Shown: piece after piece, positions 1 through 35,859 of the stretch
Layout of the letters: the number at the start of each line of letters is the position of its first letter
Numbering within the stretch: position 1 is the stretch's first letter
IMG/VR virus record: IMGVR_UViG_3300007735_000672
Coordinates: 1 to 35,859 of that record
Reading direction: 5' to 3' (one strand)
Length of the DNA stretch: 35,859 nt
From: a virus
Position numbers and translations under genes: made by a program
The notes under the pieces: model-generated
Databases searched by the model: none
Seen by the model: the letters and a program-made list of their open reading frames with translations, nothing else
What the model was told of the DNA's origin: nothing

Positions 1-127
1 ATGCTGACAGTTCCAAAAGAGGTTTTACTCCTTACGATATTCAAAGAATTATTTGTAACAAAGTAGCAGAAACAAGCTTGTGCGATACGGCAGTTAGCAA
101 AACGGCTGCACGGGTTTACAGCATGGG
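1..127. repeat. Left copy of the 127-bp terminal direct repeat
   Basis: These bases are identical to 35733-35859. An exact end repeat of 127 bp, with one reading frame continuing across it, indicates that the sequence closes into a circle. A length of 127 is also a common assembler k-mer, so the repeat is more likely an assembly overlap than a biological terminal repeat. The unique genome is then 35,732 bp. Confidence 0.93.
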
Positions 128-173
128 CGATGACGGTTATGGTTATGGTTGTGTTGGTAAATTAGCTGCTTAA
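3..173 (+). CDS. C-terminal part of LPD29-like protein (crosses the circular join)
   Basis: This is the 3' end of the gene that begins at 35324. The codon phase at the right end continues at base 3 and ends with TAA at 171-173. The whole protein is about 193 aa. The tail portion is Gly/Tyr rich before the stop. The N-terminal half, at the right end of the window, resembles the large polyvalent protein-associated domain 29 (LPD29) family, which occurs in phage and conjugative-element polyvalent proteins. Molecular function is unknown. It is the first gene of the rightward early operon and is followed 11 bp later by the next start. Confidence 0.8.
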   Translation, partial: ADSSKRGFTPYDIQRIICNKVAETSLCDTAVSKTAARVYSMGDDGYGYGCVGKLAA

Positions 174-184
174 CAGGGGGAATT

Positions 185-388
185 ATGAACAGCAATATTT
201 TAGAAAAAAGTTTAGCTGCACAAAAGATGGTATTTAATCAAAGTCGTGACCCAGTTCAAAAAGCTAGGGTTAAATCAAGAATTGAAGTATTAGAAAAACA
301 ATTACTTGATTTGCAAAACGAAAACATTGCGTTAAGAAAACAGTTGAAAAATGCTTGTAATGCTTTGATGGAGATTAAATTAAAATGA
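185..388 (+). CDS. Small coiled-coil protein, unknown function
   Basis: The protein has 67 aa. A G-rich Shine-Dalgarno (GGGGGAA) lies just upstream of the ATG. Residues about 25-60 form a heptad-like, Leu- and charge-rich segment (ELEKQLLDLQNENIALRKQL region) typical of a parallel coiled coil. Residues 1-24 are basic and polar. It overlaps the next gene by 4 bp (ATGA), so the two are translationally coupled. I do not recognise the family; a dimerising accessory or DNA-associated protein is possible but unproven. Confidence 0.72.
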   Translation: MNSNILEKSLAAQKMVFNQSRDPVQKARVKSRIEVLEKQLLDLQNENIALRKQLKNACNALMEIKLK

Positions 389-660
389 ACGCTGAACTGT
401 TACAAAAAAAGCTTCCAAAACTAATGTCATTTGAGTTTGCTGGCAGCGAGTTGGTTGAGGTTTATAAAGAACCAAAATCATTTATACGGGATGGTCAGTT
501 GTATATTAGTGCTGAAAACGGTGACGATGCGGCTGATTATTACGGTGAATTTAGAGGGGGTGACCCATACATTAACCCTGCGTTAGAAAAGTTTGCAGCA
601 AAAAACAAAGGGTATTTTGAATGGGTTAATGCTGGTTGTATTGTGTTTGTAAAGGAGTAG
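385..660 (+). CDS. Conserved-looking acidic protein, unknown function
   Basis: The protein has 91 aa and is coupled to the preceding gene by an ATGA overlap. It is acidic in the middle (ENGDDAADYYGEF) and aromatic toward the C-terminus, as in a small compact domain. No catalytic motif, membrane segment or signal peptide is visible. It sits next to the LPD29-like gene in the early operon, which suggests an early host-takeover role, but that is inference from position only. Confidence 0.7.
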   Translation: MNAELLQKKLPKLMSFEFAGSELVEVYKEPKSFIRDGQLYISAENGDDAADYYGEFRGGDPYINPALEKFAAKNKGYFEWVNAGCIVFVKE

Positions 661-662
661 CC

Positions 663-926
663 ATGAAATATTTATTATTCCTTTTGATGGTTGGGTCGGT
701 TCAGGCCCAAACCTACATAATCACAAACCCGCAAGGTTATACAACTGGCACAGTTCAGGTTCAAGGAAACCAAGCACAAGTGGTTAATAATCAAGGCCAA
801 GTGGTTCAAAACCTGACCATTTACCCGAATCAAATTGTTAGCCCACAAGGTTGGGCGATTGGTACTCCTAGCTACACCGTACCACCTAGCCCACCATCGC
901 CACCAAGTTCAAGAGTGTTGCAATGA
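663..926 (+). CDS. Secreted or periplasmic Gln/Pro-rich small protein
   Basis: The protein has 87 aa from the ATG at 663. That start was chosen because AAAGGAG (651-657) sits at ideal spacing; an upstream in-frame start at 636 would bury the signal peptide. Residues 1-16 form a classical Sec signal peptide: a short basic start, a Leu-rich core and a VQAQ cleavage region. The mature part is Gln/Val/Asn rich with recurring QGQ/VQ elements and ends in a Pro-Ser tract (PPSPPSPPSS). It should be exported to the periplasm or envelope. An early secreted phage protein could act in superinfection exclusion or envelope modification, but that role is inferred only. It overlaps the next gene by 4 bp. Confidence 0.75.
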   Translation: MKYLLFLLMVGSVQAQTYIITNPQGYTTGTVQVQGNQAQVVNNQGQVVQNLTIYPNQIVSPQGWAIGTPSYTVPPSPPSPPSSRVLQ

Positions 927-1135
927 ACGCACAAGAATTAGCAGATTATTTTGAATATGAATTAAAAGATGTTTTTCCATATTGCATACTCACTATTCGG
1001 ATGCTTCGTGAACAAGCAGACCGAATAGCGGAGTTGGAAAAAGCCTTAGATTGGATAGCTACAGTAAATGCTATGGATTATGAATACCAAGATGTTGCTA
1101 AATCTTTATTAAAAGAAAGGCATGGGATTAAATGA
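923..1135 (+). CDS. Small helical protein with NAQELAD N-terminus, unknown function
   Basis: The protein has 70 aa and is coupled to its neighbour upstream by ATGA and downstream by another 4-bp overlap. The segment LREQADRIAELEKAL (about residues 28-42) is a probable coiled coil. Short early phage proteins beginning NAQELAD and containing RIAELE are common in phages of Proteobacteria, from memory, but their function is unknown. There is no membrane segment or zinc motif. Confidence 0.72.
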   Translation: MNAQELADYFEYELKDVFPYCILTIRMLREQADRIAELEKALDWIATVNAMDYEYQDVAKSLLKERHGIK

Positions 1136-1326
1136 CTACCTTTACAACTGAGGACAGAATCCACGCATATAGCCACTATGTGTTGCTTGATGAACACGGA
1201 CAGGCGATGCGTACCGTTAAGACTAAGCACGAAGCCGAAACCTTAATCAAGACTTATACAGATTGGTCGTACAAATTTGTAAAGCATGAGAAACAAAAAC
1301 TGGATTTGCCCGATGCACCTTTTTAA
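1132..1326 (+). CDS. Small early protein, unknown function
   Basis: The protein has 64 aa and is coupled by ATGA to the gene before it. It is mixed alpha/beta in composition and ends in a short acidic tip, LPDAPF. This recalls the C-terminal interaction tip of SSB-like proteins, but the resemblance is short and could be chance. No family is recognised. Confidence 0.65.
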   Translation: MTTFTTEDRIHAYSHYVLLDEHGQAMRTVKTKHEAETLIKTYTDWSYKFVKHEKQKLDLPDAPF

Positions 1327-1549
1327 ATGGATTGGCACGGGCCTGTGCCTAATTGGGATTGGTCTAACGAGTATTAATGAATATCCCGCCAACATTTTGT
1401 TTGGGTTTGTGGGTAGCGTGATGTGGGCGATAGCTGGTTGGAAGCAAGACGATTGGGCGTTATTTTTAGTAGAATTTGCTGCGGTAGTCATGTATTTTTT
1501 TGGTATTTATTTGTATGTGTTCAACAATTTAACTAAATGGGGGATTTAG
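1313..1549 (+). CDS. Small membrane protein
   Basis: The protein has 78 aa from the ATG at 1313, a 14-bp overlap with the upstream gene. An alternative in-frame ATG at 1286 would add nine residues and enlarge the overlap. Three hydrophobic stretches (WIGTGLCLIGIGLTS, ILFGFVGSVMWAIAGW and LFLVEFAAVVMYFFGIYLY) predict two or three transmembrane helices. No conserved motif identifies a transporter or holin. It lies in the early operon, far from the lysis genes, so an inner-membrane host-takeover role is more likely than lysis. Confidence 0.6.
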   Translation: MHLFKWIGTGLCLIGIGLTSINEYPANILFGFVGSVMWAIAGWKQDDWALFLVEFAAVVMYFFGIYLYVFNNLTKWGI

Positions 1550-1550
1550 T

Positions 1551-1925
1551 GTGGAATTTGAGAAATTTTGGGAAGTGTGGCCTAAAAAAGTGGCTAAGAA
1601 AAAAGCTGAATCTGCTTGGTCTAAACTCACCCAGCTTGAAAAGCGAGAAGCTATGGAAGCCTTGCCAAAACACCTTAAATACTGGGAAATCAAACAAACC
1701 CACATAGACTTTATCCCGTATCCTGCTAGTTGGATTAATGCCGAGCGATGGACTGATGTGTTAGATATGACCCCGCCCAAACCAAAGGTGGATAGGTCGT
1801 GGATGTTTAGCCAACAAGGAATCGAAGCTAAAGCTAAAGAACTAGGTATTTTAGGTAACGGCTACGATACTTACGAAACATTAAAGAAAAAGATTATGCA
1901 CAAGCTAGGAATGGAACTTGAATGA
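1551..1925 (+). CDS. Replication-protein C-terminal-like domain (stand-alone)
   Basis: The protein has 124 aa with a GTG start directly after the preceding stop. Residues 1-65 carry the pattern FxxFWEVWPKKxAKKxAxxAWxKL, then FIPYPASWINAERW. This pattern recurs in the C-terminal part of phage replisome organisers and DnaT-like proteins, which contact the host helicase or its loader (family recall, not searched). The usual N-terminal winged-helix origin-binding domain is absent, so this is either a truncated initiator or a stand-alone helicase-interaction domain. It is the only replication-initiation-like gene I see. The next gene begins within its last codons. Confidence 0.6.
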   Translation: MEFEKFWEVWPKKVAKKKAESAWSKLTQLEKREAMEALPKHLKYWEIKQTHIDFIPYPASWINAERWTDVLDMTPPKPKVDRSWMFSQQGIEAKAKELGILGNGYDTYETLKKKIMHKLGMELE

Positions 1926-2094
1926 GCATAGGCATAGGTGTGCGGTACGGCAGTTGTGTAAGTGGCGGCATAAATGGGGGTTGGCTAAGTTTAGAGAATA
2001 CCTATCAAATCACAAACTTGATAGTCAATTACTAAATGACTTTGCTGACCAATGGACTAAAGGTAACAAAGGTAATCAGGGGGAATGGCGGTGA
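1918..2094 (+). CDS. Short Arg/Trp-rich conserved phage protein (TTG start)
   Basis: The protein has 58 aa and is read one base out of phase with the preceding gene, starting at TTG 1918 with AGGA at 1907-1910 as ribosome site. The N-terminal HRCAVRQLCKWR and C-terminal WTKGNKGNQGEWR match a recurrent small phage family, by recall, that often follows replication genes and has unknown function. The frame is closed upstream by a stop at 1906-1908, so no ATG is available. It overlaps the preceding gene by 8 bp and the next by 10 bp. Confidence 0.6.
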   Translation: MNEHRHRCAVRQLCKWRHKWGLAKFREYLSNHKLDSQLLNDFADQWTKGNKGNQGEWR

Positions 2095-2591
2095 TTCACG
2101 AAATATTAATTACCGATAGGATGCGTGAGGTTGCACACAAAAAATCCAAAGAAATGGGGACATTACGAAACAGCATTTCTAATGGCGATGGTAATGTAAT
2201 CGGTTTTTTAGGTGAAATAGCCGCTTGGTCAATTATTGGTGGTAATTTGGCAAACACCTATGATTACGACATTGTTTTGAAAGACGGCAGAACTGTTGAT
2301 GTTAAAAGCAAACGGGCCAAAGTAAGGCCATTGCCGCACTATGAATGTTCGGTAGCCGCATACAACATTAAGCAAATGTGTGATTTTTATTGTTTTGTGC
2401 GGGTCACTAATGAGTATGACAAAGCATGGGTACTTGGAATGATTGAAAAAGAACGGTTTTACAAGCTTTCAAACTATGTACCAAAAGGCAGTATTGACGG
2501 TGACAACAATTTTCAAATTAAAGATAATTGCTATAACTTAAAAATTCAAGAACTTAGTGACGCTGAATATGTAGCAAAATGCACTTTTTAA
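2085..2591 (+). CDS. PD-(D/E)XK-like nuclease-fold protein
   Basis: The protein has 168 aa. Residues GEIAAW (E44), YDYDIVL (D60/D62) and TVDVKSK (D72-V-K74) form the E...D...DxK pattern of the PD-(D/E)XK nuclease fold, with predicted strand-loop-strand spacing. Such stand-alone phage proteins may be resolvase- or repair-type endonucleases. No partner domain is fused. Start: ATG 2085 follows a G-rich stretch; GTG 2091 is an alternative. It lies between the replication-like genes and the Ref-like nuclease, consistent with recombination or replication. Activity is inferred from motif geometry only. Confidence 0.6.
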   Translation: MAVIHEILITDRMREVAHKKSKEMGTLRNSISNGDGNVIGFLGEIAAWSIIGGNLANTYDYDIVLKDGRTVDVKSKRAKVRPLPHYECSVAAYNIKQMCDFYCFVRVTNEYDKAWVLGMIEKERFYKLSNYVPKGSIDGDNNFQIKDNCYNLKIQELSDAEYVAKCTF

Positions 2592-2600
2592 GGGGGAATC

Positions 2601-2927
2601 ATGGATATAGATATACAAGAAGTATTTGAAAAGTTAGAAAGCATCAAGCGTGAATACGCCCACGCCAAAGGCAGACTTGCTGGGCTGGAATCATCAAAGA
2701 ATAGCGTCAAGTCAATTATGATGAAAAAAAGCTCAGAGCAATCGCTGGGCGGTCAAGAGCGTGAAGCCTACGCATCGCAAGAGTTTCAAGACCATTGCCA
2801 GCTTATTGACGAATTTACCGCCAAAGAAGCCTTGTTAAAGCTAGAAATATCAATCGCCCAAATGAAGTTTGAAGCATGGCGTAGCGAACAAGCCACTAAC
2901 CGTAACATTGAAAGACTCACACGATGA
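2601..2927 (+). CDS. Coiled-coil early protein, unknown function
   Basis: The protein has 108 aa preceded by AAGGGGGAATC, a strong ribosome site. Nearly the whole sequence is helical with Ala/Leu/Lys heptads (residues 5-30 and 70-105). Similar helical proteins of about 100 aa accompany phage recombination genes (recall). No catalytic motif is seen. It overlaps the next gene by 4 bp. Confidence 0.7.
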   Translation: MDIDIQEVFEKLESIKREYAHAKGRLAGLESSKNSVKSIMMKKSSEQSLGGQEREAYASQEFQDHCQLIDEFTAKEALLKLEISIAQMKFEAWRSEQATNRNIERLTR

Positions 2928-3091
2928 AAGAATTTGCAGAAGTTTATTTAGAACTGAACCGTGCTATTAAACGGCTACATGAAGCCAAGCTAAAGCAAGA
3001 CCATGTAAACGCTTACCTAATTGGTTGCGATGTAACCGATTTGGCCCAAGAACTTGAGGATGTGCTGCAACGGGATGCCAACATCCAATAA
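2924..3091 (+). CDS. Small helical protein, unknown function
   Basis: The protein has 55 aa, from ATG 2924 inside the preceding stop region (ATGA coupling) to TAA at 3089-3091. It begins MKEFAEVYLELNRAIKRL and is predicted fully helical, possibly a partner of the upstream coiled-coil protein. The next gene starts 10 bp downstream. Confidence 0.62.
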   Translation: MKEFAEVYLELNRAIKRLHEAKLKQDHVNAYLIGCDVTDLAQELEDVLQRDANIQ

Positions 3092-3100
3092 AATGGTTGG

Positions 3101-3379
3101 ATGAACAAAGCAGAAAAAGAACACTATGACAAAGTTGCACGGCTCGGCTGTATATTATGCAGACAATACGGAATTAAAGACACCCCCGCAGAAATCCACC
3201 ACATTAGAAGATTTGGTGGGTTGCGAGAAAACGCAGAAGTCATACCGCTATGCCCCGAACATCATCGAGGGAATACAGGCGTTCACGGACTTGGAGCTAA
3301 AGGATTTGAGCGTAGATACAATCTTACTCAAGAAGATTTGCTTACCTTCACGACACGGTTGCTCGCTATAAATGAATGA
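3101..3379 (+). CDS. Ref-like (RecA-dependent) HNH-type nuclease
   Basis: The protein has 92 aa. Cys pairs CxxC (C17, C20), IHHIRR (H33-H34), LCPEHHRG (C51, H54-H55) and GVHG (60-63) give the metal-binding and beta-beta-alpha active-site pattern of the Ref family. Phage P1 Ref is an HNH-related nuclease that needs RecA filaments to target DNA. The P1 enzyme has a longer, disordered N-terminus that is absent here, as in many phage homologues. It lies in an operon with recombination-type genes. RecA dependence is inferred from the family. Confidence 0.78.
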   Translation: MNKAEKEHYDKVARLGCILCRQYGIKDTPAEIHHIRRFGGLRENAEVIPLCPEHHRGNTGVHGLGAKGFERRYNLTQEDLLTFTTRLLAINE

Positions 3380-3467
3380 CCTAGCACTTTATTTTGGCAT
3401 TGTCATATTAACGCTGCCTTTAATAGCGTTGTTTATAGTTCTAAAGGGTCAAATCCCAACTCGTTAG
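3372..3467 (+). CDS. Tiny single-pass membrane peptide
   Basis: This frame encodes 31 aa from an ATG overlapping the stop of the Ref-like gene to TAG at 3465-3467. Residues 5-25 are strongly hydrophobic (YFGIVILTLPLIALFIVL), followed by a short basic tail, so one transmembrane helix is predicted. The last 35 bp lie antisense to the convergent SprT-like gene. The coupling to the upstream gene favours a real gene, but the small size leaves doubt. Confidence 0.4.
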   Translation: MNDLALYFGIVILTLPLIALFIVLKGQIPTR

Positions 3468-3786
3468 CCACCGCTTTGGCACGGTTTCTAAAGGTCTTAT
3501 CGTGCTTAGTCCACGCATGAGTTACGGTATTCCAACGACTTGCATGAATCATCTCATGGGCCATAGTCCTAATCACCGTATCTAAATGCCCACACCTTGC
3601 GTCAGAAATAGTAATCACATGGGCGTGGGTTTCCCCATCGTCATATAAATAAGTACCCATAGCGTCAGGGTCACTATCTACAATAAACTTAATTTCTTCA
3701 GGTAAAGGCAAATCCCAAGACGCAAACGGCTCAACGCAATAAAGCATTGAGTAAATGTTTTCGATGATTTTTGGACTTAATTTCAT
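3433..3786 (-). CDS. SprT-like zinc metalloprotease
   Basis: The protein has 117 aa. The HEMIH motif (H77-E78-x-x-H81) followed by HDKTFRNRA (H95) is the zinc-binding, catalytic signature of SprT-like proteins, which include DNA-protein crosslink proteases. There is no C-terminal zinc ribbon, so this is a minimal catalytic domain. The start overlaps the stop of the upstream metallophosphoesterase by 4 bp, so the two form a leftward operon. The substrate is unknown. Confidence 0.78.
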   Translation of the reverse strand: MKLSPKIIENIYSMLYCVEPFASWDLPLPEEIKFIVDSDPDAMGTYLYDDGETHAHVITISDARCGHLDTVIRTMAHEMIHASRWNTVTHAWTKHDKTFRNRAKAVANELGFDPLEL

Positions 3787-4739
3787 ACTTTCATTACTTG
3801 ACCACGAAAGTAATACAAACCCTTATCCTCATCTACCACTTCTGCTAGTTCAGGGGGCATTAGTTTGCCGTTATTAAAGGTCAATACCGCAAACCCTGAA
3901 CGCCAGTTAAGTGGGTTATTTTCTGCATAAATGAACTGATTATCCTTGATACAAGCCATTGTGCCTGTATCAACACCGTATCTTGTGCCTGTGTAATCTG
4001 TATAAGGTAGGCATTTAAGACTATGTAAATGCCCCGATACAAACGACCATCCCGACTTCAGAATATTGTTATGAACCGCATGGATACCGTTATGCCAACG
4101 ATGCTTAATCATGCACGATTCGTTTATGGCTATACTCCAATACCATTTCCATAAGGGGGTGTGGTCAGCTAGGTCAAATCCCGCAATACCCTCGTACTGA
4201 GGTAAAACATTAGACAATTTGCCCGAAAAGCGTAGGTCATGGTTACCGATGGTTACAAGGAGTTTACACCCCGCAGGCCGTACAGCTTCAATATCCTCAA
4301 GCCTAGCGGTCATTTCATCTAATTCTTCTTTGACGGTAGGGTGATGCTGCCAACCAATACGATGATGCTGAGAAATTGAAGCAAAATCAGAAAGGTCACC
4401 GTTTAGAATTACTACTTTTGGTTTTAGGTGTTTGACGCATTGCACAAAGGCACGGTGGGCTGTGGTGATGTAGCGTGGGTTGTAATGGCAATCTGAACCG
4501 ACTATGATGACCCCGTTATCTATGCTTAAATTACATTGGGTTTGGTCATCGGGTATGTAGATATTAGGCCGCCCTCGATTGTCGTTGGATAACAGCATAA
4601 TATCGTGGCGTTCTTCTATGGATTTTCGCCTTTTTAACACCGCTCGATAGGCTATACCAGTTATTTTAGAAACTGTGGCTACCGATTTATGCTGATTCCA
4701 TAACTCAATAAAATCCTCATCGGATATTTTTTTAGTCAT
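3783..4739 (-). CDS. Calcineurin-like metallophosphoesterase with N-terminal HTH
   Basis: The protein has 318 aa. The N-terminus (about 5-40) looks like a helix-turn-helix with recogniser-type helix ATVSKITGIAYRAVLKRR. The phosphoesterase domain carries D83-x-H85 (SDCHYN), GD at 114-115 (NGDLSDF), GNHD at 165-168 and GHLH at 236-239, the full set of dinuclear-metal ligands. Such phage enzymes are probably phosphodiesterases acting on nucleotides or nucleic acid ends. It is divergent from the VRR-NUC gene, with 57 bp of shared control region, and is coupled to the SprT-like gene. No strong ribosome site precedes the ATG. Confidence 0.85.
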   Translation of the reverse strand: MTKKISDEDFIELWNQHKSVATVSKITGIAYRAVLKRRKSIEERHDIMLLSNDNRGRPNIYIPDDQTQCNLSIDNGVIIVGSDCHYNPRYITTAHRAFVQCVKHLKPKVVILNGDLSDFASISQHHRIGWQHHPTVKEELDEMTARLEDIEAVRPAGCKLLVTIGNHDLRFSGKLSNVLPQYEGIAGFDLADHTPLWKWYWSIAINESCMIKHRWHNGIHAVHNNILKSGWSFVSGHLHSLKCLPYTDYTGTRYGVDTGTMACIKDNQFIYAENNPLNWRSGFAVLTFNNGKLMPPELAEVVDEDKGLYYFRGQVMKV

Positions 4740-4757
4740 AACAAGCCTATATCGTGA

Positions 4758-4784
4758 TAAAGTTAGCCTATGTTAACTTAATAT
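4758..4784. promoter_or_regulatory. Divergent control region with weak operator and -10 box
   Basis: This lies in the 57-bp gap between two divergent genes. TAAAGTTAGCCTAT (4758-4771) matches 11 of 14 positions of the operator at 35273. TAATAT (4779-4784) is a rightward -10 candidate placing the transcript start about 6 nt before the ATG at 4797. A GTTAA inverted pair (TTAAC 4773-4777, GTTAA 4786-4790) flanks it. There is no clear -35. Confidence 0.4.
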
Positions 4785-4796
4785 TGTTAAAAAACA

Positions 4797-5090
4797 ATGG
4801 CATACGCTCGGAAAGTAGATGTTAACCAAGCAGAAATAGTAGAAACCCTAAGAAAAGCTGGGGCTGATGTATATATTCTATCAAGTGTTGGAAAAGGAAT
4901 ACCTGACTTGATGGTGTGCTTTAATGGCGAAACTATCTTGATGGAAGTCAAGCGTGATGCAAAGGCAAAGTTCACCAAAGACCAACTCAAGTTTATTGCG
5001 AACTGGAAAGGTGGCCCACTTAGTCGGGTTGATAGTTCTGAAGCTGCCCTACGAGCGATTGGATTAATCCGTGTTAATGACCAATCTTAA
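4797..5090 (+). CDS. VRR-NUC domain nuclease
   Basis: The protein has 97 aa, the usual size of a stand-alone VRR-NUC domain. E13, GIPDLMV (P36-D37), MEVKR (E50-x-K52) and Q63 form the PD-(D/E)XK core of this family, whose members act as Holliday-junction or flap nucleases. No Shine-Dalgarno precedes the ATG, and a -10 box at 4779-4784 would give a leader of only about 6 nt. It is the first gene of the long rightward block and overlaps the methyltransferase start. Confidence 0.87.
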   Translation: MAYARKVDVNQAEIVETLRKAGADVYILSSVGKGIPDLMVCFNGETILMEVKRDAKAKFTKDQLKFIANWKGGPLSRVDSSEAALRAIGLIRVNDQS

Positions 5091-5751
5091 AACCACCGAA
5101 TACAACCAAGACTACTATGACGAGCATAAAGATGCTGGTTTAGATTATCTTGGGCATGGCTACTGGCAAGAAGAATACGCCAAAATGGTCGTAGAAGCCT
5201 GTAAAACACCCCGTGACGGCTTTGTAGTCGATGCTGGGTGTGCGTGTGGTTCTATCTTAAAAGGCTTCCAAAAACAGAATATGAGGGTTTTAGGGGTAGA
5301 TTTGAATCCACACATGATTGGGTTGGGTCGTACCCATTTTGGGTATTATGCCCATGAGCTACATTGTGGCTCAATTTCTGATACACCAGCCCTAACCGAA
5401 AGCGTGGATTTGGTGCATACCGCTCAAGTCTTAGAACATATCCCACAAGAACACATGGATGCCATACTTCAAGAATTTTCAAGAATTATCAAGAAAACAG
5501 GGCGTGTGTTTGTTTGCTTAGACGCAATTAAGGATGGCGAAACCAAAGAAATGTATATGGGTGACCCAACCCATGTCAATATTCAGCCCACCGATTACTG
5601 GACTAAGCTCTTTGCCAAGCATGGATTTGCGTTTGACCGTGAAGCTTATGACAGATTTGTGCGGTCTAACTACAAACCAACAGCCGACAAAGACAACAAC
5701 TTTTTTACCGAATATCCGTATTGGAGTGTGTGGATTTTGCAAAAAACCTAA
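5077..5751 (+). CDS. SAM-dependent class I methyltransferase
   Basis: The protein has 224 aa from ATG 5077; GTG 5071 would add two residues. It contains motif I VDAGCACG (residues 51-58), the acidic ribose-binding GVDLNP (73-78), and a motif IV-like SVDLVHTAQVLEHIP, as in the UbiE/methyltransferase type 11/25 fold. The substrate is not evident: there is no NPPY/DPPY motif of amino-DNA methylases and no PC motif of C5 methylases. Small-molecule, tRNA or surface-glycan methylation are all possible. It overlaps the VRR-NUC gene by 14 bp. Confidence 0.8.
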   Translation: MTNLKTTEYNQDYYDEHKDAGLDYLGHGYWQEEYAKMVVEACKTPRDGFVVDAGCACGSILKGFQKQNMRVLGVDLNPHMIGLGRTHFGYYAHELHCGSISDTPALTESVDLVHTAQVLEHIPQEHMDAILQEFSRIIKKTGRVFVCLDAIKDGETKEMYMGDPTHVNIQPTDYWTKLFAKHGFAFDREAYDRFVRSNYKPTADKDNNFFTEYPYWSVWILQKT

Positions 5752-5757
5752 TATAAT
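5728..5757 (+). promoter_or_regulatory. Candidate sigma70-type promoter before the DUF5856 gene
   Basis: A perfect TATAAT lies at 5752-5757, 22 bp before the ATG at 5780 and just after the methyltransferase stop. The -35 is poor (TGTGGA at 5728-5733, 18-bp spacing). It could start transcription of the virion block independently of the early nuclease genes. Confidence 0.4.
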
Positions 5758-5779
5758 TGCATAAATACAGGAGTTTCCT

Positions 5780-6139
5780 ATGCAAGAGAACTGTTCCCTA
5801 TTTGTAGCTACATTGCTACATTCTGCGACTAACACGCATTTTTTTCATTGGTCAACCGATTCCTACGCAAAACACCAAGCTCTTGGCACTTATTACGATG
5901 AGGTTGTGGATTTAGTTGATAGCTTTGCGGAAGCCTACATGGGTAAATACGGCAAACTTACGACATTCCCAAGCGTTTACCATCAGCCCAAAGACCCAAT
6001 CCGTTACCTAGAATCTTTACAAGCGTTTGTAGCGGATGCCCGCCAAGATTTGCCACAAGATTCTGAACTGCAAAACCTGATTGATGAGATTGCAGACCTT
6101 ATCAACACCACGACTTATAAACTCAAGTTCTTGAAATAA
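5780..6139 (+). CDS. DUF5856-like helical (ferritin-like) protein
   Basis: The protein has 119 aa preceded by AGGAG at good spacing. It is helical throughout. The N-terminal THFFHWSTDSYAKHQALGTYY and the following acidic helix recall the Dps/ferritin-like fold that I associate with phage DUF5856 proteins. The metal-ligand set is incomplete to my eye, so iron binding is uncertain. It opens the group of small genes that precedes the terminase. Confidence 0.6.
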   Translation: MQENCSLFVATLLHSATNTHFFHWSTDSYAKHQALGTYYDEVVDLVDSFAEAYMGKYGKLTTFPSVYHQPKDPIRYLESLQAFVADARQDLPQDSELQNLIDEIADLINTTTYKLKFLK

Positions 6140-6150
6140 AAGGATATTTT

Positions 6151-6336
6151 ATGCCATTAGTTAAATCAGGCAGTAAGGAAGCGGTCGGCAAAAACATCAA
6201 AAAAGAGATGGAAGCTGGCAAACCTAAAAAACAAGCTGTGGCTATTGCCCTTGCTACTGAGCGTAAATACGCCAAAGGTAGCCGTAAGTCTAAGTTAGAA
6301 GATGCTTACGCTCGTTATATAGAAGAAAAGGCATGA
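6151..6336 (+). CDS. DUF6496-like small basic protein
   Basis: The protein has 61 aa, is Lys/Ala rich and starts MPLVKSGSKEAVGKNIKKEM, then GKPKKQAVAIAL. This matches my memory of DUF6496 small phage proteins, whose function is unknown. Very basic character suggests nucleic-acid or virion association. The start is preceded by AAAGGA and the stop overlaps the next start by 4 bp. Confidence 0.72.
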   Translation: MPLVKSGSKEAVGKNIKKEMEAGKPKKQAVAIALATERKYAKGSRKSKLEDAYARYIEEKA

Positions 6337-6635
6337 GCCGCCAAGACCAAATCCGTGCTGCGATGGATAAGCACGATAAGCCGATTCCCAAGACCACAAC
6401 TGGTAAAGGCAAGAACTATCTGCCTACCGAGCAAGGTGCAGGAATGACCGCCAAAGGTCGTGAAGCATATAACCGTAAGAATAACGCTAACCTAAAAGCC
6501 CCCGCCCCAAATCCTAAGACTGAAGCAGATAAAGGGCGTAAGGCTAGTTTTTGTGCAAGAATGGGTGGCGTAGTCGCTAAAAGCAAAAACGCTGAACGGG
6601 CTAAAGCAAGTATGAGGAGATGGAACTGTGGCTAA
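6333..6635 (+). CDS. DUF6321-like small basic protein
   Basis: The protein has 100 aa. It contains GMTAKGREAYNRKNNANLKAP (about 37-57), then KASFCARMGGV and a final RRWNCG, a set of elements I associate with DUF6321 phage proteins. A Cys in FCARM and the C-terminal Cys could bind metal. It is very basic and lies between two other small basic genes; packaging or injection with DNA is possible but untested. Confidence 0.72.
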   Translation: MSRQDQIRAAMDKHDKPIPKTTTGKGKNYLPTEQGAGMTAKGREAYNRKNNANLKAPAPNPKTEADKGRKASFCARMGGVVAKSKNAERAKASMRRWNCG

Positions 6636-6813
6636 ACAAGGACTGTATGCAAACATTCACGCCAAGCGTGAGCGGATTAAAGCTGGTTCAGGCGAAAAGA
6701 TGAAGAAGGCTGGTCAGGAAGGCCGCCCATCCGCCCAAGACTTCAAAGATGCTGCTAAAACTGCTAAAAAGCCCCGCAGACAAATGATTGCTGACGCTAT
6801 GAAGGATATGTAA
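6628..6813 (+). CDS. Small basic phage protein (GTG start)
   Basis: The protein has 61 aa and starts at GTG 6628, overlapping the preceding gene by 8 bp, with GAGG just upstream. The N-terminal pattern AKQGLYANIHAKRERIKAGS with GEKM is a conserved signature in phage proteins of unknown function found near DUF6496/DUF6321 genes (recall). It is Lys/Arg/Ala rich. Confidence 0.7.
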   Translation: MAKQGLYANIHAKRERIKAGSGEKMKKAGQEGRPSAQDFKDAAKTAKKPRRQMIADAMKDM

Positions 6814-6962
6814 TGGAACACATGAACCGTAAGTTTCCTAAAGGCAACGAATTACTACGCCCCCATAAAGAAACCACATTAGAGAAAAACCAAAAGATGC
6901 GTGAGCGTAGAAAAGCCATGCTAATGAAGCACTTTAATAAGTTTCAAAAGGATATGGCGTAA
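6813..6962 (+). CDS. Very small basic protein
   Basis: The protein has 49 aa. The ATG overlaps the TAA of the previous gene, and its own TAA overlaps the next ATG (TAATG on both sides), so it is tightly coupled. It is rich in Lys, Arg and Met (KNQKMRERRKAMLMKHF). Function is unknown. Coupling and codon use support it as real despite its size. Confidence 0.6.
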   Translation: MEHMNRKFPKGNELLRPHKETTLEKNQKMRERRKAMLMKHFNKFQKDMA

Positions 6963-8020
6963 TGGCTACATTACCTGAGCTTCTAAGGCTTCAGGGTGGT
7001 GCTTATGTGGGTTACCCCCAAATGCCGAATAAAACCGTGCCACAGCCGCAAGGCGGGTACGCTGAGGGCTTTTTATCGTCAGCCGCAGGATTCCCACAGC
7101 AGCCTGATATGTCAGTTCTTGACCAAAATCAAGCCGCTTACCTTGCGGGCCGCCAAGCTGGTGAGCCTGTCAATATTGCTACGATGGCTGCCCCTGCCGC
7201 ATTATTAGCAAATACCCTTAGAAAAGCTCCTAAAGCTGTAACTCCAGCATTAGATGAATACGGTATGCGTTTGCAAACCCGTTTAGAAAAAGATTACCCA
7301 AGTCTTATTGAGCAATACAAAGCCATTAAAGATTCGCAGGGCGGCAAAGTATTAAATACTGATATAGCACGGGAACTTAGCGAAGATTATTTAAAAAACC
7401 GCACATTATCAGCCAGCGTACATGAACCAGCTAGTTCGTTTATTAAACGCTATTACTCTGAATTGCTGGCAAAACCCCCCGCAGAAGGAGCAAGGGTATT
7501 GTTTACTGGCGGTGGTACTGGTGCTGGTAAGACATCATCTCTTGGAGAAACCTTGCCAAATGTGGCTAGACAAGCTGAATTGGTTTATGACACCAATATG
7601 AACAAGCTTGAATCAGCCCGCAAAAAGATTGACCAAGCCTTAGAATCAGGCCGCAAAGTTGACCTTGTATATACATATCGTGACCCCGTAGAAGCTTTAA
7701 GAGAAGGTTCTTTAACACGGGCTATGCGTCAAGTTAAAGAAATAGGAACAGGCCGTACAGTACCTTTAAAAGAGCATATTCGCACCCATGTAGGTAGTAG
7801 AGAGGTTATGCCGCAACTAATGGAGATTTACAAAGACAATCCTAATGTGCGTATGGCTGTGGTTGATAACTCATTGGGCAGGGGTCAAGCTCGTATATCT
7901 AGCCTAGAAAATCTGCCGCAAATTAACACAAAAACCCTAGAGAAAGACTTACGCAAGGCTTTAGAAGAAGAATTCAAAGCTGGTAAAATAACTAAGGAAG
8001 TGTATGAAGCAAGCAAATAA
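6962..8020 (+). CDS. Zeta-toxin-like P-loop kinase with virion-protein-like N-terminus
   Basis: The protein has 352 aa. Residues 1-80 are Gly/Pro/Gln rich and resemble the N-termini of phage polyvalent or ejected proteins. Residues 90-175 are helical. A Walker A GGGTGAGKT (183-191, K190) follows VLFTG, then a VDLVYTYRDPVEAL segment (about 233-246) and a conserved ALREGSLTRAM region typical of zeta-toxin-like kinases in polyvalent proteins. Zeta toxins phosphorylate UDP-activated sugars; the substrate here is unknown. It lies just before terS and may be packaged and injected. Alternatives are a generic AAA/kinase-like NTPase or a domesticated toxin. Confidence 0.68.
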   Translation: MATLPELLRLQGGAYVGYPQMPNKTVPQPQGGYAEGFLSSAAGFPQQPDMSVLDQNQAAYLAGRQAGEPVNIATMAAPAALLANTLRKAPKAVTPALDEYGMRLQTRLEKDYPSLIEQYKAIKDSQGGKVLNTDIARELSEDYLKNRTLSASVHEPASSFIKRYYSELLAKPPAEGARVLFTGGGTGAGKTSSLGETLPNVARQAELVYDTNMNKLESARKKIDQALESGRKVDLVYTYRDPVEALREGSLTRAMRQVKEIGTGRTVPLKEHIRTHVGSREVMPQLMEIYKDNPNVRMAVVDNSLGRGQARISSLENLPQINTKTLEKDLRKALEEEFKAGKITKEVYEASK

Positions 8021-8144
8021 ACCTAACGAGCCACATTGGGCGCAAGAACTCGTTGACAATCTCAACGCCAAGTTCGCACAACCTAAAGACAAGCCCACCC
8101 GCAAAGACATTATTAAAGAACAGTTACAAAAGAAACAAAAGTAA
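8004..8144 (+). CDS. Small hydrophilic protein downstream of the kinase
   Basis: The protein has 46 aa, with AAGGAAG eight bases before the ATG at 8004. It overlaps the kinase gene by 17 bp in another frame. It is Lys/Gln rich and probably helical at the C-terminus. The position immediately after a zeta-like gene invites the idea of an antitoxin, but the sequence does not resemble epsilon antitoxin, so this is speculation. Confidence 0.55.
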   Translation: MKQANKPNEPHWAQELVDNLNAKFAQPKDKPTRKDIIKEQLQKKQK

Positions 8145-8183
8145 TATAGAATTACCCTAACTAAATCAATCACTTGAGGTAGT

Positions 8184-8474
8184 ATGAGTAATAAACAATT
8201 AAAAAATAATCCTAAAGGGGCAGGCAGACCGCTTGGAAGCCCCAATAAATCCACCGCATTGGCTAGAGAAGCCATAGCACGCTTTGTTGATGGGAACAGT
8301 CATAAACTACAAGAGTGGCTAGAAGCCATTGCTGATGACCCTAAATACGGCCCTAAACAAGCGTTTGATTGCTTTATGCAAGTGGCTGAATACCATGTGC
8401 CTAAACTAGCCCGTACTGAACACACAGGAAGCGAAGAAAAACCAATCCGTTATGTTATTTCATGGAAGAAGTAG
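8184..8474 (+). CDS. terS: Terminase small subunit
   Basis: The protein has 96 aa. An N-terminal basic GAGRPLGSPNKST segment precedes a helical HTH-like region (STALAREAIARFV) and a C-terminal VAEYHVPKLARTEHTG, a pattern shared by many phage small terminases that recognise packaging DNA. GAGG precedes the ATG. It overlaps the large subunit by 13 bp, the expected order. It is slightly shorter than the 120-180 aa of most TerS proteins. Confidence 0.82.
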   Translation: MSNKQLKNNPKGAGRPLGSPNKSTALAREAIARFVDGNSHKLQEWLEAIADDPKYGPKQAFDCFMQVAEYHVPKLARTEHTGSEEKPIRYVISWKK

Positions 8475-9823
8475 CCGACTTTCAGGATGTAAACATAGAA
8501 CTGTATAAGCCTAGAGATGTATTTCTAGACTTCCATGACCGCCAACAGCGATGGGCTATCATTATTGCTCACCGCAGAGCAGGCAAGACTGTAGCCTGTA
8601 TTAACGATATTCTGTGGCGAGCCATGACGGAAGAAAAGGAGAACGCTAGGTATGCGTACATTGCCCCCTACTATGCTCAAGCTAAGTCTATTGCTTTTGA
8701 TTATCTTATGCAGTTTAGTGAGCCAGCCCGTGTTAAACACAATATCTCTGAGTTGTGGGTCGAACTATTCAACGGGGCTAGAATTCGTTTGTTTGGTGCA
8801 GACAATCCTGACGCACTTAGGGGTTTATACCTAGATGGAGTAGTCCTAGACGAATATGCCGATATGAAACCCCGATTATGGGGTGAAATTTTGAGACCTT
8901 TATTGGTCGACAGAAACGGGTGGGCCACATTTATAGGTACACCGAAAGGGCATAACACTTTCTACGACATATACCAATACGCTACCCTTAACCCTGATGA
9001 ATGGTATTGCAAAGTATTACGGTCAAGCCAAACTAAGCTAATTCCACAAAAAGAACTGGATGATGCCCTAAAGTCGATGAGCATTGACCAATACCAGCAA
9101 GAGTTTGAATGTAGCTTTGAAGCTGCCATACTGGGTGCTATATACGGCACGGAAATGCGACTGCTTACCGATGCAGGCAGAATCACCAAAGTTGAGTGCG
9201 ACACTATGTTTCCTGTGCATACAGCATGGGATTTGGGATTCAACGATGCTACGGCTATATGGTGGTATCAGGTCGTACACGGGGAGATTCGGGTATTGGA
9301 TTACCACGAAGCACACGGTCAACCCATCGTGTACTACGCCAACCAAATCAAAGAACGACCATACGAATATGGCACACATTGGCTACCACACGATGCACGG
9401 GCCAAGACATTGGCAAGTGGTGGTAAGTCAATAATTGAACAATTAATGGATAAATTGCCCCTAAAAAGCGGAAATTTGTTTAAAATCGTACCTAATCTGT
9501 CACTTCAAGACGGTATTCAAGCAACAAGGATGGCTTTGGCTAGGACTTGGTTTGACGGCATGAAGTGTCAGGAAGGCATCGAATGTTTGCGTCAATATCA
9601 ACGGGAATACGATGAGGATAAGAAGGTATTTCGAGATAAGCCTAGACATGATTGGACTAGTCATGGAGCGGATGCTTTTAGGATGCTTTCTATTGCTTGG
9701 CGAGATGAAACAGAGATTGAAAGACAAAATCAGCCGATTAAAGGCATATTTGTCGGACAGACTGATGTGACGCTAGAGGAAATGTGGAAATCCACACCAA
9801 AGACTAATTATCAAAGGTACTAA
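8462..9823 (+). CDS. terL: Terminase large subunit
   Basis: The protein has 453 aa. The ATPase domain has Walker A AHRRAGKT (36-43), Walker B VVLDEY (127-132, D130-E131) and the coupling motif GTPKG (159-163). The C-terminal nuclease (RNase H fold) shows D257 (AWDLGF), D311 (PHDARAK) and the HDWTSHGADAFR region (D397, D404) as metal ligands. It packages DNA into proheads through the portal encoded next. The full length and intact motifs indicate function. Confidence 0.96.
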   Translation: MEEVADFQDVNIELYKPRDVFLDFHDRQQRWAIIIAHRRAGKTVACINDILWRAMTEEKENARYAYIAPYYAQAKSIAFDYLMQFSEPARVKHNISELWVELFNGARIRLFGADNPDALRGLYLDGVVLDEYADMKPRLWGEILRPLLVDRNGWATFIGTPKGHNTFYDIYQYATLNPDEWYCKVLRSSQTKLIPQKELDDALKSMSIDQYQQEFECSFEAAILGAIYGTEMRLLTDAGRITKVECDTMFPVHTAWDLGFNDATAIWWYQVVHGEIRVLDYHEAHGQPIVYYANQIKERPYEYGTHWLPHDARAKTLASGGKSIIEQLMDKLPLKSGNLFKIVPNLSLQDGIQATRMALARTWFDGMKCQEGIECLRQYQREYDEDKKVFRDKPRHDWTSHGADAFRMLSIAWRDETEIERQNQPIKGIFVGQTDVTLEEMWKSTPKTNYQRY

Positions 9824-9825
9824 CT

Positions 9826-12105
9826 ATGAACGATACCCTGAACAAAACTTATGAGGATTGGTATAACACCATCGCTCAGTATGACAAAGCGTTTAGGGAA
9901 TGGGAAGCTAGAGTACCCCGCATCATCAAACGGTATCGAGATGACAGCCGCACCCGTAATAACCCCAATGCTCGCTTTAATATTCTTTGGTCAAATGTTC
10001 AGGTTATCAAGCCTGCTATCTTTGCCCGTTTACCCCGCCCTGATGTAAGCCGTAGATTCCGTGACAATGACCCGATTGGGCGTGTTGCGTCAATGATGCT
10101 TGAAAGAGCGTTGGAATATGAGATTGAACACTATAGCGACTATCGCTCGGCTATGGATAACGCTGTGCTTGACCGCCTATTGGGTGGGCGTGGCACGGCT
10201 TGGGTTCGTTATGAGCCACACATTGTTGCAGAACAGAACGACCTAAACACAGGCGTAGCTGGTTCAATGCCTGAAGATGGACTACAGATTACAGAGGATG
10301 CCGATGAATCAGAAACGCAAGACGCTGAACTGGTGGAATCGCAGGAACGCATTGAGTATGAGTGCGCTCCAGTTGACTATGTGCATTGGCGTGACTTTGG
10401 TCATACTGTTGCTCGCACTTGGGAAGAAGTAACTGCCGTATGGCGTAAAGTCTATATGGGCAGACAAGCCCTAATTGACCGCTTTGGTGAGGAAGTTGGT
10501 AGCCGTATCCCACTAGACACCAAGCCTGACACCGATAAATGGGCCACCAAACAGATGGTTGCCGAGCATTATCAAGCTTGTATATACGAGATTTGGGATA
10601 AAGAGCAAGGCAAAGTCTTTTGGATTAGCAAGTCGATGGGTGAAATCCTTGACGAAAAGGATGACCCATTACAACTTGAGGGCTTTTTCCCATGCCCTAA
10701 ACCTTTGTATGCCACGCTAACTACAGACAATCTAGAGCCAATCCCTGACTTTGTTCTATACCAAGACCAAGCCAAACAGCTTGATACCCTTGCCGATAGG
10801 ATTGATGGTCTTGTAAACGCCCTGAAGGTGCGTGGTGTTTACGATGCTTCTGAACCAAGCTTACAACGCTTGTTCTCTGAGGGCGAGAACAACACCTTGA
10901 TTCCCGTCAAGAACTGGCAAGCCTTTGCTGAAAAGCAAGGTATGAAGGGTGCATTAGACCTTGTTGACCTAGCCCCATTTGCCCAAGCCCTACAGATGGC
11001 TTATCAGGCGATGGAGCAAGTGAAGGGTCAAATCTACGAGATTATGGGTATTGCCGACATTCAGCGTGGTCAGACCGACCCCAATGAAACGCTTGGCGCA
11101 CAGATTATTAAGTCTAATAACGCTGCTGGCAGACTGAAATACCTACAACACGCAGTCGTGGACTTTGCAACAGAACTGTTACAAATCAAAGCACAGATTA
11201 TCTGCAAGCACTTTACTGAGGACACCATTGTCAAGATTAGTGGTGCAATGCAACTTAGCCCACAAGACCAACAGTTAGTGCCACAAGCCCTAGCCTTATT
11301 GAAAGACGAACCCGCTAAGAACTTCCGCATCGAAGTAACTAGCGATTCGATGATTTATCAGGATGAGCAACAAGAAAAGGCTGACCGTGTAGAGTTCTTA
11401 GGCGCAGTTTCACAGTTTATGACTAGCGTATTGCCAGTAGCCCAACAAGCCCCCGAACTAGCACCGTTGTTGTTAGAGATGCTCAAGTTTGGTGTAACTG
11501 CGTTTAAGGCTGGAAAAGGTATGGAAGGGCTTATTGATGAAACTGCCGATAATATTAGAAACCAAACTAAGGCGATGGAAGGACAGCCCAAACCACCGCC
11601 CGTTGAAGTGCAAAAGATTCAGGCTCAGTCACAGGCGAAACTTCAGGAAATGCAAGTACAAACTCAGTTGGAACAGCAAAAGATGGCTGCTCAGATGGAA
11701 TTGGAAAAGGCTAAACAAGAGTATCAAGCACAAGAGAATCAGCTTAAATTCCAACTGGAAGAACAGCGTAATGCTCAAGAGCGTGAGATGGAGATGAAGC
11801 TGGCTCAGATGAAGATGATGACCGAGCGCAACACCCAGTTGCTATTGGCTTACATTAATAACGGGGCTAAGATTGAAACGGCTCGTATCTCGGCTGGCGT
11901 AGATTCAGGTGAAGGAATTGCTGAAGAATACACGATGGATGAGGATATGCTAAAGGCCCAAGAGCATCCATTAGCCCCCATAGCCAATGCGATTGCTCAA
12001 GGTAACCAAGAAATGACTGTAGTATTGGGCGAGCTTATTAATAAATTAAACCAGCCAAAACAAGTGGTTCGTGACGAAAGCGGCAAAATCATCGGAGTTC
12101 AATAA
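9826..12105 (+). CDS. P22-like portal protein
   Basis: The protein has 759 aa, in the size range of P22-type portals. The N-terminus (DWYNTIAQYDKAFREWE, then NILWSNVQVIKPAIFARLPRP) is typical of this family. The C-terminal 200 residues are Gln/Glu/Met-rich coiled coil (about 580-680), matching the long helical barrel of P22-like portals. It forms the dodecameric DNA gateway and docking site for terminase and tail. It follows terL by 2 bp, and its stop overlaps the next start by 1 bp. Confidence 0.92.
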   Translation: MNDTLNKTYEDWYNTIAQYDKAFREWEARVPRIIKRYRDDSRTRNNPNARFNILWSNVQVIKPAIFARLPRPDVSRRFRDNDPIGRVASMMLERALEYEIEHYSDYRSAMDNAVLDRLLGGRGTAWVRYEPHIVAEQNDLNTGVAGSMPEDGLQITEDADESETQDAELVESQERIEYECAPVDYVHWRDFGHTVARTWEEVTAVWRKVYMGRQALIDRFGEEVGSRIPLDTKPDTDKWATKQMVAEHYQACIYEIWDKEQGKVFWISKSMGEILDEKDDPLQLEGFFPCPKPLYATLTTDNLEPIPDFVLYQDQAKQLDTLADRIDGLVNALKVRGVYDASEPSLQRLFSEGENNTLIPVKNWQAFAEKQGMKGALDLVDLAPFAQALQMAYQAMEQVKGQIYEIMGIADIQRGQTDPNETLGAQIIKSNNAAGRLKYLQHAVVDFATELLQIKAQIICKHFTEDTIVKISGAMQLSPQDQQLVPQALALLKDEPAKNFRIEVTSDSMIYQDEQQEKADRVEFLGAVSQFMTSVLPVAQQAPELAPLLLEMLKFGVTAFKAGKGMEGLIDETADNIRNQTKAMEGQPKPPPVEVQKIQAQSQAKLQEMQVQTQLEQQKMAAQMELEKAKQEYQAQENQLKFQLEEQRNAQEREMEMKLAQMKMMTERNTQLLLAYINNGAKIETARISAGVDSGEGIAEEYTMDEDMLKAQEHPLAPIANAIAQGNQEMTVVLGELINKLNQPKQVVRDESGKIIGVQ

Positions 12106-14744
12106 TGGCTATTACAGTCAAACACACTAAGGTTTCAACAATACCTGACGGAGATGATTCGTCTTTAATCCGACCAAGTGACTGGAACGCTGACCATACT
12201 CTTGTGGGGCTTGGAACGGCTGCCGAACTAGATGCGGGTGTAGCTAACGGTGTGGCAACCCTTGATGGCACAGGCAAAGTACCGATTAGCGAATTGCCTG
12301 CCGCAGTTATTGGCGCATTGAATTATCAAGGCACATGGAACGCAAGCACAAATACACCAACGCTGACTTCTAGCGTAGGAACTAAGGGTTATTACTATGT
12401 AGTCAATGTAGCAGGAACGACCAATCTTGATGGCATTACGGATTGGCAAGTAGGTGATTGGGTAGTATTTAACGGAACAGTATGGCAAAAGGTTGATAAC
12501 ACCGATGCTGGCGGTGATGTGGTTGGCCCTACTTCTGCCACCGATAATGCGATTGCTCGATATGACGGCACAACTGGGCGAGTTATTCAAAACAGCGTAG
12601 TCACAGTTAGCGACACAGGCGGTATTGCGGGCGCTACAACCATCACCGACATCAATTATGTGGACTTTAACACCGCATACGCTACAACTTTAGGCGTAGG
12701 TCAGCTTGGATGGGATGGTAATGACACGCTTGGATTAGGAATGTCAGGCGGTAATGTTATTCAAGAGATTGGCTTACAAACTTATATTTACGGTAAGGCT
12801 ACCTCTGCTATAACCAAAGGTCAGTTAATCAAAAAGACTGGTTCTAACGGTTCTTCAGGGGTAATTACTTTTGCCCCAACCACCGCTAATATGACCGATT
12901 CGGGTGCAATTATAGGTATTGCTGCCGAAAGTATTGCCTTAAATGGCTTTGGTTACATCATCTCGTCAGGCAATATTAAAGGATTTAATACCACAGGCTC
13001 TAGTTCAGGTGAAACATGGGCAGATGGGGATACTTTGTATTACAACCCGTCAGGCAATGGTTTAATGACCAAAACAAAGCCGTCAGCCCCAAACATGAAA
13101 ACCGAAGTTGCCATTGTCATTAACGCTGGTTCAGGTGGTTCAGGCTCGGTTGCGGTTGAGATTATTCATGGCACACAGCTTGGCGGTACAGATTCCAATG
13201 TACAGATTACAAGCGTTACAGGCGGTCAGTTATTAAGCTATGACCAAACTAACGGCTATTGGAAAAACACCAATTTAGCGGCAGGCACAGGCATATCGGT
13301 TAATTCAGCCACAGGCGGCACAATTACTGTTACTAACTCTGCACCCGACCAAACAGTTACTTTGACGGGTGGAACAGGAATCTCAACAAGCGGTACTTAT
13401 CCCAGCTTTACGATTACTAATACGGGCGTTACTTCTGCCGTAGCTGGAACAGGAATTAGCGTAAGTGGCTCAACTGGTGCGGTAACTGTTACCAACACCG
13501 CTCCCGACCAGACCGTAGCGATTGCAAGCGGTACAGGAATTACTGTTACAGGCACTTATCCTAACTTTACTGTTACCAACTCTGACAGGGGTTCAAGCCA
13601 AAATATATTTAAAAATGTAGCCGTAGCAGGGCAATCTACCGTTGTTGCAGATTCTAATGATGACACATTGACATTGGCTAACGGAACTGGAATTAGCATT
13701 ACAACCAATGCGACTACTGATACCGTAACCATTACAAATTCTGCGCCCGACCAAACCGTTTCGATTGCTGCTGGTACTGGAATTACCACATCAGGAACAT
13801 ACCCTAATTTTACGGTTACCAATGCGGGTGTTACTTCATTTAGTGCTGGTACAACTGGGCTTACACCAAGCACGGGAACGACTGGAGCGGTAACTTTAGC
13901 TGGCACTTTGGCTATTGCTAATGGCGGTACAGGAGCAACAACCCAACAAACAGCAATAAACGCTTTAGCTGGTGCGGTTACTTCAGGCCAATATTTGCGT
14001 GGGAATGGCACAAATGTGGTTATGTCAGCCATTCAAGCAGCCGATGTGCCAACTTTAAATCAAAATACAACGGGTACTGCTAGTAATGTAACAGGCACAG
14101 TAGCCATAGCAAACGGTGGAACGGGAGCTACTACAGCCCCTAATGCTAGAACTAATTTGGGGGCTACTACGGTTGGTAGCAATATGTTCACGCTGACCAA
14201 TCCTAGCGCAGTTACATTCCCAAGATTTAATGCTGACAATACCGTATCTGCTTTAGATGCCGCTACTTTTAGAAGTGCTATAGGCGCAGGCACGGGTTCA
14301 GGAACGGTCACTAGTGTAGCTGCCCTTACTTTGGGAACGACTGGCACAGACCTTACATCTACCGTAGCTAACGGCACAACAACCCCAGTTATTACGCTAA
14401 ATGTGCCAACCGCATCGGCAACCAATAGGGGTGCGTTAAGTTCTGCGGATTGGACTACCTTTAACAATAAAGCCCCAGCCGTAACCTATACGACTAACTA
14501 TGTGCCATTTGGTCAGGGAACAACAACCCCAAACCAATCGGCTAACTTTACCTATGTGACAGGCACAGGCTCATTAACTGCGCCACAAATGGTAGCCAGT
14601 AACGGTATTGTGGTCAATAACCGCACAATTAGCACTAGCTATTCCATTCCAAGCGGATACTCTGCTACATCGGCAGGGCCAATAACTGTAGCATCGGGGG
14701 TCAGCGTTACCGTTCCTAGTGGCGGTAAATGGGTAGTTCTGTAA
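12105..14744 (+). CDS. Large repetitive tail fibre or spike protein
   Basis: The protein has 879 aa, rich in Thr/Gly/Ser/Val, with a beta-structured repeat character. Residues about 50-65 have the LDGTGKVPISELP motif of fibre N-terminal regions. Three APDQTV...GTYPxFTxTN repeats start at residues 413, 466 and 547, and two ANGGTGATT elements at 606 and 670. The last 39 residues match the end of the fibre encoded at 27320-28219. It probably trimerises and binds host surface glycans. Its place between portal and scaffold, away from the other fibres, is unusual. Confidence 0.82.
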   Translation: MAITVKHTKVSTIPDGDDSSLIRPSDWNADHTLVGLGTAAELDAGVANGVATLDGTGKVPISELPAAVIGALNYQGTWNASTNTPTLTSSVGTKGYYYVVNVAGTTNLDGITDWQVGDWVVFNGTVWQKVDNTDAGGDVVGPTSATDNAIARYDGTTGRVIQNSVVTVSDTGGIAGATTITDINYVDFNTAYATTLGVGQLGWDGNDTLGLGMSGGNVIQEIGLQTYIYGKATSAITKGQLIKKTGSNGSSGVITFAPTTANMTDSGAIIGIAAESIALNGFGYIISSGNIKGFNTTGSSSGETWADGDTLYYNPSGNGLMTKTKPSAPNMKTEVAIVINAGSGGSGSVAVEIIHGTQLGGTDSNVQITSVTGGQLLSYDQTNGYWKNTNLAAGTGISVNSATGGTITVTNSAPDQTVTLTGGTGISTSGTYPSFTITNTGVTSAVAGTGISVSGSTGAVTVTNTAPDQTVAIASGTGITVTGTYPNFTVTNSDRGSSQNIFKNVAVAGQSTVVADSNDDTLTLANGTGISITTNATTDTVTITNSAPDQTVSIAAGTGITTSGTYPNFTVTNAGVTSFSAGTTGLTPSTGTTGAVTLAGTLAIANGGTGATTQQTAINALAGAVTSGQYLRGNGTNVVMSAIQAADVPTLNQNTTGTASNVTGTVAIANGGTGATTAPNARTNLGATTVGSNMFTLTNPSAVTFPRFNADNTVSALDAATFRSAIGAGTGSGTVTSVAALTLGTTGTDLTSTVANGTTTPVITLNVPTASATNRGALSSADWTTFNNKAPAVTYTTNYVPFGQGTTTPNQSANFTYVTGTGSLTAPQMVASNGIVVNNRTISTSYSIPSGYSATSAGPITVASGVSVTVPSGGKWVVL
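13341..13824 (+). repeat. Three imperfect repeats inside the large fibre gene
   Basis: Copies begin at 13341, 13500 and 13743, each about 81 bp. They encode APDQTV, a GTGI element and GTYPxFTxTN. The DNA copies diverge at third positions while the protein is conserved, which points to old duplications under selection rather than recent slippage. Confidence 0.75.
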
Positions 14745-15226
14745 TGTTTCAGACTGCTTTTCAGGTCAATGCGTTTCAAAATAACGCATTTCAGATAAGT
14801 GTCATACCGCCTGAACCATCAGTCGTTGATACCCATGACGGTTTTACCCCTGAAGAAGTCCGCAGAGCTAGAAACCTTGACCGCAAGATTCGGGAAAAAC
14901 AATTAGCTTTATACAAAGCACAAGAACAAGCCAAATTACGCAGAAAGCAACAACTACGGGATGCTATTGACCCACCAAAAATTGTTGCAAAAGCAAAACG
15001 AAATAAACTACAATCTATTCAAGAGGTTAAGGCTGATATACCGTCAGTCGATACTACAGAACTAGAGCAGTCTATCGCCTACCTTGAGAACCAACGCAGT
15101 AAGTTAGCTAGGGCGGTAGAACTCAGAAAGCAACAAGCCTTTATATCGGCTCGGTTAGCGTTTCTCGAAGCCCAGCGACAAGCTGAGTTGGATGATGAAC
15201 ACGCTATCGTTATGTTGCTTCAATGA
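14744..15226 (+). CDS. FQ-motif coiled-coil protein in the head module
   Basis: The protein has 160 aa from ATG 14744, which overlaps the fibre stop (TAATG); an in-frame ATG at 14729 lies inside the fibre gene and is less likely. The N-terminus repeats FQ-x-x-AFQ (FQTAFQVNAFQNNAFQI), a pattern found at the start of phage proteins near fibres or structural genes. Residues 50-160 are charged coiled coil. Function is unknown; a minor virion or assembly protein is likely. It overlaps the next gene by 4 bp. Confidence 0.68.
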   Translation: MFQTAFQVNAFQNNAFQISVIPPEPSVVDTHDGFTPEEVRRARNLDRKIREKQLALYKAQEQAKLRRKQQLRDAIDPPKIVAKAKRNKLQSIQEVKADIPSVDTTELEQSIAYLENQRSKLARAVELRKQQAFISARLAFLEAQRQAELDDEHAIVMLLQ

Positions 15227-16116
15227 CACCTTACGCCCAGTATAAAAAAGGCTTAGATTTGCTCCACATGGGGCATTACCAATCAGGGTTTCGGCTCTAT
15301 GAGTTTAGATGGCATCCCAAGACTAGGGAAGCATCGGGCGAAAAATGGGAAAAGTGGGTTAAAGCCCCTAAATGGAACGGGGAACGCCTATACGACAAAC
15401 ATATTACTGTGCAGATGGAACAAGGCTTTGGTGACATTATTCAGTTTGCTCGCTTTCTGCCTATGCTCAAAGCTTGGGGGGCAAGAGAAGTATCGGTCAT
15501 GTGCCACAAAGCGGTTATGCAGCTACTAGGGCAGATGGATTGCATTGACACCCTGTCTTGTATAAGAGATGAGGGCAGACCGTTGGAAGCTGATTACTGG
15601 GTAGGTAGCATGAGTTTGCCATTCTTTGCCATGCACGCTCCTTTGTATGTACGGCAGTCATTCCCCATTAGCAAAGACAAGATTGTAGGTTCTGAGGGCT
15701 ATTTAAACGCCATTCCAAGCCAAATTGAACGCAAGGTTGGGGTGAACTGGCACGCCAGCACAGGGCCACTACATTATGTGAAGTCGATTGATGTCAAAGT
15801 CATACGGGAAATGCTTGGTAATGACTTGTATTCATTAAACCTTGCCACAGACGATATATTTCAGCCTTTGCCCCCCGATGGTTGGAAAGAGAACTTTTAC
15901 AAAACTGCTTGCCATATGAAGGCAATGAAAGCGGTAATTGCCCCTGATACGGCTACGGCTCACCTAGCTGGTGCTTTGGGGGTCAAGTGTTTTTTGCTAT
16001 TGCCTGAAGATAACTATATCTGTTGGCGATGGAAACATGGGGTGTGGTATGACAGCGTTGTACCGCTAAGACAACATGAATGGCACAAATTGCCTAGTTT
16101 ATTGGAGAAACTATGA
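15223..16116 (+). CDS. GT-B type glycosyltransferase (GT9/TPR-associated family)
   Basis: The protein has 297 aa. A short N-terminal TPR-like helix pair (LDLLHMGHYQSGFRLYEFRW) precedes QGFGDIIQFARFLPML (about 67-83), the N-terminal glycine loop of heptosyltransferase-like GT-B enzymes. APDTATAHLAGALG (about 245-258) is the C-terminal sugar-nucleotide-binding motif. It probably transfers a sugar to a virion protein, host surface glycan or DNA. Its neighbours are a large fibre and the scaffold. Catalytic residues cannot be assigned from sequence alone. Confidence 0.78.
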   Translation: MTPYAQYKKGLDLLHMGHYQSGFRLYEFRWHPKTREASGEKWEKWVKAPKWNGERLYDKHITVQMEQGFGDIIQFARFLPMLKAWGAREVSVMCHKAVMQLLGQMDCIDTLSCIRDEGRPLEADYWVGSMSLPFFAMHAPLYVRQSFPISKDKIVGSEGYLNAIPSQIERKVGVNWHASTGPLHYVKSIDVKVIREMLGNDLYSLNLATDDIFQPLPPDGWKENFYKTACHMKAMKAVIAPDTATAHLAGALGVKCFLLLPEDNYICWRWKHGVWYDSVVPLRQHEWHKLPSLLEKL

Positions 16117-16487
16117 TTTGCCCTAAGTGCGGTTATTCAGAATCAAATCATGTGGTCGTAAAGTCCGATAAGGAAAAATACTTAGACTTTTGGGGATACA
16201 CGCTTGGAACGCCCGAAGCCGAAGAAGCTTGGCGACAAAAGCAAGAAATGACCGCCCGTGATGCCCCAATGGTTATGTCAGATATTGAGGGCTATATATC
16301 TCAGGTCGATGGCACATGGATTAAAAGCCGTAGCCACCACAGAGAACACCTAAAACAACACCGCATGATTGAGCTTGGTAACGATGTACCGTTACAGCAC
16401 AAGCCCGTAGAACTTAGTCGCAAAGACCAAGAATCCCGTAAGCGCAAGATTGCCGAGCTTGCTTACGCCAAACTAAACTATCGTTAA
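16113..16487 (+). CDS. Zinc-ribbon conserved phage protein
   Basis: The protein has 124 aa. The N-terminal CPKCG (C3, C6) is half of a zinc ribbon; no clear second Cys pair follows, so zinc binding is doubtful or intermolecular. The middle segment APMVMSDIEGYISQVDGTW with IKSRSHHREHLK recurs in phage proteins encoded between portal and scaffold (recall), of unknown function. It overlaps the glycosyltransferase by 4 bp and precedes the scaffold by 9 bp. Confidence 0.72.
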   Translation: MICPKCGYSESNHVVVKSDKEKYLDFWGYTLGTPEAEEAWRQKQEMTARDAPMVMSDIEGYISQVDGTWIKSRSHHREHLKQHRMIELGNDVPLQHKPVELSRKDQESRKRKIAELAYAKLNYR

Positions 16488-16496
16488 GGAGCAGAC

Positions 16497-17576
16497 ATGG
16501 CAGACCGCAGAGAGATGTTGGAAGCAGCACTTGAGGAAGTGTTAGAACCCGTAGAGAATGAGGGTAAACCCTTAGAAACTGAGGAAGAACATGAGGAAGT
16601 GCAAGAGGAAGTATCTCAAGACGAACCTGCTCGGAATGAGAAGGGACAGTTTGTCGCTAAAGATGAAGCGGTGGCAGAGGAAGCGAGCGTTGAGGATTCT
16701 ACAGAAGATGCGACTGAAGCCGAACTGCCCGAAGAACAGCCTACGGTGGGAGATATACCAAAGCCTACGACTTGGAAGAAAGACCTTCTACCTTTATGGG
16801 ATAAGATAGCTAAAGGCGAACAACTTACACCTGAAGAAAGCAAAAAACACCTTGAATACCTTAACCAACGAGAAAACGAATTTAAAAAGGGCGTTAGCGT
16901 TTATAAAGCGGAAGCGGAACGAGCAAAGGCTCTTGAAGAAGCGATTAATCCATTCATACCTGAACTCCAAGCACAAGGAATCCACCCAGCCGCATGGATA
17001 AACAATCTTGGTCGGGCGCACATGATTTTAACCAAAGCCCCGTATGACCAAAAAGTTCAGATGTTTCATAGACTTGCACAAGATTATGGAGTAAACTTAA
17101 ATCAAAGTACCGAACCGCAACAACCAGTTGACGCATATACTCAACAGTTAATGCAGCAACTTTATCAAGTTAATCAAGAGGTTAGCTCGATAAAAGGGCG
17201 GTTTGAGATGGAAGAACAACAACGCTTGGCTAGTGAAATCGAGCGTGTAAGAAGTGACAAAGAGCGGTTTCCGCACTTTGATATGGTCAGAGAAGAAATG
17301 GCTCAACTACTTGAGCTAGGTAAAGCTCCCGACCTTGAAACGGCTTATGCCAAAGCGGTGCGTCTGAACGATGAAGTTTGGGCAAAGGAACAGGAACGAC
17401 TCCTGACCGATGCTCGCAAACAAGCATCTAAGGCATCGCAAGTAGCAAGAGCTAAAGCAACGGCTGTTAGCCCGAAATCCGTTACACCTAACGGGGTTCA
17501 AGCAAAAGTCGAAGCAAAGGACAGGCGTTCTCTGTTGATGGCAAGTTTGATGGATGCAGAGAACGGTAGGCTTTAA
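16497..17576 (+). CDS. Capsid scaffolding protein
   Basis: The protein has 359 aa preceded by AAGGAG. The first 95 residues are extremely acidic (Glu runs, disordered). The centre and C-terminus are helical and charged with coiled coils (about 130-160 and 210-250). It lies immediately before the major capsid gene, the classical scaffold position. Scaffolds guide prohead assembly and then leave or are degraded. No protease is encoded nearby, so release intact, as in P22, is likely. Confidence 0.82.
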   Translation: MADRREMLEAALEEVLEPVENEGKPLETEEEHEEVQEEVSQDEPARNEKGQFVAKDEAVAEEASVEDSTEDATEAELPEEQPTVGDIPKPTTWKKDLLPLWDKIAKGEQLTPEESKKHLEYLNQRENEFKKGVSVYKAEAERAKALEEAINPFIPELQAQGIHPAAWINNLGRAHMILTKAPYDQKVQMFHRLAQDYGVNLNQSTEPQQPVDAYTQQLMQQLYQVNQEVSSIKGRFEMEEQQRLASEIERVRSDKERFPHFDMVREEMAQLLELGKAPDLETAYAKAVRLNDEVWAKEQERLLTDARKQASKASQVARAKATAVSPKSVTPNGVQAKVEAKDRRSLLMASLMDAENGRL

Positions 17577-17597
17577 TTAACTTAAAAAGGAAATATC

Positions 17598-18572
17598 ATG
17601 GCATTTGCTAACTCAGCAATCACCGATATTATCGCTACCACCATTCAAAGTCGTAGCGGTGAATTGGCTGATAACTTAACGCAGAACAATGCAATTCTGC
17701 AACGACTTAACTCTAAGGGTAATGTACGCCCCTTCTCAGGCGGTAATGTGATTTTGGAAGAAATCATGTACAACGACCCCAACACCAACAACGCAAATTC
17801 GTATAGCGGATATGAAGTATTGAACATCGCTCCTGATAGCCCAATCTCGGCTGCTCAGTACAAGATTGCTCAGTACGCTGCTGCTGTAACGATGAGCGGT
17901 TTGGAAATGCTCCAAAACTCGTCTAAAGAAGCAATCATTGACCTTTTAGATGGTCGTATGCAAGTTTCTGAAGCTCGCCTTTTGAACCGCATTTCGGGTG
18001 ACATTTATGGTGACGGTACTGGTAACGGTGGTAAAAACATTGACGGTCTAGCTGCCGCAGTTTCTACTTCCCCCACTACTGGAACTTATGGCGGTATTAA
18101 CCGTGCAAACTGGTCGTTTTGGCAGAACCAAGTAACTACTGGTCTAACCAGCACCAACACTTTGGCTAAGATGACCGAAGCTGCTATTAAGCAGATTCGT
18201 GGCACAGACAAGGCTGACTTGTACATTGCTGGTAACACCACATATCAGTATTTCGTAGGTGCATTGCAAGCAATTCAGCGTATTACTACCGAAGAAAGCG
18301 GTGCGGCTGGTTTTGCATCCTTGAAGTTCTACGGTGGCGGTACATCTGCTGATGTTGTACTCGGTGGTGGTATTGGTAACCAAGAGAACACCAACTATAT
18401 GTATCTCTTGAACACCAATTACATCTTCTTCCGCCCACACAAAGAGCGTAACTTCGTACCTATCGGTGGCGAGCGTCAAGCTATAAACCAAGACGCTATC
18501 GTGAAGCTCATGGGCTGGGCTGGCAATATTACAACCAGCAACGCTCAGTTGCAGGGTATTTTGACCACCTAA
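17598..18572 (+). CDS. Major capsid protein
   Basis: The protein has 324 aa with a strong AAAAAGGAAA site. The sequence (AITDIIATTIQSRSGELADN, NRISGDIYGDG, VPIGGERQAINQ) and the position after the scaffold match podovirus major capsid proteins with an HK97-type fold, similar in length to those of BPP-1-like phages (recall). There is no cleavable delta domain in the gene, since the separate scaffold fills that role. The next gene is probably the decoration protein, and a terminator follows both. Confidence 0.9.
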   Translation: MAFANSAITDIIATTIQSRSGELADNLTQNNAILQRLNSKGNVRPFSGGNVILEEIMYNDPNTNNANSYSGYEVLNIAPDSPISAAQYKIAQYAAAVTMSGLEMLQNSSKEAIIDLLDGRMQVSEARLLNRISGDIYGDGTGNGGKNIDGLAAAVSTSPTTGTYGGINRANWSFWQNQVTTGLTSTNTLAKMTEAAIKQIRGTDKADLYIAGNTTYQYFVGALQAIQRITTEESGAAGFASLKFYGGGTSADVVLGGGIGNQENTNYMYLLNTNYIFFRPHKERNFVPIGGERQAINQDAIVKLMGWAGNITTSNAQLQGILTT

Positions 18573-18591
18573 TTTGTAAAGGAAAATAATC

Positions 18592-18900
18592 ATGCCTTAT
18601 TCAGTACTCCCCATTTCAGGTGTTGACCTGAACGGTATTACCACCACCAGCTTTGCGTACACCAACGGTACGACTGCTATTGGAATCCCAAGCTTTGGCC
18701 CTCTCGGTGCTGAAACTTTCGGTTCTGACGGTAAGCGTTATGTATTCGCCCGTGCTGGCGGTACTATCGCTGCTAACGCAACTGCTGTTACGATTAACGC
18801 TTCCACCTTTGCCGCTACTAGCGGTGGTGGTAGCTATATCGCTCCTGCCGAGTCTATGGTATCGGGCGATTATGGCTGGTTTGGAATTGCAAGCGTTTAA
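18592..18900 (+). CDS. Probable capsid decoration or cement protein
   Basis: The protein has 102 aa and is Gly/Ala/Thr/Ser rich, with no charge clusters, cysteines or helices predicted, so it is mostly beta. It follows the major capsid gene by 19 bp with an AAAGGAAAA site and is followed by a strong terminator. Size, composition and position fit a head decoration or cement protein expressed at capsid-like levels. The assignment rests on context. Confidence 0.65.
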   Translation: MPYSVLPISGVDLNGITTTSFAYTNGTTAIGIPSFGPLGAETFGSDGKRYVFARAGGTIAANATAVTINASTFAATSGGGSYIAPAESMVSGDYGWFGIASV

Positions 18901-18921
18901 TCAAAAATTGTAGTAAAAACA

Positions 18922-18959
18922 AGGGGCTATCTCGTAATTGAGGTAGCCCTTTTTCTTTA
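18922..18959 (+). terminator. Intrinsic terminator after the capsid and decoration genes
   Basis: GGGCTATCTC (18924-18933) pairs with GAGGTAGCCC (18940-18949) in a 10-bp stem (one G-U) with a 6-nt loop, followed by TTTTTCTTT. It lies 22 bp after the decoration gene stop and 33 bp before the next gene. It should lower expression of the tail genes relative to the capsid genes. Confidence 0.88.
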
Positions 18960-18991
18960 ACCGTTGTACTTCTAACCACTTAGGAGATTTT

Positions 18992-19636
18992 ATGATTGAT
19001 AGCGATACCCAAGATGCAGACTCACGCCTAGCGGTCAAGTTTTATAAACGAGCCGTTAAGCTAGAACACGAAACAAACGAAGCAGGCAGACCAATCTACA
19101 AGGACTATGACTTTGTACGCATTATGGTTGCAGGGGATAATCTAACCGAAATTGACACTTACGCACAGGAAAGCCATAAACAGCGTTTCCCACGCCAATG
19201 GTTGCAATATCAGGCTAGTCAAGATTCTTCTAGCGAAATTCACGGCACACCCGTTGAGCAATGGCCTTTAATTAGTCAAAGCCAAGCCCAAGAACTACGA
19301 GCGATTAAGTTTTTGACCGTAGAATCCATCGCTAACGCATCGGATTTACAGCTTCAGCGTATTGGCATGATTGCGGGTATGTCACCCCATTCTTTTAGGG
19401 ATAAGGCTAAAACTTTCCTAAATCTTGCTGAAGAATCCGCAGAAGCCAGTAAACGAGCCGAAGAAATTAATCAGTTAAAGCAAGAACTTGCCCAAAAAGA
19501 GATGGAAAATGCTAAAATCAAGGCTGAAACTGATGCGAAGCTGGCTCAAATGCAAGAGCAAATGGCAGCGATACTTGCGGCAGTTGGTGAAAAGAAAACT
19601 CGAACTCGTAAACCAAAAGTCGTAGAGGAAGTCTGA
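18992..19636 (+). CDS. Conserved virion-module protein with C-terminal coiled coil
   Basis: The protein has 214 aa. The N-terminal domain (EAGRPIYKDYDFVRIMVAGDN, RFPRQWLQYQ, GTPVEQWPLI) matches a protein common in podovirus head-tail regions (recall), of unknown function. Residues 145-195 are a charged coiled coil, and the last 15 residues are basic (KKTRTRKPK). It is the first gene after the capsid terminator and may have its own promoter, although I see no clear one. Confidence 0.7.
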   Translation: MIDSDTQDADSRLAVKFYKRAVKLEHETNEAGRPIYKDYDFVRIMVAGDNLTEIDTYAQESHKQRFPRQWLQYQASQDSSSEIHGTPVEQWPLISQSQAQELRAIKFLTVESIANASDLQLQRIGMIAGMSPHSFRDKAKTFLNLAEESAEASKRAEEINQLKQELAQKEMENAKIKAETDAKLAQMQEQMAAILAAVGEKKTRTRKPKVVEEV

Positions 19637-19637
19637 T

Positions 19638-20555
19638 ATGTCATCAACGATGCTCCAACTAGTTCAGCAAACAACGGCTGAATTAAACCTTGCAGTACCC
19701 AATTATGTGGCTGGTAACACCAATCAGGATGTTCAGCAAGTATTGGCTTTGATGAACCGTACTGGCTACGATTTGGTCAAAGAGCATGACTGGCAAGGCT
19801 TAGAGTTGGAGTATCGTTTTTATACCGATGCCGTAACCTTTGTAGGTGATACGGTTAGCAACAACAGCTATAACATAATTGTTACTGGTGATGCTACCGC
19901 CCTAAACAATAATTACTCGATTACAGGCACGGGCATCAACCAAGATACCTATGTGGATAGCGTAACCTTTAACGGCACGACTTCCACCATCGTAATGAGC
20001 CAGTTGGCTAGTGGTACATACACGGGCGTGACTTTTACCTTTTCACAGACCAAATACCCGTTGCCTGCCGATTTTGAAAACATTACGGACAATACCCATT
20101 GGGATAAGACAAAGCATTGGCAAATGTTAGGCCCTGAAGATGCCCAACAATGGCAATGGCTAAAGTCGGGTTATATTTCAACAGGCCCACGCATTAGGTG
20201 GCGTATTCTAGGCAATAAGTTCCAAATTTGGCCACCATATAACACAAAAGAGTATTTAGGCTTTGAGTACCGTTCAAAAGGATGGGCTAGAAGTGCTACT
20301 GACCAAGTAAAAAATAGTTTTACTCAAGATACCGATACGACCATATTTGACGATACAGTCATGGTTTTAGGCACAAAGCTCAAATATTTCCAAATTAAAG
20401 GTTTTGATACTACTGCGTTGCAACAAGATTATTTCCGTTATTTAAATGTAGCCAAAGCTAACGACAAAGGCTCTGCTAATCTGTCGTTTGCCCCATACCC
20501 AACCAAAGTGCTTATTGGTTACGCCAATATCCCTGATACGGGTTACGGAACTTAA
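19638..20555 (+). CDS. Tail adaptor (gp4/tubular-A-like connector) with beta insertion
   Basis: The protein has 305 aa. The N-terminus (LQLVQQTTAELNLAVPNYVAGN) and the region after residue 138 (YPLPADFENITDNTHWDKTK) match podovirus head-to-tail adaptor proteins. Residues about 66-137 are a Thr/Val/Asn-rich beta segment (VTGDATALNNNYSITGTGI) that interrupts the domain and resembles an Ig-like decoration insert. It docks under the portal and precedes the tail hub by 2 bp. Confidence 0.72.
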   Translation: MSSTMLQLVQQTTAELNLAVPNYVAGNTNQDVQQVLALMNRTGYDLVKEHDWQGLELEYRFYTDAVTFVGDTVSNNSYNIIVTGDATALNNNYSITGTGINQDTYVDSVTFNGTTSTIVMSQLASGTYTGVTFTFSQTKYPLPADFENITDNTHWDKTKHWQMLGPEDAQQWQWLKSGYISTGPRIRWRILGNKFQIWPPYNTKEYLGFEYRSKGWARSATDQVKNSFTQDTDTTIFDDTVMVLGTKLKYFQIKGFDTTALQQDYFRYLNVAKANDKGSANLSFAPYPTKVLIGYANIPDTGYGT

Positions 20556-20557
20556 TC

Positions 20558-22324
20558 ATGGCAGTACCACAGCAAAGAAGGGCAGTAACCGCTTCTGTAG
20601 CTTCCCCTATTGGTGGGTGGAACGCACGGGATTCCGTTGCCGAAATGAACCCGCTTGATGCGGTGGTGCTAGAAAACTTTTTCCCTACTCCATCTCAAGT
20701 TGAATTGCGTAAAGGCTACACCAAATTTGCTACAGGCATTACTGGGCAAGTTGATACTCTGATGCAATACTCAGGCGGTAGCTCAGAAAAGCTATTTGCC
20801 GCAGCAGGAAGCGTTATTTATGATGTTTCTGCGGGTGGTGCAGCTACTTCAGTCCAAACAGGGCTTGGAAGTGACCGTTTTCAATATGTTAATACATCAA
20901 CTGCGGGTGGAAACTTCCTTGTAGCAGTCAATGGCACAGACGCAGCCTTAATTTATGACGGCACAAACTGGATTAAATACGCAAATACCAGCACCGCACA
21001 GACTATTAGCAACTTAACAAGGGTTGGCACGACTTGTACAGTAACTACAAGCACCGCACACGGGCTAGTTACTGGCAATCAAGTCACCATTACGGGTGCT
21101 AGTCCTGCTGCATACAACGGAACATTCGTAATTACCGTCACAAGCGGCACAACTTTTACTTATACCGCCCTTTCAACTCCCGCTTCTAGCCCTGCAAGCC
21201 CATTAGGGTCATATACAGTTGCTAAATATATTACTGGGGTTGATTCCACAGACCTAATTCATGTCAATTTGCACAAAGACCGACTGTATTTCATTCAAGA
21301 AAACACCCTAAAGTTTTGGTATTTGGCTACAAATAACATAAGTGGCGCAGTTACATCCTACGATTTAGGCGGAGTAGCCCGAAATGGTGGTTACATCATG
21401 GCGATGGGTACTTGGACTTTAGATGCTGGCTATGGAGTAGATGATTACGCTGTATTTATTACTAATAACGGTGAAGCCATTGTTTATAAAGGCTCTAACC
21501 CATCCGATGTTAATGATTGGTCGTTAATTGGAATATGGCAACTTGGTCAAGTCTTTGCTAGACGCTGCTTTTTCAAATGGGCAGGCGATTTATTGCTTTT
21601 AACCCAAGACGGCATTGTGCCATTAACAGGAGCTTTGCAATCTAGCCGTTTAGACCCCCGAATTAACATTACCGACAAGATATATTTTGCTGTTAGCCAA
21701 GCTGCCGACCTTTATAGCACCGAATTTGGTTGGCAAATCCACTATTTTGCTAAACAAAATATGTTGATATTTAATATCCCCGTTTTAGGGGGTATTCAAC
21801 AGTTCGTAATGCACACCATTACAAAGGCTTGGGCTAACTTTACAGGATTTAACGCTACTTGCTTTGAAGTCTTTAACGAAGATATGTATTTTGGCGGTAA
21901 TGGCTATGTTGGCAAGTTTTATGACGGTTTATCCGATGACGACACCAATATTAAAGCTACTTGCCAGCAAGCCTACAGCTATTTTGACGCTAGAGGGCAG
22001 TTAAAACGCTTCACAATGGTACGCCCTATCCTCACCGTAGATAACGGCACACCGACTGTTTTATGCGGTATTAACACCGATTTTGAAACCCAAAACTCGC
22101 TAGGTCAGGTTAGTTATAACCCCGCTTTGTTAAATGTAGGCGTTTGGGATACAAGTCAATGGGATTTGGCAAACTGGGGCGGTTTAGCTGCCGTATCTAA
22201 GCAATGGCAAGGTGTGACAGGAATAGGATATGCGGCAGGAATTAGCTTAAATATTGCATCGCAAGATATTGCTGTTACTTGGGCATCAACCGATTATGTT
22301 ATGGAGCGTGGTGCGGTATTGTGA
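20558..22324 (+). CDS. P22 gp10-like tail hub / DNA-stabilising protein
   Basis: The protein has 588 aa. The N-terminal GGWNARDSVAEMNPLDAVVLENFFP and many beta-propeller-like repeats (DRLYFIQENTLKFWYL, GGNFLVAVNGTDAALIYDGT) fit the gp10-type tail hub that seals packaged DNA. Residues 149-222 are an extra module (HGLVTGNQVTITGASPAAYN, then TTFTYT) of the type annotated in phages as the FCCH-like domain. The same module occurs in the fibre at 27320. It follows the adaptor gene by 2 bp. Confidence 0.82.
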   Translation: MAVPQQRRAVTASVASPIGGWNARDSVAEMNPLDAVVLENFFPTPSQVELRKGYTKFATGITGQVDTLMQYSGGSSEKLFAAAGSVIYDVSAGGAATSVQTGLGSDRFQYVNTSTAGGNFLVAVNGTDAALIYDGTNWIKYANTSTAQTISNLTRVGTTCTVTTSTAHGLVTGNQVTITGASPAAYNGTFVITVTSGTTFTYTALSTPASSPASPLGSYTVAKYITGVDSTDLIHVNLHKDRLYFIQENTLKFWYLATNNISGAVTSYDLGGVARNGGYIMAMGTWTLDAGYGVDDYAVFITNNGEAIVYKGSNPSDVNDWSLIGIWQLGQVFARRCFFKWAGDLLLLTQDGIVPLTGALQSSRLDPRINITDKIYFAVSQAADLYSTEFGWQIHYFAKQNMLIFNIPVLGGIQQFVMHTITKAWANFTGFNATCFEVFNEDMYFGGNGYVGKFYDGLSDDDTNIKATCQQAYSYFDARGQLKRFTMVRPILTVDNGTPTVLCGINTDFETQNSLGQVSYNPALLNVGVWDTSQWDLANWGGLAAVSKQWQGVTGIGYAAGISLNIASQDIAVTWASTDYVMERGAVL

Positions 22325-22761
22325 GAACGGTTACGACTGAAAACCAGCAATATTTGGGGGAATGGCTGGTACGAATTCTTAACTTTCCCCTGCCCGAAAC
22401 CACCCAATGTATTGGTCAGTTAAAAGACGGTAATTTGGTAGCTGTCGCTGGGTTTACTAACTTTCTGCCAAAGGCGTGCGAGATACATATTGGCAGCGTT
22501 GGTGACCATTGGGCAAGCAAGGATTTTATATGGGCGGTATTTGATTACCCCTTTAATAAACTAGGACTTAGCGTTATACTAGGGCAAATCTGTGCTGATA
22601 ACACGGATGCCCTAAAGTTAAACCGACATTTGGGCTTTAAGGTTGTAGCTGAAATACCTGATGCCCACATGGAAGGGGATTTGGTCATTATGGCGATGCG
22701 TAAAGAGGAGTGTCGGTTTCTTAACATCCGATGCCCTCTAAGAACGAAGATGGGAGAATAG
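22321..22761 (+). CDS. GNAT-family acetyltransferase-like protein
   Basis: The protein has 146 aa from GTG 22321, which overlaps the tail-hub stop by 4 bp; a TTG at 22279 lies deep inside the hub gene and is rejected. The pattern VAVAGFTNFLPKACEIHI, FIWAVFDYPFNKLG and NTDALKLNRHLGF resembles the acetyl-CoA-binding beta4-alpha3 and C-terminal part of GNAT enzymes. GNAT-like genes recur in this position in podoviruses. The substrate is unknown, and a moonlighting structural role is possible. Confidence 0.8.
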   Translation: MRTVTTENQQYLGEWLVRILNFPLPETTQCIGQLKDGNLVAVAGFTNFLPKACEIHIGSVGDHWASKDFIWAVFDYPFNKLGLSVILGQICADNTDALKLNRHLGFKVVAEIPDAHMEGDLVIMAMRKEECRFLNIRCPLRTKMGE

Positions 22762-22762
22762 T

Positions 22763-23821
22763 ATGGGTGGTGGTGGATTTCTAGGATTAGGGCCTGCGCC
22801 AAGTGCGCCAGCCGCCCCAAATTATGCTGGTGCGGCACAAGCAACCGCACAAGGCAATATTGATGCTGCTCGATTGGCGGTAGCCGCAAACCGTGTAAAT
22901 CAATATACCCCTTATGGCTCGCTTGAATACACCATGTCAGGCGAGGACAAGTACGGCAACCCAATGTGGTCAGCCACACAAAAGTTCTCCCCTGAACAGC
23001 AGCGCTTATTAGATATTCAAAACCAACTAAGTTATGGTGTAGGTCAACTTGGTACAAAAGGTCTTGAGTATGTTGGGCAACAATTATCATCGCCATTTGA
23101 TGTAAGCCAACTGCCTAGTATTGGAATTAACCCAAGCGAAACTTACTCTGACGCAATTATGCGTAGGTTACAGCCACAATTAACTCAACAAAATGAACAA
23201 TTTGAGCAGAGCATGGCTAATCAAGGTATTCCAGTAGGTTCGGAAGCTTACAATAAAGCAAAAATGGCATTAGGTCAGCGTCAAAACGACTTAATGTTAG
23301 GCGCACAAACACAAGGCTTACAGGCTGGATTGTCTGCCCGTCAACAACAATTAGGCGAGTTGGCATACCGCAGAAACGAACCATTAAATGTGTTAAGTGC
23401 GTTGCGTACTGGCTCTCAAGTTACCGCCCCAACTTATGTAAATTCTGCCCAACAAGCTACAACTCAAGGCCCTGATTTATTGGGCGCTGCACAAATGCAA
23501 TACAACGCCCAAATGGGTAACTTTAATGCTCAACAAGCCGCCCAAGCTAACCTAAATCAAGGTTTATTCGGACTTGGTGGTGCAGGAATTATGGCGTTTT
23601 CTGACCCACGCACTAAAGAAAATATTAAAGCGATTGGCGTAATGAATAATGGCTTAACCTTATATAGCTTTGAATACAAAGATGAGTTTAAAGAGCGTGA
23701 GTTTGGTGGTCATGGCGTTCATGTTGGCGTTATGGCTGACGAAGTAGAGCAAGTATTCCCATACGCAGTTAAAACCCTAGATGACGGCTATAAAGTCGTA
23801 GATTACGGACTAATACCATGA
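22763..23821 (+). CDS. Virion/ejection-type protein with C-terminal S74 chaperone domain
   Basis: The protein has 352 aa. The N-terminus is Gly/Ala/Pro/Gln rich, and residues 20-265 are helical and Gln rich, like P22-type ejection or tail-tip proteins. The C-terminus (about 279-352) carries FSDPRTKENI (S280-D281, K285) and HGVHVGVMADEVEQVFP, the signature of the S74 intramolecular chaperone, which trimerises and self-cleaves at the Ser-Asp junction. This predicts a mature protein of about 279 aa. S74 domains usually cap fibres; here one caps a Gln-rich virion protein. Confidence 0.8.
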   Translation: MGGGGFLGLGPAPSAPAAPNYAGAAQATAQGNIDAARLAVAANRVNQYTPYGSLEYTMSGEDKYGNPMWSATQKFSPEQQRLLDIQNQLSYGVGQLGTKGLEYVGQQLSSPFDVSQLPSIGINPSETYSDAIMRRLQPQLTQQNEQFEQSMANQGIPVGSEAYNKAKMALGQRQNDLMLGAQTQGLQAGLSARQQQLGELAYRRNEPLNVLSALRTGSQVTAPTYVNSAQQATTQGPDLLGAAQMQYNAQMGNFNAQQAAQANLNQGLFGLGGAGIMAFSDPRTKENIKAIGVMNNGLTLYSFEYKDEFKEREFGGHGVHVGVMADEVEQVFPYAVKTLDDGYKVVDYGLIP

Positions 23822-24222
23822 TGGACTTTAACCCTTACTACTTAGCTATGCCACAAATGGGCAGAGTTAACCCACAAACTCAAGATTTAGGTGGATTAGC
23901 CCCTGTGTTTCAAAATATTGCACAACAGCAAGCTAATCAAAACGCTGCTATGCAACAAGCTCAAGGATTAACTCAGCAAGCGGGGCAAACTGCTCAAGGC
24001 GGTATGAACCCTTTAGCAATGGCAATGATGCTACGCAAAGGTCAAAAGTCTGACCCTTACGCTAACGCTCAAAGTGCTATGAACAAATACGGTGCAGAAA
24101 ATGTGTATGGTTATGGCGGTCAAGGTCAAGTACCAACTCAAATTATGGGTCAAGACCAATACGAGCCAATTAAAAATATGCCTTCTGTTGGGGCGTATGG
24201 TCAACTAATTCCAAGCAGTTAA
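23818..24222 (+). CDS. Gln/Met-rich virion protein
   Basis: The protein has 134 aa and overlaps the S74 protein gene by 4 bp; ATG codons lie at 23818 and 23821. It is rich in Gln, Met, Gly and Ala (IAQQQANQNAAMQQAQGL) and low in charge, as are small internal or ejected proteins of podoviruses. No motif was recognised. Confidence 0.68.
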   Translation: MMDFNPYYLAMPQMGRVNPQTQDLGGLAPVFQNIAQQQANQNAAMQQAQGLTQQAGQTAQGGMNPLAMAMMLRKGQKSDPYANAQSAMNKYGAENVYGYGGQGQVPTQIMGQDQYEPIKNMPSVGAYGQLIPSS

Positions 24223-24231
24223 GGATTAAAT

Positions 24232-25680
24232 ATGGCAAATGGTCAAGCACAAATGTTGAATTTAGGTGGCGGCAATTTACCACCTGAGATTTTGCAACAG
24301 CAACAAGCATTAAACCGCCAACAACAAATGGCTCAGTTGCTTATGCAACAAGGTCAGCAAATGCCACAAGGACAAATGGTTAGTGGGCGTTATGTTGCAC
24401 CTAGCTTTTTTCAATACGCTGCTCCATTATTGCAAACATACGCTGGTACAAAACTAGCTGAAAAAGGTGAAAAACAAGCAGTAGATTTAGCTAAAGCGTT
24501 GCGTCAACAGTACGCCAATGAAATGGAAAATTATTTAAAACTTCAGCGTGGAACTCCTGCTGTAACTGAACAATATACTGAAATGGCAGGGCCTTTTGGT
24601 GAAGGTGTTGGCCCAAATAACACAGATATATCAATGCCAGTAGCTTACAGACCAGCCCAAACTGCTGTTGCTGCTGACCCTATGGCTGCTAACATATTTG
24701 GTTCTACTGCCTACAATCCTGTATTGCAACAAATGGCTTCTAAGAAGTTATTAGAAGGCCCACAATGGAAAGAAATATCACAATACAACCCACAAACAGG
24801 AAATACTGAAAATTATCGGTATGACGCTAATTCAACAAATCCAAAAGAAACAATGCAGTTTTTGGGTATAAGCAAACCAGCAATTAGCCCTGAAGCACAA
24901 ATACGATTCGCTGATGAAGGTATTGGTATTCCACAGCAATTTAGAGGTGGCGGTAATGTTACTGCAATATCAAACCAACCCACAGTTGCACAACCATCAA
25001 CTGTTCAGCCACAATTATCTGCTCAAACTACATCACCAACAACAGCACCTACTGTAGCTACGAGCAAAGAATATGACCCATTCAAAGCCCCGCCAGTACC
25101 AGCAAAATTGAGTGGTAAACAGGCTAGAGATTGGATAGCCGACCAAGCTAAACCTTTAACTGGCGAATCTGAAAAGCAAGTTAGTGGTGCAATTAACTAT
25201 CAAAAATCATTAGACAACTTGCAAGATATATTTGGCAAATACAAAGGTGCTGATTTATTAAAGCCAAATGTTCGTGCTGAGATTCAGCAATCTTTAAACA
25301 ACGCTTTGTTACAAGGTAAAGAAGCTAATCGTCTTGGTGTGTTAAATGGCCCTGACTTGAGTATTCTTGAGAAGATTGTTGGCGACCCAACTGCGATTGA
25401 TGCTTTGGTTAAAGATAGAAGCACATTAAACAAGCTATATAACAATCAGCGTATGTTTACTGCTGAAGTTATTAAAACAAATTACCGTTCTGCACAAAAA
25501 GCTGTGCCTGAAAACTTGCGTGATTTTGTAGAAATTAAGCCAAGAGAATTGCCAAGTGAAGAAAAGAAAGGTCAACCAAGACCAACTGGTCGTGTTGTTC
25601 GTGCAATGTTAGGTACTGAACCTATTATTGTTAAAGATAACAAATGGGTTTATGAGAAAACTGGAAAGCCTGTGCAATGA
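24232..25680 (+). CDS. Probable DNA-ejection (internal virion) protein
   Basis: The protein has 482 aa. The N-terminal 90 residues are Gln rich (QQQQALNRQQQMAQLLMQQG), followed by a helical segment, a Pro/Thr/Gln-rich linker (about 240-285) and a C-terminal helical domain (about 300-440) with conserved-looking NGPDLSILEKIVGDP and LYNNQRMF. Composition and position between the tail hub and fibres fit P22-like ejection proteins. It shares a 4-bp overlap with the next large gene. Confidence 0.68.
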   Translation: MANGQAQMLNLGGGNLPPEILQQQQALNRQQQMAQLLMQQGQQMPQGQMVSGRYVAPSFFQYAAPLLQTYAGTKLAEKGEKQAVDLAKALRQQYANEMENYLKLQRGTPAVTEQYTEMAGPFGEGVGPNNTDISMPVAYRPAQTAVAADPMAANIFGSTAYNPVLQQMASKKLLEGPQWKEISQYNPQTGNTENYRYDANSTNPKETMQFLGISKPAISPEAQIRFADEGIGIPQQFRGGGNVTAISNQPTVAQPSTVQPQLSAQTTSPTTAPTVATSKEYDPFKAPPVPAKLSGKQARDWIADQAKPLTGESEKQVSGAINYQKSLDNLQDIFGKYKGADLLKPNVRAEIQQSLNNALLQGKEANRLGVLNGPDLSILEKIVGDPTAIDALVKDRSTLNKLYNNQRMFTAEVIKTNYRSAQKAVPENLRDFVEIKPRELPSEEKKGQPRPTGRVVRAMLGTEPIIVKDNKWVYEKTGKPVQ

Positions 25681-27323
25681 GCGATACATTACCGCCACTA
25701 CCTAAAGGTGCAGTCTTAATTGACGATATGCCACCTTTGCCACAAGGTGCTGTTTTGCAACAAGAAACAGCGTATGACCGTTTTTTAAATAGCTTACGCA
25801 ATCCTCAAACTGGTGGGCGTAGTGGCGTAGTTGGCCCTATGCTTGTTGGCGGTACAGGCGAATTAATTAAAGGTGCTGGTGCTTTAACGCAAATGGCGTT
25901 TCCTGAAGCTGGAACACGCATGGTTGAAGTAGGCGAAGCAATGACTGAGGGGGCAAAAAGCGTAGCCCCCGTATCAGGCACAGTAGGCCAAATTGGTTCT
26001 TATTTAATTCCTTATGGTGCTGCACAAAATGTAACAAGCAAATTGGCTCAAGTGCCACAAATAGCACGGCAAATTGGTCAATTACCAAGCTTTGCACGAG
26101 CAACAGGACAACAAGCCGCTATCGGTGGCACATTAGGTTATGGATTAACTCCTGACCAACAAAACCGTGAACAGGCCGCCACATTCGGCACTTTAACTGG
26201 TGCTGCTACACCTTTTGTTGAAAAAGTAGTGCGTGGTACTGCCAATCTATTGCGTGGCACACCACCTTCACAAGGAACAATGCAAGCCGCTAGGGAAGCC
26301 CAAGAAGCGGGTTATGTAATCCCCCCAACCCAAGTCAAACCATCGTTATTAAACCGATTCCTTGAAGGTGCGTCAGGCAAGATAACCACAGCCCAAAACG
26401 CTAGTTTTAGAAACCAGCAAGTAACCAACCAGTTGGCTGCCAAGTCTTTAGGCTTGCCTGAAGATACGGTTATTACTACAGAAGTTTTAAACAACATTAG
26501 AAGTAACGCTGGCAAGGCTTATGAGAATCTTGGTGCTACTGGAACAATCAAAACAAGCCCAAAATTTATACAAGCCTTAGATAATATCAAGCCTTACAAA
26601 GACGCTGTAGAAGCGGCAAAAGACTTTCCAACAGCAGATAAAAGCCCAATTATTGATGTAATTGATTCATTAAAAACACCTAGTTTTAATGTTAATTCTG
26701 CCCTTGCTAAGATTAATGTATTGCGTGGCGAAGCTGATTTAGCATACAAGGCTGGCAATTCAAATCTTGGTAAAGCCAACAAAGAAGCTAGTCAGGTGCT
26801 AGAAAACACCATTGAAAATTATCTTGCTAATACAAAACAAACCGATTTGTTAAATAAGTTTAGGGAAGCAAGACAAACTATTGCTAAGACTTATTCTGTA
26901 GAAAAAGCATTAAACCCTGCGACAGGCACGATTGACGCTAAAAAGCTGGCTGCACAACTACAAAAAGGTAAGCCATTGTCAGGCGAATTAAAAGAAATTG
27001 GTAAGTTTGGTACAGCTTTCCCAACTGCCGCACAAACCACCGAAAGAATGGGAAGCTTGCCACAGATTAGCCCATTGGATGTAGGCGGTGCAGTATTAAC
27101 TGGTGGTGGTGCGTATTTGTCAGGGTCGGGCGCAGAAACTCCCGCAACATTTGCCGCATTATTGGCAAGACCTACACTAAGGGCAGCCGCATTATCAAGA
27201 CCCGTGCAAAGCAGATTAACTAACCAACAAATGCAAAATTTAAGCCCTGAAACACGCAATTTAGCTAGAATGTTAATGCTACAAGGGGCAACCAAAGCTG
27301 GAGCGAATGAGGAGCAGAAATGA
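25677..27323 (+). CDS. Probable DNA-ejection protein with PPLPxGAVL repeats
   Basis: The protein has 548 aa. The N-terminus repeats PPLPxGAVL twice (residues about 5-27), a short motif that recurs at the start of ejected or polyvalent phage proteins (recall). Residues 45-160 are Gly/Ala rich and hydrophobic and could insert in membranes. Residues 170-460 are helical and a second Gly/Ala-rich patch follows (470-515). It probably forms part of a trans-envelope channel for DNA entry. It overlaps the flanking genes by 4 bp on each side. Confidence 0.7.
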   Translation: MSDTLPPLPKGAVLIDDMPPLPQGAVLQQETAYDRFLNSLRNPQTGGRSGVVGPMLVGGTGELIKGAGALTQMAFPEAGTRMVEVGEAMTEGAKSVAPVSGTVGQIGSYLIPYGAAQNVTSKLAQVPQIARQIGQLPSFARATGQQAAIGGTLGYGLTPDQQNREQAATFGTLTGAATPFVEKVVRGTANLLRGTPPSQGTMQAAREAQEAGYVIPPTQVKPSLLNRFLEGASGKITTAQNASFRNQQVTNQLAAKSLGLPEDTVITTEVLNNIRSNAGKAYENLGATGTIKTSPKFIQALDNIKPYKDAVEAAKDFPTADKSPIIDVIDSLKTPSFNVNSALAKINVLRGEADLAYKAGNSNLGKANKEASQVLENTIENYLANTKQTDLLNKFREARQTIAKTYSVEKALNPATGTIDAKKLAAQLQKGKPLSGELKEIGKFGTAFPTAAQTTERMGSLPQISPLDVGGAVLTGGGAYLSGSGAETPATFAALLARPTLRAAALSRPVQSRLTNQQMQNLSPETRNLARMLMLQGATKAGANEEQK

Positions 27324-28219
27324 GTAGAAACGGGTCAGGTACATATTCCCTTCCTGCGGGTAATCCCGTAGTTACAGGCACAGTTATATCGACTACATGG
27401 GCTAATAACACCATGAACGATATAGCGTCTGCGCTAACTGGCTCAGTCGCTGCGGATGGTCAAACCCCAATGACAGGGCCATTAAACCTAAATAGCAATA
27501 AGATTCAAAACTTAGCTGTAGGCACTTTAACTGGCGATGCAGTTAACTATGGTCAGTTCAGCACCCCCACATTTAGCGGTGCGGTGGTCTGTTCTTCTAC
27601 CCTTACCGTTACTGGTGCTACCTCTTTAAGTAGCACACTAGCCGTTACTGGCGATACCACTATGAGTGGTAACTTAGCTGTTAATAGCACGGGTCAGGTA
27701 AGACTTCCTAACGGAACTACCGCCCAACGCTCGGCTACCCCTACGGTAGGTTCGATTCGCTATAACACCACCTTACAGACTTTTGAAGGCTATTCGACTT
27801 ATAGCGGTCAAACCATTAGTTCGATTACAAACTCGACAACGACCGCAACCCTTACAACCGCCACAAATCACAATTTAAGTACAGGCGCATTTGTAACGGT
27901 TAGCGGGGCTACACCAAGCGAATATAACGGCACATTTAGCATAACCGTGACTGGGGCTACAACATTTACTTACACTATGTTGGCTACCCCATCGGGTTCT
28001 GCTACAGTAATGGGGTCTTATATTGTTGGCGCATGGGGTCAAATTGGGGGTGGGGCTACGGGTAATGGCGGTGACCAAGTATTTGTGCAAAATAACCAAA
28101 CCGTCACTTCCTCTTATTCAATTCCAAGCGGAAAGAACGCATCCACAGTATCACCCATTACAATTAATGGTGGTGTAACAGTAACCGTGCCTAGCGGTAG
28201 TCGCTGGGTAGTTTTGTAA
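27320..28219 (+). CDS. Tail fibre protein with FCCH-like module
   Basis: The protein has 299 aa. The N-terminus (MSRNGSGTYSLPAGNPVVTG, then TWANNTMNDIASALT) is a widespread podovirus fibre start that docks to the tail. Residues 85-125 are short TLxVTG-type beta repeats. Residues 166-236 match the FCCH-like module also found in the tail hub, and residues 261-299 match the end of the 879-aa fibre. It probably binds the host receptor or serves as an adaptor for the small fibre proteins that follow. Confidence 0.85.
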   Translation: MSRNGSGTYSLPAGNPVVTGTVISTTWANNTMNDIASALTGSVAADGQTPMTGPLNLNSNKIQNLAVGTLTGDAVNYGQFSTPTFSGAVVCSSTLTVTGATSLSSTLAVTGDTTMSGNLAVNSTGQVRLPNGTTAQRSATPTVGSIRYNTTLQTFEGYSTYSGQTISSITNSTTTATLTTATNHNLSTGAFVTVSGATPSEYNGTFSITVTGATTFTYTMLATPSGSATVMGSYIVGAWGQIGGGATGNGGDQVFVQNNQTVTSSYSIPSGKNASTVSPITINGGVTVTVPSGSRWVVL

Positions 28220-28229
28220 AGGAAAATAT

Positions 28230-28814
28230 ATGTCTATTGTCTTATTAGGCTCAACTAGCGGAAGCTGTACGCTACAAGAACAAGCGGTAGCTGGTACTAG
28301 CGTTTTAACATTGCCCGTAGGCACAGGAACAGTCGTTGCTAATAATGTAAATAGTGCGATTGTTAGTGGAACTGCCGTTGCATCTACTTCAGGAACTTCT
28401 ATTGATTTCACTAGTATTCCTAGTTGGGCAAAACGGATTACTGTAATGTTTAACGGGGTGAGTACGAATGGGACTAGCAATTATCAAGTACAACTAGGTG
28501 CTACAACTTTTACCACATCTGGGTATTTAGGCTCATCCGTTGCATCTAGTGGTGGCACTGGTACATTTTCATCTGGATTTGTTGTATTTCAATCTCCGGG
28601 AACAAGTTCAACGCTATTTGGACCTTTATTTCTGACTTTGCTTACAGGCAATACTTGGGTTGCCGCTGTTTGCACCTCTCGTGGAGATGTGGCGCAGTCC
28701 ATGACAGGTGCTGGTTCTGTTGCTCTTAGTGGAACACTAGACAGAGTACGAATCACCACAGTCAATGGTACAGACACTTTTGATGCTGGCACGATTAACA
28801 TTTTGTATGAATAA
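28230..28814 (+). CDS. Tail-fibre/receptor-binding protein, paralogue 1
   Basis: The protein has 194 aa and is Ser/Thr/Gly rich. The N-terminal GSTSGSCTLQEQAVAGTSVL is a fibre-like start. Residues from about 45 (SGTAVASTSGTSIDFTSIPS) to the C-terminal LDRVRITTVNGTD and FDAGTINILYE are shared with the protein at 29000-29587, so the two are paralogues. They differ most between about residues 85 and 145, as expected of a receptor-binding face. A ribosome site AAAGGAAAA precedes the ATG. Confidence 0.75.
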   Translation: MSIVLLGSTSGSCTLQEQAVAGTSVLTLPVGTGTVVANNVNSAIVSGTAVASTSGTSIDFTSIPSWAKRITVMFNGVSTNGTSNYQVQLGATTFTTSGYLGSSVASSGGTGTFSSGFVVFQSPGTSSTLFGPLFLTLLTGNTWVAAVCTSRGDVAQSMTGAGSVALSGTLDRVRITTVNGTDTFDAGTINILYE

Positions 28815-28824
28815 GGAATAAATC

Positions 28825-28998
28825 ATGGAACGAATTGAAGTGAATGTACAAACTGGCGAGCAAAAGATTGTGCAGTTAACTGCGGAAGAAATCGCACAAG
28901 CAGAAGCCCAATACCAAGAATGGCTTGCTAGTCAGCCCACCAAAGAAGAACAGATTGCTAAACTGCAAGAGCAGATTGACGCACTAAAAGGAGCGTAA
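28825..28998 (+). CDS. Small acidic chaperone-like protein between fibre paralogues
   Basis: The protein has 57 aa with AAGGA upstream. It reads MERIEVNVQTGEQKIVQLT, then a Glu/Gln-rich coiled coil (EEQIAKLQEQIDALKG). Similar tiny proteins follow fibre genes in many phages and may aid fibre folding (recall). It ends 1 bp before the next ATG, and its own end supplies that gene's AAAAGGAG ribosome site. Confidence 0.65.
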   Translation: MERIEVNVQTGEQKIVQLTAEEIAQAEAQYQEWLASQPTKEEQIAKLQEQIDALKGA

Positions 28999-28999
28999 T

Positions 29000-29587
29000 A
29001 TGTCGGTTACTATAAATGCTAGTACATCCGCAGGGCTAATTCAAACTGCCGACACTAGCGGAACTGTAGAAATTCAATCCAACGGAACGACTAAGTTTAC
29101 CGTTGCAACTACTGGTGCTTACGGACAAGTAGTTAGCGGAACAGCAGTAGCATCGACTTCAGGAACTTCGATTGATTTTACGGGTATTCCTAGCTGGGTA
29201 AAGCGGGTTACTATTAGTTTTGGCGGTGTATCAACCAATGGAACAAGTAATTATTTAATACAAATAGGTTCAGGAAGCGTAACTACAAGTGGATATATTT
29301 CAACTGGTGGCACAAATGGTGGTTCAACTTCTACAAGTACAGCAGGGTGCATAATAACAGCCGCTACTGATGCTGCAAGTACTCATTTTGGTCAAGTAGT
29401 AATTACATTATTAAATACTAATGTTTATGTAATTAATGGTTTATTAGGTCAATCAGGAACTAATAGAAACAACATGGGTCAAGGTTGGGTAACTTTAGGT
29501 GGCGCATTAGACCGAGTCCGTTTTACCACAGTAAACGGCACAGACGCATTTGATGCTGGCACAATCAATATTCTTTACGAGGGTTAA
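29000..29587 (+). CDS. Tail-fibre/receptor-binding protein, paralogue 2
   Basis: The protein has 195 aa. It shares VVSGTAVASTSGTSIDFTGI near residue 45, GVSTNGTSNY and the C-terminal DAFDAGTINILYEG with the protein at 28230-28814, while its N-terminal 40 residues are different. AAAAGGAG lies just upstream. Tandem paralogues with distinct heads and variable centres could broaden or switch host range. Confidence 0.75.
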   Translation: MSVTINASTSAGLIQTADTSGTVEIQSNGTTKFTVATTGAYGQVVSGTAVASTSGTSIDFTGIPSWVKRVTISFGGVSTNGTSNYLIQIGSGSVTTSGYISTGGTNGGSTSTSTAGCIITAATDAASTHFGQVVITLLNTNVYVINGLLGQSGTNRNNMGQGWVTLGGALDRVRFTTVNGTDAFDAGTINILYEG

Positions 29588-29589
29588 TC

Positions 29590-30000
29590 ATGCCTATAAC
29601 AATTTCGGGCGATAGCCCTAATTTTACAAGTGTTGCGGTAACTACATTAAATAGTTCTAGTGGAGTTCTTGCAACACAGAATGGAATGACTGGTATTGCA
29701 ACGGCTTGGGTAAATTTTAACGGTACAGGCACAGTAGCTATTCGCAGTTCGTTTAATGTAACTTCTATTACTGATAATGGTACTGGTGATTACACCGTAA
29801 ACTTTACGACTGCTATGGCAAATGCTAACTATGCTTTGGCTTGTTCAGCCGCTAGAGATATTGCAACTGACCCATTAATATGTGGGCCAAGAGGAAACGC
29901 ATCAACATATAGCACTTCTGCGGTCAGAATAGTAACTTTTTCTGATGCAGGAACAATTAGTGATTCACCCATTGTTGGCGTAGTTGTTCATAGTACATAA
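29590..30000 (+). CDS. Small tail-fibre-like protein
   Basis: The protein has 136 aa starting MPITISGDSPNFTSVAVTTL. Residues 30-85 (GIATAWVNFNGTGTVAIRSS, then TDNGTGDYTVNFTTAMANAN) form a module seen at the distal ends of many phage fibres. It follows paralogue 2 by 2 bp. It probably assembles with the other short fibre proteins at the tail. Confidence 0.75.
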   Translation: MPITISGDSPNFTSVAVTTLNSSSGVLATQNGMTGIATAWVNFNGTGTVAIRSSFNVTSITDNGTGDYTVNFTTAMANANYALACSAARDIATDPLICGPRGNASTYSTSAVRIVTFSDAGTISDSPIVGVVVHST

Positions 30001-30009
30001 GGAATTAAC

Positions 30010-30201
30010 ATGGATAAAAGAATAATTTTCCCTAATGATGAAGGCGGTGTATCTATCCTGATTCCTTCACCAAATTGGGCTGGCACAATGGAAGAACTAG
30101 CGGCTAAAGATGTGCCTGCTGGTAAACCTTACAAGATTGTAGATGTTGCTGACATTCCTTCAGACAGAACTTTTAGAGATGCTTGGGAGTATCAAGAATG
30201 A
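30010..30201 (+). CDS. Small fibre-region protein, unknown function
   Basis: The protein has 63 aa preceded by AAGGA. Its pattern IIFPNDEGGVSILIP, then AAKDVPAGKPYKIVD and SDRTFRDAWE recurs in phages just after fibre genes (recall) and is thought to be assembly related. It overlaps the next gene by 4 bp. Confidence 0.7.
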   Translation: MDKRIIFPNDEGGVSILIPSPNWAGTMEELAAKDVPAGKPYKIVDVADIPSDRTFRDAWEYQE

Positions 30202-30419
30202 TTACGATTAACTTTGACAAAGCTAAAGCCATTACTAAAGACCGTTTGCGTGCAGAGCGTAAGCCTTTGCTGGAAGCTCAAGATATTGCATTTCAACGAG
30301 CATTAGAAAGCGGTGCTGATATTTCTGCAATCGTGGCTGAAAAACAGCGTTTGCGTGATGTAACCCAGTTAGCTGAACAAGCAACCACCCTTGATGAACT
30401 TAAAGCCCTAAAGGTGTAA
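30198..30419 (+). CDS. Small helical fibre-assembly-like protein
   Basis: The protein has 73 aa from ATG 30198 (ATGA coupling); a TTG at 30183 is less likely. It begins MITINFDKAKAITKDRLRAE and is helical and charged. Proteins of this type pair with the preceding one in many tail modules (recall). Function is unknown, perhaps chaperone-like. Confidence 0.7.
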   Translation: MITINFDKAKAITKDRLRAERKPLLEAQDIAFQRALESGADISAIVAEKQRLRDVTQLAEQATTLDELKALKV

Positions 30420-30421
30420 TT

Positions 30422-30616
30422 ATGTTTATTGTTGAATGGTTGTTTGACAAGATGGGCTATCAGAAAAAGATTCAATGGACTAGCTCGGCTTTGCTTTGGG
30501 AAGATATTGAAAGGTCATGCCCAAAACCCGTTAAAAAAGTCGCAACTAAACGGAAAACGACTGTAAAAAAGACGCAAAGAAGTGGCGTTGCCAAGTCGCC
30601 ACGCAAGAAAGCATGA
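30422..30616 (+). CDS. Small protein with highly basic C-terminus
   Basis: The protein has 64 aa. The N-terminal half (MFIVEWLFDKMGYQKKIQW) is amphipathic and the C-terminal half is Lys/Arg/Thr rich (TKRKTTVKKTQRSGVAKSPR). It lies between the fibre and lysis genes. It may associate with membrane or nucleic acid. No family is recognised. Confidence 0.6.
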   Translation: MFIVEWLFDKMGYQKKIQWTSSALLWEDIERSCPKPVKKVATKRKTTVKKTQRSGVAKSPRKKA

Positions 30617-30617
30617 T

Positions 30618-30785
30618 ATGGCTAACGAGATTGAAAAAGAAATCGTTAAGCAGGCGATTAAAGAGTGGCTGAATGAGAAAGTGGCCCAATTTGGCTGGTT
30701 TTCTATCCGCACCATTTTCTATGTATTTGTCGCTGGTCTTGGTTACGCTTACCTAGTAACTCACGGTTGGTCATTGCCTAAATGA
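30618..30785 (+). CDS. Single-pass membrane protein, possible holin/antiholin
   Basis: The protein has 55 aa from ATG 30618; a GTG at 30582 would extend it over the previous gene and is less likely. A charged amphipathic N-terminus (MANEIEKEIVKQAIKEWL) precedes one transmembrane helix (about 28-49, IRTIFYVFVAGLGYAYLV). It overlaps the likely holin by 4 bp, so a role in lysis timing is plausible. Confidence 0.6.
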   Translation: MANEIEKEIVKQAIKEWLNEKVAQFGWFSIRTIFYVFVAGLGYAYLVTHGWSLPK

Positions 30786-31150
30786 TTTTAGAAACCATTA
30801 TTGGTGCGTTAGTGCCTGTCGGTGTAGAAGGCATTAAACAGCTTATAGGGCGTTTTAACGGTGGAGTTCGCCCAACCACCATTGCAGAGCAGATTCAGCT
30901 TGATAACAGCGAAATTGCTCGTTTAGAAGCCCTTGCCAAGCTTGATAACCCATACGGACAACCTAGCCAATGGGTGATTGATTTAAGAGCATCTAGTCGT
31001 TATATTGGGGCTTTAACCGTCATCGTAGTGGGTTTATGCACCCTATTTCTACCCGTTGACCAGTATGTACAGCGTATTGGCTTAGAAGCTGCCAATATTG
31101 CCTTTGGATTCCTATTTGGTAGCCGTATTATGGCAAACCTCAAGAAATGA
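30782..31150 (+). CDS. Holin
   Basis: The protein has 122 aa, with two strong hydrophobic segments (about 76-92, IGALTVIVVGLCTLFLP, and 103-118, ANIAFGFLFGSRIM) and a weaker N-terminal one (ETIIGALVPVGVEGI). It directly precedes the endolysin with a 4-bp overlap. This architecture matches the three-segment phage holins that open the inner membrane. Confidence 0.75.
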   Translation: MILETIIGALVPVGVEGIKQLIGRFNGGVRPTTIAEQIQLDNSEIARLEALAKLDNPYGQPSQWVIDLRASSRYIGALTVIVVGLCTLFLPVDQYVQRIGLEAANIAFGFLFGSRIMANLKK

Positions 31151-31686
31151 GCCGATTTGACGAGTGCTTAAAGCGGATATTGAAGCATGAGGGTGGTTAT
31201 GTCAACGACCCGCTTGATTTAGGCGGTAGAACCAATTTAGGGGTCACCCAACGGGTTTGGGAAGAATGGGTGGGGCATCCTGTATCCGAAGCCGATATGA
31301 AGGCTCTAACTCCCGAAAAAGTAGCACCCATGTATAAAATGAAGTATTGGAATCCTAGCTACTGCGAAAAACTGCCGAAAGGATTAGATTATGTGGTCTT
31401 TGACTTTGCTGTTAACGCAGGAACAGGCAGAAGCGTTAAGACGCTACAACAGGCAATCGGTGTCTTGGCTGATGGTGTTATCGGGCCTAGAACTATGGCA
31501 GCAATTAATGGTGCAAACCCTAAAGAACTTATTAACAAGTTTTCAGACGCTAGGGCAGACTTCTATCAAGGAATCGTAGCAAGAAAACCCGACCAAGTTC
31601 GCTTTATTAAAGGCTGGCTTAATCGGGTTGAGGAATCACGCAAAACAGCCCTTGAGCAAGATGCAAGTGCAAACGAACAGGCTTAG
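31147..31686 (+). CDS. Endolysin, GH108 N-acetylmuramidase with peptidoglycan-binding domain
   Basis: The protein has 179 aa. LKHEGGYVNDPLDLGGRTN (E15-G-G) is the GH108 catalytic signature, where the Glu of EGGY acts as acid. DFAVNAG follows at 86-92, and LADGVIGPRT (107-116) begins a PG_binding_3-type domain. There is no signal peptide, so export depends on the holin. The last 51 bp are antisense to the convergent leftward gene. Confidence 0.92.
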   Translation: MSRFDECLKRILKHEGGYVNDPLDLGGRTNLGVTQRVWEEWVGHPVSEADMKALTPEKVAPMYKMKYWNPSYCEKLPKGLDYVVFDFAVNAGTGRSVKTLQQAIGVLADGVIGPRTMAAINGANPKELINKFSDARADFYQGIVARKPDQVRFIKGWLNRVEESRKTALEQDASANEQA

Positions 31687-31851
31687 ACCTATCAGAATAC
31701 GATTGACCCAGTAATCCCGCTTTAAACGGTCAGGGTCATGGATTAGGAACGACTGAAGCCGTAGCATATCCATATCTTCTTCTACATAGCGTGGCTTTTG
31801 GTAATACACGCCAATCTTTACGCCTGATTTAGTTCTATACGGTATGTTCAT
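31636..31851 (-). CDS. C-terminally anchored small membrane protein
   Basis: The protein has 71 aa. A polar, basic N-terminal region (MNIPYRTKSGVKIGVYYQKP, then EEDMDMLRLQSFL) precedes a C-terminal hydrophobic helix with cysteines (ILIGLSLFVCTCILLKGCF). The N-terminal pattern recurs in phage proteins of unknown function (recall). It is the last gene of the leftward small cluster and overlaps the endolysin gene tail to tail. A spanin role is not supported, since no lipobox is visible. Confidence 0.68.
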   Translation of the reverse strand: MNIPYRTKSGVKIGVYYQKPRYVEEDMDMLRLQSFLIHDPDRLKRDYWVNRILIGLSLFVCTCILLKGCFA

Positions 31852-32015
31852 TTTTTCCCCAACATATCAATAAATCCTAATGCAAGACACAGCTTTTTTT
31901 CTAATTCAGCAATTTCTACATTTTTAATGCAAATTTCATAAGATTTATTTCTTAGGATTGATTCTAATTCTCTAATTTCTTTCTTTAATCTTTTAATTTG
32001 TGTTTCAGGTTTCAT
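31848..32015 (-). CDS. Small coiled-coil protein
   Basis: The protein has 55 aa; both ends overlap their neighbours by 4 bp (ATGA). Residues 5-45 are Lys/Glu/Leu/Ile heptads (KRLKKEIRELESIL, VEIAELEKKL). Function is unknown. The tight coupling on both sides makes it convincing despite its size. Confidence 0.62.
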   Translation of the reverse strand: MKPETQIKRLKKEIRELESILRNKSYEICIKNVEIAELEKKLCLALGFIDMLGKK

Positions 32016-32185
32016 TCAAACTCCTCTGAGTTGGTATCTTCAATGGTGTAAATAAAATCCATGACTTCACTATCGGTATGTAAGTGTTTTTTGGCGATGT
32101 CAGGTATAAATTCAACGGCTGTATGCACTTCTTGAACCAGTTGATAGGCTTGGTATAACTTATCAATCATTTCTTGCTTGGTCAC
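32012..32185 (-). CDS. Small acidic protein (GTG start)
   Basis: The protein has 57 aa starting at GTG (complement of 32183-32185), with GGGGGTG seven bases upstream, and it overlaps both neighbours by 4 bp. It is helical and acidic (MTKQEMIDKLYQAYQLVQE...EDTNSEEFE). No family is recognised. Confidence 0.62.
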   Translation of the reverse strand: MTKQEMIDKLYQAYQLVQEVHTAVEFIPDIAKKHLHTDSEVMDFIYTIEDTNSEEFE

Positions 32186-32295
32186 GATACACCCCCTGTA
32201 CGCAATATATAAACTACGGCTGGTATGCCAAACATCAATAAGCCAGCTAATGCACCGACCAATATATCAATTAATTCACCACGATTGTCTTTCAT
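32182..32295 (-). CDS. Tiny single-pass membrane protein
   Basis: The protein has 37 aa, preceded by AGGGGGAAAT. It has a charged N-terminus (MKDNRGE), a hydrophobic helix (LIDILVGALAGLLMFGIPAVV) and a short basic end. It is the first gene of the leftward small cluster. The strong ribosome site and coupling support it. Confidence 0.58.
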   Translation of the reverse strand: MKDNRGELIDILVGALAGLLMFGIPAVVYILRTGGVS

Positions 32296-32324
32296 ATTTC
32301 CCCCTTTGTTAGACAGTTCTATTG

Positions 32325-32365
32325 TTAAGTTATCTTAATTATAATCCTATTAGGATAAACCCTAA
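32325..32365 (-). promoter_or_regulatory. Leftward promoter with operator and second palindrome
   Basis: On the minus strand, TTAGGG (32360-32365), a 16-bp spacer and TATAAT (32338-32343) form a promoter for the small leftward cluster. The palindrome TTAAGTTATCTTAA (32325-32338) abuts the -10 and covers the start point. A second perfect inverted repeat, ATCCTA-T-TAGGAT (32344-32356), fills the spacer. Repressor binding at either would block the polymerase. Confidence 0.62.
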
Positions 32366-32438
32366 TCTTATATAAGAGTAAAAAGACAGGGCAAAATTTG
32401 GGGTCTAAAGGCTGTAACGCAGAAAGCCACAAAACTCG

Positions 32439-32685
32439 TTACTTGACCCATCCTCTTGGCGGTGGCTTAACACCCTGTAAAAAAGGTGGGCTACTCGCTG
32501 CGTCTAGTATCCACGACCATGTTGTTTTACCAACATTCGGACTGGGTACGCAATAATCTGCGGTTAGTAAAGATAACCCGTACATAAGCACTCTAGCATC
32601 CGCTTTCGCCCGTAATAAGGTGGGGTGACAGCCCGTGAAAGAGATTTGTGGGCGGGGGATTGCCCAACTGTCACCCCGTAGTCAT
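32439..32685 (-). pseudogene. Possible small gene with a +1 frame break near its start
   Basis: After the nuclease stop (TAA then in-frame TGA, 32682-32687), the minus strand stays open for 80 codons to TAA at 32439-32441. The translation looks protein-like (SFTGCHPTLLRAKADARVL, TADYCVPSPN, TTWSWILDAA) but lacks an ATG at its head. An ATG coupled to the nuclease stop (TAATG, first base 32685) is two codons long before it must shift +1 to join this frame. Otherwise translation may start at GTG 32591 or ATG 32585, giving 50 or 48 aa. It could be a sequencing error, a broken gene or a programmed shift. Confidence 0.4.
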
Positions 32686-33449
32686 TATAGTTTGTTTTTA
32701 GCCCTATAAAACGCAAGGAGATGGCTAAAACATTCCCACCCGATTCTCAGGTCAGCATCAGGTATCTCTAGTAGTTTAGCTTTATTTTCTTGGGCGTTGA
32801 CATAAACAATGGCACACCGAGCGTTAGGCATCTCAAAACCCATCCTATAGGCTGCCAGTTGCATTTGGTGGTCAAAGAAGTAGTCAAGCTTATCCACATC
32901 CTTTTCGGTGGTTTTAAAGTCAATTACGAACCCGTCAGTCTTGGGATGAAAGTGTGGTCGGCTAATTAGGTCGCATTTACCGCCATAGCCACCGTGAGCA
33001 AAGGACTTCTCAGCAACCCATAGCTGTTGCCCAAAATGGGCGTTAATGGTGCTTTCTACGACTCGGACATAGGCTGGTAACTCAGGAATGTAAACGCCTT
33101 CGTAAAACGCTTCTATGACCCCGTGAATCTGTGTGCCACGCTCCGCAGCTTGCTTGGCGGTTTCCTTGCTGTCGGTTACAACCCGACTTAGCCAATCTTC
33201 CTCAGATTCCCCATCTAAGCGAGGAAGTGTAAGTGCAGCGAGGATGGCTTGTTGTTGTTTCCATACATCAAGTGCGGGTTTTGCCGCACAGCCGATGATG
33301 GTGGTAACTGAGGGCAGTAGGCCCAGTTCTCTTGCGTCTTTGACAGTTGTGTTTCTTTCTTTTCCATTCTTGCCAACGATGCGATAGGCTGTATCGCCAT
33401 TGGGTAGATACCAATGACCACTTTCACTTTGATACTCTTTCACTAACAT
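32685..33449 (-). CDS. Cas4/RecB-like PD-(D/E)XK exonuclease
   Basis: The protein has 254 aa with AAGGGGGATTT before the ATG. It carries the ordered RecB-family motifs: RGTQIHG (H109), EKSFAHGGYGGKCDLI (E147, D160), VIDFKT (D177-x-K179) and QLAAY (Q197, Y201). There is no four-Cys iron-sulphur cluster, so it is closer to plain RecB-type phage exonucleases than to Cas4. It shares an operon with the SSB-like gene and probably supports recombination-dependent replication or host DNA degradation. Confidence 0.87.
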   Translation of the reverse strand: MLVKEYQSESGHWYLPNGDTAYRIVGKNGKERNTTVKDARELGLLPSVTTIIGCAAKPALDVWKQQQAILAALTLPRLDGESEEDWLSRVVTDSKETAKQAAERGTQIHGVIEAFYEGVYIPELPAYVRVVESTINAHFGQQLWVAEKSFAHGGYGGKCDLISRPHFHPKTDGFVIDFKTTEKDVDKLDYFFDHQMQLAAYRMGFEMPNARCAIVYVNAQENKAKLLEIPDADLRIGWECFSHLLAFYRAKNKL

Positions 33450-33464
33450 AAATCCCCCTTAAAT

Positions 33465-33662
33465 TCATAATAACTGTAGCACAGCTTCCCTATCTTTAGG
33501 GCTGTTTACCCTATCCGCACAGGCTTGAACCACCGTTTTAATGACTGTTTCAAGGTCATCGGGGCAGAAACCGATAATCGGTACTTCATCATCGTAGCCC
33601 CTTTCCTGATAAGTTTTGACCGTATATTTTTGGTCAATAAAGTCTTTAATCAGATGGTTCAT
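33465..33662 (-). CDS. Small protein between nuclease and SSB-like genes
   Basis: The protein has 65 aa with AAAGGAGAAGGCT upstream. It is mostly helical at the C-terminus (DDLETVIKTVVQACADRV). Its position between recombination genes suggests a related accessory role, but no motif is recognised. Confidence 0.65.
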   Translation of the reverse strand: MNHLIKDFIDQKYTVKTYQERGYDDEVPIIGFCPDDLETVIKTVVQACADRVNSPKDREAVLQLL

Positions 33663-33676
33663 AGCCTTCTCCTTTC

Positions 33677-34303
33677 TTAGAACGGCACGGACAAGTCCTC
33701 ATCATCTTCAATCTTGGCGTCTTGCAGTAACTTGTTGACATCCTTTTTGTTACGCATTTCGGCTGATTGCATGATTTGGTCTTTTAAACCTTGCGATAGT
33801 CCATCAAATATCGCTTGGTCAAACTTCTGTAAATCAAAGATAAGACAGGGATTTTCGCCTTTTGGCAGCCCTGCCTTTGCCACAATCGTGGGTACTGGCG
33901 TAATGGCTACGGCATCGGCATATACATTGCCATTGTTGGCGGTGCGGTGCTGAACCGTAACCATGCACCATTTATCCAATAGGTTGCTAATGTCAAAGCC
34001 ACGCAACTCATCATCGGTAAATGATTTGCCACGCCAAGATTCCAAGTCCTTCCGTAATGAAGCCTTATCGCCTAGCGAGAGCGTGTAGTTGCGTGTTTGG
34101 ATGAGGGGCTTACCGTCATCGGTCTTGAGGTCATCCCCATGTAATTCCCAAAAAAACTTGACCTTGCGTAGCATTTTGGTTTGACCCATATACTCGGAAG
34201 TCTGCGTACCCAAGTCAATAATTCGGTATAAACGAGCCAAGTGCGACCCTACTGGTGCAATCTTGAACTCTTTTTTCGGTGCGTTTGAGCCTGTCACAAT
34301 CAT
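33677..34303 (-). CDS. SSB-like phage single-strand DNA-binding protein
   Basis: The protein has 208 aa. The N-terminal two thirds look like an OB-type fold of phage recombination SSBs (FKIAPVGSHLARLYRIIDLG, VKFFWELHG, DKWCMVTVQHRTANNGNVYA). The C-terminal tail is acidic and ends EDDEDLSVPF (about 199-208), the interaction tip typical of SSBs. Binding single-strand DNA beside the exonuclease fits a recombination or replication unit. It overlaps the upstream gene by 4 bp. Confidence 0.75.
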   Translation of the reverse strand: MIVTGSNAPKKEFKIAPVGSHLARLYRIIDLGTQTSEYMGQTKMLRKVKFFWELHGDDLKTDDGKPLIQTRNYTLSLGDKASLRKDLESWRGKSFTDDELRGFDISNLLDKWCMVTVQHRTANNGNVYADAVAITPVPTIVAKAGLPKGENPCLIFDLQKFDQAIFDGLSQGLKDQIMQSAEMRNKKDVNKLLQDAKIEDDEDLSVPF

Positions 34304-34503
34304 TGTTTCCCCCCAAAAATATTAGAAAAATCGTCAGCAATAGCAGACAAAACGGGATTAGCCCTGCGTTTTTTAGGGAATCCACACACATACCGTAGCG
34401 TGTCTATCTGCGAAATAGTCAGCATAGTGCCTTCTTCCAAGTCCTCAAAAATCTTAGTTACTTCATATTCCAATTCAGCTTGTGATTCATTCATATCATC
34501 CAT
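34300..34503 (-). CDS. First gene of the leftward early operon, unknown function
   Basis: The protein has 67 aa. Four in-frame ATGs lie close together (34515, 34509, 34503 and 34494). I choose 34503 because GGAG (34510-34513) stands 6 bases before it; starting at 34515 would add four residues. The N-terminus is acidic (MDDMNESQAELEYEVTKIFEDLEEG) and the C-terminus basic. It is the first product of the promoter at 34543-34571, so it is made early. No family is recognised. Confidence 0.65.
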   Translation of the reverse strand: MDDMNESQAELEYEVTKIFEDLEEGTMLTISQIDTLRYVCGFPKKRRANPVLSAIADDFSNIFGGKQ

Positions 34504-34542
34504 AGTCATCTCCATAAGTTAACAGCAATACGCTGTAATATA

Positions 34543-34571
34543 ATATTAAGACAATTTAAGCAAATGTGCAA
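34543..34571 (-). promoter_or_regulatory. Leftward early promoter with operator in the spacer
   Basis: On the minus strand, TTGCAC (34566-34571), 17 bp and TAATAT (34543-34548) make a good sigma70 promoter. The near-palindrome TTAAGACAATTTAA (34546-34559, plus strand) occupies the spacer and the edge of the -10, so a bound repressor would occlude polymerase. Confidence 0.7.
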
Positions 34572-34576
34572 ACTAT

Positions 34577-34612
34577 TTGAATGTGCGTTGTATTTTTGTT
34601 AAACTGACTTAA
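34577..34612 (+). promoter_or_regulatory. Promoter and operator of the HTH gene (leaderless)
   Basis: TTGAAT (34577-34582), a 17-bp spacer and TAAACT with an upstream TG (34600-34605) predict a start near 34611-34612, the A of the ATG. TTAAACTGACTTAA (34599-34612) is an operator-like palindrome covering the -10 and start. No ribosome site exists. Confidence 0.68.
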
Positions 34613-34851
34613 TGAAGAAGAAAAAAGTGTTTACCGATAGCCAAATTATCGAGTTACTAGGTGGCCCTACCAAAATAGCCAAAATCTGCAAAATAAGCGT
34701 GCCTGCGGTATCTATGTGGAAAAACACAGGAATCCCCGCAGATAAGCTGGTTTACTTGGGGGCTTTGTTAGAACAGGAATCTAAAGGGCTAGTGACCCGA
34801 AAAGACCTATTTCCTGATTCGTACTCCTTAATTTGGCCTGAGTTGCGTTGA
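34612..34851 (+). CDS. Cro/YdaS-like HTH transcriptional regulator
   Basis: The protein has 79 aa. The HTH reads IIELLGGPTKIAKICKISVP then AVSMWKNTGIPADK (about 12-46), with recognition helix VPAVSMWKN. The C-terminal VTRKDLFPDSYSLIWPELR is typical of YdaS/Cro-like phage repressors. There is no Shine-Dalgarno, and the promoter places the start point on the ATG. It is divergent from the SSB operon like a lambdoid control switch, but no CI or integrase partner exists. It probably represses its own gene and the early promoters. Confidence 0.85.
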   Translation: MKKKKVFTDSQIIELLGGPTKIAKICKISVPAVSMWKNTGIPADKLVYLGALLEQESKGLVTRKDLFPDSYSLIWPELR

Positions 34852-34864
34852 GCCAAATTTTTTT
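34830..34864 (+). terminator. Intrinsic terminator of the HTH gene
   Basis: AATTTGGC (34830-34837) pairs with GCCAAATT (34852-34859) around a 14-nt loop that contains the stop codon (34849-34851). T58 to T64 form a seven-base T run. The 5' arm is inside the coding region, so termination and translation end may influence each other. Confidence 0.65.
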
Positions 34865-34872
34865 GTTATACT
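34843..34872 (+). promoter_or_regulatory. Promoter of the intergenic RNA
   Basis: TTGCGT (34843-34848), an 18-bp spacer and an extended -10 TGTTATACT (TATACT 34867-34872) lie in the tail of the HTH gene and its terminator. The stretch TTTTTGTTATACTGAC closely resembles TTTTTGTTAAACTGAC of the HTH promoter, so both may respond to the same protein. Predicted start is about 34879. Confidence 0.6.
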
Positions 34873-34878
34873 GACATT

Positions 34879-35003
34879 GCAGATTCGTACCTGCTTGCTT
34901 TAAGTCGGTAAGACCCTATAGGGTTGCTTTGAGCGTTTTGGTAATGCTACCGATTCATTACCTAAGCGGTACGAACTTAGAGCAACCTTATGGGGTTTTT
35001 CTA
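34879..35003 (+). ncRNA. Predicted structured small RNA with long stem and crossing helix
   Basis: No protein frame fits this stretch. Bases 34913-34933 pair without interruption to 34976-34996 (21 bp, four G-U pairs). Inside, GGTAATG (34940-34946) pairs with CATTACC (34956-34962). TTCGTACC (34884-34891) is complementary to GGTACGAA (34968-34975), which lies within the big loop, giving a pseudoknot or an alternative fold. The outer stem runs into TTTTTCTATTT, an intrinsic terminator. With the upstream promoter this forms a complete transcription unit of about 125 nt. I recognise no known RNA class. Confidence 0.6.
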
Positions 35004-35007
35004 TTTC

Positions 35008-35096
35008 TGCCATGAGGAAAGAGAAAACACCAGTTTTCTTTGTTAGAGAGTTGATGTTTTCTTTTTCTTCTTTGTTTGGTCTTTCCTGAATTGGCA
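35008..35096. other. Noncoding region with nested inverted repeats
   Basis: TGCCA (35008-35012) can pair with TGGCA (35092-35096), GGAAAG (35016-35021) with CTTTCC (35081-35086) and AGAAAACA (35022-35029) with TGTTTTCT (35055-35062). A competing hairpin AGAAAAC/GTTTTCT (35022-35028/35033-35039) has a 4-nt loop and U-rich tail. The region is strongly purine/pyrimidine biased. It could be a structured leader, second terminator or origin element; no gene is seen. Confidence 0.4.
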
Positions 35097-35116
35097 GGGT
35101 ATCTTCTCAAATCTTT

Positions 35117-35132
35117 GGGGGGGTAGGGGGGG
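35117..35132 (+). other. G-tract G7-TA-G7, potential G-quadruplex
   Basis: Two runs of seven G separated by TA allow four GGG tracts with 1-2 nt loops on the plus strand. No other G-run of this length was noticed in the window. It lies in noncoding DNA between the structured RNA and the early promoter. Confidence 0.6.
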
Positions 35133-35163
35133 TTTGTAGTTTGTTTCTTGTTTGTTCTTTTAA

Positions 35164-35207
35164 GGGCAAGTTATATACAGATATAACCTATAAATAAAAA
35201 ATTGCCC
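35164..35207. other. AT-rich element bounded by inverted repeats
   Basis: GTTATAT (35170-35176) and ATATAAC (35181-35187) form a perfect hairpin with loop ACAG. GGGCAA (35164-35169) and TTGCCC (35202-35207) bracket it as an outer inverted repeat, with an A-rich strand between. This resembles DNA-unwinding or protein-binding elements of origins, but no function is shown. Confidence 0.4.
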
Positions 35208-35260
35208 AAAAAACTAAACCTATAAGTAATGTTGTATTTAAGCTACATATTAAAAAACAC

Positions 35261-35289
35261 TTGCAATTAATGTTAAGTTAGCTTAATCT
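35261..35289 (+). promoter_or_regulatory. Rightward early promoter with perfect operator
   Basis: TTGCAA (35261-35266), 17 bp and TAATCT (35284-35289) precede the early operon beginning at 35324. TTAAGTTAGCTTAA (35273-35286), with perfect half-sites, sits across the spacer and -10, the same arrangement as in the leftward early promoter. Confidence 0.7.
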
Positions 35290-35323
35290 ATGTATGTTGA
35301 TTGATTTTTTTAAAGGGGGATTT

Positions 35324-35859
35324 ATGAAATACATCAGCGTAGTTGATACAGCAAAGTTAATTAGATTGGCTCTCAAAGAATCGTTTGCTGGCGTTAAGTT
35401 CAGCGTCAAAAGTAGTTCGTATGCTGGCGGTGCTTCAATACGGATTTCGTATGTTGACGGCCCGACTGTCAAGCAAGTCGAAGAAGTTGTTAGCGTGTTT
35501 GAGGGTTCGTATTTTGACGGTATGCAAGATTACAAAGGTCAAAATTACGCCAATCTTGACGGTGAAGAAGTTAAATTTGGTGCTGACTTTGTGTTTGTTA
35601 ACAGAAAATTGACAAGTGCGTTTTTAACTGGCGTAATTGTTGATGTGTGTGAACAATACGGTTTAGACAACGAAGTTACTGTTTATGTCAGTAGTTATGA
35701 CAATGCAGCCAGCATTAGCAAAGTTTCTGAAAATGCTGACAGTTCCAAAAGAGGTTTTACTCCTTACGATATTCAAAGAATTATTTGTAACAAAGTAGCA
35801 GAAACAAGCTTGTGCGATACGGCAGTTAGCAAAACGGCTGCACGGGTTTACAGCATGGG
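35324..35859 (+). CDS. LPD29-like domain protein (N-terminal part; continues at base 1)
   Basis: The ATG at 35324 follows AAAGGGGGA. The frame runs to the window end and continues at bases 3-173, giving about 193 aa after removing the repeated 127 bp. The N-terminal KYISVVDTAKLIRLALKES, then GVKFSVKSSSYAGGASIRIS and FDGMQDY match my recall of LPD29, a domain of polyvalent proteins in phages and conjugative elements. Here it is a stand-alone early protein. The biochemical role is unknown; antirestriction or host-takeover functions are suggested for the class. Confidence 0.82.
   Translation, partial: MKYISVVDTAKLIRLALKESFAGVKFSVKSSSYAGGASIRISYVDGPTVKQVEEVVSVFEGSYFDGMQDYKGQNYANLDGEEVKFGADFVFVNRKLTSAFLTGVIVDVCEQYGLDNEVTVYVSSYDNAASISKVSENADSSKRGFTPYDIQRIICNKVAETSLCDTAVSKTAARVYSM
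35733..35859. repeat. Right copy of the 127-bp terminal direct repeat
   Basis: These bases are identical to 1-127 and lie inside the LPD29-like gene, where a natural terminal repeat would be less expected. This supports an assembly overlap of a circular map. Confidence 0.93.

Follow-up and report, generated by a model that had tools for sequence, protein, structure and literature searches.

A conserved structured RNA with two crossing helices, maintained by complementarity, in the early region of a freshwater phage and its relatives

The DNA analysed in this study, hereafter the window, is the 35,859-base IMG/VR virus record of a freshwater phage (IMGVR_UViG_3300007735_000672). On its plus strand lie genes for Terminase_6, a portal, a major head protein and an endolysin, and near the right end there are leftward genes for exonuclease-like and ssDNA-binding-like proteins. 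The region upstream of the terminase, at 6962-8020 and 5071-5751, encodes a protein that resembles zeta toxins (Pfam E 1e-7) and a methyltransferase. A structured RNA, termed RNA1 here, lies between a YdaS/P22-Cro-like HTH gene and the first of the rightward early ORFs, which spans about 35294-35857 and continues further. The features of this region are the following:

34612..34851, plus strand: YdaS/P22-Cro-like HTH gene of 79 aa, neighbour of RNA1 (Pfam YdaS_toxin, E 4.8e-8; PHROG transcriptional repressor)
34864..34872, plus strand: extended -10 promoter element, TG-T-TATACT, with TATACT at 34867-34872 (sequence)
34877..35003, plus strand: RNA1, structured early RNA of ~125 nt with a U-tract at its end (fold, CM, covariation)
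34879..34894, plus strand: hairpin H1 (GCAG/CTGC), stem 34879-34882/34891-34894, loop holding segment a
34884..34891, plus strand: segment a, TTCGTACC, in the H1 loop, partner a' (covariation)
34902..34909, plus strand: segment b, AGTCGGTA, immediately 5' of P1, partner in the apical loop (permutation test)
34910..34933, plus strand: 5' strand of P1, the predicted terminator stem (covariation)
34934..34968, plus strand: P2/P3 hairpin with a 9-nt apical loop, P2 34934-34938/34964-34968 and P3 34940-34946/34956-34962
34948..34955, plus strand: segment b', TACCGATT, in the P3 apical loop (permutation test)
34968..34975, plus strand: segment a', GGTACGAA, in the 3'-side bulge between P2 and P1 (covariation)
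34976..34999, plus strand: 3' strand of P1, which enters the U-tract 34996-35000 (covariation)
35007..35097, plus strand: RNA2 slot, filled in the window by a long hairpin with CTGCCA/TGGCAG as its closing pairs (fold z -8.0 for 34877-35125)

From 5' to 3' the segments of RNA1 follow the order a, b, P1, P2, P3, b', P3', P2', a', P1'. The a-a' and b-b' helices are mutually nested, each of them crosses P1, and the first base of a' is also used by P2. The RNA at 34870-35003 has a minimum free energy of -54.7 kcal/mol (z -6.4; dinucleotide shuffles reach -31.3 +/- 3.7), and RNA1 in the window scores 152 bits with the covariance model R1. The opposite strand, taken as an RNA, folds more weakly (z -3.4). 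We assign RNA1 to the plus strand because the invariant G-U pairs of P1 would be A-C on the minus strand, and because both the U-tract and the -10 box lie on the plus strand. The first-pass annotation of this DNA had proposed an extended -10 promoter at this place, together with a 21-bp main stem, an inner 7-bp hairpin and an 8-bp helix that crosses the main stem. All of these elements are present: the promoter reads TG-T-TATACT, the main stem is contained in the 24-bp fold 34910-34933/34976-34999, the inner hairpin is that at 34940-34946/34956-34962, and the crossing helix pairs 34884-34891 with 34968-34975 (TTCGTACC/GGTACGAA). Absent from that annotation were H1 around a, the second crossing helix b-b', the P2 helix and the structured element downstream.

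Transcription of RNA1 would start at about 34877-34879. Among 118 homologues, a -10 hexamer with at least four of six matches is found in 112, nearly always 6-7 nt 5' of H1; TATACT stands 6 nt ahead of H1 in 77 of them and TATAAT stands at 6-7 nt in 24. No conserved -35 element was seen across the homologues, and the only promoter features that remain constant among relatives are the -10 box and its 6-7 nt spacing to H1. It had been suggested that this promoter copies that of the HTH gene, and within the window the two do share 16 of 22 bases, but the resemblance is not conserved in relatives. At the other end of the RNA, the stable hairpin P1 is conserved and directly joined to a U-tract, an arrangement that points to an intrinsic terminator and agrees with the earlier proposal that the main stem doubles as one. 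The U-tract (34996-35000 in the window; four or more U) is kept in every aligned member of the type A RNAs and in most members of a second type, type B, which is described below.

By scanning IMG/VR we recovered 64 loci with the HTH protein and 80 with a leftward 208-aa protein. By blastn, most of these loci retain the RNA segment, including some with an insertion of several hundred bases up to about 1 kb between the HTH gene and the RNA. A degenerate DNA pattern of the RNA core matches at least 119 viral contig stretches and has one match among 84,980 bacterial and archaeal genomes. This single match (L259, JAURIG010000133.1) is a 3.5-kb contig in a Bacteroidota MAG that carries the phage HTH region and is probably a misbinned virus. 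At least 116 distinct RNA1 cores were gathered from viral contigs. An apparent duplication of RNA1 on contig 3300047557_000594 was set aside, its copies being ~35.2 kb apart, near one genome length, which makes an assembly wrap-around likely. Among the pattern matches listed, 79 of 114 loci have an HTH homologue 5' of RNA1, and the nearest HTH copies stop ~50-70 nt ahead of the RNA1 core. Many HTH-less loci, such as L152, L154, L158, L174, L186 and L205, have an ORF with 'KDLFGIFDILAIGNGETVAIQLTSKSN' 5' of RNA1, which, judged by eye, looks like a PDDEXK-type nuclease; RNA1 thus moves between genomic contexts. The window also contains TTAA-N6-TTAA sites at the HTH promoter, at the early promoter and elsewhere (34599-34612, 34546-34559, 35273-35286 and 32325-32338). 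There are five of these versus 2.3 expected, a number reached by 11 of 100 shuffles, and they are possible, if weak, candidates for operators of the HTH protein.

In Rfam 15, no family reaches its gathering threshold over RNA1, either in the window or in the 20 relatives examined, the best permissive matches being far under threshold. When the window RNA is compared by plain blastn with phage and plasmid records, the matches are weak and scattered or absent, and plasmids give none at all. The first-pass annotation had spoken of an undescribed structured RNA gene, and the lack of an Rfam match, the strong covariation presented below, the fixed -10 spacing and the conserved U-tract all argue for this view. 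We are almost certain that RNA1, which had not been catalogued before, is a conserved structured RNA.

Covariation was analysed in a MAFFT alignment (A1) of 82 dereplicated RNAs. Over H1, a-a', P1 and P2/P3 together, 98.1% of the cells hold standard pairs, and 20 pairs show two-sided changes, in 412 cells; shuffles give 134 +/- 8 such cells and slid controls 35-50. In H1, 99.7% of cells are paired and one pair shows two-sided change; such changes are found in 6 of 7 pairs of a-a', in 5 pairs of P1 and in 8 of 12 pairs of P2/P3. The commonest classes at two a-a' positions are A-U (40) and U-A (35) at the one, and C-G (35), A-U (24) and G-C (22) at the other. We also applied a tree-based test in the manner of R-scape, with substitutions randomly re-placed along the branches of a FastTree tree, an APC-corrected G statistic and 100 null alignments. 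Ten pairs reach E < 0.05, every one of them a predicted pair; four belong to a-a', three to P1 and three to P2/P3. The main stem and the crossing helix therefore both covary among the 82 homologues, covariation being the check that had been named at first pass. At the expense of one P2 pair, a-a' could gain an eighth pair; in 22 of 82 RNAs this eighth pair is broken, whereas the P2 pair is intact in all 82. This disfavours a fully nested a/b fold without P2/P3, and a and b are thus best seen as kissing contacts that exist alongside H1, P2 and P3. Other candidate helices were rejected as well. An outer helix, P0 (34879-34883/35006-35010), is weak, with ~93% of cells paired yet just 3 two-sided changes; a local hairpin in the 5' strand of P1 never varies in sequence and is hence uninformative; and a local hairpin in the 3' strand of P1 has its outer pair broken in 30 of 82 RNAs, the base tracking its P1 partner instead.

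The second crossing helix is formed by b, in the linker just 5' of P1, and the complementary b' in the apical loop of P3. Because its register varies between RNAs, we used an alignment-free test, in which linker and apical segment were scored by their best complementary run and the 52 apical-loop types were permuted 2000 times. The RNAs' own score is 18.5 versus a permuted mean of 11.8 (sd 0.37, maximum 13.3), so that every permutation is exceeded. The end of b lies -1 to 6 nt from P1 in 82 of 82 RNAs. As far as natural variation can tell, these results show that complementarity maintains each of H1, P1, P2/P3, a-a' and b-b', and that the knotted shape of RNA1 matters. Complementarity and covariation of this kind fit pairing within one chain and pairing between two copies alike.

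The kissing segments also change in concert. Over 154 positions, the RNA1 of L154 and that of L174 show only four differences, which fall in a and a' (two each) and are fully compensated, and the flanks of the two are alike (94% over 655 nt upstream and 88% over 300 nt downstream, as sequence-matching ratio). Similarly, 4+4 compensated changes in a/a' distinguish L195 from L200, which are otherwise identical over about 97 nt; their flanks differ, and recombination that swaps the core may contribute to this case. Such comparisons suggest that the kissing letters change quickly and jointly while the backbone is held.

At the same locus, some relatives (L012, L020, L021, L029, L039, L121, L125 and further loci) carry a type B RNA, which has the same topology without evident sequence similarity to type A. 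In L121, for example, H1 reads TCGAG-CGTGGAAA-CTCGA and the partner of its loop is TTTCCACG, on the 3' side of the inner hairpin; AAGGCTAC serves as b and GTAGCCTT, in the apical loop, as b', and P1 ends in a U-tract. The H1 stem sequences of type B differ from those of type A, and their position is equal. When 17 type B RNAs were tested, their own b-b' score was exceeded by 0 of 3000 permutations; for a-a', for which type B offers only six types, 30 of 3000 permutations reach the own score, ties included. The presence of a sequence-dissimilar RNA of equal topology at the same locus adds to the comparative support for RNA1. A divergent third RNA1-like element lies on the minus strand of L127 (2776-2936; CM 49.8 bits), with H1 CTGATGCAG/CTGTAATCAG and a TTCTCTCC facing a' GGAGAGAA. 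This element shows no clear b-b', and a search pattern for this third type gave no matches.

Directly 3' of RNA1, alternative sequences of roughly 90-310 nt occupy the RNA2 slot, and no promoter is evident between RNA1 and RNA2. Examples in relatives are found at L161:1506-1710, L253:1796-2030, L166:1650-1954 and in L204. Rfam family RF02932 (Betaproteobacteria-1) occupies the slot in L161, L137, L146, L222, L232 and L252. It is distinct from RNA1, with no overlap with the RNA1 core; in L161 the match covers 1511-1636, 3' of the core at 1411-1480. The RNA2 of this type resembles an unannotated intergenic stretch after the primase gene of Acidovorax phage AP1 (L260, OM049504.1 11939-12000), and no RNA1-like sequence is evident upstream of that stretch. 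RNA2 class IV has two-sided changes in 15 of 31 predicted pairs and no Rfam match, class I has them in 6 of 19 pairs, and class III is a further occupant of the slot. A pairing of a' with class III (GTCGACACC in L259) was dismissed as coincidence, the stretch being constant in class III whatever a'. On the 3' side of the RNA2 hairpin a G-rich tract, GGGGGGGTAGGGGGGG, is found at about 35117-35133 of the window and also in L173, L180 and L074. Since the same RNA1 stands ahead of different RNA2 classes, RNA1 and RNA2 are modular, and since class I is preceded by type A in L166 and by type B in L012, the two types appear interchangeable. RNA1 had been placed at first pass ahead of an early operon. 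It does precede an early ORF, but what follows RNA1 directly is a slot of interchangeable RNA cassettes, and RNA1 does not sit directly on one conserved early operon.

With about 24 bp in P1 and about 12 bp in P2/P3, the hairpin of RNA1 makes a ~36-bp rod. The rise of an RNA helix is 2.8 A per bp, and in such a model b' would be some 100 A away from b once P1 is complete, a distance that a gap of 6 nt or less would be too short to span. With b at the foot of P1 and b' at the opposite tip of the rod, a single chain should not be able to hold b-b' and a complete P1 together, and this incompatibility in cis means that either the RNA switches between a nascent pseudoknot and a terminator or two copies pair with each other. 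P1 and b-b' are thus two conserved folds that are mutually exclusive in cis, and an arrangement in trans would satisfy both too. This bears on the view of RNA1 as a constitutively made small RNA, or as a compact terminator, in which the kissing helices do no more than stabilise the fold or block nucleases, and a and b drift neutrally under compensation. Such a view agrees with the promoter and the terminator that flank RNA1, and a purely structural role needs just complementarity without sequence conservation. However, it does not account for two helices that should not form jointly in one chain, nor readily for several RNA pairs that differ solely in a/a', which is unusual for drift, and we therefore consider it quite improbable.

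We tentatively propose that the main job of RNA1 is gated termination, a proposal to which we give slightly less than an even chance. In the nascent RNA, the H1 loop (a) would bind a' and b would bind the P3 apical loop (b') while the 3' arm of P1 is still absent. Completion of P1 at the U-tract would then have to break b-b', and the contest between a/b and P1 would set the release of RNA1 against continued transcription into the RNA2 cassette. A second RNA with matching a/b segments could shift this balance in trans. In full-length RNAs P1 is on average 12.0 kcal/mol more stable than an enforced nested a/b fold, the a/b fold is within 1 kcal/mol of the optimum in 68 of 82 RNAs when cut right after a', and the optimum passes to P1 at 8-20 nt (median 13) past a', the first U of the U-tract being at 20 nt; these are equilibrium, pseudoknot-free energies without kinetics, which indicate only a possible competition near the decision point. 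A helix between the linker and P2 that would lengthen the antiterminator was not significant (185/3000). Against gating we count that the terminator already wins at equilibrium ahead of the U-tract and that the RNA2 cassettes vary independently of RNA1. The switch between termination and readthrough, raised already at first pass, is nevertheless a plausible proposal, to which the second crossing helix lends weight.

The same helices could be satisfied between molecules if RNA1 forms a homo-oligomer, in which the 5' arm (H1 loop a, and b) of one terminated molecule clamps a' and b' of another. For example, two ~36-bp rods could join reciprocally into an antiparallel dimer, in which all covarying helices would coexist and the changing letters of a and b would serve as a self-recognition code. 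Every helix covaries, including the stem of H1 whose loop is used, b is unable to reach b' of its own chain after P1 is complete, and a and a' change jointly while the rest stays constant (L154/L174 and L195/L200), all of which would be expected of such an oligomer. A precedent is provided by GOLLD and ROOL, whose kissing contacts were first read as tertiary from covariation and were found by cryo-EM to be intermolecular (PMC12286853). In GOLLD, which is a phage RNA, as well as in ROOL and OLE, the contacts detected by covariation are bridges between copies (PMC12286853). The covariation and spacing of RNA1 are compatible with intermolecular kissing contacts. Like RNA1, these are structured RNAs with no known role and with covarying kissing contacts, and GOLLD and ROOL occur in phages and prophages; they differ in being much larger, whereas RNA1 is without an Rfam match and has its own terminator hairpin. 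On the other hand, RNA1 is small beside the known cages, and the switching of a/a' may partly reflect recombination that swaps the core between flanks. We regard the homo-oligomer as somewhat unlikely and favour the switch over it. Kissing loops that covary between phages are also known from the phi29 packaging RNA, a phage RNA of ~120 nt; RNA1 differs from it in that its phage has a Terminase_6 large subunit and in that RNA1 adjoins early regulation.

Pairing in trans is likewise central to the idea that RNA1 is an immunity or incompatibility factor like P4 CI or the c4 RNA of P1/P7, the latter being the same kind of system. Here a/b of a resident RNA1 would pair with the nascent a'/b' of a superinfecting relative and fix termination, and variation in a/b would lead to hetero-immune groups. 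The two short complementary stretches in each transcript, the fast compensated variation of a/a' and the adjoining repressor-like gene would suit such a role, and the CI RNA of phage P4, which pairs with two complementary stretches and causes termination, is a precedent both for this role and for the gated termination proposed above (PMC4825925). The likeness extends to an untranslated phage RNA with two complementary stretches in the transcript, tied to premature termination, and to specificity borne by these stretches. In contrast, the P4 RNA is processed and pairs with seqA and seqC in the leader up- and downstream, whereas RNA1 holds both halves in one compact terminator RNA, and no sequence relation of RNA1 to P4 CI or P1 c4 RNA was found. 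No integrase was seen among the window proteins scanned, the genome collection yielded only the MAG contig mentioned above, and plasmids yielded no match. A resident state is thus not evident, and we consider an immunity role very doubtful.

In summary, RNA1 represents a new RNA family for which the comparative evidence is unusually strong: more than 100 different natural variants are at hand, and its two crossing helices show compensated changes. As a/a' and b/b' are re-coded jointly in nature, orthogonal natural pairs exist, and swaps between them could separate the cis-switch, dimer and immunity models. The early region in which RNA1 lies is a hotspot where phages swap noncoding RNA cassettes as they swap genes. 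We may speculate, although we hold it to be unlikely, that RNA1 is a self-recognising phage terminator RNA whose re-writable kissing code tells self from non-self among co-infecting phages. If this is true, a self-recognition RNA would stand ahead of a slot for interchangeable structured RNA cassettes.
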